Source: Proteus terrae subsp. cibarius
GTDB lineage: Bacteria > Pseudomonadota > Gammaproteobacteria > Enterobacterales > Enterobacteriaceae
Length of the DNA stretch: 64,000 nucleotides
Assembly: GCF_011045835.1 (NCBI RefSeq)
Contig: NZ_CP047349.1
Location: 2,480,001-2,544,000, forward strand
Reading direction: 5' to 3'
The position numbers and the translations under genes are program-made. Below, in pieces: positions 1-64,000 of the stretch (positions within the stretch are counted from its first letter, which is position 1; every line of letters starts with the position of its first letter). The notes beneath the pieces were generated by a model. It ran no database searches. It had not been told where the DNA came from and saw nothing but the letters and a program-made list of their open reading frames with translations.

Positions 1-1
1 G

Positions 2-508
2 ACTCCATTAGAAGGTTTAGTAATGGGAACTCGTAGTGGTGATATCGATCCTGCTATCGTGTTCCATTTACACGACACTTTAGGTATGAGCGTTGAAGAC
101 ATCAACAAACTGCTGACTAAAGAATCTGGTCTGTTAGGTTTAACAGAAGTCACTAGTGACTGCCGTTATGTTGAAGATAACTACGACACTAAAGCAGATG
201 CTAAACGTGCAATGGACGTTTACTGCCATCGTTTAGCCAAATACATCGGTTCTTACTGTGCACTGATGGAAGGTCGTTTAGATGCTATTATCTTTACTGG
301 TGGCATCGGTGAAAACGCAGCAATGGTACGTGAATTATCTCTGAAAAAACTGGCTCTGTTAGGTTTTGAAGTGGATCATCAACGTAACTTAGATGCACGT
401 TTCGGTAAATCAGGCACTATCACTACCGATAACAGCCGTCTTGCTGTTGTTATCCCAACTAACGAAGAGTTAGTTATCGCTCAGGACGCAAGTCGCCTGA
501 CCGCTTAA
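2..508 (+). CDS. ackA: Acetate kinase, C-terminal part (truncated by window start)
   Basis: Interconverts acetyl phosphate plus ADP and acetate plus ATP, the last step of acetate overflow and of ATP formation by substrate-level phosphorylation. The reading frame is open from base 2, so this is the last 168 residues of a protein usually near 400; the gene starts before the window. The ASKHA-type nucleotide-binding segment [14 protein letters not shown] and the conserved C-terminus ending in QDASRLTA are visible. pta starts about 80 bp downstream on the same strand, the usual ackA-pta arrangement. The methionine at base 23 is internal. Confidence 0.97.
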
Positions 509-585
509 GTTCTTTGATGTACTGCCAGTGTCATGCTGGCAGTACTGTTTTACATAACGAGCAACCGATATTTAAAGAGGTTTCC

Positions 586-2730
586 GTGTCCCGTACAATT
601 ATGCTAGTCCCAACTGATACACGCGTGGGTTTAACCAGCGTCAGCTTGGGTGTTATCCGTTCTATGGAACAAAAAGGCGTTCGCCTTAGCGTGTTCAAGC
701 CAATTGCACAACCTCGTGTAAAAGGCGCTTTAGATCAGACAACTGCGATTATCCGCTCTCACTCCACTATTCAATCATCAGAACCTTTAAACATGGATTA
801 TGTTGAGTCTCTACTCAGCTCAAACCAAAAAGATGTTCTGATGGAAGAAATTGTTGCTAGATACCATGAAAACACCGCTGATGCAGAAGTTATTCTCATC
901 GAAGGTCTGGTACCTATGCGTAAGCATCCTTTTGCACAATCATTAAACTATGAAATTGCAAAAACATTAGGTGCTGAAATTGTTTTCGTTACTGCATTAG
1001 GTAACAACACTGTTGAACAGCTAAAAGAGCGTATCGAATTTGCGCGTGCTGAATTTGGCGGTGTAAAAAACCAAAACATTACAGGCGTTATTGTTAACAA
1101 ACTAAATGCACCTGTTGATGATCAAGGCCGTACTCGCCCTGACTTATCTGAAATCTTTGATGATTCAAGTAAAGCAATTATCTCTAATGTCGATTTAAAA
1201 ACCATTGAAAAAAATAGCCCACTGCCTTTACTGGGTTGCATTCCTTGGAACTTCGATTTAATCGCCACTCGTGCAACAGATATGGCAAAACACTTAAATG
1301 CGACTATCGTCAATAAAGGCGATATTGAAACCCGTCGTATTAAATCTGTGACTTTCTGTGCCCGTAGTATTCCACACATGTTAGAGCATTTCCGTCCAGG
1401 TTCACTTTTAGTAACTTCAGCGGATCGCCCAGATGTATTAGTTTCAGCGTGCCTTGCAGCAATGAATGGCGTTGAAATTGGTGCAATTCTACTAACAGGT
1501 GGCTACCAAATCGATGCACCAATCAAACAACTTTGTGAACGTGCATTCGAAACTGGCTTACCAATCTTTATGGTTAATGCGAACACTTGGCAGACTTCTT
1601 TAAATCTGCAAAGCTTTAGCTTAGAAGTTCCTGCTGATGACCATGAACGCATTGAGAAAATTCAGAACTACGTTGCTCAACATATCAATACACAATGGAT
1701 TGATTCACTGACCGCTAACTCTGAACGCCCTAACCGTTTATCACCACCAGCATTCCGTTATCAATTAACAGAATTAGCACGTAAAGCGAAAAAACGTATC
1801 GTTTTACCAGAAGGTGATGAACCACGTACAGTTAAAGCGGCTGCTATTTGTGCTGATCGTGGTATCGCAACTTGCGTACTGTTAGGCGATCCTGAAGAAA
1901 TTCGTCGTGTAGCAACCGCACAAGGTGTTGAATTAGGCACAGGCATTGAGTTAGTCAATCCTAAAGAAGTACGTGAAATCTATGTACCTCGCTTAGTTGA
2001 ACTGCGCAAAAATAAAGGTATGACAGAAGTTGTTGCTCGTGAACAGTTAGAAGATAACGTTGTTCTTGGCACATTAATGCTGGAAAAAGGTGAAGTAGAC
2101 GGCCTAGTTTCTGGTGCTGTTCATACAACTGCTAACACTATTCGCCCACCACTACAGTTAATCAAAACTGCACCAGGTAGCTCATTAGTGTCTTCTGTGT
2201 TCTTTATGCTGTTACCAGAACAAGTTTATGTTTATGGCGACTGTGCAATTAACCCAGATCCAACAGCAGAACAGCTGGCTGAAATCGCAATCCAATCTGC
2301 AGACTCTGCAATTGCATTCGGTATCGACCCACGTGTTGCGATGATCTCTTATTCTACTGGTAACTCTGGAGCAGGTAGCGATGTAGAGAAAGTTCGTGAA
2401 GCAACACGTTTAGCACAAGAAAAACGCCCTGATCTGATGATTGATGGTCCTTTACAATACGATGCGGCTGTTATGGCTGATGTTGCTAAATCTAAAGCAC
2501 CAAACTCACCAGTTGCAGGTAAAGCGACTGTGTTTATCTTCCCTGATCTGAACACTGGTAATACCACTTATAAAGCGGTACAACGTTCAGCTGACTTGGT
2601 TTCAATTGGGCCAATGTTACAAGGTATGCGTAAACCAGTGAATGACCTTTCTCGTGGTGCATTAGTAGACGATATCGTCTACACCGTTGCGTTAACAGCG
2701 ATTCAAGCAAGCCAACAAGAAAACGCATAA
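586..2730 (+). CDS. pta: Phosphate acetyltransferase
   Basis: Converts acetyl-CoA and phosphate to acetyl phosphate, partner of AckA. I place the start at the GTG at 586: the protein then begins [18 protein letters not shown] like E. coli Pta, is 714 aa (the E. coli length), and has AAAGAGG at 574-580 as ribosome binding site. The in-frame ATG at 514 lies in the intergenic spacer and adds non-homologous residues. The order is an N-terminal BioD-like P-loop domain (about 1-240), a DRTGG regulatory domain (about 240-350), and the catalytic PTA_PTB domain (about 390-710). A strong terminator follows. Confidence 0.97.
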
Positions 2731-2757
2731 TTATTGAAGTTCGCTTCAAATAAAAAA

Positions 2758-2790
2758 ACGCCAGATGAAATCAATCATCTGGCGTTTTTT
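2758..2790 (+). terminator. Rho-independent terminator after pta
   Basis: An 11-bp perfect stem (ACGCCAGATGA at 2758-2768, TCATCTGGCGT at 2775-2785) is followed by a T run to 2790. It ends the ackA-pta transcript. Confidence 0.9.
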
Positions 2791-2812
2791 ATTCTACAGA
2801 TTTCTTATTTGA

Positions 2813-2877
2813 CTAAAATCCGAGGCAGTCTCAAAACCAAACAACTTGATTCTGTCTCCTTTATAAAAGAGTGTCAA
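2813..2877 (+). repeat. Copy 1 of duplicated hok leader segment (no toxin ORF attached)
   Basis: This 65-bp stretch is nearly identical to 3071-3134, the segment that immediately precedes the hok reading frame, with a few substitutions and one 1-nt indel. No Hok-like frame follows this copy, so it looks like the remnant of a second, decayed hok locus or a partial tandem duplication. Confidence 0.75.
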
Positions 2878-2992
2878 ATAAAATCACACATATAAACACC
2901 CGATACAAAAACAATTAACGTATTGATTTTACTTGATTATCGATATCTTTATTATTCAGAAAAAGATAGGAATGAGGTGAATTTCTGTTAGT

Positions 2993-3106
2993 ATGCTGGT
3001 GAGTGCTTGGATCATTTTGGTTCAAGCATTTGCAGGAGCCAAAAAGACGAAAGCCCCGAATTTTAATTTACTAAAATCCGAGGCTGTCTCAAACCAGACA
3101 ACTTGA
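2993..3106 (+). CDS. Possible leader peptide overlapping the hok mRNA leader (mok-like)
   Basis: ATG at 2993 opens a 37-codon frame (MLVSAWIILVQAFAGAKKTK...) that ends at TGA 3104-3106, 33 bp before the hok start. Known hok loci carry a leader frame (mok) whose translation is required for toxin translation and is the target of the Sok antisense RNA. The position fits, but the frame does not overlap the hok start and I recognise no sequence family. It may be an accidental ORF. Confidence 0.3.
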   Translation: MLVSAWIILVQAFAGAKKTKAPNFNLLKSEAVSNQTT

Positions 3107-3134
3107 TTCTGTCTCCTTTATAAAGGAGTGTCAA
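3071..3134 (+). repeat. Copy 2 of duplicated hok leader segment
   Basis: Functional-looking copy of the 64/65-bp repeat, directly upstream of hok. Together with the preceding AAAGCCCCGAA it resembles the GC-rich foldback (CCCCGA...CGAGGC) seen in the leaders of enterobacterial hok mRNAs. Confidence 0.75.
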
Positions 3135-3139
3135 GAGAA

Positions 3140-3283
3140 GTGACTAAGCTTGCCCTATTAGGGCTGATTACTGTATGTATTACAGTTTTGTGTTTTGCTT
3201 TACTGAAACATGAAAGATTATGTTCTTTTAATATCAGTAGTGGCGACACCGTAGTTCAAGCTATTTTATCTTGCGATAAATAG
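3140..3283 (+). CDS. hok: Hok/Gef-family type I toxin, 47 aa
   Basis: A small membrane toxin frame. GTG at 3140 opens MTKLALLGLITVCITVLCFA, one transmembrane helix, followed by the diagnostic Hok pattern HERLCSFNISSGDTVVQAIL (R-x-L-C then G-x-x-V-V-x-A). At 47 aa the length is typical (about 50). GGAG lies at 3125-3128; spacing to GTG 3140 is long, and an in-frame GTG at 3128 is too close to be served by it. Known Hok proteins depolarise the inner membrane and are silenced by a Sok antisense RNA made from the opposite strand of the leader. I cannot locate the antisense promoter with confidence. The frame is intact, so the locus may be live. Confidence 0.85.
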   Translation: MTKLALLGLITVCITVLCFALLKHERLCSFNISSGDTVVQAILSCDK

Positions 3284-3285
3284 TT

Positions 3286-3309
3286 TTGTGGGGGTAAATT
3301 CCCCCACAA
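3286..3309 (+). terminator. GC-rich hairpin after hok
   Basis: A 9-bp perfect stem (TTGTGGGGG at 3286-3294, CCCCCACAA at 3301-3309) sits 3 bp after the hok stop and is followed by TTTCTCTC. It probably terminates hok mRNA; the 3' end of hok mRNAs also folds back on the leader to control translation. Confidence 0.7.
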
Positions 3310-3354
3310 TTTCTCTCAAAAGTTGTTGAGATTGGTGATCACAAGCACCCTACT

Positions 3355-4578
3355 TTAATCCACTAGCACACGCTGGTTGGTCGCACCCCACAAAATCGAC
3401 ATCTCTGTAAATAATGCACCACTAATATCTTCAACCTCTTCAGCAGTGATCTCTGCATTACCTTGCTTACCAAAGAACACGACTTCATCTCCTGATTTGA
3501 TATTTTTAAGATCGGTAATATCAACAATCACTGTATTCATTGATGTTTTACCTAAAACAGGCACACGTTGGCCACCAATTAAAGCATGCCCTGCATTACT
3601 AAAGACTCGACGATAACCATCTGCATAACCGACAGGAATATTAGCTAACACTGAGTCACGTTTTAGTGTGTAAGTGCGATCATAACCAACAGTATTGCCT
3701 TTAGGATAATAATTGATTGAGGCAATATTGGATTTAAAAGTCATAACACGTTTGTAATCGGTACTTGCAATGGTATCTCCATAAAAAATCCCACCTACAC
3801 GCACCATATCCAGCCATGATTCAGGTACGGTAATTGTGGCAAAAGTATTTGCCATATGCAGAGTAACGTCTTTACGATTTAGCCCAGTAACATCCAATAC
3901 CTTTTGTGATTGCTGTTTAAAACGAGCGAGATCTTCTCTTACTTTATCTGCATCTTCTTCAGGATAATGAGACATAATGCCAACCACTTTAAGGTTAGCT
4001 AATTGAGTAATTTGCTTCGCCTCTTCGAGCCCCGCATTGTTATTAACTTCTAATCCATTACGAGACATTCCACCTGAGTTTAAGGCAAGATGAATAGGGA
4101 TTACTTTATTTTGTTGTTTAGCAATGGCATCTAATTTCTTAGCCATATCTAAGTTACCAATCAATTCTTCCACGTTATAGCTTGTCGCCTGAGCCATTTC
4201 TTGCTCAGTGGCATTACGTACACGCATTAAACGACCTTGAAATCCTAGATCACGAACTTCTTTTAGCTCTTGGTTATTCGTTACACCAATACATTGCACA
4301 TTATTTTCAATCATAACAGGTGCAACTAATGATAAATCATGTCCATATGCATCGCCTTTTAAAACAGCACAAAGTGAGGATTTATCACCTAAAAGTGATT
4401 GTACTTTTTTCACATTAAAATCAAGTGCACTACGTGAAATTTCAATCCATGAGTTATTCACAATTGCAGGTTGAACCTGAGCAGTTTGAATCGCTGGTGG
4501 ATTGTGATTAAGCGGTTGTTGGCAAGCAGTGATAACAAAAAGTGGTAACAACGCAAGATATCGAATACCAAAAGACAT
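3355..4578 (-). CDS. bsr: Broad-specificity amino-acid racemase, lipoprotein form (Bsr/Bar type)
   Basis: PLP-dependent racemase of the alanine-racemase fold, 407 aa, close in length and sequence to Vibrio BsrV, which makes D-Met, D-Leu, D-Arg and other non-canonical D-amino acids in the envelope. The PLP lysine lies in [10 protein letters not shown] (about residue 74), the second catalytic tyrosine in VGYDRTYT, and the ELIGN and [10 protein letters not shown] motifs of the Bsr branch are present. The N-terminus ends in the lipobox ITAC (Cys19), so the mature protein should be lipid-anchored instead of freely periplasmic. It stands alone on the minus strand between hok and the PTS operon. The racemase class is secure; the substrate range is inferred from family. 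Confidence 0.88.
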
Positions 4579-4787
4579 CTTCTTTTTCCTTAGTGATTGT
4601 GATGTTAAACCTATTTTTATAATTAATTAGGTACGAAAATATACACATCGTGAATATTCACTCAGGATGATAGCATTATTATTCATAAAATAAACATATT
4701 AATTCAAAATGATATATGTATCAGTCAATGACGAAAATGAATAGAAAAGGGAAAGAAAATTATAGGTGTGATCTCTGTAGGAAACGC

Positions 4788-4816
4788 CAGTCTATCCCCG
4801 TGCATACGGGGAGCAC
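4788..4816 (-). CRISPR. Solitary type I-E CRISPR repeat (orphan)
   Basis: Read on the minus strand this is exactly 29 nt, begins GTGCTCCCCG and ends CGGGGATAGACTG, with the CCCCG...CGGGG hairpin of enterobacterial type I-E repeats (E. coli form GTGTTCCCCGC... CGGGGATAAACCG). No second copy occurs at a repeat-plus-32-nt-spacer distance on either side, and there are no cas genes in the window. AT-rich sequence lies upstream of the repeat (higher coordinates), as a leader would. It looks like the remnant of a collapsed array or a stray repeat. Confidence 0.75.
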
Positions 4817-4870
4817 TCTAATCATAATATATTGAATATATAAAAGAAATTTAAGTGCATTATTTCTACC

Positions 4871-4904
4871 AAAAAAATGCCCGACTGATTAAAAAGTCGG
4901 GCAT
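4871..4904 (-). terminator. Terminator of the PTS operon
   Basis: A 10-bp perfect stem (4877-4886 with 4895-4904, ATGCCCGACT/AGTCGGGCAT) lies 28 bp beyond the EIIC stop; the minus strand then has a T run (plus-strand A run 4871-4877). Confidence 0.85.
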
Positions 4905-4931
4905 CTATTAAAATTCAATAAACAGCTACTA

Positions 4932-6188
4932 TCAGCGGACAATAATACCTAACAGAATACCGATAACACCGAAGTCTGCATCACTAAATGTAGTGTTAGC
5001 AATACCGATATCACCAAGTACTGGTAATAGGAACACAGGTAAGAACGTGATTAATAAGCCTTGAACGAATGCGCCTAAAATCGCACCACGACGTCCACCG
5101 GTTGCATTACCAAATACCCCAGCTGTTGCACCCACAAAGAAGTGAGGAACTACACCCGGAATTATTACTGTCCAATCTAAGGCATACAGAACAAACATGC
5201 CAATAACACCCGCAGCAAAGCTACTTAAAAAACCAACTAACACGGCATTGGGTGCATAAGGGAATACAACTGGGCAATCTAACGCTGGTTTTGCATTAGG
5301 GACTAACTTATCTGAAATACCTTTAAATGCAGGAACGATCTCAGCAATAACCATACGCACACCTTGCAGAATAATATAAACACCTGCTGCAAAGGTTATA
5401 GATTGCATTAACGAGAACATAAACCAGTTTTTACCACCACTGACTTCTCGAACAAAAGCATCGCCCGCAAATAAACATGTAATGATAAAGATAATGCCCA
5501 TAGTGAAGGCAATAGCAACTGGAGTATCACGTAAAAATAGTAAGCTTTTAGGTACATTCATCTCTTCTGTTGAATGCTCTTTATTACCAAATTTACTACC
5601 GATAAAGCCCGCAACAACATAAGAAATAGTTGAGAAGTGCCCTAATGCAACATCGTCAGAGCCAGTGATTTTTTTCATATAAGGATGTGCAATGGCAGGG
5701 AAAAATACCATTGAAATCCCAACAACTAATGAACCAACCGCAACTAATGCTGTGCCTTCTAAGCCCGCAGTTGCCAAAATAACTGCCACCATCATTGACA
5801 TAAATAATGTATGGTGACCAGTTAAGAAAATAAATTTCCACGGCGTTAAACGTGCAATTAAGATATTAATCAACATGGCAAAAAACATAATTAATGCCAT
5901 CTCTTTACCAAAGCTTTTTTGTGCAATAGAGACAATCGCCTCGTTATTAGGCACAACACCTTGAATACCGAATGCATGTTGGAAAATCGTTGAGAAATCA
6001 CCCAGTGAGTTAATTACAAGACCTGCACCAGCACCTAAAATCACAAAACCCATAATGGTTTTCACGGTGCCTTTAATACATTCTGTAACTGGTTTTTTCT
6101 GGGCAATTAAGCCAATCAATGCAATCAAACCCACTAAAATAGCCGGCTCTGAAAGCACATCACTCATTAGAAAGCGGAAAAAGTCCAT
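4932..6188 (-). CDS. PTS transporter subunit EIIC, ascorbate/UlaA (SgaT) family
   Basis: Inner-membrane sugar permease of the L-ascorbate-type phosphotransferase family, 418 aa with about ten to eleven hydrophobic helices; the best-conserved segments are LTPWKFIFLTGHH, GGRRGAILGAF and the start ILVGLIALIGLIAQKK. It is shorter than E. coli UlaA (about 465 aa). It lies 10 bp after the EIIB gene in an EIIA-EIIB-EIIC operon with no catabolic enzyme genes, so the substrate cannot be named; an ascorbate-like or other acidic or polyol substrate is only a family guess. Expression is probably controlled by the divergent LacI-type gene. Confidence 0.85.
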   Translation of the reverse strand: MDFFRFLMSDVLSEPAILVGLIALIGLIAQKKPVTECIKGTVKTIMGFVILGAGAGLVINSLGDFSTIFQHAFGIQGVVPNNEAIVSIAQKSFGKEMALIMFFAMLINILIARLTPWKFIFLTGHHTLFMSMMVAVILATAGLEGTALVAVGSLVVGISMVFFPAIAHPYMKKITGSDDVALGHFSTISYVVAGFIGSKFGNKEHSTEEMNVPKSLLFLRDTPVAIAFTMGIIFIITCLFAGDAFVREVSGGKNWFMFSLMQSITFAAGVYIILQGVRMVIAEIVPAFKGISDKLVPNAKPALDCPVVFPYAPNAVLVGFLSSFAAGVIGMFVLYALDWTVIIPGVVPHFFVGATAGVFGNATGGRRGAILGAFVQGLLITFLPVFLLPVLGDIGIANTTFSDADFGVIGILLGIIVR

Positions 6189-6198
6189 GATAGGCTCC

Positions 6199-6486
6199 TT
6201 ATAACGCGCCTAATTCACGTAATGCGGCAGAAAGCTTCTCTTTCATCGCCACTTTATCAATCATGTTGTCCAGTGAAACAACCTTTCCATTTACCGCTTG
6301 TGAATTAAGTTGCTCTGCAATATCGCGCGTACCCACATAGATATCACTTGGTGTCCCTTTTGCTGAACCCAGATCAACGTGATCCACTTCTGCATTCACA
6401 GCAAGATCTTTTAGGATGCTTTTGATGCTCATTTCCATCATTAAGCTACTACCTAAACCATTTCCACACACAACAGTAATTTTCAT
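6199..6486 (-). CDS. PTS subunit EIIB, ascorbate/UlaB (SgaB) family
   Basis: Cytoplasmic 95-aa phosphocarrier. The phospho-accepting cysteine sits in the N-terminal CGNGLGSS loop (Cys8). It takes phosphate from the upstream-encoded EIIA and passes it to sugar moving through the EIIC. It lies 29 bp after EIIA and 10 bp before EIIC, one operon. Confidence 0.9.
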   Translation of the reverse strand: MKITVVCGNGLGSSLMMEMSIKSILKDLAVNAEVDHVDLGSAKGTPSDIYVGTRDIAEQLNSQAVNGKVVSLDNMIDKVAMKEKLSAALRELGAL

Positions 6487-6515
6487 GATATTCCCCTTGG
6501 TAATTTAAATCGTCA

Positions 6516-6959
6516 TTAATAGTTGTTGATAACGGCTAATACATCCGCTTTGCTTTTCGCATTAAATAGCTTTTGAATATCAGTGTCGTTATCAAAAAGT
6601 TCGGCTAATTTCATAATGGCATTAATATGGCTATCGTTATCTGTTGCAGCCAAAACAATCAGTAATTTCACAGGATCGTTTTCATCAGCACCAAACTCAA
6701 CACCTTGCTCAACAATAGTTAATGCAAGAGAAAGTTGATTAACACCATCCTCAGGACGTGCATGAGGCATCGCAATACCTGGACCTAATACATAATATGG
6801 CCCGATTTTTTCGTGTGATTTATAAATTGCATCGATATAACGAGGTTCAATACAACCTTTATCAATTAATGGCTGACACGCGACTTTAACGGCTTCTCGC
6901 CAATCGCTAACGTTTGGAACCACTTGCACCACATCCGGTGTTAATAACGTTTTAAGCAT
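6516..6959 (-). CDS. PTS subunit EIIA, UlaC/mannitol-Ntr type
   Basis: A 147-aa EIIA of the fructose/mannitol/Ntr fold, phosphorylated by HPr on the histidine in GPGIAMPHARPEDGV (about His66). First gene of the three-gene PTS operon; its start faces the LacI-type operator region. The fold and active site are clear; the sugar is not. Confidence 0.9.
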   Translation of the reverse strand: MLKTLLTPDVVQVVPNVSDWREAVKVACQPLIDKGCIEPRYIDAIYKSHEKIGPYYVLGPGIAMPHARPEDGVNQLSLALTIVEQGVEFGADENDPVKLLIVLAATDNDSHINAIMKLAELFDNDTDIQKLFNAKSKADVLAVINNY

Positions 6960-7017
6960 ATTTGTAACCTCAATAAGACTCTTTTTGAGCTTCGTTATTA
7001 AGGATAGTAATCATTAA

Positions 7018-7031
7018 TGGTAGCGCTATCT
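7018..7031. promoter_or_regulatory. LacI-family operator, imperfect copy
   Basis: TGGTAGCGCTATCT matches the perfect palindrome at 7052-7065 at 12 of 14 positions. Its centre is 34 bp from the other site, between the PTS EIIA start (6959) and the regulator start (7187). Confidence 0.75.
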
Positions 7032-7051
7032 AGATAGATCATTCGTAATTG

Positions 7052-7065
7052 TGATAGCGCTATCA
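7052..7065. promoter_or_regulatory. LacI-family operator, perfect palindrome
   Basis: TGATAGCGCTATCA is a perfect 14-bp inverted repeat with the central CG step usual for LacI/GalR proteins. It lies in the divergent intergenic region, so the adjacent LacI-type regulator probably binds both copies to control the PTS operon and itself. Confidence 0.8.
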
Positions 7066-7186
7066 TTTTAATGAAATGTTAATTGCAGAAAATGCCAACA
7101 ATTGACACTGTATTGTTTCAGCATAATAGAAAGATTTCAGGTAGGATCTGCGGTTAATAAAATAGGCTAAGCAAGCATAATCACAA

Positions 7187-8233
7187 ATGATCAAAACACG
7201 TAAGCGCCGAAATACAGGTCGCGTCACATTACAAGATGTCGCTAAACATGCAGGAGTCGGTTCAATGACCGTTTCTCGTGCATTGCGAACCCCTGAATTA
7301 GTTTCTGATAAGTTACGAGAAAAAGTTAATCAAGCAGTAGAAGAGCTTGGCTATATTCCTAATGCTTCAGCAGGTGCTTTAGCTTCAGCACAAAGCCATA
7401 TTATTGCTGTACTGTTGCCCTCTTTTACAGATAGAGCCAGTGCGGATTTTATGCAGTCTTTGCAACAAATACTCAATCGTCATCAGTATCAAATTTTAGT
7501 CGGTTGTTATGAACATCAGCCTCATAAAGCTAGCGATGTGATCAATATGCTATTGCAAAGTAATCCTGCTGCATTGGTTGCCTTTGGTTCACAGCTTAGC
7601 CCAACTCATTTTTTACATATCAGTAATGCCAATGTGCCTGTTGTCAGTGTCGCCAGCCAATCGGATGAGCAGGCAGCAATTAGTATCGATTGTTCTTATG
7701 AGCAAGCCGCATATGATTTAACAAACCATTTAGTCACCCAAGGAAAACGTTGTATTGGCTATATTGGTGCGTTACAAGGGCAACGCCTGCACCACCAGCA
7801 AATAACAGGTTGGTCACGAGCATTACTCAAAAATTATTTAAATGCTGAACAAAGTGTCACCACGCCCGATCCCGCTTCTATGGCATACGGGCGACAAGCA
7901 TTAACAGAAATTTTATTGCGTCAACCAGAACTAGATGCGGTTATTTGTAGTCATGAAAGTATTGCGCTAGGTATGATTTTTGAGTGTCAACGTCGATTAA
8001 TTAAGATCCCACAAGATCTAGCTATTGCTTGTTTAGAAGGCTCTGAAAATAGCGATCAGATATCTCCTTCTCTCACATCAATTCGTTTTGATTATCACAA
8101 AATGGGAAAAGAGGCGGGAAAACATCTGATAGCACTTTTACAACGTTTGAGAGACGAAGATGATAACGCTATATTCGAAGATACCGTTATCAACTATGCT
8201 TATCGATTTGAACTAGGGCAAAGTACCCCTTAA
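7187..8233 (+). CDS. LacI-family transcriptional regulator (GntR/IdnR-like)
   Basis: A 348-aa repressor with an N-terminal helix-turn-helix and hinge ([22 protein letters not shown], then LGYIPN) and a periplasmic-binding-protein-like effector domain from about residue 65. The sequence after the hinge (GVLLPS-like [11 protein letters not shown]) is nearest to gluconate/idonate repressors. It is divergent from the PTS operon and faces the two AGCGCT palindromes, so it most likely represses that operon until the transported sugar or its phosphate binds. Its stop overlaps the stop of yfcD, which is convergent. Confidence 0.88.
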
Positions 8234-8772
8234 TCTACTGTTTCTCTACTTTCTAGGCGTGTACTGTTGTTACGCGTTAACCAAAGAGAAAGCGCTTTTA
8301 ATGAATCCGGTGTGAATTCATCACAACGTTCAGTAATTTCAGAGGGAGTTAACCAACACACTTCCTCAATTTCTTCTGCTTGCAGTGCGAAAGGCCCATG
8401 AGAAACACAACTAAACAGACTTCCCCATACACGACAACTTTCATCATCATAATAAAATTGTCCATGCTCAGCAAAAGGGACTCCAGCAATACCTAATTCT
8501 TCTTCTGCTTCACGACGTGCACTTTCAAGTAAATTCTCACCTTGTTGAACTACACCACCCGCAGTAGCATCCAACCAACCAGGATAAAAATCTTTTGTTT
8601 CAGTTCTTCGCTGTGCCAAGATTTTTCCCATTCCATCATGAACCACGATATAAGTTGCTCTATGTCTTAGGTTTTCAGCTCGCATTTGTTGACGTGTTGC
8701 TTGTGCAACGACTTCATTTTTATCATCAACAATATCAACCCATTCAACCAATGCCGTCTTTTCTTGTTCCAT
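8230..8772 (-). CDS. yfcD: Nudix hydrolase YfcD
   Basis: A 180-aa Nudix protein of unknown physiological substrate. The full Nudix box G-x5-E-x7-R-E-x-x-E-E-x-G is visible in [20 protein letters not shown] followed by ELGI, and [17 protein letters not shown] and [10 protein letters not shown] match E. coli YfcD almost residue for residue. I chose the ATG at 8772 because it aligns with E. coli (MEQ...); a TTG three codons upstream (8781) is the alternative. The gene is convergent with the LacI-type regulator. Confidence 0.92.
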
Positions 8773-8969
8773 CCTCAACAAACCTTTTTTAACCGATACT
8801 AAACGATCGTAATTTTTATCCTGAATATACCAAAATCACTATTTTTCACCACTACAATAATCATACGTGACTTGTTTTATCCATCTTGCGCTTTTTTGCT
8901 TTTTATGATGTTAGAAGGCAGACTGTGATTATCTTATGTATTTAGTGCCTACTTTATTTTGGAGCTTTT

Positions 8970-9587
8970 ATGATTGACTTATATTATGCAGATACCCCAA
9001 ATGGCCAAAAAATAACGCTTTTTCTTGAAGAAACAGGCATACCTTATCAGTTACATCGCATTGATATTAGTAAAGGCGATCAATTTAAGCCTGAATTTTT
9101 AGCAATTTCACCCAATAATAAAATTCCCGCTATTGTAGATAACTCACCGGTTGATGGGGGTGAACCTATCTCTATTTTTGAATCAGGTGCTATTCTTATC
9201 TATCTAGCTGAAAAAAGTGGCAAATTGATTAGCCAAAATTTACGAGAAAAAACAACACAACTACAATGGCTGTTTTGGCAAGTGGGTGGATTTGGCCCAA
9301 TGTTGGGGCAAAATCATCACTTCACTCGTTATGCCACAGAAAAAGTCCCTTATGCGATTAAACGTTATACTGAAGAAACACAGCGTTTATATAGCGTATT
9401 AGAGAAAAGGTTAGCGCAATCACCTTACCTTGGTGGACAAGAGTACAGCATCGCGGATATCGCCACATATACATGGGTTCGTCGGCACGAACATCATAAC
9501 ATTGATTTGGCAAATTACCCTGCGGTAGAAAAATGGCAAAACAACATTACCCAACGCCCAGCTGCGAAAAAACTCTTTGGTGAATAA
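8970..9587 (+). CDS. yfcG: GST-like disulfide-bond reductase YfcG
   Basis: A glutathione-dependent disulfide reductase of the glutathione-S-transferase superfamily, 205 aa. It has an N-terminal thioredoxin-like domain (TPNGQKITLFLEE; SPNNKIPAIVD; FESGAILIYLAE) and an all-helical C-terminal domain (LQWLFWQVGGFGPMLGQNHH; YSIADIATYTW). These motifs are those of YfcG, which has no catalytic cysteine and uses bound GSSG. A good match in length (E. coli 215 aa). yfcH follows at 63 bp. Confidence 0.93.
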   Translation: MIDLYYADTPNGQKITLFLEETGIPYQLHRIDISKGDQFKPEFLAISPNNKIPAIVDNSPVDGGEPISIFESGAILIYLAEKSGKLISQNLREKTTQLQWLFWQVGGFGPMLGQNHHFTRYATEKVPYAIKRYTEETQRLYSVLEKRLAQSPYLGGQEYSIADIATYTWVRRHEHHNIDLANYPAVEKWQNNITQRPAAKKLFGE

Positions 9588-9650
9588 ACGCAATTCATAT
9601 ATCAGGATGATATTTATTCTTTATTAGGCAAGATGATCAGGAGGATGGTG

Positions 9651-10556
9651 ATGAAAATACTTATTACAGGTGGTACAGGATTAATTGGCAAAGCATTAGT
9701 GTGCGAACTTGCACTATCTAATAATGATATTACGGTGCTTTCTCGTTCACCTCAAAAAGTCTATTCGCATTTTTGTAATGAGATCACCTGTTGGACTCAA
9801 CTCAACGATAAACAAAATCTTAATGAGTTTGATGCCGTTATTAATCTTGCTGGAGAGCCTATTGCTGATAACCGTTGGACACCTTCTCAAAAACAGAAAC
9901 TCGTTAATAGCCGTTGTCATTTAACCCAGAAATTGGTTGATTTAATTAAAGCCAGTGATCCCCCCCCTGCTGTTTTTATTTCTGGCTCAGCGGTGGGATT
10001 TTATGGTGATCAAGGTGATACTCGAGTCACTGAAGAAACACCAGCAAATCCAGAGTTTACACATGAGCTTTGTGCAAAATGGGAACGTATTGCACTTGAG
10101 GCTCAAACACCATTAACACGAGTTTGCTTGTTACGTACAGGGATTGTACTTTCAACACTCGGTGGCGCGCTGCCTAAAATGAGCAAACCCTTTAAGCTAG
10201 GGTTAGGCGGCAAATTGGGAAGTGGGAAACAATATATGCCGTGGATCCATATTGATGATATGGTCAATGCGATTATTTTCTTGCTTAAGAACCAAGATAC
10301 TAAAGGCGCTTTTAACTTAACAGCGCCTGAGCCTGTACAAAATAAAGAGTTTACTCGTCTATTAGGAAAAGCCTTCAATCGCCCAGCCTTAATAACAGTG
10401 CCTGAAAGCATATTACGTTTAGTGATGGGAGAAAGCGCCACATTAGTGTTAGGTGGGCAACAAGCCATTCCTGAAAAACTACTTAATGCTGGCTTTGAAT
10501 TTCGCTACCCTCATTTAGAAGAGGCATTAAAAGATATTATTACCACTGGAAAATAA
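9651..10556 (+). CDS. yfcH: Epimerase-like SDR family protein YfcH
   Basis: A 301-aa NAD(P)-binding protein of the SDR39U1 family (function unassigned). The Rossmann glycine motif ITGGTGLIGKAL is at the very N-terminus, the INLAGEPIADNRW signature near residue 75, and a DUF1731-type C-terminal segment (ATLVLGGQQAIPEKLLNAGF) is present. AGGAGG at 9639-9644 is correctly spaced only for the ATG at 9651; the upstream ATGs at 9633 and 9645 are before or too close to it. Confidence 0.92.
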   Translation: MKILITGGTGLIGKALVCELALSNNDITVLSRSPQKVYSHFCNEITCWTQLNDKQNLNEFDAVINLAGEPIADNRWTPSQKQKLVNSRCHLTQKLVDLIKASDPPPAVFISGSAVGFYGDQGDTRVTEETPANPEFTHELCAKWERIALEAQTPLTRVCLLRTGIVLSTLGGALPKMSKPFKLGLGGKLGSGKQYMPWIHIDDMVNAIIFLLKNQDTKGAFNLTAPEPVQNKEFTRLLGKAFNRPALITVPESILRLVMGESATLVLGGQQAIPEKLLNAGFEFRYPHLEEALKDIITTGK

Positions 10557-10576
10557 TCTCTTTTTATTCAAAATAG

Positions 10577-10702
10577 ATACTCTAAATAGTTCAAGGTGTA
10601 GCTAGGCGACAAGTAAATGAGTCTCTAGGAGCATACAATAGTATGTGACTAGTGCGAATGAACGCCGTCAACAACGCTACAACTTGAAGTATGACGAGTA
10701 TA
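10577..10702. repeat. ERIC element (enterobacterial repetitive intergenic consensus)
   Basis: About 126 bp lying exactly between the convergent genes yfcH and ubiX, ending 1 bp before the ubiX stop. It begins ATACTC and ends GAGTAT and contains the two ERIC landmarks in diverged form: a central CTAGGAGCATACA...GTATGTGACTAG inverted repeat and the conserved right end CAACTTGAAGTATGACGAG. Its ends are complementary, so it can fold as one long hairpin. Confidence 0.85.
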
Positions 10703-10703
10703 C

Positions 10704-11285
10704 TTAGCGAGCAGGCTTATCGCCTTCCCATCGTTGAAACAAATCATCAGGTAAATCAATCTCAAACTGATCGAGTACACGATTAACGGTTTGATTGACA
10801 ATGTCATCGATGGTTTTAGGCTGAAAATAGAAGGCTGGAACAGGAGGCATAATCACTGCGCCTAACTCAGAAGCTTGTGTCATTAATCGCAAATGACCTA
10901 AATGCAGAGGCGTTTCACGCACACATAACACTAACTTACGCCCTTCTTTTAATACCACATCCGCAGCACGAGTCACTAAGGTATCTGTATAGCTATGAAC
11001 AATACCTGACAGGCTTTTTATTGAGCAAGGTAATATAACCATTCCATTGACACGAAACGATCCTGAAGAGATAGAGGCGCCAATATCGCGATCGTCATAA
11101 ATCACATCCGCTAAAGCATGGATATCTTTTAGCGAATAATCGGTTTCTAATGAAATAGTACGACGTGCTGCTTGGCTAATGACTAAATGTGTTTCAACGG
11201 ATGGCACTGATTTCAGTATCTCTAATAAACGTATACCGTAAATTGCACCACTGGCGCCGGTTAGCCCAACTATCAGCTTTTTCAT
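10704..11285 (-). CDS. ubiX: Flavin prenyltransferase UbiX
   Basis: Makes prenylated FMN, the cofactor of the UbiD decarboxylase in ubiquinone synthesis. 193 aa. Conserved features are LTGASGAIYGIRLLE at the N-terminus, the SSGSFRVNGMVILPCS stretch, and RETPLHLGHLRLM. It lies downstream of purF as in E. coli, but after a terminator, so it is probably transcribed separately. Confidence 0.96.
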   Translation of the reverse strand: MKKLIVGLTGASGAIYGIRLLEILKSVPSVETHLVISQAARRTISLETDYSLKDIHALADVIYDDRDIGASISSGSFRVNGMVILPCSIKSLSGIVHSYTDTLVTRAADVVLKEGRKLVLCVRETPLHLGHLRLMTQASELGAVIMPPVPAFYFQPKTIDDIVNQTVNRVLDQFEIDLPDDLFQRWEGDKPAR

Positions 11286-11335
11286 TATGATCCTCAGAAT
11301 ATATACCTTTGTTAATCATTATGATGATTAACCCT

Positions 11336-11378
11336 CAAAAAACAAGCGTCGATGCAGAACACGCTGGCATCGACGCTT
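11336..11378 (-). terminator. Terminator after purF
   Basis: A 12-bp perfect stem (AAGCGTCGATGC at 11344-11355, GCATCGACGCTT at 11367-11378), with the A run at 11336-11343 giving the T tail on the minus strand. Confidence 0.85.
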
Positions 11379-11404
11379 TATAAGAGGGATATCTTACCGA
11401 AAAA

Positions 11405-12922
11405 TTAGCCTTCGTTATAGATTTCCAAATTTTCTATTTCATTCTGATCACGAATTTTATGTTCATCATCACGACGTAGATTTTCTAAATAATCCAAGTA
11501 ATCTTGGTCAATATCTTTTGTAATATAAACACCGTCAAACACAGAACATTCAAACTGATTAATATCAGGATTCTCTTCTTGTACTGCGGCAATTAAATCA
11601 GTGAGATCTTGGAAAATAAGCCCATCAGCACCAATTAATTTACGAATTTCATCCACTTCACGCCCATGAGCAATAAGCTCATTAGCATTTGGCATATCAA
11701 TGCCATACACATTAGGGAAGCGAACTTCTGGTGCGGCTGATGCAAAATAGACTTTCTTCGCACCTGCTTCTCTTGCAAGCTCGACGATTTGCTCTGACGT
11801 TGTGCCACGTACAATCGAGTCATCAATCAACAGAACATTTTTATCACGAAACTCTGCACGATTTGCATTCAGTTTACGTCTAACCGATTTACGACGCTCT
11901 TGCTGACCCGGCATAATAAAAGTACGACCAACATAGCGATTTTTTACAAAACCTTGGCGATAAGGTTTATTGAGAATATGTGCAATTTCTAAGGCAATAT
12001 CACAAGATGTTTCAGGAATTGGGATCACAACATCAATGTGTAAATCATCCCACTCTTTCGCAATTTTAGCGCCTAATTTCTGCCCCATGCGTAAACGCGC
12101 ATTATAAACCGAAATTTTATCGATAAAGGAATCGGGGCGAGCAAAGTAAACATACTCAAATAAACAAGGCATTAATTGCGGATTTTCAGCACATTGGCGC
12201 GTAAAAAGTTGTCCTTGTTCTGTGATATAAACTGCTTCACCCGGTGCCACATCACGTAAAAATTCAAAACCTAAAGTATCAAGTGCAACACTTTCAGATG
12301 CGACCATATATTCATGGCGACCATCTTCTAAGGTACGTTTACCTAATACTAAAGGACGAATACCAAAGGGATCACGAAAAGCCAGTAAACCATGACCGAT
12401 GATCAAAGCAACACAAGCATAAGCACCGCGTAGTTTTTTATGCATTGCCGCAACGGCTGCAAAAATATTATCAGGTTCAAGAGGGAAATGGTCAAAACGG
12501 TCTAATTCATATGCCAATACATTAAGCAGAATTTCAGAATCAGAGGTGGTATTGATATGGCGACGCGCTGTTTCAAATAATTGGCGACGTAATAAATGCG
12601 CATTGGTTAAATTACCATTGTGTGCCAACGTAATACCAAAAGGTGAATTCACATAAAAAGGCTGCGCTTCTGATGCACTAGAACTACCCGCTGTAGGATA
12701 ACGGACATGCCCTATCCCGATAGTACCTTTTAAACGCAACATATGACGGGTTTCGAACACATCTTTAACCAGTCCGTTAGCTTTGCGAAGACGGAAACCG
12801 TTGTTACCGTCTATCGTTGCAATGCCTGCTGCATCTTGACCTCGGTGTTGTAACACCGTTAACGCATCATAAATTGATTGGTTTACTGGATTAGCTCCAG
12901 CGATACCGACAATACCGCACAT
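11405..12922 (-). CDS. purF: Amidophosphoribosyltransferase
   Basis: First committed step of purine synthesis: PRPP plus glutamine to 5-phosphoribosylamine. 505 aa. The N-terminal nucleophile Cys follows the initiator Met (MCGIVGIAG); the glutaminase domain runs to about residue 235 ([15 protein letters not shown]) and the PRTase domain has the PRPP loop [14 protein letters not shown]. It is 30 bp downstream of cvpA in the usual cvpA-purF operon, under the PurR box at 13501. Confidence 0.98.
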
Positions 12923-12952
12923 GAATAGATCCTCATCAGCCAGACGGAGAGG

Positions 12953-13459
12953 TTATATTCTCTCCGACACGAAACTTGACGCATTTTGCAGGTAGTCAAA
13001 GAACCACCTAATAATATGGTTGAATTGAGGAATAAGCTCAGAACGTTGCCAATCAGCGCTATCTGCCATAGGCGTAAATGCACCTAAAACAAAAAGTAAT
13101 GCTGAGACTATCAGCACGCCTCTTAAAGCCCCGAAACAGACCCCCAATACACGATCTGTACCTGATAACCCTGTGCGTTGAACAAGAGAGCTAATCACAT
13201 AATTCACAACAGCACCGACAATCAGTGTCGCAATAAATAACGTAACTATCGCAATCCCGTTACGAACCAGCTCATCTTCAAACCGGGTAAAATAGACGGC
13301 AAGATAAGGATAAAACTGACTAGCAACAAAGAAACCACAACCCCAGGTGATGAGTGACAATGCTTCACGAACAAAGCCACGGATCAGGCTGACTAATGCG
13401 GAAAAACCAATAATGGCAATGATGGCGTAATCTATCCAGACCATAAATTCTTTATCCAA
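12953..13459 (-). CDS. cvpA: Colicin V production family membrane protein CvpA
   Basis: A 168-aa inner-membrane protein with four hydrophobic segments (WIDYAIIAIIGFSALVSLIRG, SLITWGCGFFVAS, GIAIVTLFIATLIVG, VLGVCFGALRGVLIVSALLF). In E. coli it is linked to colicin V export and envelope stress tolerance. First gene of the purine-regulated cvpA-purF transcript. Confidence 0.95.
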   Translation of the reverse strand: MDKEFMVWIDYAIIAIIGFSALVSLIRGFVREALSLITWGCGFFVASQFYPYLAVYFTRFEDELVRNGIAIVTLFIATLIVGAVVNYVISSLVQRTGLSGTDRVLGVCFGALRGVLIVSALLFVLGAFTPMADSADWQRSELIPQFNHIIRWFFDYLQNASSFVSERI

Positions 13460-13500
13460 TAATGATGCTCCGCATTAATACGGAAGCATTCTAACAGAAA

Positions 13501-13516
13501 ACGAAAACGTTTGCGT
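13501..13516 (-). promoter_or_regulatory. PurR box upstream of cvpA-purF
   Basis: On the minus strand ACGCAAACGTTTTCGT, an exact match to the E. coli PurR consensus ACGCAAACGTTTNCGT. It is 42 bp upstream of the cvpA start, where purine-dependent repression acts in E. coli. Confidence 0.92.
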
Positions 13517-13629
13517 AATGCTAATTTTCGCTAATTTCAAAATAATTTACGGCGATATGAAAAATCATAATCGCCGCAATAAGTTAACGCTTTGTTACAT
13601 CACTCATCTGATGACTCGTTTAGAAAAAA

Positions 13630-14283
13630 TTAAGGCTTATATGCCCTTACCTCACCTTGTAAGCCCGTAAGCTCTTTTAAATGAGGCAAAATCGCCTGTA
13701 ATTCTGACTTCGATGCACTAGGGCCGATATAAATTCGAGTCACTTGCCCTGCAACTGGACGTGCAGGTATGGTGTATACCGGATAACCTGAGAAATGCAT
13801 TTTCGCAATAATTTCTTCTACCTTCGCCGCATTTTTCAACGCACCTAATTGAACAACCCAAGCCTCACCTTTCGGTGGCTTAGTTTCTTGCACTGGTGGT
13901 GCTGGTGGTTGTACTGGAGGCGTAACCACAGCAGGAGGCTCTTGTGTAGACGTTGGTTGTTGTGGTGGTTGTGCTGATGGTGTAACAGGTACAACAGCAG
14001 GTGCTTCGGGTGTTGTAACAGTAGGTTGTTCAACGCCTGTCACCGCTTCAGAAAGCATACCTTCAGACGCACCTTCTGATGGAGTAGATGGCACTGAGGT
14101 TTGCTCTATCGGGGCGATAGATTCTATTTCTTGCTCATCACCAGGTTTAGGTACTAAAGGAATAGAGGCGAACTGGTCTTCGTTATATTTCTTATCGCCG
14201 TCGAGCAGTGCAGGCAAAAAAATAACCCCTACTGCCACCAATACAACGGCACCGACTAAGCGATTTTGAAATTTACTTGCCAC
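13630..14283 (-). CDS. dedD: Cell-division SPOR-domain protein DedD
   Basis: A single-pass inner-membrane protein that supports septal peptidoglycan synthesis. 217 aa: a short cytoplasmic start, a transmembrane helix (VGAVVLVAVGVIFLPALL, about residues 10-27), a long Pro/Thr/Gln-rich periplasmic linker (about 75-140), and a C-terminal SPOR domain (about 140-217, WVVQLGALKNAAKVEEII; VTRIYIGPSASKSEL) that binds denuded glycan. Its start overlaps the folC end by 11 bp, so translation is probably coupled. Confidence 0.95.
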   Translation of the reverse strand: MASKFQNRLVGAVVLVAVGVIFLPALLDGDKKYNEDQFASIPLVPKPGDEQEIESIAPIEQTSVPSTPSEGASEGMLSEAVTGVEQPTVTTPEAPAVVPVTPSAQPPQQPTSTQEPPAVVTPPVQPPAPPVQETKPPKGEAWVVQLGALKNAAKVEEIIAKMHFSGYPVYTIPARPVAGQVTRIYIGPSASKSELQAILPHLKELTGLQGEVRAYKP

Positions 14284-15571
14284 TCACACTCTCCTTTTCC
14301 AAAAGTTCCATCACATGTGCGACAGTATGAAATGAACCACAAACCACAACAATATCGTTAGGAGTAGCATCAGACATTGCTTGTTGCCATGCATTTTCAA
14401 CACTATCGAATACCATTGGTTTCTCAAGATGTTGAGCTAATACATCCGCAGAAGCACCTCGAAACTCATTAAGTGGAGCAACATACCAGCTATCAGCCAA
14501 TGGTGTTAAGCACGCTAATGTTCCTGCAATATCTTTATCACCCAGCATACCAACAACAATACGCACCTGAGTATCAGATTTTTGTGGTAATTGTGATAAT
14601 TTTTCCGCTAAATAGCCCGCCGCATGAGGATTATGAGCCACATCAAAGATAACCAAAGGATGTTGAGAAATTACCTGAAAACGACCTGGCAATTGTGCGT
14701 GAGACATACCTTCAACAATGCTTTGCTGTGTTATTGCTTGGCTGACTTTATCATCAGACTTGAGCAAGCAACGAATAACTGCCATCGCTGTCGCCGCATT
14801 GGCTAATGGAATATTAGGGATTGGCAACGCATCAAATTCACAATCAGCACAACGCCAATGCCAGTGATCACCGTCAATAACAAAAGACCAATCAGTTCCT
14901 CGACGGAAAAGTTTAGCCTGTTTTTCATTGGCAACTTCAGCAATGGAGTGAGGCATATCCGGCTCACCCACAACGGCGTAGTGATTAGCACGAAAAATAC
15001 CGGCTTTCTCGTGGCCAATATGCTCTCTATCTGCACCTAACCAATCAGTATGATCGAGTGCAATACTTGTGATAGCAGCAATATCCGCATCAACGATATT
15101 CGTCGCATCTAATCGACCGCCTAATCCTACTTCAAGAATAACAACATCAAGTTGTGCTTGTTGAAATAACTTCAGCGCAGCCAGAGTGCCATATTCAAAA
15201 AAGGTCAGAGATATATCACCCCTAGCTTGTTCAATTTCTGCAAAAACTTCACAAAAAGCATCTTCGGAAAGTTCTTTGCCTTGAATACGAACACGTTCTG
15301 TATAACGGACAAGATGAGGGGAGCTATAAACGCCGATTTTCAATCCTGATGCCATCAAGATTGACTCTAGCATATGGCAGGTTGTGCCTTTCCCATTGGT
15401 ACCTGAGACAGTAATTACCTTAGGTGCGGGACGTAACACGTTTAATATTTTTCCTACCTTGCCTACTCGTTCTAACCCCATATCAATGGCGCTAGAGTGC
15501 AAATGTTCAAGATAAGAAAGCCACACCGACAAAGGCGATGTGGCTTTAGGAGCAGTTATGATATTAGACAT
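14273..15571 (-). CDS. folC: Dihydrofolate synthase / folylpolyglutamate synthase
   Basis: Adds glutamate to dihydropteroate and then to folates, using ATP. 432 aa from the ATG at 15571 (E. coli 422). The P-loop [17 protein letters not shown], the [14 protein letters not shown] segment, and the Mur-ligase-like [17 protein letters not shown] and [10 protein letters not shown] motifs are visible. I chose 15571 because the homologous [15 protein letters not shown] follows directly; the frame is open further upstream but only inside accD. It overlaps the accD stop by 8 bp. Confidence 0.95.
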
Positions 15572-16532
15572 CTTCTTTTTTATTCGTTTCGATGTTAATT
15601 TCTGGCTCGTTGTCTGTAGATTCAATTTCATCAGCAATCATTTCTTCACCGATGATTTCATCTTCATTTTCATCTTCAACTAAATCATACTGAGTCAGCT
15701 TAGCCAGTAATTCAGCCAGCTCATCACGCATTTCAGGACGACGAATAATCATATCGATCGCCCCTTTTTCTAACAGGAACTCACTGCGTTGGAAACCAGT
15801 AGGTAATTTTTCACGTACTGTTTGTTCAATAACGCGAGGGCCTGCAAAACCAATCAGTGCTTTAGGTTCAGCAACGTTGATATCACCTAGCATCGCTAAA
15901 CTTGCAGAAACACCACCCATTGTAGGGTCAGTCATTACTGAAATATAAGGTAAACCACGCTCTTGCATTTTTGCTAATGCTGCACTGGTTTTTGCCATTT
16001 GCATTAATGACATCAGTGCTTCTTGCATACGCGCGCCGCCACTTGCTGAAAAGCAAACTAATGGGCAGTTATCTTCTAATGCTTGTTCAACAGCACGAAC
16101 AAAACGTGCACCTACAACAGAAGCCATTGAACCGCCCATAAACGCAAATTCAAAGGATGCAGCAACAACAGGCATCTTTTTCAGCGTTCCTTTCATCACG
16201 ATTAATGCATCTTTTTCTTGTGTCTGTTTTTGAGCAGCGCTGATTCTGTCTTTGTATTTTTTAGAGTCGCGGAATTTCAGAATATCTTTAGGCTCTAATT
16301 CGCTGCCTAATTCTGTTGTGCTTCCTGTATCAAGGAAAGTCTCAAGGCGACGGCGCGCTGAAATGCGCATATGGTGATCACATTTAGGGCAAACCTCTAA
16401 ATTACGCTCTAATTCTGCGCGATAGAGTACCTGCCCACAGCTGTCACATTTAGTCCAAACTCCTTCAGGGATATTGGCTTTACGTGAACTTGTGATAGTG
16501 CTTTTGTTTAGAATTTTTTCAATCCAGCTCAT
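15564..16532 (-). CDS. accD: Acetyl-CoA carboxylase carboxyltransferase subunit beta
   Basis: Transfers CO2 from carboxybiotin to acetyl-CoA together with AccA, the first step of fatty-acid synthesis. 322 aa from MSWIEKIL. A four-cysteine zinc ribbon ([20 protein letters not shown] then PKC) lies near the N-terminus, and the crotonase-like core carries [20 protein letters not shown] and [10 protein letters not shown]. The start at 16532 aligns with E. coli; the longer open frame is non-homologous. It has an acidic C-terminal tail (about residues 285-322, rich in Glu/Asp) that makes it longer than the 304-aa E. coli protein. Confidence 0.96.
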
Positions 16533-16701
16533 TAATGGACCTTTTCGTCTGAATCTGACCTTCGCCAGTAAAATTATTGTTAGCGTATCAACCACAATGC
16601 ACTGGCTGTGTGGTTAGCAAAGTTTATGATGATACCGCTTACTGAATTTCAGCGCATCTCTTTATTATGGCTATTCTACGGCAAAAACTTATGATAACTG
16701 C

Positions 16702-17403
16702 TCAAACCTCTTTGTTATCACTTTCTTTCTTTGCTTTTGCACTCGCTCTGCGGTGGCGTAAGATCTCAATAACGCCCGGTAAAATAGAAATAACAATAAT
16801 GGCAACAATTAGCAATTTTAAGTTCTTTTGAACTATATCTAAGTCACCAAAAAAGTATCCTGCATAAGTAAATAACAGTACCCATGCAATTGCCCCAGTA
16901 ACATTGTAAAAGGCAAAATGACGATATGACATTTTACCCATTCCTGCAACGAATGGCGCAAAAGTTCGGATAATCGGCACGAATCTTGCCAAAATTATCG
17001 CTTTACCACCATGCTTTTCATAAAAAGCATGAGTTTTATCTAAATATTCACGACGGAAAATCTTTGAATCCGGCTTACTAAATAGTTTTTCACCAAAAAG
17101 TCGCCCAATAGAATAGTTAACGGCATCACCTAAAATAGCGGCGCAAAGCAACAGTAAAACAATAATATGGACATTTACATCATTGGTATCTAAAGAAGCT
17201 AAAGCACCAGCAACAAATAGCAATGAATCACCAGGTAAAAATGGTGTTATCACCAACCCCGTTTCACAGAAAACAATCAGAAACAAAATGGCATAGACCC
17301 ACGTGCCATATTGTGCAACAAGCTCGGCTAAATGCGCATCAATATGTAAAATGAAATCAATTAGAAATTTAATTAAATCAACAAATTGTGTTAATATTTC
17401 CAT
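16702..17403 (-). CDS. dedA: DedA-family inner-membrane protein
   Basis: A 233-aa polytopic membrane protein of the DedA/SNARE-associated family, members of which act in undecaprenyl-phosphate or lipid flipping and membrane homeostasis. Hallmarks are [23 protein letters not shown], the amphipathic [26 protein letters not shown] segment with essential arginines, and a Lys/Arg-rich tail. It sits between truA and accD as in E. coli; the spacing from truA is 24 bp. Confidence 0.93.
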
Positions 17404-17427
17404 AAATCCTCAGAAAACTGGGTGTCT

Positions 17428-18312
17428 TTATGATTGAGATATCTCAATAGGACTATCCGCTAAAAATAATGGGCCCATTGCAGGTTTTGGTAATTCAAAA
17501 TGATCAGGATAATCCACAGAAACCAGATACAATCCATTCGCTTTAGCTGTTGCCGCAGCTTTAGTTCTGTCTTTTAAGGCTAATAATTCAGCCATCCAAG
17601 TAATACCCTGATTGCCACACCCTATTTCTAAAAGGCTGCCAACAATATTTCTCACCATATGATGAACAAAAGCATTCGCTTTAATATCCACAACAACATA
17701 GTCACCATATCGAGAAACATTAACATGCATAACGTTACGCCACGGCGTTCGCGATTGGCATTGGACAGCCCTAAAAGAGGTAAAATCATTTTCCCCCAGT
17801 AAACATTGCGCTGCTTGGTGCATACGTTCAGCGTCTAAAGGATAATGAAAATGTGTCACTCCAGATGACAAGATAGCAGGACGATAACGATGATTAAAAA
17901 TCACATAGCGATAACGTCTTGCCGTTGCACTAAAGCGAGCGTGAAAATCATCAGAAACTGTTTTTACCCAACGTATTGCGATATCCGCAGGTAAATGAGT
18001 GTTAACGCCCATTGTCCAAGCGGGATCTTTACGGTGTGCAGTTGTTTCAAAATGGACAACTTGCCCCGTTGCATGTACTCCAGCGTCAGTTCTTCCCGCA
18101 CAAAATACAGATACAGGTTCATTAGCCACTTGTGAAAGTGCTTTTTCTAACCGTTCTTGTACACTACGCACTTCATTTTGGCGTTGCCAGCCATAATAAC
18201 GACTACCATCATATTCAACGCCTAGAGCAATTTTGATTGTTGTGCTTTCAGAAGTAACCGCTGACTCAGTCAAAGGTTGTTCTGTTACTTCAGCACTCAC
18301 TTGCGCATTCAT
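17428..18312 (-). CDS. truA: tRNA pseudouridine(38-40) synthase
   Basis: Makes pseudouridine at positions 38-40 of tRNA anticodon arms. 294 aa. The catalytic aspartate lies in [27 protein letters not shown] and [15 protein letters not shown] are also family signatures. The first 25 or so residues extend beyond the 270-aa E. coli protein. The ATG shares one base with the usg stop (TAATG), consistent with coupled translation. Confidence 0.97.
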
Positions 18313-19322
18313 TAGTAAAACTGCTCCTGCATTAATTGCTCTGCTACTTCGACAGCCATTAATGCCCCACCAAAGCGCACGTTATCTGCGACTGACCAGA
18401 ATTGTAAAGCTTCTGGCATACCATAATCATTACGGAAACAACCTAAATTTAAGCTCACATTACCTGATGCATCGGTGACTTGAGTTGGAAAATCATTTTC
18501 ATCACTGATATTAAGATCTTCATTTTCTTGTAATGTTTCACGCGCTTCATCACTACCCATTGGGCGTGAAGTTTCTAATTGTACCGACTGTGCATTACCA
18601 TAGAAAACAGGCGCTTGCAGTGTAGTAACAGAGATTGGCAAGCCTTCGTCTTGTAGAATTTTACGAATTTGGTCAACCATGCGACGCTCTTCTTGTATAG
18701 AGCCTTCGTCATCAACCATTAAAGGTAAAATGTTAAATGCTAACTGTTTATTAAAACGACCTAATTCAGGAGGAATACCATTAAGTAGGCGAGCACTTTG
18801 ACCTGCCAGTTCATCTACGGCTTGTTTTCCAAAACGAGAAACTGACATTAAGTTTGTCACACTAAGGCGCGTTAAACCCGCAGATTCTGTTAATGGATTA
18901 ATGGCACGTAATAATTGGCTCACCATACTATCTGCAATCGAAACAATATTACGAGTACGGTATTCCGCAAGCATTGCGCTGTTCACGCCCGGAACAACTA
19001 ATGGTACATCCCAATCCATTGCAAAGATGCCACTACAATCAATGACAATACAGCCAGCATCAGCCGCTTGTTGTGCATATTGCGCGCTGATCTCTGCTGG
19101 AGCAGCAAAGAAAGCTAATTGAATATCAGCCCATTCGATATTGTGAATACCTTGAACTGCAACACTTTTGCTGTTTACACGCACTGATTTCCCAATGCTA
19201 TCTTCACTTGCGATTGCTGTTAATTCACCAATGGGAAATTCACGCTCTTGTAGCAGTTCTAAAATCGCTTCACCAACAGCACCTGTTGCACCAACAACTG
19301 CAATATTCCAACCTTCTCCCAT
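18312..19322 (-). CDS. usg: Usg, aspartate-semialdehyde-dehydrogenase-like protein
   Basis: A 336-aa ASADH-family paralogue of unknown function encoded between pdxB and truA in enterics. The NADP-binding N-terminus is [20 protein letters not shown], and [23 protein letters not shown] is at the C-terminus. The catalytic cysteine of true ASADH is absent from the equivalent loop (ADSMVSQLL), as in E. coli Usg, so dehydrogenase activity is not expected. Confidence 0.93.
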
Positions 19323-19367
19323 AAGATATCCTCCAATACCATAAAATTTTTAAAATAATATTTTGCT

Positions 19368-20495
19368 TTATTTGTGTGTAGCGCTAAAGCCTATTGCATT
19401 TAATGTGTCGACAGTGGTTTGATTGTCACAAATAACGTGTAGTGAAGACCACTCACGGCGTACAGGGTAAAATTTGCGTAACTTATCAAACTCCCCTTTT
19501 ATTCCTGCCACTTTTCGTAATGGAGCATCATCACGACGCACATCATAAACAAGATGAATAAGTTGTTTTAAAAGTGTTTGTGTTAACTCACCTTGCACAG
19601 AAATGGTAGAAATAGTAGGCGCAGGTAACAATGTTGATAATTCAACATGTTGAGGTTGACCAATAAAATCACAATAAGCTTCAAAAACTTGAGTTGTGCC
19701 GCGTGCCTTACCTTCTAAGGTATAACCTGCAATATGCGGTGTTGCGATATCAACTTTATTTAATAAATCAATGGAAAGATCTGGCTCTGGCTCCCAAACA
19801 TCCAATATAACACGTAAGGATTTGCCGTTCTTAAGTACAGACAATAATGCTTGATTATCAACAACTTCGCCACGACTCGCATTAATTAAAATGCGTCCTT
19901 CAGGTAATTTTTCGAGATTGCTCTCATTTATTAAATGATAAGTTTTGTATGGGCCTGATTTATTGAGAGGTGTATGGAAGGTTAGAATATCTGCTTTTTC
20001 TAACAATGTTTCTAATGGGTGAAATTCTTCATCATCACCATTATCCGCTCTTGGTGGATCGCAAAGTAAAACATTTACACCTAATGCACGAAGGCGTGTT
20101 GCTAATCGCCCCCCCACATTTCCCACACCAACAATACCGACAACTTTATCGGTTAATTGAAAGCTATCTTGCTCTGCTAGCATCATCAGTGCAGAAAATA
20201 CGTATTCAACAACCGCTATAGCATTACAACCTGGGGCAGATGAAAAACCAATTTGTTGTTGCTCTAACCATGCAATATCGACATGGTCGAAACCCGCAGT
20301 CGCAGTTCCAACAAATTTCACTGGCTTGCCTGATAATAAGGATTCATTGACTTTGGTAATTGATCTCACCATTAAGGCATCAGAATCATTAAGCTCATCA
20401 GTAGGTAATGGGCGACCAGAAACAGCTTTTACCTCACCTAATTGGCGGAAAAGTTGTTCCGCATAAGGCATATTTTCATCAACCAGAATTTTCAC
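19368..20495 (-). CDS. pdxB: Erythronate-4-phosphate dehydrogenase
   Basis: An NAD-dependent step of pyridoxal-phosphate synthesis from erythrose 4-phosphate. 375 aa with a D-2-hydroxyacid dehydrogenase fold: [17 protein letters not shown] nucleotide motif, the [15 protein letters not shown] signature, the catalytic His region [16 protein letters not shown], and a PdxB-specific C-terminal dimerisation domain (from about residue 290). First gene of the pdxB-usg-truA-dedA-accD-folC-dedD series. Confidence 0.96.
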
Positions 20496-20644
20496 GGTGT
20501 TATCTCACTGATTTGGTGTTTATGTATGTAAGCAATCAATCGAAAAACAAAATTAAGCGGTCTATTTTGCCACTTATTCACAGCAAAGCCTATTATTGAC
20601 AGTAAAATCCGCCTAGATTTTAAGTAAATATATGAAAAGAAGGC

Positions 20645-21427
20645 TTAACAATTGGGTAATCGACGAAAACGTTCTGGTGTTGTGCCGGCAAACTGTTGAA
20701 ACATCGCAATAAATGAAGACGAGGAGCTATATCCCACATCAAATGCAATTTCATTCACACTTTTTCCTTGCTCTAATAAAGAAATTGCATGTAAAAAGCG
20801 TAGGCGTTTACGCCATTCGCTAAAAGACATACCTAATTCCTGTTGACAACGACGAGAAAGTGTTCTTTCTGAGGTATAACGTTTTTTAGCCCATTCTTCT
20901 AACGAGGTGTTATCTGCCGGATTTTGCTCTAACACAGAAAGTATAGGGGCAAGTAATTTATCTTTAGAGGAAGGTAAATAAGTATGATGTATTGGTGAAG
21001 CTTTAAGTTGATCAATCAGTACTTGGGCTAAGCGAAAATCTTCTTCTGTTTGTGGTTTACACACACCACGATGGAAAAAGTCAGAAAATATGGTTGAAAA
21101 AATAGCACTCAATTGAATCAAACAAGGTTTATCTAACAATCCTTCACACCAATTTGGCGCGATATCTAGCACCTTAAAAGAGAGCGTTTTTTTATTGTAA
21201 CTGGTATGCCCTACATTTTTGGGGATCCATACACTAAACTCTGGTGGCGCCAAAAATCGCTGTCCCCCAGCTTCTAAATCCATAACACCAGAAATTACAT
21301 AAAGTAGCTGACCAAAATCATGTTGGTGATAAACAAACTCTGTTTCAGCTAATAGTTGCTCATCGCGAAATCTAACCGTATCTGGATCAGACAATAACCA
21401 TTGCATTTTTTGTTGTTCAATTGTCAT
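20645..21427 (-). CDS. AraC-family transcriptional regulator
   Basis: 260 aa: an N-terminal cupin-like sensing domain (HQHDFGQLLYVISGVMDL, about residues 34-110) and a C-terminal pair of helix-turn-helices (about 165-257, ending EIAFDVGYSSSSSFIAMFQQFAGTTPERFRR). It is divergent from an EamA transporter gene with 113 bp between the start codons, so it probably regulates that transporter. The ligand is unknown. Confidence 0.88.
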   Translation of the reverse strand: MTIEQQKMQWLLSDPDTVRFRDEQLLAETEFVYHQHDFGQLLYVISGVMDLEAGGQRFLAPPEFSVWIPKNVGHTSYNKKTLSFKVLDIAPNWCEGLLDKPCLIQLSAIFSTIFSDFFHRGVCKPQTEEDFRLAQVLIDQLKASPIHHTYLPSSKDKLLAPILSVLEQNPADNTSLEEWAKKRYTSERTLSRRCQQELGMSFSEWRKRLRFLHAISLLEQGKSVNEIAFDVGYSSSSSFIAMFQQFAGTTPERFRRLPNC

Positions 21428-21548
21428 CTTTATGTTGTTCTCTTGTCATGTTGTCTTTATTGGCCTATCACTTGTCTGGTTTTCATTATATATATCTAAT
21501 CAGACAGGCTTACAATAGCAACCTGGTTTAAAAATAGATGTGAGAATA

Positions 21549-22469
21549 ATGAAAAACGCAATTTTTCCGCTTTTAGCGGTGCTAATCTGGTCCATTAATG
21601 CAGTCGTTAATAAAGCAGCCGCGTCTGTTATCGATCCTGCTGCAATCTCTTTTTATCGTTGGTTCCTCGCCTTTTTAATTATGACTCCTTTTTTGATCAT
21701 GCCAGTTTGGCATCATCGTAAAACCGTCAAACAATATTGGTGGAAATTATTTATTCTTGGTGCATTGGGGATGGTGATGTACCAAAGTTTAGCTTATTAT
21801 GCGGCGCATTATGTTAGTGCAACATTTATGGGGATTTTGAACTCTCTCATCCCATTATTAACCGTTATCATTAGTATTTTTGTTTTACGTGTTGTACCAA
21901 CAGTAGGTATTGTTTTAGGCACAGTACTTTCAATTAGTGGCTTAGTTTGGCTAATTAGCCGTGGCGAACCTTCTCAGTTGCTTTCCCAAGGTTTGGGTTA
22001 TGGTGAACTGATGATGTTTATTGCTTCGGCGTCATACGCCCTCTATGGCGTATTAACAAAACGCTGGTCAATTACACTACCTAACTGGCAATCACTTTAT
22101 GTGCAAATTGGATTTGGTGTTCTGTTATTATTGCCAAACTTCTTTCTTGCCGAGAGTGTTGCGTTAACAAAAGATAATATTGGATTAGTTGTCTTCGCAG
22201 GTATCGGTGCTTCTATTCTTGCACCTTATTTGTGGATTTTAGGTGTGATGAAATTAGGTGCAAATACGACCTCTATTTTTATGAACCTAATGCCATTATT
22301 TACTGCAATGATCGCTATCGCGCTTCTTGGTGAAGAAATGCATAGTTATCACTTAGTGGGGGGTGGTATTGTGTTACTTGGCGTGCTCTTAGTGCAACAA
22401 CTCAGAACGCCACTGAATTTCCGACGTCAGTCTGCTCAGAAAAAAGCAGATTGTCGCCAGGAGATGTGA
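21549..22469 (+). CDS. EamA/DMT-family transporter
   Basis: A 306-aa inner-membrane transporter with ten predicted helices made of two EamA repeats (first about residues 5-135, second about 148-290). MKNAIFPLLAVLIWSINAVVNK and the conserved SFYRWFLAF start the first repeat. Members export amino acids, purines or other metabolites; nothing here defines the substrate. I prefer the ATG at 21549; an upstream GTG at 21540 is also possible. The neighbouring AraC gene is divergent. Confidence 0.85.
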   Translation: MKNAIFPLLAVLIWSINAVVNKAAASVIDPAAISFYRWFLAFLIMTPFLIMPVWHHRKTVKQYWWKLFILGALGMVMYQSLAYYAAHYVSATFMGILNSLIPLLTVIISIFVLRVVPTVGIVLGTVLSISGLVWLISRGEPSQLLSQGLGYGELMMFIASASYALYGVLTKRWSITLPNWQSLYVQIGFGVLLLLPNFFLAESVALTKDNIGLVVFAGIGASILAPYLWILGVMKLGANTTSIFMNLMPLFTAMIAIALLGEEMHSYHLVGGGIVLLGVLLVQQLRTPLNFRRQSAQKKADCRQEM

Positions 22470-22500
22470 GTCAATGTCAAAAAGACAACAATAAAAAATG

Positions 22501-22520
22501 CCGGCTAAATTCTTAGCCGG
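22501..22520 (+). terminator. Hairpin after the EamA gene (weak terminator)
   Basis: An 8-bp perfect stem CCGGCTAA/TTAGCCGG with a 4-nt loop, 31 bp after the stop, but no T run follows. It may act with Rho or as a 3' stabiliser. Confidence 0.45.
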
Positions 22521-22964
22521 TCACATTCATAATGTTAGGTTTAATAAATAAAACTGACACAAGAAATCAAAGTATAAAATATAAAGTAATACAAGTATCC
22601 GTGGCAAACATTACCAACTTTTATATTAAATAGCTCCTATTTATTTGTAATAAAATAATCCAGATCAATTTTTTACGCTCTTTTTGTCTTATTCAACCTT
22701 TCCATTATCCTAACCCTATATAAAACAAAACATTTAATGGTTTTGGGTAAAATTAAATTAAACGATTGAAATAAAATAAACCTAATTTAATTTTCTCAAT
22801 ATAAACAATAAATTAACAAAAGCAGTCTATTTTATTAGAATAATAAAATGAGTAACTATTAGGAACGGTATTTTTAACCGTTATTTATATAATCTTTTTT
22901 TAATGATTTTTATTCGAAAGATATCTTTATTAGAAGAATAAATTATTATGCATAATAAATTTAA
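22521..22964. other. AT-rich intergenic stretch without recognisable features
   Basis: About 440 bp between the EamA gene and the fabB terminator. I see no open frame with a ribosome binding site, no RNA gene and no repeat here. Confidence 0.6.
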
Positions 22965-22998
22965 AATAAAAAAGCAGACTCCATTTTAATGAAGCCTG
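22965..22998 (-). terminator. Terminator after fabB
   Basis: On the minus strand AAAAAGCAGGCTTC ... AGTCTGCTTTTTT, a stem with an internal mismatch and a T tail, 35 bp beyond the fabB stop. Confidence 0.75.
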
Positions 22999-23031
22999 CT
23001 TTTTTTAATAAGAAAATATAAGTATATCTAA

Positions 23032-24243
23032 CTATTTTTTATATTTACTCATGACTAGTGAAGCATTTGTACCACCAAAACCAAAGCTATTTGACATTAC
23101 AGTCTCCAGTTTCTGTTCTGTTGGTTGAGTAATGATGTTCATACCCATTGCTTTATCGTCTAATTCTTCAATATTGATGCTTGGTGCAATAAATCCATGC
23201 TCTAACATCAGTAAGCTATAAATTGCTTCATGCACGCCAGCCGCACCTAATGAATGACCAGTCATTGCTTTTGTTGCTGAGATAGCTGGTGTATGCGAGC
23301 CAAACACTTCTGTGATAGCTTCAAGCTCTTTTAGATCACCAACTGGCGTTGAAGTACCGTGTGTATTGATATAATCAACTTTATCAACACCTTGCATCGC
23401 CATTTGCATACAACGCACCGCACCTTCGCCTGAAGGAGCAACCATGTCTGCACCATCAGACGTTGCGCCATAACCTACGACTTCACCATAGATATGTGCA
23501 CCACGCGCTAATGCGTGTTCTAGCTCTTCAACAACCACAATACCGCCACCACCTGCGATAACAAAACCATCACGGTTTTTATCGTAAGTACGAGAAGCTT
23601 TGGTTGGAGTTTCGTTATATTTAGTTGAGAGTGCGCCCATTGCGTCAAATTCGCAGGTCATTTCCCAACTTAACTCTTCACCACCACCAGCAAATACAAC
23701 ATCTTGTTTGCCTAATTGGATAAGCTCAACAGCGTGACCAATACAGTGAGCCGATGTTGAACAAGCTGAACTAATTGAATAGTTAACGCCTTTAATTTTG
23801 AAAGGTGTTGCTAAACAAGCTGAAACACCTGATGCCATTGCACGAGTTACCATATAAGGGCCTACGCCACGTAGACCTTTTGCTCTCATGCCATCAGAAC
23901 CTTGGACTTGGTTACGTGGAGAACCACCACCAGAACCAACGACTAAGCCAGAACGAATATTAGAAACTTGGTCTTCAGTCAGACCTGAATCAGCTATCGC
24001 CTCTTGCATAGATAAATAGGCATAAACCGATGCGTCGCTCATAAAACGGCGGATTTTACGGTCAATAAGACCTTCAGTATCAAGCTTAACGTTGCCCCAA
24101 ATGTGGCTACGAAGCCCCATCTCTTTAAATTCTTCTGAGAAAGTTATCCCGGAACGACCTTCTTTTAAAGAATCCAGCACTTCTTTCTGGTTATTACCAA
24201 TGCTCGAAACAATACCCAGACCCGTGATCACTGCGCGCTTCAT
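23032..24243 (-). CDS. fabB: 3-oxoacyl-[ACP] synthase I
   Basis: The condensing enzyme needed for elongating unsaturated acyl chains. 403 aa (E. coli 406). The thiolase-fold catalytic triad is visible: nucleophile Cys in [11 protein letters not shown], histidines in [13 protein letters not shown] and [14 protein letters not shown], plus the C-terminal [14 protein letters not shown]. It is divergent from mnmC as in E. coli, with FabR- and FadR-like sites in the shared promoter region. Confidence 0.97.
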
Positions 24244-24296
24244 TCATACCTCTTTACAATAATAGTTGTAGCTGCGGGATTTCTGAGTAGCACTTT

Positions 24297-24314
24297 AGCG
24301 TACAGTTGTACGCC
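24297..24314 (-). promoter_or_regulatory. FabR operator upstream of fabB
   Basis: AGCGTACAGTTGTACGCC is a near-perfect 18-bp palindrome and closely resembles the FabR sites at E. coli fabA and fabB (AGCGTACA...TGTNCGCT). It lies 54-71 bp upstream of the fabB start. FabR represses fabB when unsaturated acyl-CoA or acyl-ACP is plentiful. Confidence 0.82.
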
Positions 24315-24315
24315 G

Positions 24316-24332
24316 AACAAGTCCGATCAGGA
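24316..24332 (-). promoter_or_regulatory. FadR-like site upstream of fabB
   Basis: AACAAGTCCGATCAGGA matches the reverse complement of the FadR consensus (AACNGGTCNGACCAGTT type) at most positions. It lies immediately upstream of the FabR box, the same order as in E. coli, where FadR activates fabB. Confidence 0.7.
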
Positions 24333-24448
24333 TCTTTTTTACAAAAATACAGATAAGCTAATAAAACACTTTCCCCTTTAAGGCTGGCACAAGCAACCTA
24401 ACGGCGCTAAGATATTAGTTAATTTTTTCGAGAAATACAGGCAGTTCC

Positions 24449-26497
24449 GTGAATAATAGCCCGATAAATACTGCGTCTTTAAGTTGGAATGAACTTGGTA
24501 CACCTATCTCTGAACAATTTGGCGATATTTACTTTTCAAACCAAGACGGTCTAGAAGAAACTCGACATGTGTTCTTGCATGGAAATTATTTTCCATCACG
24601 TTTTGGTACACATGTACGCTCTGAATGTGTTATCGCAGAAACAGGATTTGGTACTGGGCTTAATTTTTTAACACTGTGGCAAGCTTTCGATCAATTTAGG
24701 CAAACATCCCCTGACTCTCGTTTAAAACGTCTTCATTATGTTAGTTTCGAGAAATTCCCTCTTACAAAAAGTGACTTACAATCTGCACATTGCCATTGGC
24801 CTGAACTGGAAAAATATTCACAAGCACTTTGTTCTCAATGGCCATTAGCCATTGCAGGTTGCCATCGCATTATTCTTGCTGATGGAGCAATTACACTGGA
24901 TTTATGGTTTGGTGATATCAATATCTTGTTACCCCAAACTCGCCAAGCACTACATAATAAAGTGGATGCTTGGTTCTTAGATGGTTTTGCGCCTTCTAAA
25001 AACCCACAAATGTGGAGCGAAACTCTCTTTCAATCGATGGCTGATTCAATGCGGGAAAACGGTACATTTGCAACGTTTACTGCCGCAGGGATTGTCAAGC
25101 GAGGTTTGCAAAGTGTTGGTTTTGAGATAAATAAAATCAAAGGATTTGGCCAAAAAAGAGAGATGCTGACAGGTGTTTTTCCACATCCCCCATCTCCTGA
25201 ATTTCTCCCTTACTATGCCAGACCAAGTGCAACCAAAGCACAGAACATTGCAATTATAGGCGGTGGCATTGCCAGTACATTTACCGCGCTTTCCTGCCTA
25301 AAAAGAGGTGCCAGTGTCACCTTGTATTGTGAAGATAACCAACCCGCAACTAATGCCTCAGGTAATCGACAAGGTGTGTTATATCCTTTACTTAATGGCA
25401 AATCCGATGAACTAGAACAATTTTTTACAAACGCATTTTTATTTGCTCATCGCACTTATGACAACCTAAGTAAAGCAGGTATTCCTTTTTCACATCAATG
25501 GTCTGGCGTTGCTCAAATTATTTATAACGAAAAAATTCGTAAAAAAGTACAGCGAATTATCGATAACTCCATACCATTTACTCAAATAGCGTGTTACCTC
25601 GATGAAGACGAAGTCAATAATATCAGTGGATTAGACGTTAATTATGATGCTTTGTTTTACCCACAAGCGGGCTGGCTTTCACCGACTGAACTCACAATCA
25701 ATACATTAAAATATGCTGAACAATTAGGATTAACATTGCGATTTAATCATCAAGTTACTCAAATAAGTGCACAAGAAGCATCTTGGCACTTAAAGGTTGT
25801 TCATCACGATGGAAAAAGTACAACACAATTTCAATCACAACATGATTGCGTTATTTTGGCAAATGGGCATCGAATAACAGACTTTACTCAAAGTGAAAAA
25901 TTACCTATTAGCGCAGTTAGAGGGCAAGTTAGCCATATTTCAACAACAAAGACATTATCAAAACTAAAAACTGTGCTTTGTTATGATGGCTATTTCACTC
26001 CTGTTGATCACCAAGATAATTTGCATTGTGTGGGAGCAAGCTTTCGTCGCGATAGATTAGATTTAGCAGTCTCAACGCAAGAGCAAGAAAATAACCAAGC
26101 TCATCTTACACAATGTTTAGCAAAAGCCTCTTGGGTTAAAGACGTTGATTTTAGTCGAAATGAAGCTCGAGTAGGTATTCGTTGTACTATACGCGATCAC
26201 TTACCGTTATTAGGTGAAGTACCTGATTTTGAAAAACTACGAGTGGCATACACACATTTAGATAGATTTAAACGTAGAAAACAAACGCCAGCTTTAGCCC
26301 CTGCTTATCATCAACTTTATATTATCAGTGCATTAGGCTCTCGTGGATTGTGTTCGGCACCTTTATCGGCTGAAATTCTTGCAAGCCAAATATTTGGCGA
26401 ACCGTTTCCAGTTGAAGATAATGTGTTGAATGCCTTACACCCTAATCGTTTTTGGGTAAGACCATTACTGCGTGGAAAGCCGATTGAAGTGGAATAA
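24449..26497 (+). CDS. mnmC: Bifunctional tRNA mnm5s2U biosynthesis protein MnmC
   Basis: Completes the 5-methylaminomethyl-2-thiouridine modification at wobble position 34. 682 aa. The N-terminal SAM methyltransferase domain MnmC2 (about 1-245; AETGFGTGLNFLTLWQAF, DAWFLDGFAPSKNP) is fused to a C-terminal FAD oxidoreductase domain MnmC1 (about 262-660; NIAIIGGGIASTFTAL, ASGNRQGVLYPLL, ALGSRGLCSAPL). It starts with GTG at 24449 behind a weak ribosome binding site; the alignment with E. coli MnmC supports this start. Confidence 0.96.
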   Translation: MNNSPINTASLSWNELGTPISEQFGDIYFSNQDGLEETRHVFLHGNYFPSRFGTHVRSECVIAETGFGTGLNFLTLWQAFDQFRQTSPDSRLKRLHYVSFEKFPLTKSDLQSAHCHWPELEKYSQALCSQWPLAIAGCHRIILADGAITLDLWFGDINILLPQTRQALHNKVDAWFLDGFAPSKNPQMWSETLFQSMADSMRENGTFATFTAAGIVKRGLQSVGFEINKIKGFGQKREMLTGVFPHPPSPEFLPYYARPSATKAQNIAIIGGGIASTFTALSCLKRGASVTLYCEDNQPATNASGNRQGVLYPLLNGKSDELEQFFTNAFLFAHRTYDNLSKAGIPFSHQWSGVAQIIYNEKIRKKVQRIIDNSIPFTQIACYLDEDEVNNISGLDVNYDALFYPQAGWLSPTELTINTLKYAEQLGLTLRFNHQVTQISAQEASWHLKVVHHDGKSTTQFQSQHDCVILANGHRITDFTQSEKLPISAVRGQVSHISTTKTLSKLKTVLCYDGYFTPVDHQDNLHCVGASFRRDRLDLAVSTQEQENNQAHLTQCLAKASWVKDVDFSRNEARVGIRCTIRDHLPLLGEVPDFEKLRVAYTHLDRFKRRKQTPALAPAYHQLYIISALGSRGLCSAPLSAEILASQIFGEPFPVEDNVLNALHPNRFWVRPLLRGKPIEVE

Positions 26498-26503
26498 ATG
26501 TAT

Positions 26504-26533
26504 AAGCAACCAACCTCGGTTGCTTATTTTTTT
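26504..26533 (+). terminator. Terminator after mnmC
   Basis: An 8-bp perfect stem AAGCAACC (26504-26511) / GGTTGCTT (26518-26525), followed by ATTTTTTT. Confidence 0.88.
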
Positions 26534-26585
26534 ACTTTTTTATTATCTTACTATTATACCCGAGATCACCATTTCCAAAGAGAAG

Positions 26586-27134
26586 CTAAACCTCAAACTT
26601 CATTGCACAGCGCGTTTCTTTTACAAAACCCCCTCTTTCCACTTCATCGTCTAAGATTTCTTGCAAAGAATGAGGGATCTCGCTTTCTGACAAAATAGAA
26701 AAACCTAAACGTTGATAATACGGTGCATTCCAAGGAACATGGCGAAATGTTGTCAACGTAACAGAGTCAAACTTATGTACTTTTGCTTCATCTTTTACTT
26801 TTTGAATAAGTAACTTACCAATTCCCCTATTTTGCCAATCTTGGCTCACTGAGAGCTCATGGATAAATAAGCTTTCTGGTAAATCAGTCGTCATGATAAA
26901 ACCAACTGGTTCGTTATCACTAGTAACTGCTACCCAATGCCCTTGCTGATCAATAAACGCTAAATGTTTTTCAACACTTTGTACGCCACTTTCACTTATC
27001 CAACGTAAGTCTTCTAAAGTACTAAAGAGCTGTCCTGCTGATTGCTCAATAGCAGGCAATGTAGTGGCATCATCGATTTGTGTTTGACGGATCGTAATAT
27101 CGTTATTTTTTATTTTGTTTTGTGTTGTTGTCAT
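26586..27134 (-). CDS. GNAT-family N-acetyltransferase
   Basis: A 182-aa acetyl-CoA-dependent acyltransferase. The fold signature is visible: beta-4 ending in LFIHELSVSQDWQNRGIGKLLIQK, with the pyrophosphate-binding Q-x-R-G-x-G loop, and YYQRLGF in motif B. The substrate is unknown. It lies between mnmC and a lipoprotein gene on the minus strand, separated from the latter by a terminator. Confidence 0.88.
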   Translation of the reverse strand: MTTTQNKIKNNDITIRQTQIDDATTLPAIEQSAGQLFSTLEDLRWISESGVQSVEKHLAFIDQQGHWVAVTSDNEPVGFIMTTDLPESLFIHELSVSQDWQNRGIGKLLIQKVKDEAKVHKFDSVTLTTFRHVPWNAPYYQRLGFSILSESEIPHSLQEILDDEVERGGFVKETRCAMKFEV

Positions 27135-27182
27135 CTCTGTTTCCAGCTTAGGTGTTTTTATACTTTTATGCTTAATTTATTA

Positions 27183-27206
27183 AAAAGCCATCCTGTTGGA
27201 TGGCTT
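27183..27206 (-). terminator. Terminator after the lipoprotein gene
   Basis: A 9-bp perfect stem AAGCCATCC (27185-27193) / GGATGGCTT (27198-27206); plus-strand A residues at 27182-27186 give the T tail on the minus strand. Confidence 0.82.
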
Positions 27207-27243
27207 ATGTTAATACTTAAACAGCTTCTTATTTTTTAAGTCG

Positions 27244-28140
27244 TTAATCTTTAGGTAATATACCGTAAGATTGAAACTTCTGAGTCTCTATAATAAAACG
27301 ATTATAGTATATATTGTCTTCCACTGAATCCTTCACCACACGGTTACTATAAGCGCTAACAACAGCAAGTGTCGCCTTATGAAGTTTATCTTTTAGTCTG
27401 TTATGGATCTTCGGATCTTCACTTTCTTGAACTTGATTTAATAATGAAACAAGCTCTTCTGCTTCAGCTTGAATATCAGGATCAGTAAATTCTGCTGTCG
27501 GTAACATATAGTCTAAATCCAGATTAACAGAATCGTTATATTCATCTTCTTGAGTAAAAGGCTCTAAGTCTTTGTTGTATTCCGCTGAAATATATTTAAT
27601 AAATTCTGGTTTATCAAAGCATTTATTTTTTATGCCACCATTATTATTTTTATTGCGAGTGCGGATTTCATTAGGAAATGGTTCGCCTAAGGCATAAGTA
27701 CACTGAAAGATATTACCATCGATTAATGTGGCATTAGTGCTACGCACTGGAAGTTCAAATTCATAACCATTAATAATAACGGGGTAATCGACAGGTTTAA
27801 ATTGATCTGTTTTTCCCTTTACTGCATAAACTTCTGAAAGAGTGTAATACATAAAATTATCAGGATTTAGTATGCCACCATTATTCTGGTCATAAACCAT
27901 AAATCGAGCATCATTACCGGCACTATCTTTTAAACTATGCTCACCAGGTGACAGCGTTATATAACCATTTTTACCCGGTTCAACCTGATATTCTTTATCA
28001 TCGACACTAAAACTAATGACTTTTTCGCTTGGATTACTGTAGTAAAACTTATTTTTTTTATTATATAAATCAAATTGATCACAAGCCGATAAAAATAAAA
28101 TTGCGCTAGTCAGTAGGCCTATTTTAAAGAAATTTTTCAT
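27244..28140 (-). CDS. Lipoprotein of unknown function
   Basis: I do not recognise this family. 298 aa with a lipoprotein signal peptide (MKNFFKIGLLTSAILFLSAC, lipobox LSAC, Cys20). The residue after Cys is Asp, the classical E. coli Lol-avoidance signal for inner-membrane retention. The rest is polar and Asn/Asp/Lys-rich with an N-terminal beta-rich part (about 35-140) and a helical C-terminal part (about 215-295). Monocistronic, ending at a terminator. Confidence 0.75.
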   Translation of the reverse strand: MKNFFKIGLLTSAILFLSACDQFDLYNKKNKFYYSNPSEKVISFSVDDKEYQVEPGKNGYITLSPGEHSLKDSAGNDARFMVYDQNNGGILNPDNFMYYTLSEVYAVKGKTDQFKPVDYPVIINGYEFELPVRSTNATLIDGNIFQCTYALGEPFPNEIRTRNKNNNGGIKNKCFDKPEFIKYISAEYNKDLEPFTQEDEYNDSVNLDLDYMLPTAEFTDPDIQAEAEELVSLLNQVQESEDPKIHNRLKDKLHKATLAVVSAYSNRVVKDSVEDNIYYNRFIIETQKFQSYGILPKD

Positions 28141-28423
28141 CGTATCGTTATCCTTATCATAAATATTCTATGCAAATCATTTGCATCCCGAGAAACATTC
28201 CTAAAAAACATTTAAAAGTAATTTTACAGAAATGGCAAGGAGTTACAAAAGATAGCACTATTATGCTTAATCAATGAGAGATACATCGACTTTGAAAAAT
28301 CAAATAAAAACAATTGATAAATAGTAAAGATCAATTTTTGTATAAAAACCAACCTAATTCAACAGTAAATATCTTAAATATGACTCAACGACTGTGATTT
28401 TAATAAGATATTAAGAAAGAAAA

Positions 28424-28447
28424 AACAACCGATTTATGCCGGTTGTT
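28424..28447 (-). terminator. Terminator after yfcL
   Basis: An 8-bp perfect stem AACAACCG (28424-28431) / CGGTTGTT (28440-28447), with plus-strand A residues before it giving the T tail on the minus strand. The remaining 283 bp up to the lipoprotein gene (28141-28423) show nothing further. Confidence 0.8.
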
Positions 28448-28467
28448 CTCTTAAAAGACATGCAGGA

Positions 28468-28740
28468 TTAATTAATTGAGTTAACTAAATCATGCCAAGT
28501 AGATAAAACTAACGCTTGGTCAGGTGGTGAAAGCTCACCTGCTTTTATCGCCTTTTGAATGCTCTCTTCTACACGCGCTCTTAACGCTTCTAACTGTGTG
28601 TTATTTTCTTGCTCAAGTTCAGCAATAGCCAGTGTAATATGGCCTTGTAAATATCCACCTGCAAATAATTCATCATCAGTGGCATGTTCAACACGGCTGT
28701 CAATTTTATCTAATAAGTACACTTCATACTCAGAAAGCAT
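28468..28740 (-). CDS. yfcL: YfcL family protein
   Basis: A 90-aa conserved enteric protein of unknown function. The signatures ATDDELFAGGYLQGHITLAIAELE and KAIKAGELSPPDQALV match E. coli YfcL. It is downstream of epmC in the same order as in E. coli (yfcL-epmC-yfcA). Confidence 0.92.
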   Translation of the reverse strand: MLSEYEVYLLDKIDSRVEHATDDELFAGGYLQGHITLAIAELEQENNTQLEALRARVEESIQKAIKAGELSPPDQALVLSTWHDLVNSIN

Positions 28741-28892
28741 TATTTATCCTCAATATATAATGTTGCTATTTTTATATCTACCCTGTATTAACAGAGCATA
28801 AATACATGTGTTCTAGCAACCTTACTACTTCAGACTCCACCCTATAGGGTAAAACCTTCACAGTGGATAAGCGATAGTTATTCTCGCAATCC

Positions 28893-29447
28893 TTAATTAA
28901 CTAAAGGATTTTCCTGATAAGGAAACATCTCTTCGGTTAGCTCTGGGGTATTGTAAAACAAATGTAACGCATTAATAAATAGCTGTGCACGAGGTGGCGT
29001 GTTTTTATCTCGTAAATAAGCGAGTACTTGTTCTCTAACTTTATTTCTGAACTCATAACGATCAGGCTCAAAGTTACCTTCTAAATTGTCACAACTGACA
29101 TTGAAAGGATAACCAGCAGCTTGGCAAAATAACCAATCTAATGCTTGAGGTTTGATTTCTACAACTTCAAACTGTCCTTGAGTGGTTTCATCTCGTCCAT
29201 CTGGACAATACCAGTAACCATAATCAACTTGTTGGCGGCGAGCCTCTCCAGCAATACACCAATGTGATATTTCATGTAAAGCACTGGCATAAAAGCCATG
29301 AGCAAAAATGATTTGGTGATAAGGCGTCTCTTCATTTGCAGGCAAATAAATCGGCTCATCATCCCCTTTAACTAAACGAGTTTGAAAACTTTCGCTAAAA
29401 CATTGATTAAAGATATCAATTAACTGTTGATAATGATGTGCTGACAT
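28893..29447 (-). CDS. epmC: Elongation factor P hydroxylase
   Basis: Hydroxylates the beta-lysylated Lys34 of EF-P after EpmA and EpmB have acted. 184 aa. The metal-ligand-like HEISHWCIAGEARR motif and the following FGYWYCPDGRD-like and KPQALDWLFCQAAGYPFNVSC segments are nearly identical to E. coli YfcM. It is 17 bp downstream of yfcA. Confidence 0.95.
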   Translation of the reverse strand: MSAHHYQQLIDIFNQCFSESFQTRLVKGDDEPIYLPANEETPYHQIIFAHGFYASALHEISHWCIAGEARRQQVDYGYWYCPDGRDETTQGQFEVVEIKPQALDWLFCQAAGYPFNVSCDNLEGNFEPDRYEFRNKVREQVLAYLRDKNTPPRAQLFINALHLFYNTPELTEEMFPYQENPLVN

Positions 29448-29464
29448 TTAAAAACCATCTATTC

Positions 29465-30265
29465 CTAATTAAAAAGTGCAGAAAACCAAAGTGCAATAGT
29501 ATCGCCATGATTGTCATGAATGAGTTTGATACTCATCAAAAAGGAGATAATGACCAGCATAGGTCTTATTAATTTTTGCCCTTTTGTTAATACTAAACCT
29601 GCACCTAAGCGAGCACCAATAAATTGCCCACAAAGCATAATTAAACCAATAGTCCAAATAACCTGTCCACCAATAATAAAAAACAGTAAAGAGCCAAAAT
29701 TAGAGGTGAAGTTGAGCAATTTAGCATGAGCAGTCGCTTTTGAAAGATTATATCCAAGTAACATGACATAACCTAAAGCGAAAAAAGAACCTGTACCTGG
29801 TCCAAAAATACCATCATAAAAACCGACACCGCCGCCTAATATTGCCCCAAAAGTATAGTAACCAATGCGTTGTTTACTGTCTTGAGCACCTATTGATGGA
29901 GTAAAAAGGAAATAGAGGCCAATGGCAATGGTAAGAATAGGAAGCGCTTGTTTAAGAATTTCGGGGTTAATAAACTGCACTAACATTGCACCAGAAACTG
30001 CACCAATAAAAGTCATTAAAATTGCAAATCGCTGCGCTTTTAAATCAATAACCTTTCGACGTATAAAATAGAGCGTAGCCGAGAACGAGCCACCTACTGA
30101 TTGTAATTTATTTGTTGCGAGAGCCTGAACTGGCGGGATCCCCGCAGATAACAAAGCTGGAATGGTGATTAATCCACCGCCACCAGCTATTGAATCAATA
30201 AAACCTGCGATTAAAGCAACACAGAAGAGAAGAAGGTAGATGCCATCTGAAAAGAGCCAATCCAT
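29465..30265 (-). CDS. yfcA: TSUP-family membrane transporter YfcA
   Basis: A 266-aa sulfite-exporter-family (TauE/SafE) permease with about eight helices. The family repeats are GFIDSIAGGGGLITIPALLSAGIPP and GGVGFYDGIFGPGTGSFFALGYV. The substrate of YfcA is not established. In E. coli mepA lies between yfcA and aroC; here it is absent and only 167 bp separate the two. Confidence 0.93.
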   Translation of the reverse strand: MDWLFSDGIYLLLFCVALIAGFIDSIAGGGGLITIPALLSAGIPPVQALATNKLQSVGGSFSATLYFIRRKVIDLKAQRFAILMTFIGAVSGAMLVQFINPEILKQALPILTIAIGLYFLFTPSIGAQDSKQRIGYYTFGAILGGGVGFYDGIFGPGTGSFFALGYVMLLGYNLSKATAHAKLLNFTSNFGSLLFFIIGGQVIWTIGLIMLCGQFIGARLGAGLVLTKGQKLIRPMLVIISFLMSIKLIHDNHGDTIALWFSALFN

Positions 30266-30432
30266 TTATCTATCCGAATTATTAGGAATGAAGGACGCGT
30301 TGCTGTGTTTATCTCATTATTTTAAAAAACCACAGCAACACGATCTGAGCATAATAAAATTAGGCGCTCACACCTTTAAAGCGAACATCAAACTTACAAC
30401 AGTTTATCGACCACGTTATTGATGTAGAATGA

Positions 30433-31518
30433 TTACCATTGCATTAGCGGAGGTACAACATCACCACATTGACCACGTTGGCGCAATGCATGATCGAGCA
30501 ATACAATTGCCATCATTGCTTCTGCAATAGGGATAGCGCGAATTCCCACACAAGGATCATGACGACCTCTGGTTATCATATCGACTTCTTCACCATCACG
30601 ATTAATTGTTTTTCCTGCAATAGTAATGCTAGATGTTGGTTTTAAAGCGATATGAGCAACAATAGGCTGACCACTGCTAATCCCACCTAAAATGCCACCT
30701 GCATGATTGCTAGTAAAACCATTTTTAGTGATTTCATCTCTATTTTCAGTGCCTTTTAAGGTTACAACACCAAAACCATCACCAATTTCAATTCCTTTAA
30801 CTGCATTAATACTCATTAACGCGTGTGCTAAATCTGCATCTAGTCTGTCAAAAACAGGCTCACCAAATCCGGCTGGTACACCTTCTGCAACCACAGTCAC
30901 TTTTGCACCAATCGAATTGCCTTCTTTTTTAAGCGCACGCATGTATTCATCAAGTGCTTCTAAACGAGAAGGATCTGGGCAGAAAAACGGGTTGGTTTCA
31001 ACGATAGACCAATCAACAAGATCACAAGTAATTGGGCCTAGCTGAGAAAGATAGCCTTTTACTTCAATACCCATTTTCTCTTTTAGGTATTTTTTAGCGA
31101 TTGCACCAGCAGCAACACGCATTGCAGTTTCTCGTGCAGAAGAGCGCCCACCACCACGATAATCACGCAAACCATATTTTTGCTCGTAGGTATAATCAGC
31201 ATGACCTGGGCGAAAAACATCTTTGATTTCACTGTAATCTTGGGAGCGTTGATCAGTGTTTTCAATCAATAAACCAATGCTTGTTCCTGTTGTAACACCA
31301 TTAAATACACCTGACAAAATGCGTACTTGATCAGGTTCACGGCGTTGAGTGGTATAACGCGATGTTCCGGGTCTACGTCTATCTAAATCAATTTGTAAGT
31401 CAGCTTCTGTTAAAGGTAATCCAGGAGGCACACCATCAACAATGCAACCTAATGCAATACCATGAGACTCACCGAAAGTAGTGACTCTGAATAATTGTCC
31501 GATACTGTTTCCTGCCAT
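30433..31518 (-). CDS. aroC: Chorismate synthase
   Basis: Last step of the shikimate pathway, EPSP to chorismate, using reduced FMN. 361 aa. Signatures are [51 protein letters not shown], and [21 protein letters not shown]. It is followed upstream by prmB on the same strand (84 bp gap), as in E. coli. Confidence 0.98.
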
Positions 31519-31602
31519 CCCTTTATTCCTATCTTTTACTGTGTGATGTTATCAATATGTTATTTGTAATAAATAACAATCTACCGTCTCATTGCTGTTA
31601 CA

Positions 31603-32535
31603 TCAATGTTTATCAGTAGAAAAACACGCTGAATATTCGATGAGCTGTTCACGAGTCAGCATAAAGACACCGAGTCCACCATTTTCAAACTCAAGCCATG
31701 TAAATGGAATCTCAGGGAATTGCTCAATTAAATGAACCATACTATTACCCACTTCACACACTAAAATACCTTTTTCACTCAGATATTCAGGCGCTTTTAG
31801 CAAAATTTGTCTTGTAATATCAAGACCATCGATACCTGAAGCTAATGCTAACTCAGGTTCAACTTGGTATTCATCAGGTAAATCGCCCATATCTTCAACA
31901 TCAACATACGGAGGATTTGTCACAATAATATCGTAAGGTGTTGGAACAATGGCATTAAATAAATCTGACTGCATTGGATAAACACGATGCACTAAACCGT
32001 GGTTTTCAATATTAAATTCAGCTACTTCCAGTGCATCTTCAGAAATATCAACCGCATCAACTTCAGCATCTTCAAATTCATGAGCACAAGCAATAGCAAT
32101 ACAGCCACTTCCAGTACATAAATCAAGAATACGAGTTGGTTCTTGCTGAATTAAACCATCAAAATGATTATTAATTAATTCACCAATAGGAGAGCGTGGG
32201 ATAAGAACACGCTCATCAACATAAAATTCGTGACCACAGAACCAAGCGCTATGCGTTAAATAAGGAACTGGGATTTTTTGCTCAATACGGCTTTCGATAA
32301 GCGTAATAATTTCCATTTTTTCAGAAGTTGTTAACTTGGTTGATAACAGTGCATCTGGAATATCTAAAGGAAGTGCAATGGTTGGTAATACCAGCTGTAA
32401 TGCTTCATCCCACGCGTTATCTGTGCCATGACCATAGTAAATATCAGATGAATTAAACTGACTCATAGCCCAACGTAACATATCTAGGATCGTGCTTAGA
32501 TCAGCAACCGCTTCCTCTTTTAGTGTTATATCCAA
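31603..32535 (-). CDS. prmB: 50S ribosomal protein L3 glutamine N5-methyltransferase
   Basis: A SAM-dependent methyltransferase acting on a glutamine of L3. 310 aa. The SAM loop [18 protein letters not shown] and the catalytic NPPY in [11 protein letters not shown] are visible; the N-terminal helical domain (about 1-115) is the substrate-binding part, and [12 protein letters not shown] is typical of PrmB as against PrmC. Confidence 0.96.
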
Positions 32536-32932
32536 AACTGTTGTCCTCTGAAGAAATAGAAAGTCTGTAGTTTGCCATGAAGATTGCGATAAATCAGCGG
32601 GAAACCATAAAAAAACATCACTACATTATTATTATCTTGATCATACCCATACACTTATTATGGTTTTAAACTTCAATCAGGTAATCAAAAGCAAAATTTA
32701 TGATCTATTCATAAATAAAGATTAGCGTTTTATACTTTTAATTTAACTTTCATTAGCAAGAAAATGAAACTAGACCATACTTAGAGTATGAAAGAATTAA
32801 CTGTGTACCAAAATGCGCCTATAGATGTTTTTCATTCAATATGCAGTCACTTGAAAGCAAATAACTAATTTAAAAGACTATTTAAATATCTTTTTATCGT
32901 TTTTTATCGAAACCTGAAGATATAGTAATATT

Positions 32933-33031
32933 TTATGTTCCACAGATATTATAAGTAGAGCAACTTATTAACTAGCCTATATTTGCTAACTATGTGACTA
33001 TTTCGGCAGGGTAAATTCCCTGCTTTTTTTT
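32933..33031 (+). ncRNA. Candidate small RNA upstream of smrB
   Basis: In the 590-bp gap between the divergent genes prmB and smrB there is a free-standing, rightward terminator (GCAGGG 33006-33011, CCCTGC 33018-33023, eight T residues to 33031) that no protein gene uses. A TATAGT at 32921-32926 could be a -10 box, with a poor -35, giving an RNA of about 100 nt. The long U tail is typical of Hfq-binding RNAs. The terminator is clear; the RNA is an inference. I see nothing else in 32536-32920. Confidence 0.35.
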
Positions 33032-33125
33032 ACGCTAAATTTATGGCCTATACTTTTTTATCTCTGACACTATTTCATGTACTATTGCCTTATAAAGACA
33101 GTAACACTATGAAGAATCGTAAAAA

Positions 33126-33668
33126 ATGAATAAAAAATTTTCATTACCTCCTTCTGAAATTGAGTTGTTTCAGGAGATGATAAAAGGTACTAAGAAATTA
33201 CCTCAAGATAAAATACTTCATTCGCCAAAACGTAAAAAAGTGACACATTACGCGCCTGAACGTCTGCAACAAGAGCAAGTTGATGCCTCTTATTATTTTT
33301 CAGATGAATTTCAGCCTAACTTAGCCACAGAAGGCCCAATGCGCTATTTAAGGGAAGGCGCTAATGCTTATGAATTAAAAAAGCTACGTCGTGGTGATTA
33401 TGTACCTGAGTTTTTTCTAGATTTGCACGGATTAACACAGTTAATTGCAAAACAAGAGATTGGCGCATTGATTGCGGCATGTAGACGAGAGCATGTTTAT
33501 TGTGCCTGTATTATGCATGGGCATGGCAAACATATTTTAAAACAACAAACACCTCTTTGGTTAGCACAACACCCTGATGTAATTGCTTTTCATCAAGCCC
33601 CTAAAGAATGGGGAGGTGATGCCGCATTATTAGTACTCGTAGAAAACGACGATATTGCTCGCCGCTAA
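33126..33668 (+). CDS. smrB: Ribosome rescue endonuclease SmrB
   Basis: Cleaves mRNA upstream of collided ribosomes. 180 aa. The C-terminal Smr domain carries [15 protein letters not shown] (DxH motif) and [19 protein letters not shown] (GxG/HGxG motif), preceded by a conserved N-terminal helix that contacts ribosomes. Same place as E. coli yfcN, divergent from prmB. Confidence 0.95.
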
Positions 33669-33757
33669 ACCTCAAAAATTCTATTGCATTAACCCTTAAA
33701 TCACCTATCGGGTGAAATAAGGTGTTAATTATTTACTTAGTTAGTTGATTTAAATTT

Positions 33758-34231
33758 TTATTTCAATGTTGAGGGTGATACTTGCCATAGCAACTCCCCT
33801 GCACCTTTTGATAAATCAAAATCAACACAGGCAATGGTTGATGTTGAAAACATAGGAGCACATACCGCAGGGCAGAGTTCAGCGACAACATAACCCACTA
33901 AAGGTAAGTGAGAAATAACAAGAATATTTTTATATCCTGTATCACCCAAGGCACGTAAGTAATGTGCAACATGTGAAGGATTACCTCCTGGGATAAGTCC
34001 ATCATCTGTTTCTATTTTATTAGGGAGCGCTAAATCTGCTTTTACTGCATCCAATGTCTGTTGAGCACGTAAATAAGGGCTGACTAAAACATAATCAATT
34101 ATATGTCCTTGCTTTATCATCCATTCAGCCATTTTTATTGATTCACTTTTTCCACGCTCAGTCAGTGGTCTTAGTGCATCACTGGCAGCATCAAGAGCCG
34201 CTTCTCCGTGGCGCATAATAAAAATTTGCAT
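33758..34231 (-). CDS. sixA: Phosphohistidine phosphatase SixA
   Basis: A histidine-phosphatase-superfamily enzyme, 157 aa, acting on phosphohistidine of phosphorelay or nitrogen-PTS proteins. The catalytic RHG is in IFIMRHGEAALDA, and the second histidine is in ILVISHLPLVGYV. Between fadJ and smrB as in E. coli, but 389 bp from fadJ. Confidence 0.95.
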   Translation of the reverse strand: MQIFIMRHGEAALDAASDALRPLTERGKSESIKMAEWMIKQGHIIDYVLVSPYLRAQQTLDAVKADLALPNKIETDDGLIPGGNPSHVAHYLRALGDTGYKNILVISHLPLVGYVVAELCPAVCAPMFSTSTIACVDFDLSKGAGELLWQVSPSTLK

Positions 34232-34548
34232 AGTAAATTATCAAACCTATTTTATTTTTGTAATTACTGGTATTTACAGTTTTAAGATACTTAATTTAAT
34301 TCAGTTTAAATCAATATATCCCCATATAAAAATCTTCAATACCCTAATTGCAATAGCATTATTAATCTTTTTAAGATCATGCCGTTGGTTTACAAATCAA
34401 CATCATTTTCAGAATTTTATTTTAAAAAATTTCGTTTTTAAATTTATTTTCAAATAACTATTTTGCCATATCTGGCTATCATTAACACTTTCGACCTCTT
34501 TTTCCATTAAAAATTCATCAATTATTAATCTGACGCAAAAAGTACAAG
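34232..34548. other. AT-rich spacer between fadJ terminator and sixA
   Basis: It should hold the sixA promoter. I see no RNA gene, repeat or convincing small frame in it. Confidence 0.55.
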
Positions 34549-34569
34549 AAAAAAGGCGCCTAAGCGCCT
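34549..34569 (-). terminator. Terminator after fadJ
   Basis: Stem AGGCGC (34554-34559) / GCGCCT (34564-34569), with a minus-strand T tail from the A run just below it, 51 bp beyond the fadJ stop. Confidence 0.75.
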
Positions 34570-34619
34570 CAATCAAAACAAGTGTCACAAAAGGAAAAAG
34601 CAATGGTAAAGTGATGACC

Positions 34620-36776
34620 TTAATCGTAAAAACGTTCATTTCGTTTAGCCATTTCGACTAAACGCTCACAAGGGCGATATTTTTCTCCGTATTTATCGGC
34701 AAGTTGATTGAGCTTTTCTGCCACTTTTGTTGTTCCCATACTGTCCATATAACGGAATGGACCACCAAAAAAAGGAGGAAAACCGATACCAAATACAGCA
34801 CCAATATCACCATCTCGTGGTTGCTTTATAATATTTTCATCTAAACAACGAACGGCCTCATTTAACATTAATAATAAACAACGCTCCGTAATTTCAGAGG
34901 AAGATAATTGGCTTTTAGGTTTAATTCGTAATAACCGATATATAGCCGGATCAGGCTGTTTTTTATTTTTACTTAAAGAAAAAGGTAATGCATGTTTTGC
35001 ATAAAGATAAAAACCTCGTCCATTTTTACGACCTTTTCTATCATCAGCAATAATGGCATCCACAGCAGGAGGAGAGGCAAATCTGTCACCAAATGCATTC
35101 ACTAATATTGGTGTTATTTTTGTGCCAATATCGATACCCACTTCATCCAATAACTGAATAGGCCCTACGGGAAAACCAAACTGAACAAGTGCTTTATCAA
35201 TATTCTCAATAGGTTCTCCTTGTACTAAGCATGTCAATGCTTCACTGATATAAGGAGCAAGAATACGGTTAACATAGAATCCTGGTTTATCACCAACAAC
35301 TATTGCAACCTTGCCCTGCTTTTTCGCAAAAGCTACAGTTGTAGCAATAGTTTTTTCATCGGTATTTTCATGCGGAATAACTTCAACCAAAGGCATTTTT
35401 TCTACTGGACTAAAATAGTGAAGCCCGATCACTTTTTCTGGGTATTTTGCTGTTTCTGCAATTTTATGAATAGGAAGTGAAGAGGTATTTGAAGCAAAAA
35501 TGATTTTACCTTTTCCTACTTCTTCGATATCTGCGACCATTTTCTGTTTTAAAGCCAGATCTTCAAAAACCGCTTCAACAATAATATTTGATTGATGAAA
35601 ACCGCTATAATCCAATGAACCCGAGAGTAGCCCCATTTGACGTTGACGTTCGCGTGGAGATAACCTTTTTTTGCTTACTTTGGCTGAAAGCGCTTTCCAA
35701 CTATAATTAAGCGCCTGAGCAATTCCTTTATCGCTAATATCTTTAATTCTTGCTGGTAAATTACCTTTTGTTACAGTCACAAAAGCAATACCACCGCCCA
35801 TTAATCCACCACCTAAAATACCGATATGGTGTAAATTATCTGGTTTTTCGGATGATCCAGTTTCATTTTTAAGTGCCGTAGAGGCAAAAAAGAGATGTCT
35901 TAATGCCGATGAAACGGGTGTCATCGCTAGTTCACCAAACGCATTAGCCTCTTCTTTAAAACCTGTTTGAATATCTTTCTCAAGGCCTCGTTCAATAACA
36001 TGAAGAATACGCTCTGCAGCTGGATAGTGGCCTTTCGTCTTAGCTAATGTGCGTTTTTTTGCTTGCCCAAACAGTATATTTCTACCTAAAGTCGTATTTG
36101 CCCAAAAGCGATCCATTATCGAATGTTTTTTCTGATCTTTTTTACCTGATAAAATCCATTTAGCTGCAACTTCTAATAGAATATCTTGTGAGACAACATC
36201 GTTTACAAGACCTAATTTTAAGGCTCGTTTCGCATTAATTTGTCTACCCGTTAAAATCATATCTAACGCAGATGTCACACCAATAAGACGAGGTAAACGT
36301 TGAGTTCCGCCAGAGCCTGGTAGTAATCCAAGTTGCACTTCAGGAAGCCCTAAACGTGTTTTATTATTATCAGAACAAATTCGTCCATGACAGGCTAAGG
36401 CTAATTCAAGCCCTCCACCAAGGCATGCACCATTGATAGCCGCTACAACAGGCAATGGGTAATTTTCAAGTTGCGTAAAAAGATCCTGCCCTGCTTTTGC
36501 TAATGCACTCGCTTCTTCTTTGGTTTTACAACCCGCAATCATGGAGATATCCGCACCCGCAATAAAACTGTCTGTTTTACCCGAAGTGATAATCAATCCT
36601 TTTACACCGGAGTGTTGCTGAGCCTGCTTTAAAACATCTTGAAACTGCTGTACAAACTCTGCTTTTAGTGTGTTTACTTTTTCACCAATAACATCAATAG
36701 TGATAATGCCTACTTTGTCATTACGAACTGAGAATTGAAAAACAGATGATTTTTCTAGTGTTGTTTGTTGTTCCAT
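34620..36776 (-). CDS. fadJ: Fatty acid oxidation complex subunit alpha FadJ (anaerobic)
   Basis: A multifunctional enoyl-CoA hydratase and 3-hydroxyacyl-CoA dehydrogenase of beta-oxidation. 718 aa. Crotonase domain about 1-190 ([43 protein letters not shown]), NAD-binding dehydrogenase domain from about 330 ([35 protein letters not shown]), and two C-terminal helical domains. The ATG at 36776 shares a base with the fadI stop (TAATG) behind GGAGGTGG, so translation is coupled; the longer open frame is inside fadI. Confidence 0.96.
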
Positions 36777-38080
36777 TATTCCACCTCCAAAATCATCGCT
36801 GCACCTAATCCACCAGCCGCACAAGCAGTGGTTAACCCAAATCCTCCACCTCGACGTTTAAGCTCATGTAGTGTCTGTGTGACCATTCTTGCGCCAGTCG
36901 CTGCAAATGGGTGCCCATAAGCAATAGAACCGCCTAGCACATTAAATTTATCCATATCCACTTCTCCAATCGCCTTGGATAATCCTAGTTGCTCTTTAGC
37001 AAAACGCTCACTGGCAAATAGTGTCAAATTGCTTAATGTTTGTGCAGCAAAAGCTTCATGCATATCAATTAACGTTAAATCACTCAATGCAAGACCAGCG
37101 CGAGAAAGCGCAAGTGGTGTGGCATATGATGGTCCCAATAGCATATCTTTCCAAACATCTGTCGCTGTAAAAGCATAACTACGCAAATAACCTAAAGGCT
37201 GATAACCGAGACTTTTGGCAACAGATTCTTTCATCATTAATACAGCGGCTGCGCCATCGGTTAATGGCGTACTGTTTGCGGCAGTGACACTACCATGGCG
37301 ACGATCAAAGGCTGGTTTGAGTTTGGCATAAGAATCAAGAACTGAATTTTTACGAATATTGTTATCTTGATGAAAACCTTCTTTGTAAGGTGGGAAAAAC
37401 GCAGTCATGACTTCATCATCTAATTTACCCATTTCCCATGCTTTCGTTGCTAATTGATGAGAACGATGCGCTAATTCATCTTGAGCAACTCTGGAAATAT
37501 GATAAGTCTTTGCCATTTGCTCCGCTGTATCTCCCATACGCAACCCCGTTGAATATTCAGCAACTGCGGGTGCCACAGGAAGGAGATCACGAAATCGTAA
37601 TTGGCTTAAATAACTTAATTTCTGACCTAATGATTTGGCCTTATTAAGGCTTAATAAAACATCCGCAAGCTTTTTACTAACGCCGATAGGCAAAACTGAA
37701 GAAGAGTCTGCACCACCAGCAATACCGACAGAAACATGTCCAGCCATCATGCTTTCAGCAACATTAGCAATCGCCTGAAAGCTTGTTGCACATGCTCTTG
37801 TTACACTATAAGCATCAGTTTTTACACTTAACCCTGCGCCAAGAACAATTTCTCTGGCAATGTTAGGTGCCTCTGGCATTTGAACCACTTGACCGAAAAC
37901 AAGTTGATCAATAATTTCGGGAAGAATTTCATTGCGAGTCACTAATTCTTGAACCACTGAACGCCCTAATTCAACTGCAGGTACTCCTCGATACGCAGTC
38001 GCTTGTTTAGCAAAAGGTAAGCGTAGCCCGCTGATAATGGCGATGCGATCTTTCATAGCACTGTTCGTTGATGACTTCAT
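36776..38080 (-). CDS. fadI: 3-ketoacyl-CoA thiolase FadI
   Basis: Thiolytic cleavage step of beta-oxidation, beta subunit of the FadIJ complex. 434 aa. The nucleophilic cysteine is in [19 protein letters not shown], the histidine in [16 protein letters not shown], and the second cysteine in [19 protein letters not shown] sits 5 bp before the ATG at 38080, which I prefer to the upstream TTG. A FadR operator lies 34 bp upstream. Confidence 0.96.
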
Positions 38081-38113
38081 AACGGCTCCTGACAAAATGA
38101 TTTCCTAACACCA

Positions 38114-38130
38114 AAGAGGTCTGACCTGAT
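38114..38130 (-). promoter_or_regulatory. FadR operator upstream of fadIJ
   Basis: On the plus strand AAGAGGTCTGACCTGAT, matching the FadR consensus AACTGGTCNGACNTGTT at its GGTC-N-GACCTG core. It is 34-50 bp upstream of the fadI start, where FadR would repress until long-chain acyl-CoA binds. Confidence 0.8.
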
Positions 38131-38261
38131 AATAGTGTTAACAAAAATTTCACCTTTCAGAAACGTCATTTTACGAGAAGTGGGAGTTAGCGCTCAATAT
38201 TTCGATTAAATGTCTGAAACTTAACAATAATGATAGAAAAGAGAATGGGGTGAACGAGAGA

Positions 38262-38293
38262 TATAAAAAAGGCTGTCGAATTTCAACAGCCTT
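38262..38293 (-). terminator. Terminator after yfcZ
   Basis: An 8-bp perfect stem AAGGCTGT (38269-38276) / ACAGCCTT (38286-38293), with plus-strand A residues giving the T tail on the minus strand. Confidence 0.8.
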
Positions 38294-38314
38294 AAATCTA
38301 TTAATTTCAGAGGA

Positions 38315-38611
38315 TTAACGTAATCCTAACTGGAAAATTAGGTTTTCTGCTTCACAAGAGAATGTAAAATCAGCGGTAAGTTGAACACCACCATCAACGT
38401 CAGCAAATTGTTGATCGATTTTGCAAGGCTCTGAAGCGATAGATTGTGCTTTTGCACTAAGTTGATCTAACATTGCTTGCGCTTGTGCTTTATCAGCGAA
38501 GACATGCTGATATGACGCTGTGCAATTCTTATTGTCAATAATAGTACCCACATCTACACAACAGCAAGCAGCGGTTTCTTCTGCACTACAACGATTAATT
38601 GCGTCTGCCAT
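38315..38611 (-). CDS. yfcZ: YfcZ/YiiS family protein (DUF406)
   Basis: A 98-aa conserved enteric protein of unknown function, rich in cysteine near the N-terminus (CSAEETAACCCVDVGTI) and ending CEAENLIFQLGLR like E. coli YfcZ. It lies between fadI and fadL as in E. coli. Confidence 0.93.
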   Translation of the reverse strand: MADAINRCSAEETAACCCVDVGTIIDNKNCTASYQHVFADKAQAQAMLDQLSAKAQSIASEPCKIDQQFADVDGGVQLTADFTFSCEAENLIFQLGLR

Positions 38612-38862
38612 TTTAGTCTCCCAACGAAAGAAATGTTAATTATCTATCATAATCGCAAAAAAATAAAATAAACTGCTTTAGCTCAAATTTTATTACAATT
38701 TTACAAAAATAATTGATTATTCTGTTTATTTAACAATCAAAAACATCTTTATTGGCATATTTTGTGAAAAATATGTTAACCAAATCTCAATTATTGAATC
38801 TAAATGGAAATATTTTCAAAACATACTTGCAACATTTGGAGTAATCAACTTTATACTTAATC

Positions 38863-38879
38863 AACTGGTCTGATTTGTC
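38863..38879 (+). promoter_or_regulatory. FadR operator upstream of fadL
   Basis: AACTGGTCTGATTTGTC matches the FadR consensus AACTGGTCNGACNTGTT at 15 of 17 positions. It is 78 bp upstream of the fadL start in the 345-bp yfcZ-fadL divergent region. Confidence 0.88.
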
Positions 38880-38956
38880 ATAACGACAACCGCACCTAAA
38901 ATCCAGCGCTTCTAATCAGAAGTTACTAACTTAAAAAAATTATGAGGGTTTAGGTC

Positions 38957-40318
38957 ATGAACCGTAAAAACCTGTTTACTCGCACAGCACTAGCTGCCAT
39001 TGTAGGAGCAATTTCCTCTCAAGCAGGCGCTGCCGGTTTTCAGTTAAATGAATATTCTACTTCAGCACTAGGGCGTGCATTTTCAGGGGAAGGCGTTATC
39101 GCCGATGACGCAAGCGTAGGTAGCCGTAACCCAGCTGCACTTACCATGTTCGATCGCCCTGAATTCTCTGTCGGTGCTATCCTTATTAATCCAGGCGTTG
39201 ATGTTAAAGGTAAATCACCTCTCACTGGCACTGATACCACTGCAAAAGATATCGCACCAAGTGCATTAGTCCCTAATATCCACTTTGTTGCCCCTATTAA
39301 TGATAAATGGGCGATTGGTGCATCAGGTACCACAAACTTTGGTTTAGCAACAGATTTTCCAAGCGATTATCCTGCAGGACTCATCGGTGGTAAAACCGAT
39401 TTAAAAACCATGAACTTAAACTTAAGTGCAGGTTATCGAGTAAATAATCAATTTAGTGTTGGTTTAGGGTTAAATGCCCTTTATGCTGATGCTGAAATTA
39501 CTCGTCATGTGGGTGAAGCAGGTAAAGTTTTAGGTTCCAAATTATCAAATAGCTCAAACCCTCAATATCAAGGATTAGGTAAATATTTATCAAGCCTATC
39601 GCCAAGTGACCGCTTTGCTCAATTGAAGGGTGATGCATGGGGCTTTGGTTGGAACGCCGGTTTATTATATGAATTTGATGAAGGTAACCGTATTAGTTTC
39701 ACTTACCGTTCTAAAGTGAAAGTCAAATTTAAAGACGGTGAGTACCAAAGTGACCTACGTTCAATTCCACAACTCGAAGGAATGGGAATTGTAGGCACTA
39801 ACGGTGAAACCATTAAAGGTAAACTTGACCTTAACCTACCTGAAATTTGGGAATTTGCCGCTTATCACCGCGTTGCACCAAAATGGGCGGTTCACTATAA
39901 CTTCGCTTATACAAGCTGGAGTGCTTTCGAAGAGCTAAGAGCCACTCGTAAGAGTGATGGTCAGCAACTCTTCAAGAAAGAAGAAGGCTTCCGTGATGCA
40001 TGGCGTGTCGCTTTAGGTACAACCTATTATCACGATGATAACTGGACATTCCGTACTGGTATTGCTTTTGATGACAGCCCTGTTCCTGCTGATAAACGCT
40101 CAATCTCTATTCCAGACCAAGACCGTTTCTGGTTAAGTGCAGGGGCAACCTACGCATTTAACAAAGATATGTCTGTTGATGTTGGCTTAGCATATATGCA
40201 CGGTAAAAAAGTCACAATCAAAGAGAAATTATCTGAAGATTTACCATTACCTGCATATGAGTTTGAATCATCAGGTAAAGCATGGTTATACGGTATGAAT
40301 TTTAACTACCGTTTCTAA
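38957..40318 (+). CDS. fadL: Long-chain fatty acid outer-membrane transporter FadL
   Basis: An outer-membrane 14-strand beta-barrel for long-chain fatty-acid uptake. 453 aa with a signal peptide (cleavage likely after SQAGA) and the FadL N-terminal hatch sequence [21 protein letters not shown], followed by the NPA motif in [15 protein letters not shown]. It ends in an aromatic residue (NYRF), as barrel proteins do. FadR-controlled, by the operator at 38863. Confidence 0.96.
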
Positions 40319-40340
40319 TTTCTCACTGTGCTTTTTATAC

Positions 40341-40370
40341 AAAAAATGGTCTTTTTTAAGACCATTTTTT
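40341..40370. terminator. Bidirectional terminator between fadL and mlaA
   Basis: A 13-bp symmetric stem AAAAAATGGTCTT (40341-40353) / AAGACCATTTTTT (40358-40370). It serves convergent fadL and mlaA. Confidence 0.88.
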
Positions 40371-40401
40371 ATTTATTCATCAAGCTAACAAAGATAATAA
40401 A

Positions 40402-41142
40402 CTAATCGATAGAATCTAAGTCATCCTCAATGGCTTTCGCATTAGGATTTTCTTTTACAGTGCCATCTGCTTGGAAGTCGTTACGCTGGAAATAAGCTTC
40501 GCGCATCATTAAGTATGGATCAGAAGAATTTTGTAAAATCGCATCGGAGTCGAGCAATTGTGCCCGTGTTTCAATGCCCTCTAATGCCCACTTACCTGCT
40601 GACATCCAAAATGTTAAATAACTCAGCATAGGATACGTTAAGTCAGCCCAGTCACCGCCCTCTTCACGGACAGTAAAGCTACCATAGCCCGGTACAACCA
40701 CATAAGGGCCATAATCCATACCATAATGACCTAACGTGCTACCAAATCGCATTGGGACTTCTTTTTCCATCGTTTCTTTAGACATACCAGCGACATCTAT
40801 TAAGCCACCCATGCCAAAAACGGTATTAATCCAGAAACGACCAAAATGTTTTGCCCCCTTCTCAAAGTCACCACGCAATACGCTGTTTACCATACTTGCC
40901 GGCTCTTCTAAGTTACCTAAAAAGTTAGATAAGCCATTTCTTGCTGGTGGTGGCACATAATCACGCCAAACAACCGCAACAGGGCGTAAGATATAGGGGT
41001 CTAAAACATAGTAGTTAAAATCAAACATCTGGCGGTTGAACCCTTCCAATGGGTCAGAGCGCCCCTCCCCATTATTAGGGGTACTTGCACATCCTGAAAG
41101 TAAGGCGACTGAAAGAGCAACACCGCACAGGCGATACTTCAT
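40402..41142 (-). CDS. mlaA: Outer-membrane lipoprotein MlaA (VacJ)
   Basis: Removes mislocalised phospholipids from the outer leaflet of the outer membrane and hands them to MlaC. 246 aa. Lipobox LSGC (Cys18), then SDPLEGFNRQMFDFNYYVLDPYILRPVA, the hydrophobic FWINTVFGMGGLIDVA segment, and RFGSTLGHYGMDYGPYVVVPGYG. In E. coli, too, it follows fadL. Confidence 0.95.
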   Translation of the reverse strand: MKYRLCGVALSVALLSGCASTPNNGEGRSDPLEGFNRQMFDFNYYVLDPYILRPVAVVWRDYVPPPARNGLSNFLGNLEEPASMVNSVLRGDFEKGAKHFGRFWINTVFGMGGLIDVAGMSKETMEKEVPMRFGSTLGHYGMDYGPYVVVPGYGSFTVREEGGDWADLTYPMLSYLTFWMSAGKWALEGIETRAQLLDSDAILQNSSDPYLMMREAYFQRNDFQADGTVKENPNAKAIEDDLDSID

Positions 41143-41349
41143 AATGTTCTCCGCTAATTATCTTATGATGGACAGCATCATAGTTCGCATATTCATAAAC
41201 TCTACACATAATACTGTCAATGCATGATAAGTGGTACTTTTATTAGGCTTTGATCTTATAAGATAATTCGGTTTTTGTGATTATCTTATCGAGCTGATTT
41301 AAAATATTAGCCCAATATTATGGGCTAATATAAAAATCTATGATGTTAT

Positions 41350-42063
41350 TTAATTATATTCTTTTATCACTAATCGCTCTTCTGGATCAGGGTACGAAAA
41401 ATGCTGTGTAATAAAATCAAACTCTACTTCTGTGGTTTTAAACGGATTCTCATCTGATTGATTACGTAAAGATAATCGTTTTTTACACTCAGCACTTTCT
41501 ACTTTCAAAACATGAAATAAATAAGGCATTCCCGTATTATCAGCTAATGATTTTAGCCATTTTCGCTGCTTTGGTGTATTCGCTGGAAAATCCATAATAA
41601 CGGTATTTCCAGCATTAAGAAGAACTGCAATATGTTCGCTTAATACCCCCTTCACTAACTCACTTTTTTCAATATAGTCAGTTACTGTCTTTATTTGATT
41701 TGGATAAAGTCGCGATAACCATTCATCTTCATTGATTAATACCGTTCTGGGCGATTTAGCAAATGATTTTGCTAACGTTGATTTACCAGAAGCAATTTTT
41801 CCACAGAAAAAATGCAAACGAGCATCAGAAGATGATTTTAATAAATCAGTTCCATAAGAGTTATCTATAACACAAAGCCATTGGTCATTAATAAGTTTAA
41901 AAACATAAGTGGCTTCTCTTACTGTATTAAACTTTCCTTCATTTGGCATATTTGCACTTAAAAGTGTTTGTGCTAAAACAAGTGCACAATCTTCACCAAA
42001 AATAGCTTTCACTCTTCCTTGAGAAACTTGTAATGAGTGATTAAAAAATCCAGCAATTGTCAT
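41350..42063 (-). CDS. P-loop kinase-like protein, downstream part of a split NTF2-like/P-loop gene
   Basis: 237 aa. Residues about 1-75 look like the second half of an NTF2/SnoaL-like domain (ending WLCVIDNSYGTDLL); from about 82 a P-loop ATPase or kinase of AAA_33/zeta type follows (Walker A FFCGKIASGKSTLAK). ATG at 42063 overlaps the stop of the upstream frame by 4 bp (ATGA). Translating from the slippery heptamer at 42069-42075 in the -1 frame joins the two parts into one 298-aa protein across a continuous NTF2-like domain, so this is probably one gene split by frameshift, programmed frameshifting, or coupling. The substrate is unknown. Confidence 0.75.
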   Translation of the reverse strand: MTIAGFFNHSLQVSQGRVKAIFGEDCALVLAQTLLSANMPNEGKFNTVREATYVFKLINDQWLCVIDNSYGTDLLKSSSDARLHFFCGKIASGKSTLAKSFAKSPRTVLINEDEWLSRLYPNQIKTVTDYIEKSELVKGVLSEHIAVLLNAGNTVIMDFPANTPKQRKWLKSLADNTGMPYLFHVLKVESAECKKRLSLRNQSDENPFKTTEVEFDFITQHFSYPDPEERLVIKEYN

Positions 42064-42245
42064 AAATGCTTTTTTAGTGAAGGCTTACCAGAAACATGCA
42101 AATCATCTTTAACCACTAACGTGCCATTTTCAGTATAAAAACTCATTAGATACTCAAAATTTTCGTCAGTAATAGCTTGGTCTGCATTTACAATTAGCTG
42201 CGTTAGAGATTGGGTATGTTGATCAACTTCTTCTGAAGTAAACAT
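42060..42245 (-). CDS. NTF2/SnoaL-like N-terminal fragment, upstream part of the split gene
   Basis: 61 aa: two helices and the first strands of an NTF2-like fold (ADQAITDENFEYLMSFYTEN, GTLVVKDDLHVSGKPSLKK). It is too short to be a whole domain; the missing half is the N-terminus of the next frame. The end of the frame reads CTA AAA AAG CAT TTA TGA. Confidence 0.65.
   Translation of the reverse strand: MFTSEEVDQHTQSLTQLIVNADQAITDENFEYLMSFYTENGTLVVKDDLHVSGKPSLKKHL
42069..42075 (-). promoter_or_regulatory. dnaX-like -1 slippery heptamer A AAA AAG
   Basis: On the minus strand the heptamer A AAA AAG is in the correct phase (codons CTA AAA AAG). A -1 slip continues GCA TTT ATG ACA, which runs straight into the downstream frame. 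It could be a programmed site or the scar of an A-tract deletion. Confidence 0.5.
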
Positions 42246-42291
42246 TTATTGTCCTTATCTTTATCTTTGTACCAGATAAGGAGTTTAAAAA

Positions 42292-42318
42292 TAAAAAAAC
42301 CCGCTTATCTGGCGGGTT
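42292..42318 (-). terminator. Terminator after the GDCCVxC gene
   Basis: A 7-bp stem AACCCGC (42298-42304) / GCGGGTT (42312-42318), with a plus-strand A run giving T residues on the minus strand. Confidence 0.75.
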
Positions 42319-42541
42319 CTTAATACAACCAATCCCCACCACTAAGTGATGGTAATAATAATTGCTGGAGAGGTTGTGAAATATGACATAAAAATAAACC
42401 TTATAAATAGACTAAATAAAATCTAGCAGTAATTTATTTTTTAAACAAGAATATATTTTTAAAATCAAACCAATAAATTAATTGATGTTTAATTTACCTT
42501 TGAATATAAAATTATTTTATTTAACTGTTATAGATAAATAA

Positions 42542-42724
42542 TTATTTGCTCTCATGTTGATAGCAACATGATGTTTTCCCAGATGATTTTTCTTCTTGAA
42601 TCGGTGGGCAAGATACTGTTCCATAAGAACAAAATACACAACAATCGCCTTCAAGGGGGTTTAATAGAGTATGACAATACGGGCAAGTGATTTCTGACAT
42701 CAAGTTAATCTGATTGTCTGACAT
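42542..42724 (-). CDS. GDCCVxC-domain mini-protein
   Basis: A 60-aa cysteine-rich protein with paired metal-binding motifs: CPYCHTLLNPLEGDCCVFCSYG followed by CPPIQ and a C-terminal CC. This is the GDCCVxC family, in which some members have selenocysteine. Here all positions are ordinary cysteine codons. I chose the ATG at 42724 (GGAA upstream). The role is unknown; metal or redox binding is inferred from the cysteines. Confidence 0.75.
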   Translation of the reverse strand: MSDNQINLMSEITCPYCHTLLNPLEGDCCVFCSYGTVSCPPIQEEKSSGKTSCCYQHESK

Positions 42725-42815
42725 TTTATTTCCACATAAATTTATAAACATCGTCTTTATTATTTAGCATACACTATTTTCATTTCTTAAATAGCGTATT
42801 AAATCAATAAGTTGT

Positions 42816-43391
42816 TTATTTATTCGCAACCTGCTGATTAAAGACTTGTTGTTTTATTGAGGAAATATCAACTTCTTCTAAGTATTGAATAATATTAGGA
42901 AAAAAGAGTTCGTGATAGCCGTATTCTTTTTTTCTTAATTCAGCAATTGCCTGCTCTTTTGTCCAATTCTCAAATATTAGCCGATACATTGCTATAACAG
43001 TCCCTGTGCGATCACTGCCATGCCAACAATGCACTAACACAGGATCAGGCGTGCTATTTATTTTACGTAATACCTCAATGACGTCCTTATCATTAATTCT
43101 ACCTGCGTTCATTTTTACGTGAAAAGTTTCTAGTTGCGTGCCTTTTACATCATCACTATCACTATGATATTCACGTAAGTTAATAATCGTCTTGATACCT
43201 TGGGCTTCTAACCATTTCATTTCACCGCGTGTTGGTTGCCCTGAACGATAAACTTTTTCTGAAGCTTGATAAAAATTTTCAGGAGGTACGAGGACATCAG
43301 TAGGCCTAGAATTACACCCCACCAGCAGAAAAAAATAAGTAATAAATAAAAACTTTAAATATCGAATATCATTAATTGATTTTATATCCAT
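42816..43391 (-). CDS. Dual-specificity/tyrosine-phosphatase-like lipoprotein
   Basis: 191 aa. A hydrophobic segment followed by the lipobox LVGC (about Cys26) places it in the envelope. The cysteine-phosphatase P-loop H-C-x-x-G-x-x-R-T is intact in HCWHGSDRTGTV, with the general-acid region around NLREYHSDSDD. YRSGQPTRGEMKWLEAQGIKTIINLRE is typical of the DSP/DUF-type periplasmic phosphatases. The substrate is unknown. Confidence 0.82.
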   Translation of the reverse strand: MDIKSINDIRYLKFLFITYFFLLVGCNSRPTDVLVPPENFYQASEKVYRSGQPTRGEMKWLEAQGIKTIINLREYHSDSDDVKGTQLETFHVKMNAGRINDKDVIEVLRKINSTPDPVLVHCWHGSDRTGTVIAMYRLIFENWTKEQAIAELRKKEYGYHELFFPNIIQYLEEVDISSIKQQVFNQQVANK

Positions 43392-43511
43392 ATAAAAACC
43401 TAAATTTATTACTGGTTATTGAATGAGGAAGCAAAATAATAGCGATAATAGCGTGGATTGATAAACACTGCTCTAGGAATAATTTCTAAATTTACAAAAT
43501 AGGTAATAGAT

Positions 43512-43525
43512 AGCGTTCCCTACAG
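43512..43525. repeat. Distal attachment-site copy of the argW island
   Basis: AGCGTTCCCTACAG, identical to 46656-46669, which is the 3' end of argW plus three flanking bases. The two copies bracket 3.1 kb of accessory DNA. A 6-bp hairpin (ACTCCA...TGGAGT, 43526-43544) follows directly. Confidence 0.75.
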
Positions 43526-43713
43526 ACTCCACAAACAATGGAGTTGATATTGATTTATATGTGGAAATTATAGAATTTAAAATATTTTACCCAATCAAGA
43601 AAAGTGAAGTTAATTTGTAGATCGAACCTGTGAGAAAGGTGATACTTTTATACCCTCCCTTCATTTTTAATCCCCCTCCTCGCTATACTCTCCAAAAACT
43701 AACTGGATCCGAT

Positions 43714-43897
43714 ATGAACTTAGCTAATCTAACTCAAGAAGAAAAAGACAAGATTAATGTCGATTTAGCCACAAGTGGTGTCGCATATAGAATGTCTAAA
43801 CATGCCAGTCGTTGCGTCCGAAGTTGAACAACAACAACTGGCACATTTGAGAACGTACTTTAATGAGAAAATAAAAAATCCACCGAAATGGATTTAA
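43714..43897 (+). pseudogene. Frameshifted holE/hot-like gene (DNA polymerase III theta-like)
   Basis: Frame 1 from ATG 43714 reads MNLANLTQEEKDKINVDLAT then SGVAYR, matching HolE ([24 protein letters not shown]). After 43790 the homology jumps frame to CLNMPVVASEVEQQQLAHLR then TYFNEKIKNPP, matching [25 protein letters not shown], and stops at 43895-43897. A 2-bp deletion (GA of GAGA) at about 43790 accounts for it; as read, translation stops at 43825-43827 after about 37 aa. HolE stabilises the epsilon subunit; phage P1 carries a homologue, Hot. It lies in the argW island, so it is more likely a mobile copy than the core gene. Confidence 0.82.
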
Positions 43898-43899
43898 AT

Positions 43900-44163
43900 C
43901 TATTTAATTCCGTATTTTTTTTGAGTAACAAATTTAGGCTCTTTCCAATTAGGGCCTTTAATTGTTAGCCCCTTCTTATCTTTAGCTAATTTACCTTCCT
44001 GTAAAAGCTTACCCATTGTTTTTATAAGTATAGCTTTTTCAACAACTTCAAATTTATATCTCACATAACAACGATCAATGCTTGGGTACGTCGTTTTTGG
44101 GGCAAAATATAGAAGCACATCTTCTACGCTTTCGTTTTTATAAATACTTTCAACATCAATCAT
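43900..44163 (-). CDS. Candidate immunity protein for the adjacent bacteriocin
   Basis: 87 aa, a family I do not recognise; Lys-rich at the C-terminus (GPNWKEPKFVTQKKYG). Its ATG overlaps the bacteriocin stop by one base (TAATG), with AGGAG 8 bp upstream, the tight coupling expected for a nuclease bacteriocin and its immunity gene. Function is assigned by position only. Confidence 0.65.
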   Translation of the reverse strand: MIDVESIYKNESVEDVLLYFAPKTTYPSIDRCYVRYKFEVVEKAILIKTMGKLLQEGKLAKDKKGLTIKGPNWKEPKFVTQKKYGIK

Positions 44164-46037
44164 TATCTTATCTCCTGAGATTTATCATATGCTTCGATAG
44201 CCTCTGGTGTATATAAAGGCTGCGTCCGTTCATTGATATTATAATCTTCTAGTGTCGCTGTATGAGTATTATTCCAAACCTCATCAATATTATTCGGAAC
44301 CTCGCGATCTTTAATACCTAAATTACGATACCGTTCCAATTCTCTAATTTCATGTGTATAAAACCGCTTGTCAATATCAGTAGCTTTTATTTCACCACGC
44401 AATATTTTTTCCAGTCGATCAATCATTTCCTTGTTATCAGCTGACTCACCAAAACGCCCTGTGTGTAATTTTACTTTATCAACGCCATCACGATCGATTT
44501 TTACATCTTTCCAATCTAAATCTTTAATTGGTCCACCAGCTTTATCTTTATTAAATTCACGGCCACTAGATTTTCCTTTGGTATTTACCTCACCATAAGC
44601 ACCCAATTTTTTCTCTATATCCTCGACCTTATCCTCAGCAGCTTTTTTCTTTCCCTCTGCTTTTTTGCGTGATTCGAGAATGGGAGCCAGTTTTTTCTTT
44701 GCATCTTCGATTTGAGCGTGGGTTTTTAAAATTGAATCACATAAAGCACTTAAAAGAGCTGCAACAGCAAATAACTGAGGCCCCTTAATAGACTCTTTAG
44801 CTAATTTTTGAACAACTATGTTAGGATAGTCATTAGGCCGACTCAAAATTGCTTTTAATAACTCTTTGTCATTAAATTTAACTTCTTGTTTTGTTATTTT
44901 TAATTGCTTGCTATCCTGTTTATAAATAAGAGGATTTTTAACAGGATCGGCTAACGCCAAACCTTCTGGCGTAGCTTTGAGTTTATTAATAACAGCAACT
45001 TGAGCCTGATATTGTTTATCAATATCAGCTAATCTTTTTTTTGCTTCTTCAAGTTCTAATAATGCGGCTTCTAAAGGATATAGAGTCGACCATTCAGCCC
45101 ATTCTTTTTCCACTATTTGCTTTTCATTATTTATATCAATAACGTCAATAATAGAGACATAAAGAGCTTCATGCTTTCCGCCAAAATCAACAATCGCATG
45201 ATGAGTCTTTAATTTAGATGAAGGAATATAATATCTAGCATTAGGCTTAGAGTTGATGACTACCTGTTTATTTTTATCTACTTTGTTTTCAGAAACGCTA
45301 ATACGCACTGACTTTGCGCCTGCAATAATAGGAGCGGTATAAACATTAGGTGTGCTTGTTGCTGTTGCTTTTACGATTGGAATACTAATAGCCTGACCCG
45401 TTGATACAATGGTTCGTTGCTTTCCAGTATTCTTATCTAAAGCAGACATAACCTGAGTATGTATACTTAATGATGTTTTTTTACCAATGTTGCTAATTTG
45501 ATTAGTAACAATATCAGCAGGCATGGTTGTAACTTTACGAGATTTATTTCTATCAAAAATATCTCTGTCTAAAACACCGTATTTTCCCAGCAGAGCCATT
45601 TCAGCTTGAGTAGACATAATATTACTACTTGGCCACAATCCTTCGATTGCAATTCCGACACCTGTAACTCTAGCCAGTTTTGGAGCAATAGAAATTGCTT
45701 CTAATGCACTAGCTCTCAACGCTGTCAATGACTTAGAAAAGACACTCTTAATATTAGCGGAAACAAATGGAGTTGATGTAAAACTAAGAACACCTTGATA
45801 GGTAAGGAAACCTAAAGCAGGGAGACCAGCTGATGCCATTACTAGCTTTTCAGGATATTGGTTTAAATCAATATCAGAGGCATCTTGAATATCTCTTTCT
45901 CTTTCGTTTCTGTCTCGATCTTCATCGTCATTATCTGTGTAATTTGAATTATCATCTTCATCATAATCATAGTAATCATGACTACTGACGCCATCGGTTA
46001 TTTCAATCCGAATATCTCTATCTTCATTATCACTCAT
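44163..46037 (-). CDS. S-type pyocin/colicin-like bacteriocin
   Basis: 624 aa. Residues 1-55 are a disordered, Asp/Arg-rich translocation-type tail; about 60-130 are hydrophobic helices; about 165-325 resemble the S-type pyocin domain (IFDRNKSRKVTTMPADIV, then SIPIVKATATSTPNVYTAPI); about 330-480 are coiled coil rich in Lys/Glu/Ala. The C-terminal 135 residues carry the likely toxic domain, with KRFYTHEIRELERYRNLG and WNNTHTATLEDYNI as its conserved-looking core; I cannot name its family, though a His/Glu-containing nuclease-like active site is plausible. There is a LexA box upstream and a coupled immunity gene downstream, but no lysis gene. Confidence 0.82.
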   Translation of the reverse strand: MSDNEDRDIRIEITDGVSSHDYYDYDEDDNSNYTDNDDEDRDRNERERDIQDASDIDLNQYPEKLVMASAGLPALGFLTYQGVLSFTSTPFVSANIKSVFSKSLTALRASALEAISIAPKLARVTGVGIAIEGLWPSSNIMSTQAEMALLGKYGVLDRDIFDRNKSRKVTTMPADIVTNQISNIGKKTSLSIHTQVMSALDKNTGKQRTIVSTGQAISIPIVKATATSTPNVYTAPIIAGAKSVRISVSENKVDKNKQVVINSKPNARYYIPSSKLKTHHAIVDFGGKHEALYVSIIDVIDINNEKQIVEKEWAEWSTLYPLEAALLELEEAKKRLADIDKQYQAQVAVINKLKATPEGLALADPVKNPLIYKQDSKQLKITKQEVKFNDKELLKAILSRPNDYPNIVVQKLAKESIKGPQLFAVAALLSALCDSILKTHAQIEDAKKKLAPILESRKKAEGKKKAAEDKVEDIEKKLGAYGEVNTKGKSSGREFNKDKAGGPIKDLDWKDVKIDRDGVDKVKLHTGRFGESADNKEMIDRLEKILRGEIKATDIDKRFYTHEIRELERYRNLGIKDREVPNNIDEVWNNTHTATLEDYNINERTQPLYTPEAIEAYDKSQEIR

Positions 46038-46072
46038 ATAAATTCCTTTTTATATTCAACTGCACACAATCA

Positions 46073-46088
46073 CTGTATACAAACACAG
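46073..46088 (-). promoter_or_regulatory. LexA (SOS) box upstream of the bacteriocin
   Basis: CTGTATACAAACACAG is a perfect CTGT-N8-ACAG, flanked by A and T as in the TACTGT...ACAGTA consensus. It is 36-51 bp upstream of the bacteriocin start, so DNA damage should induce the toxin. Confidence 0.88.
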
Positions 46089-46418
46089 TATATTTAATAA
46101 TAATTGCAAAACAATCGTCTGATTTCGGCTATAGTCGGAATAGTTACGGATACCTTCTTTCACCTTAGATGAGTTAATCCTGAGCAGCCAACCATTTAAT
46201 TTCTTTAATGCCATACATAAAATATTACGTAATTCTTTATCTATAACGACCATATTCATATGAACAAAGTTGTATTTATCATTGTTTTTATTGATTTTTT
46301 TGATTTAATCAACCAACTCATACCAAGATTTTCTACAATCGACTTCATTGCTACATAAACAATACTTTCTACCATCGCAGTAATTATTTATTGTCCATGA
46401 AATTGAATGTTTGATGTG

Positions 46419-46502
46419 TTACCGACACAAATAGATACCACCAGAGCCCTTATACGGTTTATCTTTTGCTTTAAATGATGATGTCTGCTTTACAGTTAAC
46501 AT
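46419..46502 (-). pseudogene. Integrase N-terminal remnant (DUF4102/arm-binding type)
   Basis: ATG at 46502 reads MLTVKQTSSFKAKDKPYKGS then GGIYLCR and stops after 27 codons. This resembles the start of tRNA-targeting tyrosine recombinases (MLT...AKPKDKPYKL-DGGGLYL). It lies about 155 bp from the argW 3' end, the normal place and direction for an island integrase. The catalytic part is gone; 46089-46418 contains no recognisable continuation. Confidence 0.6.
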
Positions 46503-46655
46503 TTTGGGTAAAATCTCGCTGGAGAAAAAATTTATCCAATAAAGATAGAGGTTTTCCAACGAACTAATAAGAACCACAACGGAAAGGAAATTATTGTGTA
46601 TATTGAATTTTGTGGGATTTTACGAACGAAGGCGAACTAATACGAATGGATTCAG

Positions 46656-46669
46656 AGCGTTCCCTACAG
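46656..46669. repeat. Proximal attachment-site copy at the argW 3' end
   Basis: AGCGTTCCCTACAG, same as 43512-43525. It covers the last 11 bases of the tRNA gene (acceptor strand and part of the T stem), the usual crossover site of tRNA-targeting integrases. Confidence 0.75.
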
Positions 46670-46729
46670 GAATCGAACCTGTAACTAGCCCTTAGGAGGG
46701 GCTTGTTATATCCATTTAACTAAGGGAAC
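46658..46729 (-). tRNA. argW: tRNA-Arg (anticodon CCU)
   Basis: The minus strand folds as a full cloverleaf: acceptor GTTCCCT/AGGGAAC, D stem GTTA/TAAC, anticodon stem AGCCC/GGGCT with loop CTCCTAA (anticodon CCU, reads AGG), T stem ACAGG/CCTGT with TTCGATT. Close to E. coli argW, which is also near mlaA and is a prophage site. The 3' CCA is not encoded (the DNA continues G-CTC), unlike the other tRNA genes here. Confidence 0.93.
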
Positions 46730-46924
46730 ATACGTAGGAAGATAAAGCATGACTTATGGACGGGCTACATTTTACCCCCCTCACTCTCTATTAATCAAGT
46801 TTTAACGCACTGATATTGGAAGGAATTTTTTTGTTTCTTTTTTGAACAATGCAATTTGACTTAAAAAGTATCTGATAAATATCATTATCACTAATTATGT
46901 TTACTCTTATATATGTCTGTTTTA

Positions 46925-47701
46925 TTAAAACTCTTTCAATCGTTTTAAAAACAATTTCGGTGAATATCCCATCTCTTTATTAAACATTGCACTAAAAGCG
47001 CTCGGATTTTCATAACCCAGCTCTAAAGCAACCTCAGTGACTGAATCTCCTTTCTTTAAAGCGGTTAACGCATACATTAAACACGCTTTTTGACGCCAAT
47101 CTCGAAAAGAAAGTCCTGTCTCCTTATGAAAAAGACGAGTAAATGTACGTAGACTCTTATTTAATTTTTCAGCCCACATTTCTGGTGTTGTGCGAATATT
47201 AGGTCGTGACATAAATTCAGTACACAATTCATCTAATAAAGCATGTTGCGGTAATGGCGTAAAATAAGGTAATGGCTTAGCTTGGGATAATTCATGACAA
47301 AGCAAAGTCAATAATGCGCTATCTCGCCCACCTAAATCATAAAGTAAAGGAAGTTCATTGGCAGAAAGTAATAACTGATGAAGCAGAGGGGAAACTTGTA
47401 AAACCTCACAATATTCTGAATGACGAGGAATTTTATTAGGCTCAATATAGAGACTATAAGTACTACTACCCAACATTAGCACTTGATGTACTTTTTCTGC
47501 AGGGATCCACACGCCACTGTAAGGCAATACAATCCATTGACCATCTTCTGTTTTAACTTTCATTACCCCACTAGGGGCATATAAAAATTGCGCACGCCGA
47601 TGATGATGAGCTTCAAGTAATGTGTCATAAGGATAATCAGAGCCTAATGCCAAAATATCACGAGGAAGATCATCCACACTGTTGATATCGATATTACGCA
47701 T
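46925..47701 (-). CDS. AraC-family transcriptional regulator
   Basis: 258 aa: a cupin-like N-terminal domain (LLEAHHHRRAQFLYAPSGVM, about 28-110) and a C-terminal double helix-turn-helix (about 160-255; TEVALELGYENPSAFSAMFNKEMGYSPKLFLKRL). It is divergent from the TSUP transporter at 47806 with 104 bp between, so it is likely to regulate it. The effector is unknown. Confidence 0.88.
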   Translation of the reverse strand: MRNIDINSVDDLPRDILALGSDYPYDTLLEAHHHRRAQFLYAPSGVMKVKTEDGQWIVLPYSGVWIPAEKVHQVLMLGSSTYSLYIEPNKIPRHSEYCEVLQVSPLLHQLLLSANELPLLYDLGGRDSALLTLLCHELSQAKPLPYFTPLPQHALLDELCTEFMSRPNIRTTPEMWAEKLNKSLRTFTRLFHKETGLSFRDWRQKACLMYALTALKKGDSVTEVALELGYENPSAFSAMFNKEMGYSPKLFLKRLKEF

Positions 47702-47805
47702 AATATTTAAATTGTCCTAAATTCGTATAAACTTGTCATTATCGCGTGGGTAAGCCATCACTTTATTCTATATTGTTAATCTCCTGACTCAACAGGAGAT
47801 TTGAA

Positions 47806-48609
47806 ATGACACTCTGGCTGATTTCTTTTGGTTTAATTTCAGGCATCACAACATGGTTATTTGGCTTTGGCGGAGGTTTTGTTACTGTTCCCTTACTCTA
47901 TACACTTATTCTGACACTTTGGGGAATAGACAGCTTACCTGCTGAACATGCTATGCAAATCGCAGTTGCTACCTCTGCATTAATTATGTTGTTTTCTGCG
48001 ACAGTCACCACCATTAAACACCATAAAGCCAAAAGGCTTGATTGGAATATCATGTCCATTCTGTTTATGGGTATCGCTTTTGGTGGGATCTTAGGTGCTC
48101 TTCTCGCATTAACAGTTGAAGGTACGTGGATCAAATGGATCTTTATTGGTTATCTCTTTGTCACTATTTTAGATTGTTATTTTCGCCCCGGTTTTATGGC
48201 TCCGACTCACAACTCAAAAACAGTAACTAAAGCAAAAGAAAGTATTAATGGTACAGTGATTGGTATTATTGCTGCTTTTTTAGGCGTTGGTGGAAGTGTC
48301 ATGACAGTACCTTTATTGCGCCGTAGAGGAACACCCATGGCACAATCAGCAGCAATGGCAAATGCATTAACCTTACCTTTAGCTCTCACGGCAACATTTA
48401 CTTATGTCGCCCTTTCTTTTACCTCACCTTTAAATAGTGAATCAGGTTTTATTGGTTATATTTGGTTAAAAGCTGCACTTATTCTGATTTGTAGTACTTG
48501 GGTTGGCTTGAAGATCTCTGAACGTTTTTTATCTCGCATTCCTGATAAATGGCACGCAAGAGTTTATCCTCTGTTATTGAGTCTTGTTTTAATTGTCATG
48601 CTGTTTTAA
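47806..48609 (+). CDS. TSUP-family (TauE/SafE) sulfite/anion exporter-like permease
   Basis: 267 aa with about eight helices and the two family motifs WLFGFGGGFVTVPLLYTLIL and IIAAFLGVGGSVMTVPLLRRRG. Family members export sulfite, sulfoacetate or other anions. The gene lies next to the thiosulfate reductase operon, whose product includes sulfite, which makes sulfite export plausible but unproven. A terminator follows at 48679. Confidence 0.88.
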   Translation: MTLWLISFGLISGITTWLFGFGGGFVTVPLLYTLILTLWGIDSLPAEHAMQIAVATSALIMLFSATVTTIKHHKAKRLDWNIMSILFMGIAFGGILGALLALTVEGTWIKWIFIGYLFVTILDCYFRPGFMAPTHNSKTVTKAKESINGTVIGIIAAFLGVGGSVMTVPLLRRRGTPMAQSAAMANALTLPLALTATFTYVALSFTSPLNSESGFIGYIWLKAALILICSTWVGLKISERFLSRIPDKWHARVYPLLLSLVLIVMLF

Positions 48610-48678
48610 ATCCTTTCTTCTATATAGACAATACCAAGACAACAAATAACGGAAAAAACAATAACGACTACACATAAG

Positions 48679-48717
48679 ATGGTGACTTTGAATATTCAAA
48701 AGAGTCGCCATTTTTTA
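48679..48717 (+). terminator. Terminator after the TSUP gene
   Basis: Stem ATGGTGACT/AGTCGCCAT (one G-T pair) around a 13-nt loop, followed by TTTTTT. Confidence 0.8.
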
Positions 48718-49482
48718 ACATTTCACTTCATCTTTTTCCTACGCATCTTCACCTAGCATTAATGCTATTGAGACACATAAAACAAAAAATACCTCTTTTT
48801 GACAATCACGACACAGTTCCATAACGATTAATATCATTAATTAATATTTAAACATAATGAACAATAATTTATAAATTGTCTCATTTTTAGTATCAATCTG
48901 ATCACGTCTCGATGAATATTTATTGTATAAAAAAACACCTATTTATTTTTCTATTTTATTTGCATTTATCATCATAATAATAAGTTAGCTATTTTTCATA
49001 AGAAGATAATTTAAGAAGAAACTGGATTTAAATAACATCAAAAGTATTATTTATTATGATTTTCAAATAACAAATTAATTACAATATAATGTCATTTCGA
49101 TATATAAATAATTATATATCGATAGGCTTTTTTGTCAAACTTTAATTATTATTAATCATATATTTTAAATACACTTTAATAAAACAAATTAATGATATAA
49201 GCCTGTGAATTTAAAAGAACTATCCATTAATGTCATATCACTTAAAATCCCCTATTCCTTCCCCAAATTTTTATAATAGCATTCAATAGAAGAAAATAAT
49301 TATCATTTGATTTTGTCTATTTTAGTTAATTTATTTAGTGATATTTATTAACTTCTTATTCTCTATTATTTATTATTTACAACTAACTCATCACTTATGG
49401 ATTAATAAAATGGAGACGCCTTCAAATATTTATTTAACCGTCCGTATATAATATTTAGCTATAAGAAGAAACTGGAGGTTAT
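48718..49482. other. Long AT-rich upstream region of phsABC
   Basis: 765 bp with no convincing open frame. It contains the ModE-type operator at 49096-49123 and a 15-bp perfect direct repeat (TAAGAAGAAACTGGA at 49012-49026 and 49462-49476, the second copy being the phsA ribosome-binding-site region). I see no clear FNR box. Confidence 0.6.
49096..49123. promoter_or_regulatory. ModE-type molybdate-responsive operator upstream of phsA
   Basis: Arms TTCGATATATA and TATATATCGAT are separated by AATAAT. This fits the ModE pattern CGNTATATA-N6-TATATANCG at all defined positions, and the palindrome is perfect through CGATATATAA/TTATATATCG. It lies 360 bp upstream of the phsA start, so it would act on a distal promoter or from an upstream activating position. 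Confidence 0.75.
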
Positions 49483-51762
49483 ATGAGTATTAGTCGTCGT
49501 TCTTTCATTAAGGGGATGGGGATAGGATGTGTGGGTTGTACCGTGAGTAGTTTACCACCAGGTGCACTTGCATTTAATCCTGTAGATTCTCTTAAGGGTC
49601 AGTCAACATTAACACCTAGCCTGTGTGAAATGTGTTCTTATCGTTGTCCGATAGAAGCCCAGGTTGTTAACAACAAGACCGTCTTTATCCAAGGAAATAG
49701 AAATGCTGAACACCAAAGTAGCCGAGTTTGTGCAAGAGGCGGAAGTGGTGTTAGCCTAGTTAATGATCCAAACAGAATTGTCAAACCCATGAAACACAAA
49801 GGCCCACGAGGCGCTGGTGAGTGGGAAGTGATAAGCTGGGAACAAGCTTATAAAGAAATTGCAGAAAAGATGAATGCCATAAAACAAAATTATGGTGCAG
49901 AAAGTATCTCTTTTTCATCTAAATCAGGTTCACTCTCTTCTCATCTTTTCCATTTGGCGGCCGCTTTTGGCTCTCCAAACACCTTTACACACGCATCTAC
50001 TTGTCCAGCAGGAAAAGCTATCGCAGCATCCGTTATGATGGGCGGTGATCTTAAGATGGATTTAGCGAATTCTAAATATATTCTCTCTTTTGGTCATAAC
50101 CTTTATGAAGGTATTGAAGTCGCCGAAACTCATGAACTGATGACAGCACAAGAACGTGGCGCAAAACTCGTCAGTTTTGACCCTCGTTTGTCTGTTGTTT
50201 CAAGTAAAGCAGATGAGTGGTTCGCAATCCGCCCTGGTGGAGATTTACCTGTTCTGATGGCAATGTGCCATATCTTAATTAAAGAAGATCTCTACGATAA
50301 AGCGTTTATTGAGAAATTTACGATAGGTTTCCCACAATTAAAAGAGGTTCTACAAGACACAACCCCTGAATGGGCTCAAGCACATTCTGATGTTCCAGCT
50401 AAAGATATTGTTCGTATTGCTCGTGAGATTGCAGCAAAAGCACCTCACGCACTGATTATGCCAGGTCACCGCGCAACCTTTAATAAAGAAGAAATTAATA
50501 TGCGTAGAATGATCTTCACCTTCAATGCGTTACTTGGCAACATTGAACGTGAAGGCGGTATGTATCAGAAAAAAGCAGCGACAAAATACAACAAATTAGC
50601 AGGTATTGATGTTGCACCTGAATTAGCGAAACCAAGCGTTAAAGGTATGCCTGAAATTACCGCAAAACGTATTGATGCAACAGCTCCTCAATTTAAGTAC
50701 ATCAATAAAGGTGGTGGTATTGTTCAATCAATTATCGATTCAACATTAGAAGGCGTGCCGTATCAAACACGAGCATGGATTATGTCTCGTCATAACCCAT
50801 TCCAAACAGTGAGTTGTCGTCCTGATCTAGAGAAAGCCGCACAGAAATTAGACTTAATTGTTAGCTGTGATGTGTATTTAAGTGAAAGTGCCGCTTATGC
50901 CGATTATCTTTTACCTGAATGTACCTATTTAGAACGTGATGAAGAAGTTGCTGATGTTTCAGGTTTAAACCCAGCTTATGCATTACGCCAGCAAGTTGTC
51001 GAACCGATTGGTGATACTAAACCAAGTTGGTTAATTTGGATGGAATTAGGTAAAGCATTAGGATTAGAAGCCTGTTTCCCTTGGGAAAATATGGGAGTAA
51101 GACAGCTTTATCAAGTTAATGGTAGTGAAGAACTTTATAAAGAGATGCATAAAAAAGGCTATATCTCTTATGGTATTCCACTGTTATTACGCGAACCTTC
51201 TTATGTAAAAGCCTTTGTTGAGCAATATCCAGATGCAATTAAACATGTTGATAGCAACAATACAATGGAAAAAGCCCTTTCCTTTAAATCACCAAGTGGC
51301 TTAATTGAAATCTACTCTGAAGAATTAGAAAGCCGTTTAGAAAACTACGGCATTCCACGCTTCCACAACTTCCCATTAAAAGAAAAAGACGAGCTTTATT
51401 TTATCCAAGGTAAAGTCGCCGTTCATACTAATGGTGCAACACAATATGTACCGTTATTAGCTGAATTAATGTGGGAAAATCCTGTTTGGCTTCACCCTGA
51501 AACAGCTAAAAACCATGGAATTAAACATGGTGATGAAATCATTCTGGAAAACAATATAGGCAAAGAAAAAGCACATGCTTTGATAACAGAAGGCATTCGC
51601 CCTGACACTGTATTTGTTTATATGGGATCAGGTGCAAAAGCAGGTGCGAGAACAGCAGCGACTACAACAGGTGTTCACTGTGGCAACTTATTACCTCATG
51701 AAATTAGTCCTGTATCAGGTACTGATGTACATACATCAGGTGTCAGAATTAGTCGGGCTTAA
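49483..51762 (+). CDS. phsA: Thiosulfate reductase, molybdopterin catalytic subunit
   Basis: Reduces thiosulfate to sulfite and hydrogen sulfide on the periplasmic side under anaerobic conditions. 759 aa (Salmonella PhsA 758). Twin-arginine signal ISRRSFIKG; a [4Fe-4S] site CEMCSYRC...VCARGGSG; bis-MGD binding domains with the likely molybdenum ligand Cys in [13 protein letters not shown]-terminal pterin-binding domain (about 650-759). GGAGG precedes the ATG. First gene of phsABC. The sequence is close to Salmonella PhsA throughout, which argues against polysulfide- or tetrathionate-reductase assignments. Confidence 0.95.
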
Positions 51763-51776
51763 GGAAAAAAATAACA

Positions 51777-52355
51777 ATGAACAATAATGATAAACAATTT
51801 GTCATGTTACATGATGAGAAGCGTTGTATTGGCTGCCAAGCTTGTACTGTTGCGTGTAAAGTCATCAATGACATTCCTGAAGGATTTAGCCGGCTTCAAG
51901 TCCAAATTCAAGGCCCTCATGACGACGAAGCGGGTAATCCACATTACCAATTTTTCCGTGTTTCTTGCCAGCATTGTGAAGATGCACCTTGTGTTTCTGT
52001 TTGCCCTACTGGTGCCTCTTTTATTGATGAGAATGGTATCGTTCAGGTGAAAAAAGAGCTGTGTATCGGCTGCGATTACTGTGTTGGTGCTTGCCCTTAC
52101 CATGTTCGTTATATCAACCCAATGACGCATATCGCAGATAAATGTAACTTCTGTTCTGATACTCGATTAGCTAAAGGTGAATTACCTGCATGTGTATCGG
52201 TATGCCCAACAGATGCGCTTGCTTTTGGTCGCATTGACTCACCTGAAATTCAGGCTTGGATCAAACAAAAATCCGTTTATCAATACCAATTAGATAATGT
52301 CGGAAAAACAAGTTTATTCCGTCGTAAAGAAATCCATCAGGGAGATAAAGCATGA
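51777..52355 (+). CDS. phsB: Thiosulfate reductase, iron-sulfur electron-transfer subunit
   Basis: 192 aa with four [4Fe-4S] binding sites of the DMSO-reductase type: [46 protein letters not shown], and CNFCSDTR...CVSVCPTDA. It passes electrons from PhsC haem to PhsA. It starts 14 bp after phsA and overlaps phsC by 4 bp (ATGA). Confidence 0.95.
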
Positions 52356-53131
52356 CTAGTATCTGGGGAGCAGAACTCCATTATACGCCAGATTATTGGC
52401 CTGTATGGTTAATGGCAGCCGGTTTATTAATCGTTGCTATGATAGCAGTATTAGTTATTCATGGCTTACTACGCTATGCCCTTGCACCAAAACATTCTGG
52501 TCATTATGAAGAAGAACGGGTTTATTTATACTCTAAAGCAATTCGTTTTTGGCACTGGGGTAATGCTTTACTGTTTATCCTATTACTATTGAGTGGATTT
52601 TTAGGGCACTTCTCTATCGGTAATGTCACTTCAATGGTGCTATTACATAAGATCTGTGGCTTTGTACTGATTGCATTTTGGATTGGTTTTATCCTTATCA
52701 ATCTAACAACCAGTAATGGTGTACATTACAAAGTAAGATTTAGTGGGCTAATTGGTCGTTGCATCAAACAAGCTCGCTTTTATCTTTATGGCATAATGAA
52801 AGGCGAACCTCATCCTTTTGCAGCAACTGAAACTGACAAGTTTAACCCTCTTCAACAACTCGCTTACTTAGGAGTGATGTTTGGTTTAGTGCCGCTGTTA
52901 TTGGTTACTGGATTATTATGTTTATATCCTGAAGTACTTGGTGAAGGCTATTGGATGCTAAAAGCACACTTAGTATTAGGGATCGTGGCATTAATGTTTA
53001 TTTGTGCGCACTTCTACTTATGTACTCTGGGTGACACTTTTACTCAAACATTCCGCAGTATGATCGATGGTCATCACCGTCACCAAAAACATGATGATCA
53101 TAGTTCAGTAACAGAAAAAACAGAGCATTAA
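52352..53131 (+). CDS. phsC: Thiosulfate reductase, cytochrome b membrane anchor
   Basis: 259 aa, five or so membrane helices, oxidises menaquinol and anchors PhsAB. The second part belongs to the formate dehydrogenase gamma/cytochrome b561 type ([19 protein letters not shown] with a haem-ligand histidine, and a second His in the last helices [25 protein letters not shown]). His-rich C-terminal tail ([11 protein letters not shown]). A terminator follows. Confidence 0.93.
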
Positions 53132-53168
53132 TTTCTCAAGATCCCTTCTGTTACGATTCATTTCCTCA

Positions 53169-53195
53169 AATGCCCGCTTAAGCGGGCATTTTTTT
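53169..53195 (+). terminator. Terminator after phsABC
   Basis: AATGCCCGCTTAAGCGGGCATT at 53169-53190 is a perfect palindrome followed by a T run to 53195. Confidence 0.92.
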
Positions 53196-53284
53196 GATCT
53201 AAATTCAGAAACAATTTCATAATTTTATTATTAGCAAATACATCATTTTATTTACATGTTATTCGGTGTATAGTCGGCGCCCAC

Positions 53285-53312
53285 CTCGCTATATACAATC
53301 TTATACAATGAT
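53285..53312. promoter_or_regulatory. ModE-type operator A upstream of the TonB receptor
   Basis: Arms CTCGCTATATA (10 of 11 to ATCGNTATATA) and TATACAATGAT (9 of 11 to TATATANCGAT), separated by exactly 6 bp. It is just upstream of the candidate -35 box at 53318-53323. Confidence 0.6.
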
Positions 53313-53317
53313 GTACA

Positions 53318-53345
53318 TTACATTCGCAACGGGTATCGTTATATA
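53318..53345 (+). promoter_or_regulatory. Candidate sigma-70 promoter of the TonB receptor operon
   Basis: TTACAT (53318-53323), 16 bp, TATATA (53340-53345). The -10 lies inside ModE-type site B, so ModE-molybdate binding would block it. Confidence 0.45.
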
Positions 53346-53362
53346 AAACTTTTAATAGCGAT
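53335..53362. promoter_or_regulatory. ModE-type operator B upstream of the TonB receptor
   Basis: Left arm ATCGTTATATA is a perfect half-site; N6 is AAACTT; right arm TTAATAGCGAT matches 9 of 11. Same geometry as the E. coli modA operator (CGTTATATT-N6-TACATAACG). It is 40 bp upstream of the receptor start. Confidence 0.72.
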
Positions 53363-53401
53363 GGGTTTATATAACTAAAAAATACATTTAGGGAGTCTAT
53401 C

Positions 53402-55543
53402 GTGAAGAAATTTATTATTTCGACAATAGCTTGTGCTATAGCACAAACATTAGCTGTATCAGCAAGTGTAGCTGCTGAAAATGCTGAAAAAATCGTCGTT
53501 ACTGTACAGCCAGTGAATAATAGTGAAGCCGGTGCGGGATTTGTTACTCGTGAAGTTGATATGGGGCCATTAGGTGAGAAAAAATGGTTAGATACTCCTT
53601 ATACAACAAATACTTTTACTCAATCTATGATTGAAAATCAACAAGTTACCAATGTTGCTGATATCTTAAAATATAATGCCTCTTCTCAAATGCAAGCACG
53701 TGGCGGTATGGATGTTGGCCGTCCTCAAAACCGTGGAATGCAGGGCAATGTTGTTGCTAACTCTCGTTTAGATGGCGTGAATATTATTTCTACCACAGCC
53801 TTTCCTATCGAAATGCTTGATCGTGTAGATATTATTAATGGTCTAACTGGTTCACTTTATGGGCCAGCAAGCCCTAGTGGGCAATTTAATTTCACACAAA
53901 AACGTCCAACCTTAAAACGCTTAACGTCACTTAATGCAACTTATGTCAGTGATAACCAATTTAAAGGCCATCTTGATTTAGGGGGTTTTATTGATGATAA
54001 CAACACTTTTGGTTATCGCATTAATCTAATGCATGATGAAGGTAAAGGTTACGTCGCAGGTAGCAAAACACGTCGCCAGCTAATCAGTACCGCATTTGAT
54101 TGGAATATCTCGTCTGATACTGTGTTAGAAGTGAATTTTAGTGATTATTGGTTTAAAAAAATAGGTTACCCTGGTGCATTTTCTTATGGACCCAAAGTTA
54201 CCGCATTACCTGATGCGCCAGATCCAACTAAAGCCGGCTATGGTCAAGCTTTTGCTGGCGTTGATCTTCATACCAGAACAGTAAGTAGCCGACTAAAACA
54301 TGATTTTAACGAAGATTGGCAAATCAGTGCAGCAATTGGCTATCAAACGGCTGATCGCGGATTCCGTTCTGTTTCTAACCAATTAAGTCATGATGGTAAG
54401 CAATTTACACCAACGTTATCAGTACCGACAACTTATGGTCGTTTTACTATTTTAAGCCATTCTGTCAATGTTAATGGTCATGTGATGACTGGCGCACTAT
54501 CTCATGATTTAATTCTCGCCACTAGCGGTTATCGTTGGGATATTTATGGCGCAAATGGTAATGATCAAAAATTCACATTACCAACTCAAGATATTAATAA
54601 TCCACATCGTTATGATGATCCTTCTCATGAAGGCTTCTACACAGGCGCAGCTCGCACTAAAAATAGTCGCTCACAAGTTCAATCTTTTACTTTAGGTGAT
54701 ACCGTTACCTTTAATCCTCAATGGTCAGTAATGGGATCACTAAGCCAAAACTGGATCAAAGAAACGTCTTATCGTGCTGGTGGTGGAAATCACACCGAAA
54801 ATGGATTAAGCCCTACTGTCGCATTAATGTTTAAACCTATTCCTGAAGTGATGACTTATGTTTCTTATGCAGATTCATTAGAAGAAGGGGATTCAGCACC
54901 AAACACTGCCAACAACAAAAATGAAGTACTAAAACCTTATCGTAGCGAACAATGGGAAATGGGGGTTAAATCGCAAATTGGCGATCTTAATTTAAATGCA
55001 GCTATTTTCCAATTAGAGCGTCCTTTTGCCTATGTGGGTAACGACAATATCTTTAAAGAACAAGGTAAACAACGTAACCGTGGACTAGAGCTTATCGCTA
55101 ACGGAAAAGTCACTGATGAGCTTTTCGTTTTTAGTAGCATGACTTGGTTAGATCCAACTTTAACCAACACAGGAAATGCTCAAACACAAGATAAAGACGT
55201 TGTTGGCGTACCAAAATATCAAGCAAATTTATTAGCTGAATACCATTACCCTACTTTGCCTAATGTTATCTATAGCGCCAATGTTCACTACACAGGTAAG
55301 CGTGCAGCAAATACCACCAATACGATGTGGGCAAAAGCCTATACCACTCTCGATCTGGGTGCGCGTTATCAAACACAATATTGGGATAAGAAAACCACTT
55401 TCCGACTCAATTTAGATAACGTGACTAATGAGCATTACTGGGCATCTATTTTCTCTGGTAACCAAAATGGCGCAATTGGGGGAGCAAATGCTTTCTTAGG
55501 CACACCTCGCCAAGTTTCCGCTTCTGTAAGCATTGAACTCTAA
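53402..55543 (+). CDS. TonB-dependent outer-membrane receptor (siderophore/metal-chelate type)
   Basis: 713 aa. Signal peptide (MKKFIISTIACAIAQTLAVS, cleavage near ASVAA), TonB box EKIVVTV near the mature N-terminus, plug domain about 50-170 (SQMQARGGMDVGRPQNRGMQ; LDRVDIINGLTGSLYGPASPSG), then a 22-strand barrel ending VSASVSIEL. By sequence it is of the siderophore-receptor (FhuA/FoxA) class. The start is GTG at 53402 behind GGGAG. It is co-transcribed with the binding protein 12 bp downstream. Control by ModE-type boxes instead of an obvious Fur box suggests a molybdenum- or tungsten-related ligand; this is inference. Confidence 0.88.
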   Translation: MKKFIISTIACAIAQTLAVSASVAAENAEKIVVTVQPVNNSEAGAGFVTREVDMGPLGEKKWLDTPYTTNTFTQSMIENQQVTNVADILKYNASSQMQARGGMDVGRPQNRGMQGNVVANSRLDGVNIISTTAFPIEMLDRVDIINGLTGSLYGPASPSGQFNFTQKRPTLKRLTSLNATYVSDNQFKGHLDLGGFIDDNNTFGYRINLMHDEGKGYVAGSKTRRQLISTAFDWNISSDTVLEVNFSDYWFKKIGYPGAFSYGPKVTALPDAPDPTKAGYGQAFAGVDLHTRTVSSRLKHDFNEDWQISAAIGYQTADRGFRSVSNQLSHDGKQFTPTLSVPTTYGRFTILSHSVNVNGHVMTGALSHDLILATSGYRWDIYGANGNDQKFTLPTQDINNPHRYDDPSHEGFYTGAARTKNSRSQVQSFTLGDTVTFNPQWSVMGSLSQNWIKETSYRAGGGNHTENGLSPTVALMFKPIPEVMTYVSYADSLEEGDSAPNTANNKNEVLKPYRSEQWEMGVKSQIGDLNLNAAIFQLERPFAYVGNDNIFKEQGKQRNRGLELIANGKVTDELFVFSSMTWLDPTLTNTGNAQTQDKDVVGVPKYQANLLAEYHYPTLPNVIYSANVHYTGKRAANTTNTMWAKAYTTLDLGARYQTQYWDKKTTFRLNLDNVTNEHYWASIFSGNQNGAIGGANAFLGTPRQVSASVSIEL

Positions 55544-55555
55544 GAGGAAAACGAA

Positions 55556-56602
55556 ATGTATAAAGTTTTTTTCAAAATCCTGTGCATTGCGTTACTGGGA
55601 GCTTCGGCTCTCAGTATCTCCTTTAATGTACAGGCACAACGAGTTGTTCAATATTATCAAAATCAAACCATTACTATTCCTGACTCACCCGAAAGAGTCG
55701 CCACGAGTTGGAATGCTCAAAATGCGATACTTGCTATGCTTGGTGCTGGAGATAAAATTGTTTCCACAACCGATTTAGTCAAAACTATTCCCTTTTTTAC
55801 CGAGATTGTTCCCGCTATAAAAACAGCTTCAATTTCTAGTAAAGGGAATAATGACACACTGAATATCGAAACATTAATTGTTAGCCAACCTCAAATCTTT
55901 TTTGCAACAGGAAAGCTATCTGATGCACAAATGACAGCGCTAAAAAATGCAGGGATCAGTGTTGCATTATTAAAATCAGGTTCAATGGATGCATTGTTAG
56001 AAAGAACGTTGATCACAGGTGAGATTTTAGGTTCAAGTAGTCACCAATTAGCAAACGATTATTTAGCTTACTTTCAGCGTAATGAAGCTCTTGTAAAAAG
56101 TGCGGTAAGCGAGATAAGCACTAATAAACCAATGAAGGTCTATCATGCTTTTGGTTCGCCATTAAGAACATCTGGCGCACCTTCGTTAAATCATGATTGG
56201 ATAACACTTGCAGGCGGTATTAACGTTGCAGAACATTGGTTTGATAATGTGTCAAGCCGAGCTGGTGATGTTTCCTTAGAACAAGTTATTCATGTCAATC
56301 CTGATGTCATTGTCACTATGTATGCAAGAGATACTGAAATCATTAAGAATGCACCTGAATGGCAATCCATCTCTGCCGTACGTGAAGGCCGAGTTTACAC
56401 AAATCCTAAAGGCCTATTTTGGTGGTGCCGTGAAACCACAGAGGAAGCCTTACAATTTTTATGGTTAGCGACTGTTTTATATCCAGAACAAACAAAGCAT
56501 ATTAATATCTCTAAAGAGACTCAACAATTCTATAAAACTTTTTTTAATATCACCCTCACCGATCAGCAGCTCAAACACATTCTTAAACCTCTCAAAGGCT
56601 AA
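55556..56602 (+). CDS. Periplasmic metal-chelate-binding protein (BtuF/FecB/MolA-like)
   Basis: 348 aa, signal peptide ending FNVQA, and a cluster-A-II helical-backbone binding fold: ITIPDSPERVATSWNAQNAILAMLGAGDKIVSTT near the N-terminus, EQVIHVNPDVIVTMYARD in the second lobe, and GLFWWCRETTEEALQFLWLATVLYPE at the C-terminus. Such proteins bind ferric siderophores, cobalamin, haem, or (MolA) molybdate/tungstate. Read 12 bp after the receptor gene with a GAGG ribosome binding site. No permease or ATPase gene follows, so it must use an ABC transporter encoded elsewhere. Confidence 0.85.
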   Translation: MYKVFFKILCIALLGASALSISFNVQAQRVVQYYQNQTITIPDSPERVATSWNAQNAILAMLGAGDKIVSTTDLVKTIPFFTEIVPAIKTASISSKGNNDTLNIETLIVSQPQIFFATGKLSDAQMTALKNAGISVALLKSGSMDALLERTLITGEILGSSSHQLANDYLAYFQRNEALVKSAVSEISTNKPMKVYHAFGSPLRTSGAPSLNHDWITLAGGINVAEHWFDNVSSRAGDVSLEQVIHVNPDVIVTMYARDTEIIKNAPEWQSISAVREGRVYTNPKGLFWWCRETTEEALQFLWLATVLYPEQTKHINISKETQQFYKTFFNITLTDQQLKHILKPLKG

Positions 56603-56610
56603 TTGTTACC

Positions 56611-56637
56611 GCCTCTTCATATTTACGATGAAGAGGC
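56611..56637 (+). terminator. Hairpin after the binding-protein gene
   Basis: A 10-bp perfect stem GCCTCTTCAT (56611-56620) / ATGAAGAGGC (56628-56637), 8 bp beyond the stop; no T run follows. Confidence 0.6.
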
Positions 56638-57198
56638 AATAATAACTCATACTACTTCTATTTTGATATTACCACTCGTTCTCTATATAGTCATTTAATG
56701 ATAAATACGTAAATATTGATCCTATGTCATTTTTTTCACTAAACGGATTTAGGGCATTTATCATATTAAACGCCACTCTTTTTAAATTTATTGGTATAAA
56801 ACGCATAAGGTCATAGGTTTAATAGCTTCAAAAATGTTATCAAGAGGTAAAATCGTGGTAGGTAATATAAGGGGTGATTTTATGAATAGCTTATTCTAAA
56901 CAAGCACTAATTAGCTGTTTTTTTATCATACAAATAAATAAAAGAATATATTTCTCCGAGCATGAAAGTCTCGGTTCATTTACAATATAATTATTCTTTT
57001 CTTATAAAAAATAAAAATTCTCATTCCCTATAAACGTAAAATGCCCTAATAAGGGCATTGATTTCATATAAAGGCTTTATATCATCTATTAAGAAAATTC
57101 TTATTATTAATCAGCTAAACAGAAACACCTATATATAAGAATTATCTTATTCAATTTAGTTATTCTAAAATTAATTACTTTTTAATTTAAGAATATTA
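56638..57198. other. AT-rich intergenic stretch
   Basis: Contains one hairpin that may end the MrpJ-like transcript (AATGCCCT 57040-57047 / AGGGCATT 57052-57059). No gene recognised. Confidence 0.55.
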
Positions 57199-57501
57199 TT
57201 AGAAGATAGAAAGAGCCTTGCTATCGAAATGAGCTGGAATATGTTGTTCATTATGCTCAGATTCTTGAGCCATTCCGCCTGTAACTTCTTCAAAGAAGCT
57301 ACCTATATTAACGCCTAGTACTTCAAGTACTCTAACTAAGCAATCAATATCAATACGGTTTACACCACGCTCATAACGAAATAACTGTTGTTCACTAATA
57401 TCAATCTCTTTTGCTAACTGAAATACAGTATAACCTTGAGATTTTCTTAATGACTTAATTTTTTGTCCAACTGCATAAGCGACTGGATACTTGCTACTCA
57501 T
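57199..57501 (-). CDS. XRE-family regulator, MrpJ-like
   Basis: 100 aa with a single XRE helix-turn-helix (VGQKIKSLRKSQGYTVFQLAKE then IDISEQQLFRYERG and VNRIDIDCLVRVLEVLGV). The SEQQLFRYERGVNRIDI segment is characteristic of the Proteus MrpJ family, which links fimbrial expression to repression of flhDC and swarming. Most paralogues end fimbrial operons; this one stands alone. I prefer ATG 57501 over the upstream GTG 57522. Its targets are not deducible here. Confidence 0.78.
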   Translation of the reverse strand: MSSKYPVAYAVGQKIKSLRKSQGYTVFQLAKEIDISEQQLFRYERGVNRIDIDCLVRVLEVLGVNIGSFFEEVTGGMAQESEHNEQHIPAHFDSKALSIF

Positions 57502-59690
57502 AATATTGTTCTCGCTTTTCACTTTGATTGATATCTAATTTATAATGGTGTGTTCCTGCGCAATAATATGTAAAATTATATATTATCGAGAGCACCTTTT
57601 TGTTTTAATAAAATATTATTTTTAGTAGATAAGAAATATTACAATTCATAACATGACTTATCATATGTAAATAATATACTACGCATTTAAACACTTTCAA
57701 CCAGTCAAAAAAAGACAGTGCAAGTACAATGATTTACTCATACTAGTTGATAATACCTAGGATAATGCTATATCTCCTTTATTTTCATACAGTTAAAATA
57801 TTTTACTTATAAAATCACACTTTTTTTTTCTTAAACTTTACTCACTAATTAGAATTATCATCTAGTAAAAGCTTAATTTAAAGTGTTATTATTTGAGTTG
57901 TGCAAAAATAAATCAACTTATATCAGTCTAATTTATTTAAAATAATAAATTAACCTCATAAAGGTAACGATTTTCTTATTTTTATTAAATAGCTTAAGCA
58001 ATATCAATGAAATCTGTTTTTTTTACAAACAAGCCGATATTACGCTTCCATATCAATGCGTTACATAACTTACATAAAAAAATAGATATAAATCACATTT
58101 TAAACATTTGTTAATTAATTTGTATAAGCATAAACCCTTACTCTTTCAACTAAATATATTTCAAGATCCACAATTCTTTATTACTCTAGAATAAATAAAT
58201 AATAGATTTAATTACTCATTTTTTTTGAATTTTTATTAATGAATAACTTATTTTAATTTTCAATTAGATTAAAAATCTTCTTTATGAAATAGAAAAAAAG
58301 TAAGTCTTAATATAAATATTTTTGTTTTATCAGTAGGTTATTTGAAAGCTAAGCGTATTATTATAAAAACCATTCTTTTTATGACCATGTAATACTATTC
58401 TTTCTTTTTCACTCAAATACGCGCATTTGGCACATTGTAAAAATAGAGTAATAATTACATCTTAAGTTAAATTCACAAGGGAATGAACTGTTAAATATCA
58501 ACTTTGGCATGATCTAATTTTGTTAAAAAAAATAAAAATTAACCTTTTTACATCCTAAGTAATTACACGTATTCCATATAAGAGTTATTCTTACGAGAAA
58601 ATAAACATTAATATTTTTATATAATTTATATTCCTGCCAAATGCACAAATTTCTCCATTTTTCGTAAAAAATGAAATTAACCACTTCAGGACAAATCAAT
58701 TACTGATGAAACAAGTGCTTTTTGCTTTATATCATTTACTATCCAGCTCATTATGGTGTAAAGGTTGATAAATATCAAATCTTAAACTTAGTTCGTTTTA
58801 AATCAAATAGTTATGCAAGATCTCTTACTATATCCCACCTTCAAAAAAGAAGATAAAACATCATTATATTTAACCTTTATTATTACTAGCACAATCCAAT
58901 GATTTATAAAAAGTAAGAAAGATTAACTATAAAGCCCAATTTTTATCTTTTAATCTTCTGTTTTTTTCTTAAAAAATGAGTACCACATATTTATCAATGC
59001 TGACTCAAAATGTTTTAACTTGCTCATTTTATGAGAGATATTGCTCATAAGAAATGAGCAAATAATTTATCACAGTGCATCTAAGGTTATTTAATTTTAT
59101 TAAAAAATTGGAAATACCTATACCTCCCCCCAAAAGGAGTAGGTTTTTCTTTTTCAATTAGAGTAATTTCTTTAATATTTTCAGATTGACATTTGAACCC
59201 CGCTCAAAAATAAATACATATTTTCTACTGAGCGCAATTCCTCATCAAAAATGATTCACTTAACAATAGAAGAACCTTTTCTTTTTTAAGTGGCTCCATT
59301 TAAATGATGAAAACATGACAGAATGTAAAAAAGTGTAATAAAAAAAATGACTTATGAGCACTCTTCACGACAAGTACAATGCAATAACAAGTTAAAACAG
59401 TCTTAGAAACTAAGAGCTCCAAGGGAATAAAATAAGTAGCTAAGTAAGGATAAAGAGATGATGCCAATACAAAGGGCTAGTAAAGTATGTCTATAGGGAT
59501 ATGTAGCCATAAGTGAAGCAACGAGCAACATAATAGAACAGTGCACACAGAGAAAAAGATTAAGGCTCAAAGGATGCAACTAACAGCAATAACGCAGATA
59601 GCAGGTATGAGAAACCAAATAACTATTATTAATTCTTTTAGAAAAACTCTAGGGAAGTAAATAAGAAGCGATAATGAGGATATAAAGAAG
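57502..59690. other. 2.2-kb AT-rich stretch without recognisable genes
   Basis: No frame of 60 codons and no recognisable short gene. Visible structures are a perfect hairpin TTGCTCAT/ATGAGCAA at 59041-59061 with a related CTCATTTTATGAG just before it, and a rightward terminator-like hairpin (ACCTA-TAC-CTCC 59116-59127 / GGAGTAGGT 59136-59144, then TTTTTCTTTTT). 59400-59690 is purine-rich on the plus strand. It may hold a long leader of the MrpJ-like gene, small RNAs, or decayed DNA. Confidence 0.55.
59116..59155 (+). terminator. Terminator-like hairpin in the gene-free stretch
   Basis: A 9-bp stem with a 3-nt bulge followed by TTTTTCTTTTT, with no gene upstream on this strand. It may mark the end of an unannotated RNA. 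Confidence 0.5.
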
Positions 59691-59766
59691 TGGTGGGCGG
59701 TATTGGGCTCGAACCAACGACCTCCTCCTTGTAAGGGAGATGCTCTACCAACTGAGCTAACCGCCC
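59691..59766 (-). tRNA. tRNA-Val (anticodon UAC), last of the array
   Basis: 76 nt with encoded CCA, identical to the three other Val copies (60128, 60247, 60364); anticodon UAC. Last gene of the seven-tRNA leftward operon, after the three Lys genes. Confidence 0.97.
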
Positions 59767-59780
59767 GCTTTATTATTAAA

Positions 59781-59856
59781 TGGTGGGTCGTGGGCGATTC
59801 GAACGCCCGACCAATTGATTAAAAGTCAACTGCTCTACCGACTGAGCTAACGACCC
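59781..59856 (-). tRNA. tRNA-Lys (anticodon UUU)
   Basis: 76 nt, acceptor GGGTCGT/ACGACCC, anticodon loop CTTTTAA (UUU), encoded CCA. Identical to the copies at 59897 and 60011. Confidence 0.97.
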
Positions 59857-59896
59857 ATTTAATAATTTTGCGTAAATCTGTAAGTAGCTTTGTGAA

Positions 59897-59972
59897 TGGT
59901 GGGTCGTGGGCGATTCGAACGCCCGACCAATTGATTAAAAGTCAACTGCTCTACCGACTGAGCTAACGACCC
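59897..59972 (-). tRNA. tRNA-Lys (anticodon UUU)
   Basis: Identical second copy, 76 nt with CCA; 40 bp from the previous one. Confidence 0.97.
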
Positions 59973-60010
59973 GTCACAATGTTCACTACTTTATGTTGTA
60001 TTTTTAGGAA

Positions 60011-60086
60011 TGGTGGGTCGTGGGCGATTCGAACGCCCGACCAATTGATTAAAAGTCAACTGCTCTACCGACTGAGCTAACGACCC
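60011..60086 (-). tRNA. lysV: tRNA-Lys (anticodon UUU), lysV position
   Basis: Identical third copy and the first Lys gene in transcription order, following the Val genes as lysV does in E. coli. Confidence 0.95.
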
Positions 60087-60127
60087 ATACCTAACTGTGT
60101 GATATTGCGCGAAATAACCGGATGAAG

Positions 60128-60203
60128 TGGTGGGCGGTATTGGGCTCGAACCAACGACCTCCTCCTTGTAAGGGAGATGCTCTACCAACTGAGCTAACCG
60201 CCC
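60128..60203 (-). tRNA. valY: tRNA-Val (anticodon UAC), valY position
   Basis: 76 nt with CCA, acceptor GGGCGGT/ACCGCCC, anticodon UAC. Third Val gene in transcription order. Confidence 0.95.
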
Positions 60204-60246
60204 ACTTCATGATGACTAAATTCTCACTACCACGCTTTAATGTAAT

Positions 60247-60322
60247 TGGTGGGCGGTATTGGGCTCGAACCAACGACCTCCTCCTTGTAAGGGAGATGCT
60301 CTACCAACTGAGCTAACCGCCC
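60247..60322 (-). tRNA. valX: tRNA-Val (anticodon UAC), valX position
   Basis: Identical 76-nt copy with CCA, second in transcription order. Confidence 0.95.
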
Positions 60323-60363
60323 AATTACACTAAATCATACAACTTATCACAACGAAAAAATAA

Positions 60364-60439
60364 TGGTGGGCGGTATTGGGCTCGAACCAACGACCTCCTC
60401 CTTGTAAGGGAGATGCTCTACCAACTGAGCTAACCGCCC
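60364..60439 (-). tRNA. valU: tRNA-Val (anticodon UAC), valU position
   Basis: Identical 76-nt copy with CCA, first gene after the promoter at 60455-60482. Confidence 0.95.
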
Positions 60440-60454
60440 GTCGTGATGGGGTGC

Positions 60455-60482
60455 ATTATAGGGATACTGCGCTATGAGTCAA
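60455..60482 (-). promoter_or_regulatory. Promoter of the Val/Lys tRNA operon
   Basis: On the minus strand TTGACT (60482-60477), 16 bp, TATAAT (60460-60455), followed by the GC-rich discriminator GCACCCC typical of stringently controlled stable-RNA promoters. The remaining spacer to gltX (60483-60760) holds the gltX promoter region and nothing else I recognise. Confidence 0.88.
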
Positions 60483-60760
60483 CGATTTTTATCAGTTTTT
60501 TATCGTGAAAACGATCGTTCGTTTTATTTTTAGTCAAGATGCTTTTTTTAGCACCATAAGTGACACAGCAATTAACCAAAGTAATCCTATAGGTAGTCTT
60601 CGTCAAACAAAAAATCATCAATTTAAAAATTTTATCTCTGTTAAAAGCTTAATGGCATTGAGGAATTAGCATCCAGTGATAAAATAAGGCAACCATTTCG
60701 TTTTTTTGATAATCACGATTACTTATCTATATATAAGTAAGACGTACAAAGGCAATCCCA

Positions 60761-62179
60761 ATGAGTAAAATAAAAACCCGTTTTGCACCAAGTCCTACTG
60801 GCTATCTACATGTTGGTGGTGCGCGTACCGCACTTTATTCCTGGTTATATAGCCGTCACAATAAGGGCGAATTTGTACTGCGTATAGAAGATACCGACTT
60901 AGAACGTTCTACACAGCCAGCCATCGATGCAATCATGGACGGTATGAATTGGTTAAATCTGAATTGGGATGAAGGTCCTTATTATCAGACTAAACGCTTC
61001 GATCGCTATAACCAAGTGATTGATCAAATGCTATCTGCGGGTACTGCATACCGTTGCTATTGCACTAAAGAGCGTTTAGAGCAACTGCGCGAAGATCAAA
61101 TGGCGAAAGGTGAAAAACCTCGTTACGATGGTTGTTGTCGTGGTGGTAACCATAATCACAGCGCTGATGAACCTCATGTTGTGCGTTTCTTAAACCCACA
61201 AGAAGGTTCTGTCATTTTTGATGACAAAATTCGTGGTCCAATTGAATTTAGTAACCAAGAGCTTGACGATCTGATTATTCGTCGTACTGATGGTTCTCCA
61301 ACTTATAACTTTTGTGTTGTTATTGATGACTGGGATATGGAAATCACTCACGTTATTCGTGGTGAAGATCACATCAACAACACACCTCGCCAAATCAATA
61401 TTCTCAAAGCATTAGGCGCACCTGTGCCTGAATATGCTCACGTATCAATGATTTTAGGTGATGATGGTAAAAAACTTTCTAAACGTTATAACGCGGTCAG
61501 CGTAATGCAATATCGTGATGAAGGCTATTTACCAGAAGCATTATTAAACTACTTAGTTCGTTTAGGCTGGTCTCACGGTGACCAAGAGATCTTTACTATT
61601 GATGAAATGATTGAGCATTTCACTTTAGAAGCGATTAGTAAATCCGCAAGCGCATTTAATACGGATAAACTGCTTTGGTTAAACCATCACTACATCAATA
61701 CACTGCCAGCAGAGAAAGTTGCTGTTCATTTGGATTGGCATATTAAACAACAAAATATTGATACCAGTAATGGCCCATCATTAGTTGAGCTGATCAAATT
61801 ATTAGGCGAACGTTGCAAAACATTAAAAGAGATGGCTGAAAGTTGCCATTACTTCTATGTTGATTTTGACACCTTTGAAGAAACAGCAGCGAAAAAACAT
61901 TTACGTCCAGTTGCTCGTCAACCATTAGAAGTCGTTCGCGATAAATTATCAGCAATTACAGAGTGGACAGCTGAAAATGTTCACCAAGCAATTCAAGATA
62001 CCGCTGATGAATTAGAAGTGGGTATGGGTAAAGTAGGTATGCCATTACGTGTTGCTGTAACAGGCGCAGGTCAATCTCCTGGCTTAGATGTTACCGTTCA
62101 CGCTATTGGTAAAATTCGTAGCGTTGCGCGCATTAATAAAGCATTAGACTTTATTACTGAAAGAGAAAACCAAGCTTAA
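60761..62179 (+). CDS. gltX: Glutamyl-tRNA synthetase
   Basis: A class I synthetase charging tRNA-Glu. 472 aa. HIGH-type motif in [23 protein letters not shown]-type motif KLSKR (about residue 238), zinc-binding [15 protein letters not shown]...CCR insertion, and a C-terminal anticodon-binding helical domain. Divergent from the valU operon and followed by tRNA-Ala genes, as in E. coli. Confidence 0.98.
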
Positions 62180-62205
62180 TTTACTCGTTAATCTTGCTTA
62201 TTAAG

Positions 62206-62244
62206 AAAGATACATTCCTAAAATAGGGAATGTATCTTTTTTTT
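62206..62244 (+). terminator. Terminator after gltX
   Basis: A 13-bp perfect stem AAAGATACATTCC (62206-62218) / GGAATGTATCTTT (62227-62239) followed by T residues to 62244. Confidence 0.92.
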
Positions 62245-62287
62245 GTACTCTTTTTCAGCAATCAATAAATAATGTGAGATTAACTGA

Positions 62288-62316
62288 TTGACAGTATTGT
62301 GCTTGTTGCCTATTAT
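62288..62316 (+). promoter_or_regulatory. Promoter of the tRNA-Ala pair
   Basis: TTGACA (62288-62293), 17 bp, TATTAT (62311-62316), then a GC-rich discriminator (CAAGCCCG). Near-consensus stable-RNA promoter. Confidence 0.88.
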
Positions 62317-62336
62317 CAAGCCCGTTCCAGTATGTT

Positions 62337-62412
<76 letters not shown>

Positions 62413-62439
62413 ATATACTTCTAGAACAATCCAATATGT

Positions 62440-62515
<76 letters not shown>

Positions 62516-62525
62516 GAATTTTAAG

Positions 62526-62554
62526 ATCCTGAAGAGAAATCTTCGGGATTTTTT
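62526..62554 (+). terminator. Terminator after the tRNA-Ala genes
   Basis: A 10-bp stem ATCCTGAAGA (62526-62535) / TCTTCGGGAT (62540-62549, one G-T pair), followed by TTTTTT. Confidence 0.88.
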
Positions 62555-62582
62555 GTTTTCTACTCCCCCTCTTTATTTATTT

Positions 62583-63338
62583 TTATTGTGCAGTGTAACC
62601 CCCATCAATGGCATAAAATGCTCCCGTTGAGAAACTGCTTTCATCTGAAAGTAAAAATGCGACCGTTTTAGCGACTTCCTCTCTGGTTGCCATTCGTTTC
62701 ATTGGATGTGTATTTGCCATCCATTCACGTACTTCATTGGGTAGCATTTGCATTTTTGGTGTATCGACATAACCAGGCCCAATTGCATTGATCCTTATTC
62801 CTTTGTCTGCAAACTCAAGTGCAGCTGAACGCGTGATCCCTAATACGGCGTGTTTAGCTGCTGTATATGCTGAAATACCTGCAATCCCCACAATGCCATT
62901 AGATGAAGAAAGATTCACAATACTCCCTCCCCCACTTTTCAATATTGCAGGTATGCCATATTTCATACCATAAAATACGCCATTAATGTCCGTATCAATA
63001 ACCGCCTTCCAATCTTCAATCTCATAATCGACAATAGATGTATTATGAGGTCCTGTGATCCCTGCATTATTAACTAAGCCATGTAATGCTCCAACTTGAG
63101 CGATAATAGTTTCAATCATTTTTTCAACTTGAGAAAATGAGGTCATATCCGCCTGTAAAGCGATGACCTTTTTGCCTGTTATATCAATAGAGCGTGCTGT
63201 TTTTGTTATTTCCTCTAAATGCCGACCAGTAATGAAAACCGTTGCACCACGTTGGAATAGCAATTGTGCAATGCCTTCACCCACACCTGTACTTGCTCCT
63301 GTGACTAAAATCACTTTATCTTTAAAATAGTCCATCAT
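62583..63338 (-). CDS. SDR-family oxidoreductase
   Basis: 251 aa. A classical short-chain dehydrogenase: cofactor motif TGASTGVGEGIA, NNAG, catalytic Ser in VNLSSSNG, YxxxK in AYTAAKHAV, and the PGYVDTP loop; ends with DGGYTAQ. FITGRH after beta-2 suggests NADP(H). GAGG about 10 bp upstream favours ATG 63338 over the longer open frame. The substrate is unknown. It is divergent from a MarR-type regulator with shared operators. Confidence 0.9.
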   Translation of the reverse strand: MMDYFKDKVILVTGASTGVGEGIAQLLFQRGATVFITGRHLEEITKTARSIDITGKKVIALQADMTSFSQVEKMIETIIAQVGALHGLVNNAGITGPHNTSIVDYEIEDWKAVIDTDINGVFYGMKYGIPAILKSGGGSIVNLSSSNGIVGIAGISAYTAAKHAVLGITRSAALEFADKGIRINAIGPGYVDTPKMQMLPNEVREWMANTHPMKRMATREEVAKTVAFLLSDESSFSTGAFYAIDGGYTAQ

Positions 63339-63390
63339 TTCAACTTCACCTCTTATCAACTGCATCAAGTTTTATCGGGCAACCACAAGG

Positions 63391-63410
63391 TAGTTAACCT
63401 AAGTTAACTA
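63391..63410. promoter_or_regulatory. MarR-type operator 1
   Basis: TAGTTAAC-CTAA-GTTAACTA, perfect 8-bp arms. Confidence 0.75.
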
Positions 63411-63424
63411 TACGCCATCTTATT

Positions 63425-63444
63425 TGATTAACTTTAGTTAATCA
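63425..63444. promoter_or_regulatory. MarR-type operator 2
   Basis: TGATTAACT-TT-AGTTAATCA, perfect 9-bp arms; its centre is 34 bp from operator 1. Confidence 0.78.
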
Positions 63445-63480
63445 ATATAAAGTTTATTCGTAATGAATCACCTGATAATA

Positions 63481-63494
63481 TTAACTTTAGTTAA
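63481..63494. promoter_or_regulatory. MarR-type operator 3
   Basis: TTAACT-TT-AGTTAA, the same core, 25 bp before the regulator start; probably autoregulatory. Confidence 0.72.
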
Positions 63495-63518
63495 CATAAT
63501 TTATGAGATAGCGTATTT

Positions 63519-63959
63519 ATGGAGAAGTGTAAATTAGAAAACGCATTGTCATTATTACAATGCACATTAGTCGCGCAACGAACTCGTTATACACCAGAAC
63601 AAGTCACTTGGGGTCAATATGATATTTTAGAATTATTGCGCTTACGAGGTGACTTAACCCCTTCTCAATTAAGTGATTCATTGGCAATTTCAAGACAGAA
63701 TTTATCGAAATTTATGCGGGGATTAAAATCCTTAGGATTTATTGCGCAGTATCGTTCTGAAAAAGACAAGCGTGAGCTTATTACTCATTTAACTGATGAG
63801 GGTCACGCTTTTCTGGCAAGAGCGGCGTTAGGCCGAAAACAAAATGCTGAGAAAATAAGTGAATGCTTAACGCTCGGAGAGCAAACATTATTTATTGAAT
63901 TAAGTCAGAAAATCATTAATGCATTAACACCTGGTAAATCAGCTATGGATAATAATTAA
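63519..63959 (+). CDS. MarR-family transcriptional regulator
   Basis: 146 aa with a winged helix-turn-helix (LTPSQLSDSLAISRQNLSKFMRGLKSLGFIAQYRSEKDKRE, about 48-90) in which the wing DKRE is typical of MarR proteins. It is divergent from the SDR gene; three TTAAC...GTTAA palindromes lie between them, so it probably represses both until an unknown ligand binds. Confidence 0.9.
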   Translation: MEKCKLENALSLLQCTLVAQRTRYTPEQVTWGQYDILELLRLRGDLTPSQLSDSLAISRQNLSKFMRGLKSLGFIAQYRSEKDKRELITHLTDEGHAFLARAALGRKQNAEKISECLTLGEQTLFIELSQKIINALTPGKSAMDNN

Positions 63960-64000
63960 CATCACCGCTTTAATGGTTTTAATAGTCCTTCTAAACCTTC

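Follow-up and report, generated by a model that had tools for sequence, protein, structure and literature searches.

A candidate ModE-repressed, TonB-dependent molybdenum uptake operon in Proteus and other Enterobacterales

Background

In the accepted picture, molybdate crosses the outer membrane through porins and active uptake starts with ModABC, whose synthesis is repressed by ModE (PMC8264917). The Proteus operon described here resembles ModABC in its predicted repression by ModE (the second modABC of this genome also carries a box), but ModABC has a ModA-type binding protein and another type of transporter, and is without an outer-membrane part. Another importer of molybdate and tungstate is MolBC-A of H. 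influenzae (HI1470-1472), with MolA reported to act as a system of low affinity (PMC4031551); the operon here adds a TonB receptor, and its binding protein lies outside the MolA clade. An outer-membrane molybdate route has been reported in P. aeruginosa, with secreted ModA and IcmP (cited in PMC11734730). That route depends on type VI secretion and IcmP, whereas a TonB receptor and a MolA-like protein are found here.

TonB receptors can be placed under a regulator of a metal other than iron, as is FrpB4 under NikR for nickel. ZnuD is described as a further case (PMC11026637), and differs from the present system in metal, regulator and periplasmic partner. The Yersinia Yiu system (YiuABC, YiuR) is described as Fur-regulated iron uptake (PMC5683015); in contrast, the present operon carries ModE boxes, and Fur-like sites are not enriched. 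FemA and BauA, the nearest solved receptors by sequence, serve ferric siderophore uptake; the operon here has ModE boxes. Among the matches listed in our search of open-access journal papers, there was no report of a TonB receptor for molybdate.

Results and discussion

Gene content and promoter of the operon

All features given here lie on the forward strand of the window, that is, the whole 64-kb stretch of DNA analyzed. The operon was said by a sequence-only reading to follow a molybdoenzyme operon with a ModE box of its own, and this is indeed the case. The preceding genes are phsA, the thiosulfate reductase molybdoenzyme subunit (49483..51762; NF012032, 1286.5 bits, cut-off 694), a phsB-like iron-sulfur subunit with Fer4 domains (51777..52355), for which no cut-off was passed among the best 25 of 50 NCBIfam matches, and phsC, the cytochrome b subunit (52352..53131; NF011582, 407.4 bits, cut-off 204). 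Their ModE-type box (49096..49123) has 1 mismatch and is kept in loci L034-L039 with 1 to 2.

The first gene of the operon (53402..55543, GTG start) encodes a TonB-dependent receptor of the TIGR01783 type, 713 aa long, with scores of 49.3 bits for the Plug domain (cut-off 23.9), 133.6 for the TonB barrel (cut-off 27) and 292.8 for TIGR01783 (cut-off 223.5). Judged against solved structures only, its closest kin are FemA (7.3e-63) and BauA (2.3e-61). An EKIVVT-like motif, a candidate TonB box, was noticed by eye near the N terminus. The second gene (55556..56602) encodes a 348 aa periplasmic binding protein, assigned below to the sister group of MolA; its Peripla_BP_2 domain confirms the earlier assignment to the BtuF/FecB/MolA type.

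ModE sites were searched with the E. coli consensus printed in PMC545781, ATCGNTATATA-N6-TATATANCGAT, which has 20 specified bases. The two palindromes with 6-bp spacing that had been claimed upstream of the receptor are both present: box 1, CTCGCTATATA-N6-TATACAATGAT, at 53285..53312 (3/20 mismatches), and box 2, ATCGTTATATA-N6-TTAATAGCGAT, at 53335..53362 (2/20 mismatches). Together with the phsABC box, they make up the three matches found in the window when as many as 3 mismatches are allowed, where shuffles give an expectation of 0.01. In loci L034-L040, box 1 occupies the same place with 3 to 4 mismatches and box 2 is kept with 2 to 4; box 2 ends 39 bases upstream of the start codon in five of these seven loci, namely those where the upstream scan reports box 2.

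The promoters of this locus and of seven other Proteus loci were aligned. The box arms are conserved and the sequence between the boxes is variable. From this alignment, TATAGT (53269..53274), inside a conserved stretch, is a candidate -10, which the promoter scan missed. If so, box 1 would coincide with the point at which transcription begins, and box 2 would fall within the leader. The earlier claim that one box covers the -10 was not confirmed, as no consensus promoter in the promoter scan overlapped either box; repression would be compatible with boxes at either place. A comparable TATAGT occurs immediately 5' of the box in L043 and L160. The gap between phsC and the receptor operon contains an intrinsic terminator-like hairpin (53168..53191) with a stem of 10 pairs, 6 of them G-C, and a T tail (one found, for a shuffle mean of 0.1). 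Read-through from phsC alone was considered and rejected, since the terminator intervenes and the non-Proteus loci have no complete phs operon beside the pair.

ModE and Fur-like sites in the genome and at orthologues

The genome encodes ModE itself (TIGR00637, 123.7 bits, cut-off 98.5) and contains nine ModE sites at up to 3 mismatches, compared to none for the reversed pattern. Four of them are at TonB/FecCD clusters, including the two of the present operon; phsABC, a DmsA-type reductase and the second modA operon account for one apiece; one is at a hydN-like/hyp operon (the DmsA, hydN and hyp assignments were made by eye) and one is unexplained. The up-regulated genes named for a modA deletion of P. 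mirabilis include phsABC and hydN (PMC10174112); as both are boxed here, this was counted in favor of the ModE reading. A looser pattern yielded three sites in the genome and one match for the reversed control; of these sites, that at 1006788 is within a predicted coding sequence and not near molybdenum genes. Among the 13 TonB receptors of the genome, five have Fur-like sites, two have ModE boxes, none has both and six have neither.

Conservation of the boxes upstream of orthologues, one of the checks proposed in the first reading, was borne out. Of 68 loci collected, 56 had a receptor that could be analyzed (an ORF above 500 aa on the + strand, more than 150 bits to the query, and an upstream region of 120 bases or more). 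The start codons come from a script, which may have erred in places, as appears to be the case for L080. A ModE box lies no more than 250 bases from the start of the receptor gene in 45 of the 56 loci when 5 mismatches are allowed (shuffle expectation 0.53) and in 35 when 3 are allowed (shuffle expectation 0.0); the box of L160 is perfect. At up to 5 mismatches, boxes precede 44 of the 46 receptors assigned to Enterobacterales from record titles, compared to 1 of 10 outside the order. Only 5 of 537 control genes had a box, and at least 4 of these 5 share the receptor's own intergenic box. Chance palindromes were ruled out by the shuffles, the reversed pattern and these 537 other genes of the same loci.

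The same upstream regions were not enriched in Fur-like sites: at up to 5 mismatches, these were found for 2 of 56 receptors (1.1 expected), and at up to 6 for 8 of 56 (5.3 expected). In the promoter of the Proteus operon no Fur box was found, the best site having 7 mismatches out of 19. Fur control of the operon was rejected, as the upstream regions of orthologues have no clear Fur-like enrichment.

A probable permease and ATPase partner

A search for a permease/ATPase with a ModE box elsewhere in the genome had been proposed, and one was found at C1:1437880-1439750, where a FecCD-type permease and an ATPase are encoded without a binding protein. Of 19 matches to this permease, the 15 that had a locus were examined: the box is in the same place, and has at most 5 mismatches in 12 of the 15. 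In L055, the permease is spread over two reading frames. Receptor, binding protein, permease and ATPase form a four-gene run in 11 of the 48 loci examined, with a permease 63 to 81% identical to that of the Proteus ModE-box locus. As all four genes form one operon in these relatives, it seems likely that the Proteus operon has been split across two loci, and we infer that its receptor and binding protein function together with the distant permease and ATPase. The notion of an orphan pair without a permease was dropped once this locus had come to light and such genes had turned up next to the pair in other genomes.

Kinship with MolA and molybdenum gene neighborhoods

The binding protein resembles MolA over its full-length sequence and in fold. 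In the tree it groups with MolA, and not with FepB, FecB, FhuD or BtuF; it is sister to a clean MolA clade (100/100), joined at 92/80. The proposed kinship with MolA therefore stands with moderate support, as a sister relationship in the tree, whereas orthology does not, the protein being outside the MolA clade. ModE-like boxes accompany MolA orthologues at 8 of the 11 loci. In 186 kb of MolA loci, 10 of the 11 sites with 5 or fewer mismatches are at molybdate-transport genes or at genes of cluster C, which includes methyltransferase-like and ModD genes. In one genome, molABC, modA2B2C2-modD, cluster C and the cluster C receptor are brought together. The genes gpmA, gal and modF adjoin the system in 6 of 48 loci.

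Proposed function and alternatives

Gene content, boxes, box conservation, partner operon and molybdenum gene neighborhoods were directly observed. We consider it likely that the operon encodes that half of a ModE-repressed, TonB-dependent molybdenum uptake system which works in the outer membrane and periplasm. The first reading, of a molybdenum-regulated uptake across the outer membrane, is supported by box conservation, by the ModE-box permease/ATPase and by the grouping with MolA; as judged from sequence, control by ModE is strongly supported, and we infer the molybdenum ligand. In molybdenum-replete cells, molybdate-bound ModE would occupy both boxes and switch the operon off, as expected from the sites and the known action of ModE. 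In molybdenum-poor cells, ModE would be released and the receptor produced. Powered by TonB, the receptor would then carry a molybdenum compound inward across the outer membrane, and the MolA-like protein would pass it to the FecCD-type permease and ATPase, encoded at the second ModE-box locus in Proteus and in the same operon in some other Enterobacterales. Kinship to siderophore receptors makes a chelate (the cell's own, foreign or host-derived) likelier than bare molybdate; we thus lean toward a chelate as the cargo, give the free oxyanion a lesser share of our expectation, and anything else a small one.

Import of a ferric siderophore would account for ModE control if this reflected the binding of molybdate by catecholates, or an iron supply tuned to molybdoenzyme use. 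The receptor is similar to FemA and BauA and scores above the TIGR01783 cut-off, YiuA-type folds are almost as close to the binding protein as MolA, and Fur-like sites are scattered among the loci (3 mismatches at L065, 5 at L078 and 5 at the Proteus permease locus). Yet such sites upstream of the 56 receptors are barely above shuffles, the Fur-box receptors of the genome have no ModE box, and the binding protein goes with MolA, which makes this import improbable in our view. A cargo of tungsten, or of a pterin or another small compound that molybdoenzymes need in place of the metal, would agree with the position of the Proteus operon after a molybdoenzyme operon and with the commonly accepted response of ModE to tungstate as well. 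Since relatives have molybdate transport genes nearby (molABC, modA2B2C2-modD, the mod locus), we think this very improbable.

Uptake of trace amounts of bare molybdate (or tungstate), through a chelator-free, high-affinity gate beside the porins, is unlikely but deserves more weight. The sister protein MolA binds molybdate and tungstate (PMC4031551), ZnuD of P. mirabilis is described as a zinc-regulated TonB receptor (PMC11026637), and OprC imports ionic copper (PMC8610252). Against it, the receptor is akin to receptors of large chelates, and the methyltransferase-like and ModD genes of cluster C are a hint that the partner is organic.

If uptake of a molybdenum compound through the receptor is correct, the operon is probably part of a previously unrecognized molybdenum uptake route. 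Molybdenum would then be competed for at the cell surface as iron is, probably as a chelate; a molybdophore would be predicted in the habitats of these bacteria, and a set of proteins labeled siderophore receptors would be misnamed.

Occurrence in E. coli

Most of the operon is present in 896 of the 5,426 complete E. coli genomes searched, or about one-sixth, and the operon is also found in Klebsiella, Citrobacter, Serratia and Pectobacterium. Enterics, including this sixth of E. coli genomes, might thus have a dedicated, ModE-switched molybdophore route from outer membrane to cytoplasm, with a cluster C version in which ModD and the methyltransferase would process or recycle an organic ligand in the cytoplasm. 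We hold this wider proposal tentatively, at slightly less than an even chance; if it is true, a role would have been found for the orphan ModD. The presence of the operon in easily handled E. coli strains makes direct testing possible; carriers include the commensal SE15 and a strain named EcN_Sk, a Nissle 1917 derivative. In E. coli SE15, the operon has a ModE box with 2 mismatches and a best Fur-like site with 7, and the cognate permease and ATPase are also present.

ModE sites in the window and in the genome

The TonB-dependent receptor (713 amino acids; 53402-55543, plus strand) and the MolA/YiuA-type binding protein beside it (348 amino acids; 55556-56602, plus strand), hereafter 'the pair', lie downstream of phsABC, a terminator (53168-53191) and two palindromes. 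Relative to the E. coli ModE consensus, ATCGNTATATA-N6-TATATANCGAT (PMC545781), the palindromes have 3 and 2 mismatches over 20 bases. The window contains three matches to this consensus, compared to 0.01 expected, the third being the box of phsABC. The sequence-only reading, which had placed two ModE-type palindromes upstream of the receptor and another box at the preceding molybdoenzyme operon, was therefore correct on both counts. Upstream of the phs operon (46925-48609) is a divergent gene pair, one member encoding an AraC-type regulator and the other a sulfite exporter of the TauE type. A 624-amino-acid open reading frame (44163-46037, minus strand) resembles, by eye, a colicin or S-type pyocin-like bacteriocin.

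For the binding protein, the best homologues that carry a name come from Proteus, and the genome is called Proteus here. The 4.12-Mb genome, of which the window is C1:2480001-2544000 (C1, contig), has a ModE gene and nine sites with at most 3 mismatches, while the reversed pattern gave none. Two belong to the pair's receptor. The others are at phsABC; a hydN-like/hyp operon and a DmsA-type reductase (names assigned by eye); a second modABC-type operon (L025:2153-4404, 3 mismatches), whose ModA matches TIGR01256 (90 bits, cut-off 62.5); 'cluster B' (C1:1437673), encoding a FecCD permease and an ATPase followed by another TonB receptor; and 'cluster C' (C1:3449553), where a TonB receptor adjoins a binding protein, permease, ATPase, methyltransferase-like gene and ModD. 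The ninth, a 2-mismatch palindrome at C1:326484-326511 (loci L016 and L027), has no assigned role, and no molybdenum gene was recognised in its neighbourhood; it is flanked by a gene reading away and, by eye, an integrase-like fragment. The classic modA promoter of Proteus has a site with 4 mismatches, as does that of E. coli, and a further 4-mismatch site lies at the start of cluster C.

Conservation of the boxes and the question of iron control

Homologues of the binding protein yielded 68 loci, in which 56 receptors had enough upstream sequence to be scored. A box within 250 bases of the receptor was found for 35 of the 56 with at most 3 mismatches (0.0 in shuffles), 41 with at most 4 (0.1) and 45 with at most 5 (0.53). 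Conservation upstream of orthologues, which the sequence-only reading had proposed to check, holds in Enterobacterales (44 of 46 receptors with at most 5 mismatches); outside the order a box was in range for 1 of 10, in Nitrobacter. Other genes of the same loci had a box in 5 of 537 cases (reversed pattern, 1 of 537), four of these being the receptor's intergenic box viewed from the divergent gene. One relative (L160) has a perfect match; loci L080 and L081 are exceptions without a good box. In the alignment of Proteus loci, both boxes keep their arms and the sequence between the two boxes varies. In Shewanella mangrovi one site (4 mismatches) lies further upstream and another (2 mismatches) 5' of a second binding protein.

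Fur-like sites showed no clear enrichment upstream of the 56 receptors, with 2 at up to 5 mismatches (1.1 expected) and 8 at up to 6 (5.3 expected); as an exception, the Providencia burhodogranariea receptor also has a Fur-like site with 3 mismatches. Among the 13 TonB receptors of the Proteus genome (identified by Plug domain), five have Fur-like sites with 1 to 4 mismatches and ModE scores of 6 to 9, and two, those of the pair and of cluster C, score 7 for Fur and carry a 2-mismatch ModE box. In the stretch scanned, none has both kinds of site and six, including the cluster B receptor, have neither. A review names ireA, PMI0363, PMI2596 and PMI0233 as low-iron-induced TonB receptors of P. 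mirabilis (PMC11026637). ModE control of the pair's operon is strongly supported, and we regard it as nearly certain.

A permease and ATPase at a second ModE locus

No permease is present beside the Proteus pair. The sequence-only reading had proposed to search for a permease/ATPase locus with ModE boxes elsewhere in the genome, and cluster B is such a locus: it has its own box and lacks a binding protein. The genes for receptor, binding protein, permease and ATPase follow one another in this order in 11 of 48 loci (Citrobacter, Klebsiella, Leclercia, Pluralibacter, Pseudocitrobacter, Yokenella, Cedecea and others), and these permeases are 63 to 81% identical to that of cluster B. Of 20 genomes from the genus, 19 have the cluster B permease, and its box lies at a near-constant distance in the 15 loci read (3 to 6 mismatches; 12 of 15 with at most 5). 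Because the pair has no permease, relatives join all four genes and the cluster B box is conserved, Proteus very likely operates a single system from two ModE loci. Since a Fur-like site with 5 mismatches is found in most of the 15 loci, cluster B may be under double control by ModE and Fur.

Links to molybdenum genes

In 6 of 48 loci the system adjoins gpmA, with gal genes and then modF beyond, and aroG is on the opposite side in five of these six; in one (L059) the contig continues to modE and modA. Between its transporter genes and its TonB receptor, cluster C has a gene that by eye resembles a methyltransferase gene, together with that for ModD (TIGR01334, 394 bits, cut-off 178.85; L024:7584-9328). 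The gene order is identical in a relative (L156), with one box in front. In genome G099, of the same GTDB family, a 2-mismatch box precedes cluster C, whose genes form a single run: binding protein, permease, ATPase, methyltransferase-like gene, ModD, receptor. ModD is 3' of modABC-type genes with a box in two other genomes. In the nine loci read, the cluster C binding protein and TonB receptor are separated by a gene for a protein of 158 to 171 amino acids that looks membrane-like by eye (L186:1871-2386, L187:3624-4118, and the corresponding position in L196, L198-L203, L205 and L206); the two copies searched matched no Pfam family. In genome G168 (loci L163 and L187) the receptor of cluster C survives as two separate remnants, and the divergent transporter genes and boxes are still present.

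H. influenzae MolA binds molybdate and tungstate (PMC4031551). Of 121 genomes in the family to which G168 belongs (presumably Pasteurellaceae), 11 have MolA, and a ModE-like box (2 to 5 mismatches) lies just 5' in 8 of the 11 loci. Over 186 kb of MolA loci, 10 of 11 such sites, as a raw count, are at molybdate-transport or cluster C genes. One block of genome G380 combines molABC, modA2B2C2-modD, the transporter of cluster C and a receptor of the cluster C type (34% identity over 599 aligned residues), and the gaps in this block contain three ModE-like boxes. The block links a TonB receptor of such kind, by position, to a proven molybdate family; the receptor is of the cluster C type, on a different branch from the pair's.

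In a P. mirabilis modA deletion, phsA, phsB, phsC and hydN are among the genes named as up-regulated (PMC10174112), and the operons concerned carry ModE boxes in the Proteus genome; the pair's receptor is not mentioned in the passages concerned. We conclude that a role of the pair's operon in molybdenum (or tungsten) supply is well supported and very probable. The complete composite model of the uptake system is probably correct, and, given that model, the cargo is more likely than not a chelate. In kind this would be a TonB/ABC metal uptake system, of which the regulator and the metal are new. Porins are described as the accepted entry route of molybdate (PMC8264917), and no published TonB-dependent molybdate system was found among the matches listed in the literature searched.

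The operon in E. coli

At least 80% of a query running from the receptor through the binding protein into the permease was found in one place in 896 of 5,426 complete E. coli genomes (RefSeq holdings, an uneven sample of the species). A 322-base promoter piece occurred in 962 E. coli genomes, with at least 99% identity in 942 of 963 records. Strains SE15 and SCU-115 have the four-gene operon and a box with 2 mismatches, and the CFT073 receptor has the same accession as that of SE15. Identities between SE15 and Proteus are 51% (receptor), 44% (binding protein), 72% (permease) and 64% (ATPase). Among the matches listed, the E. coli annotation is TonB-dependent (siderophore) receptor and ABC transporter. 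Some genomes (for example hits H56-H58) retain just the start of the receptor gene, adjoining a transposase, which suggests that part of the species has lost the operon.
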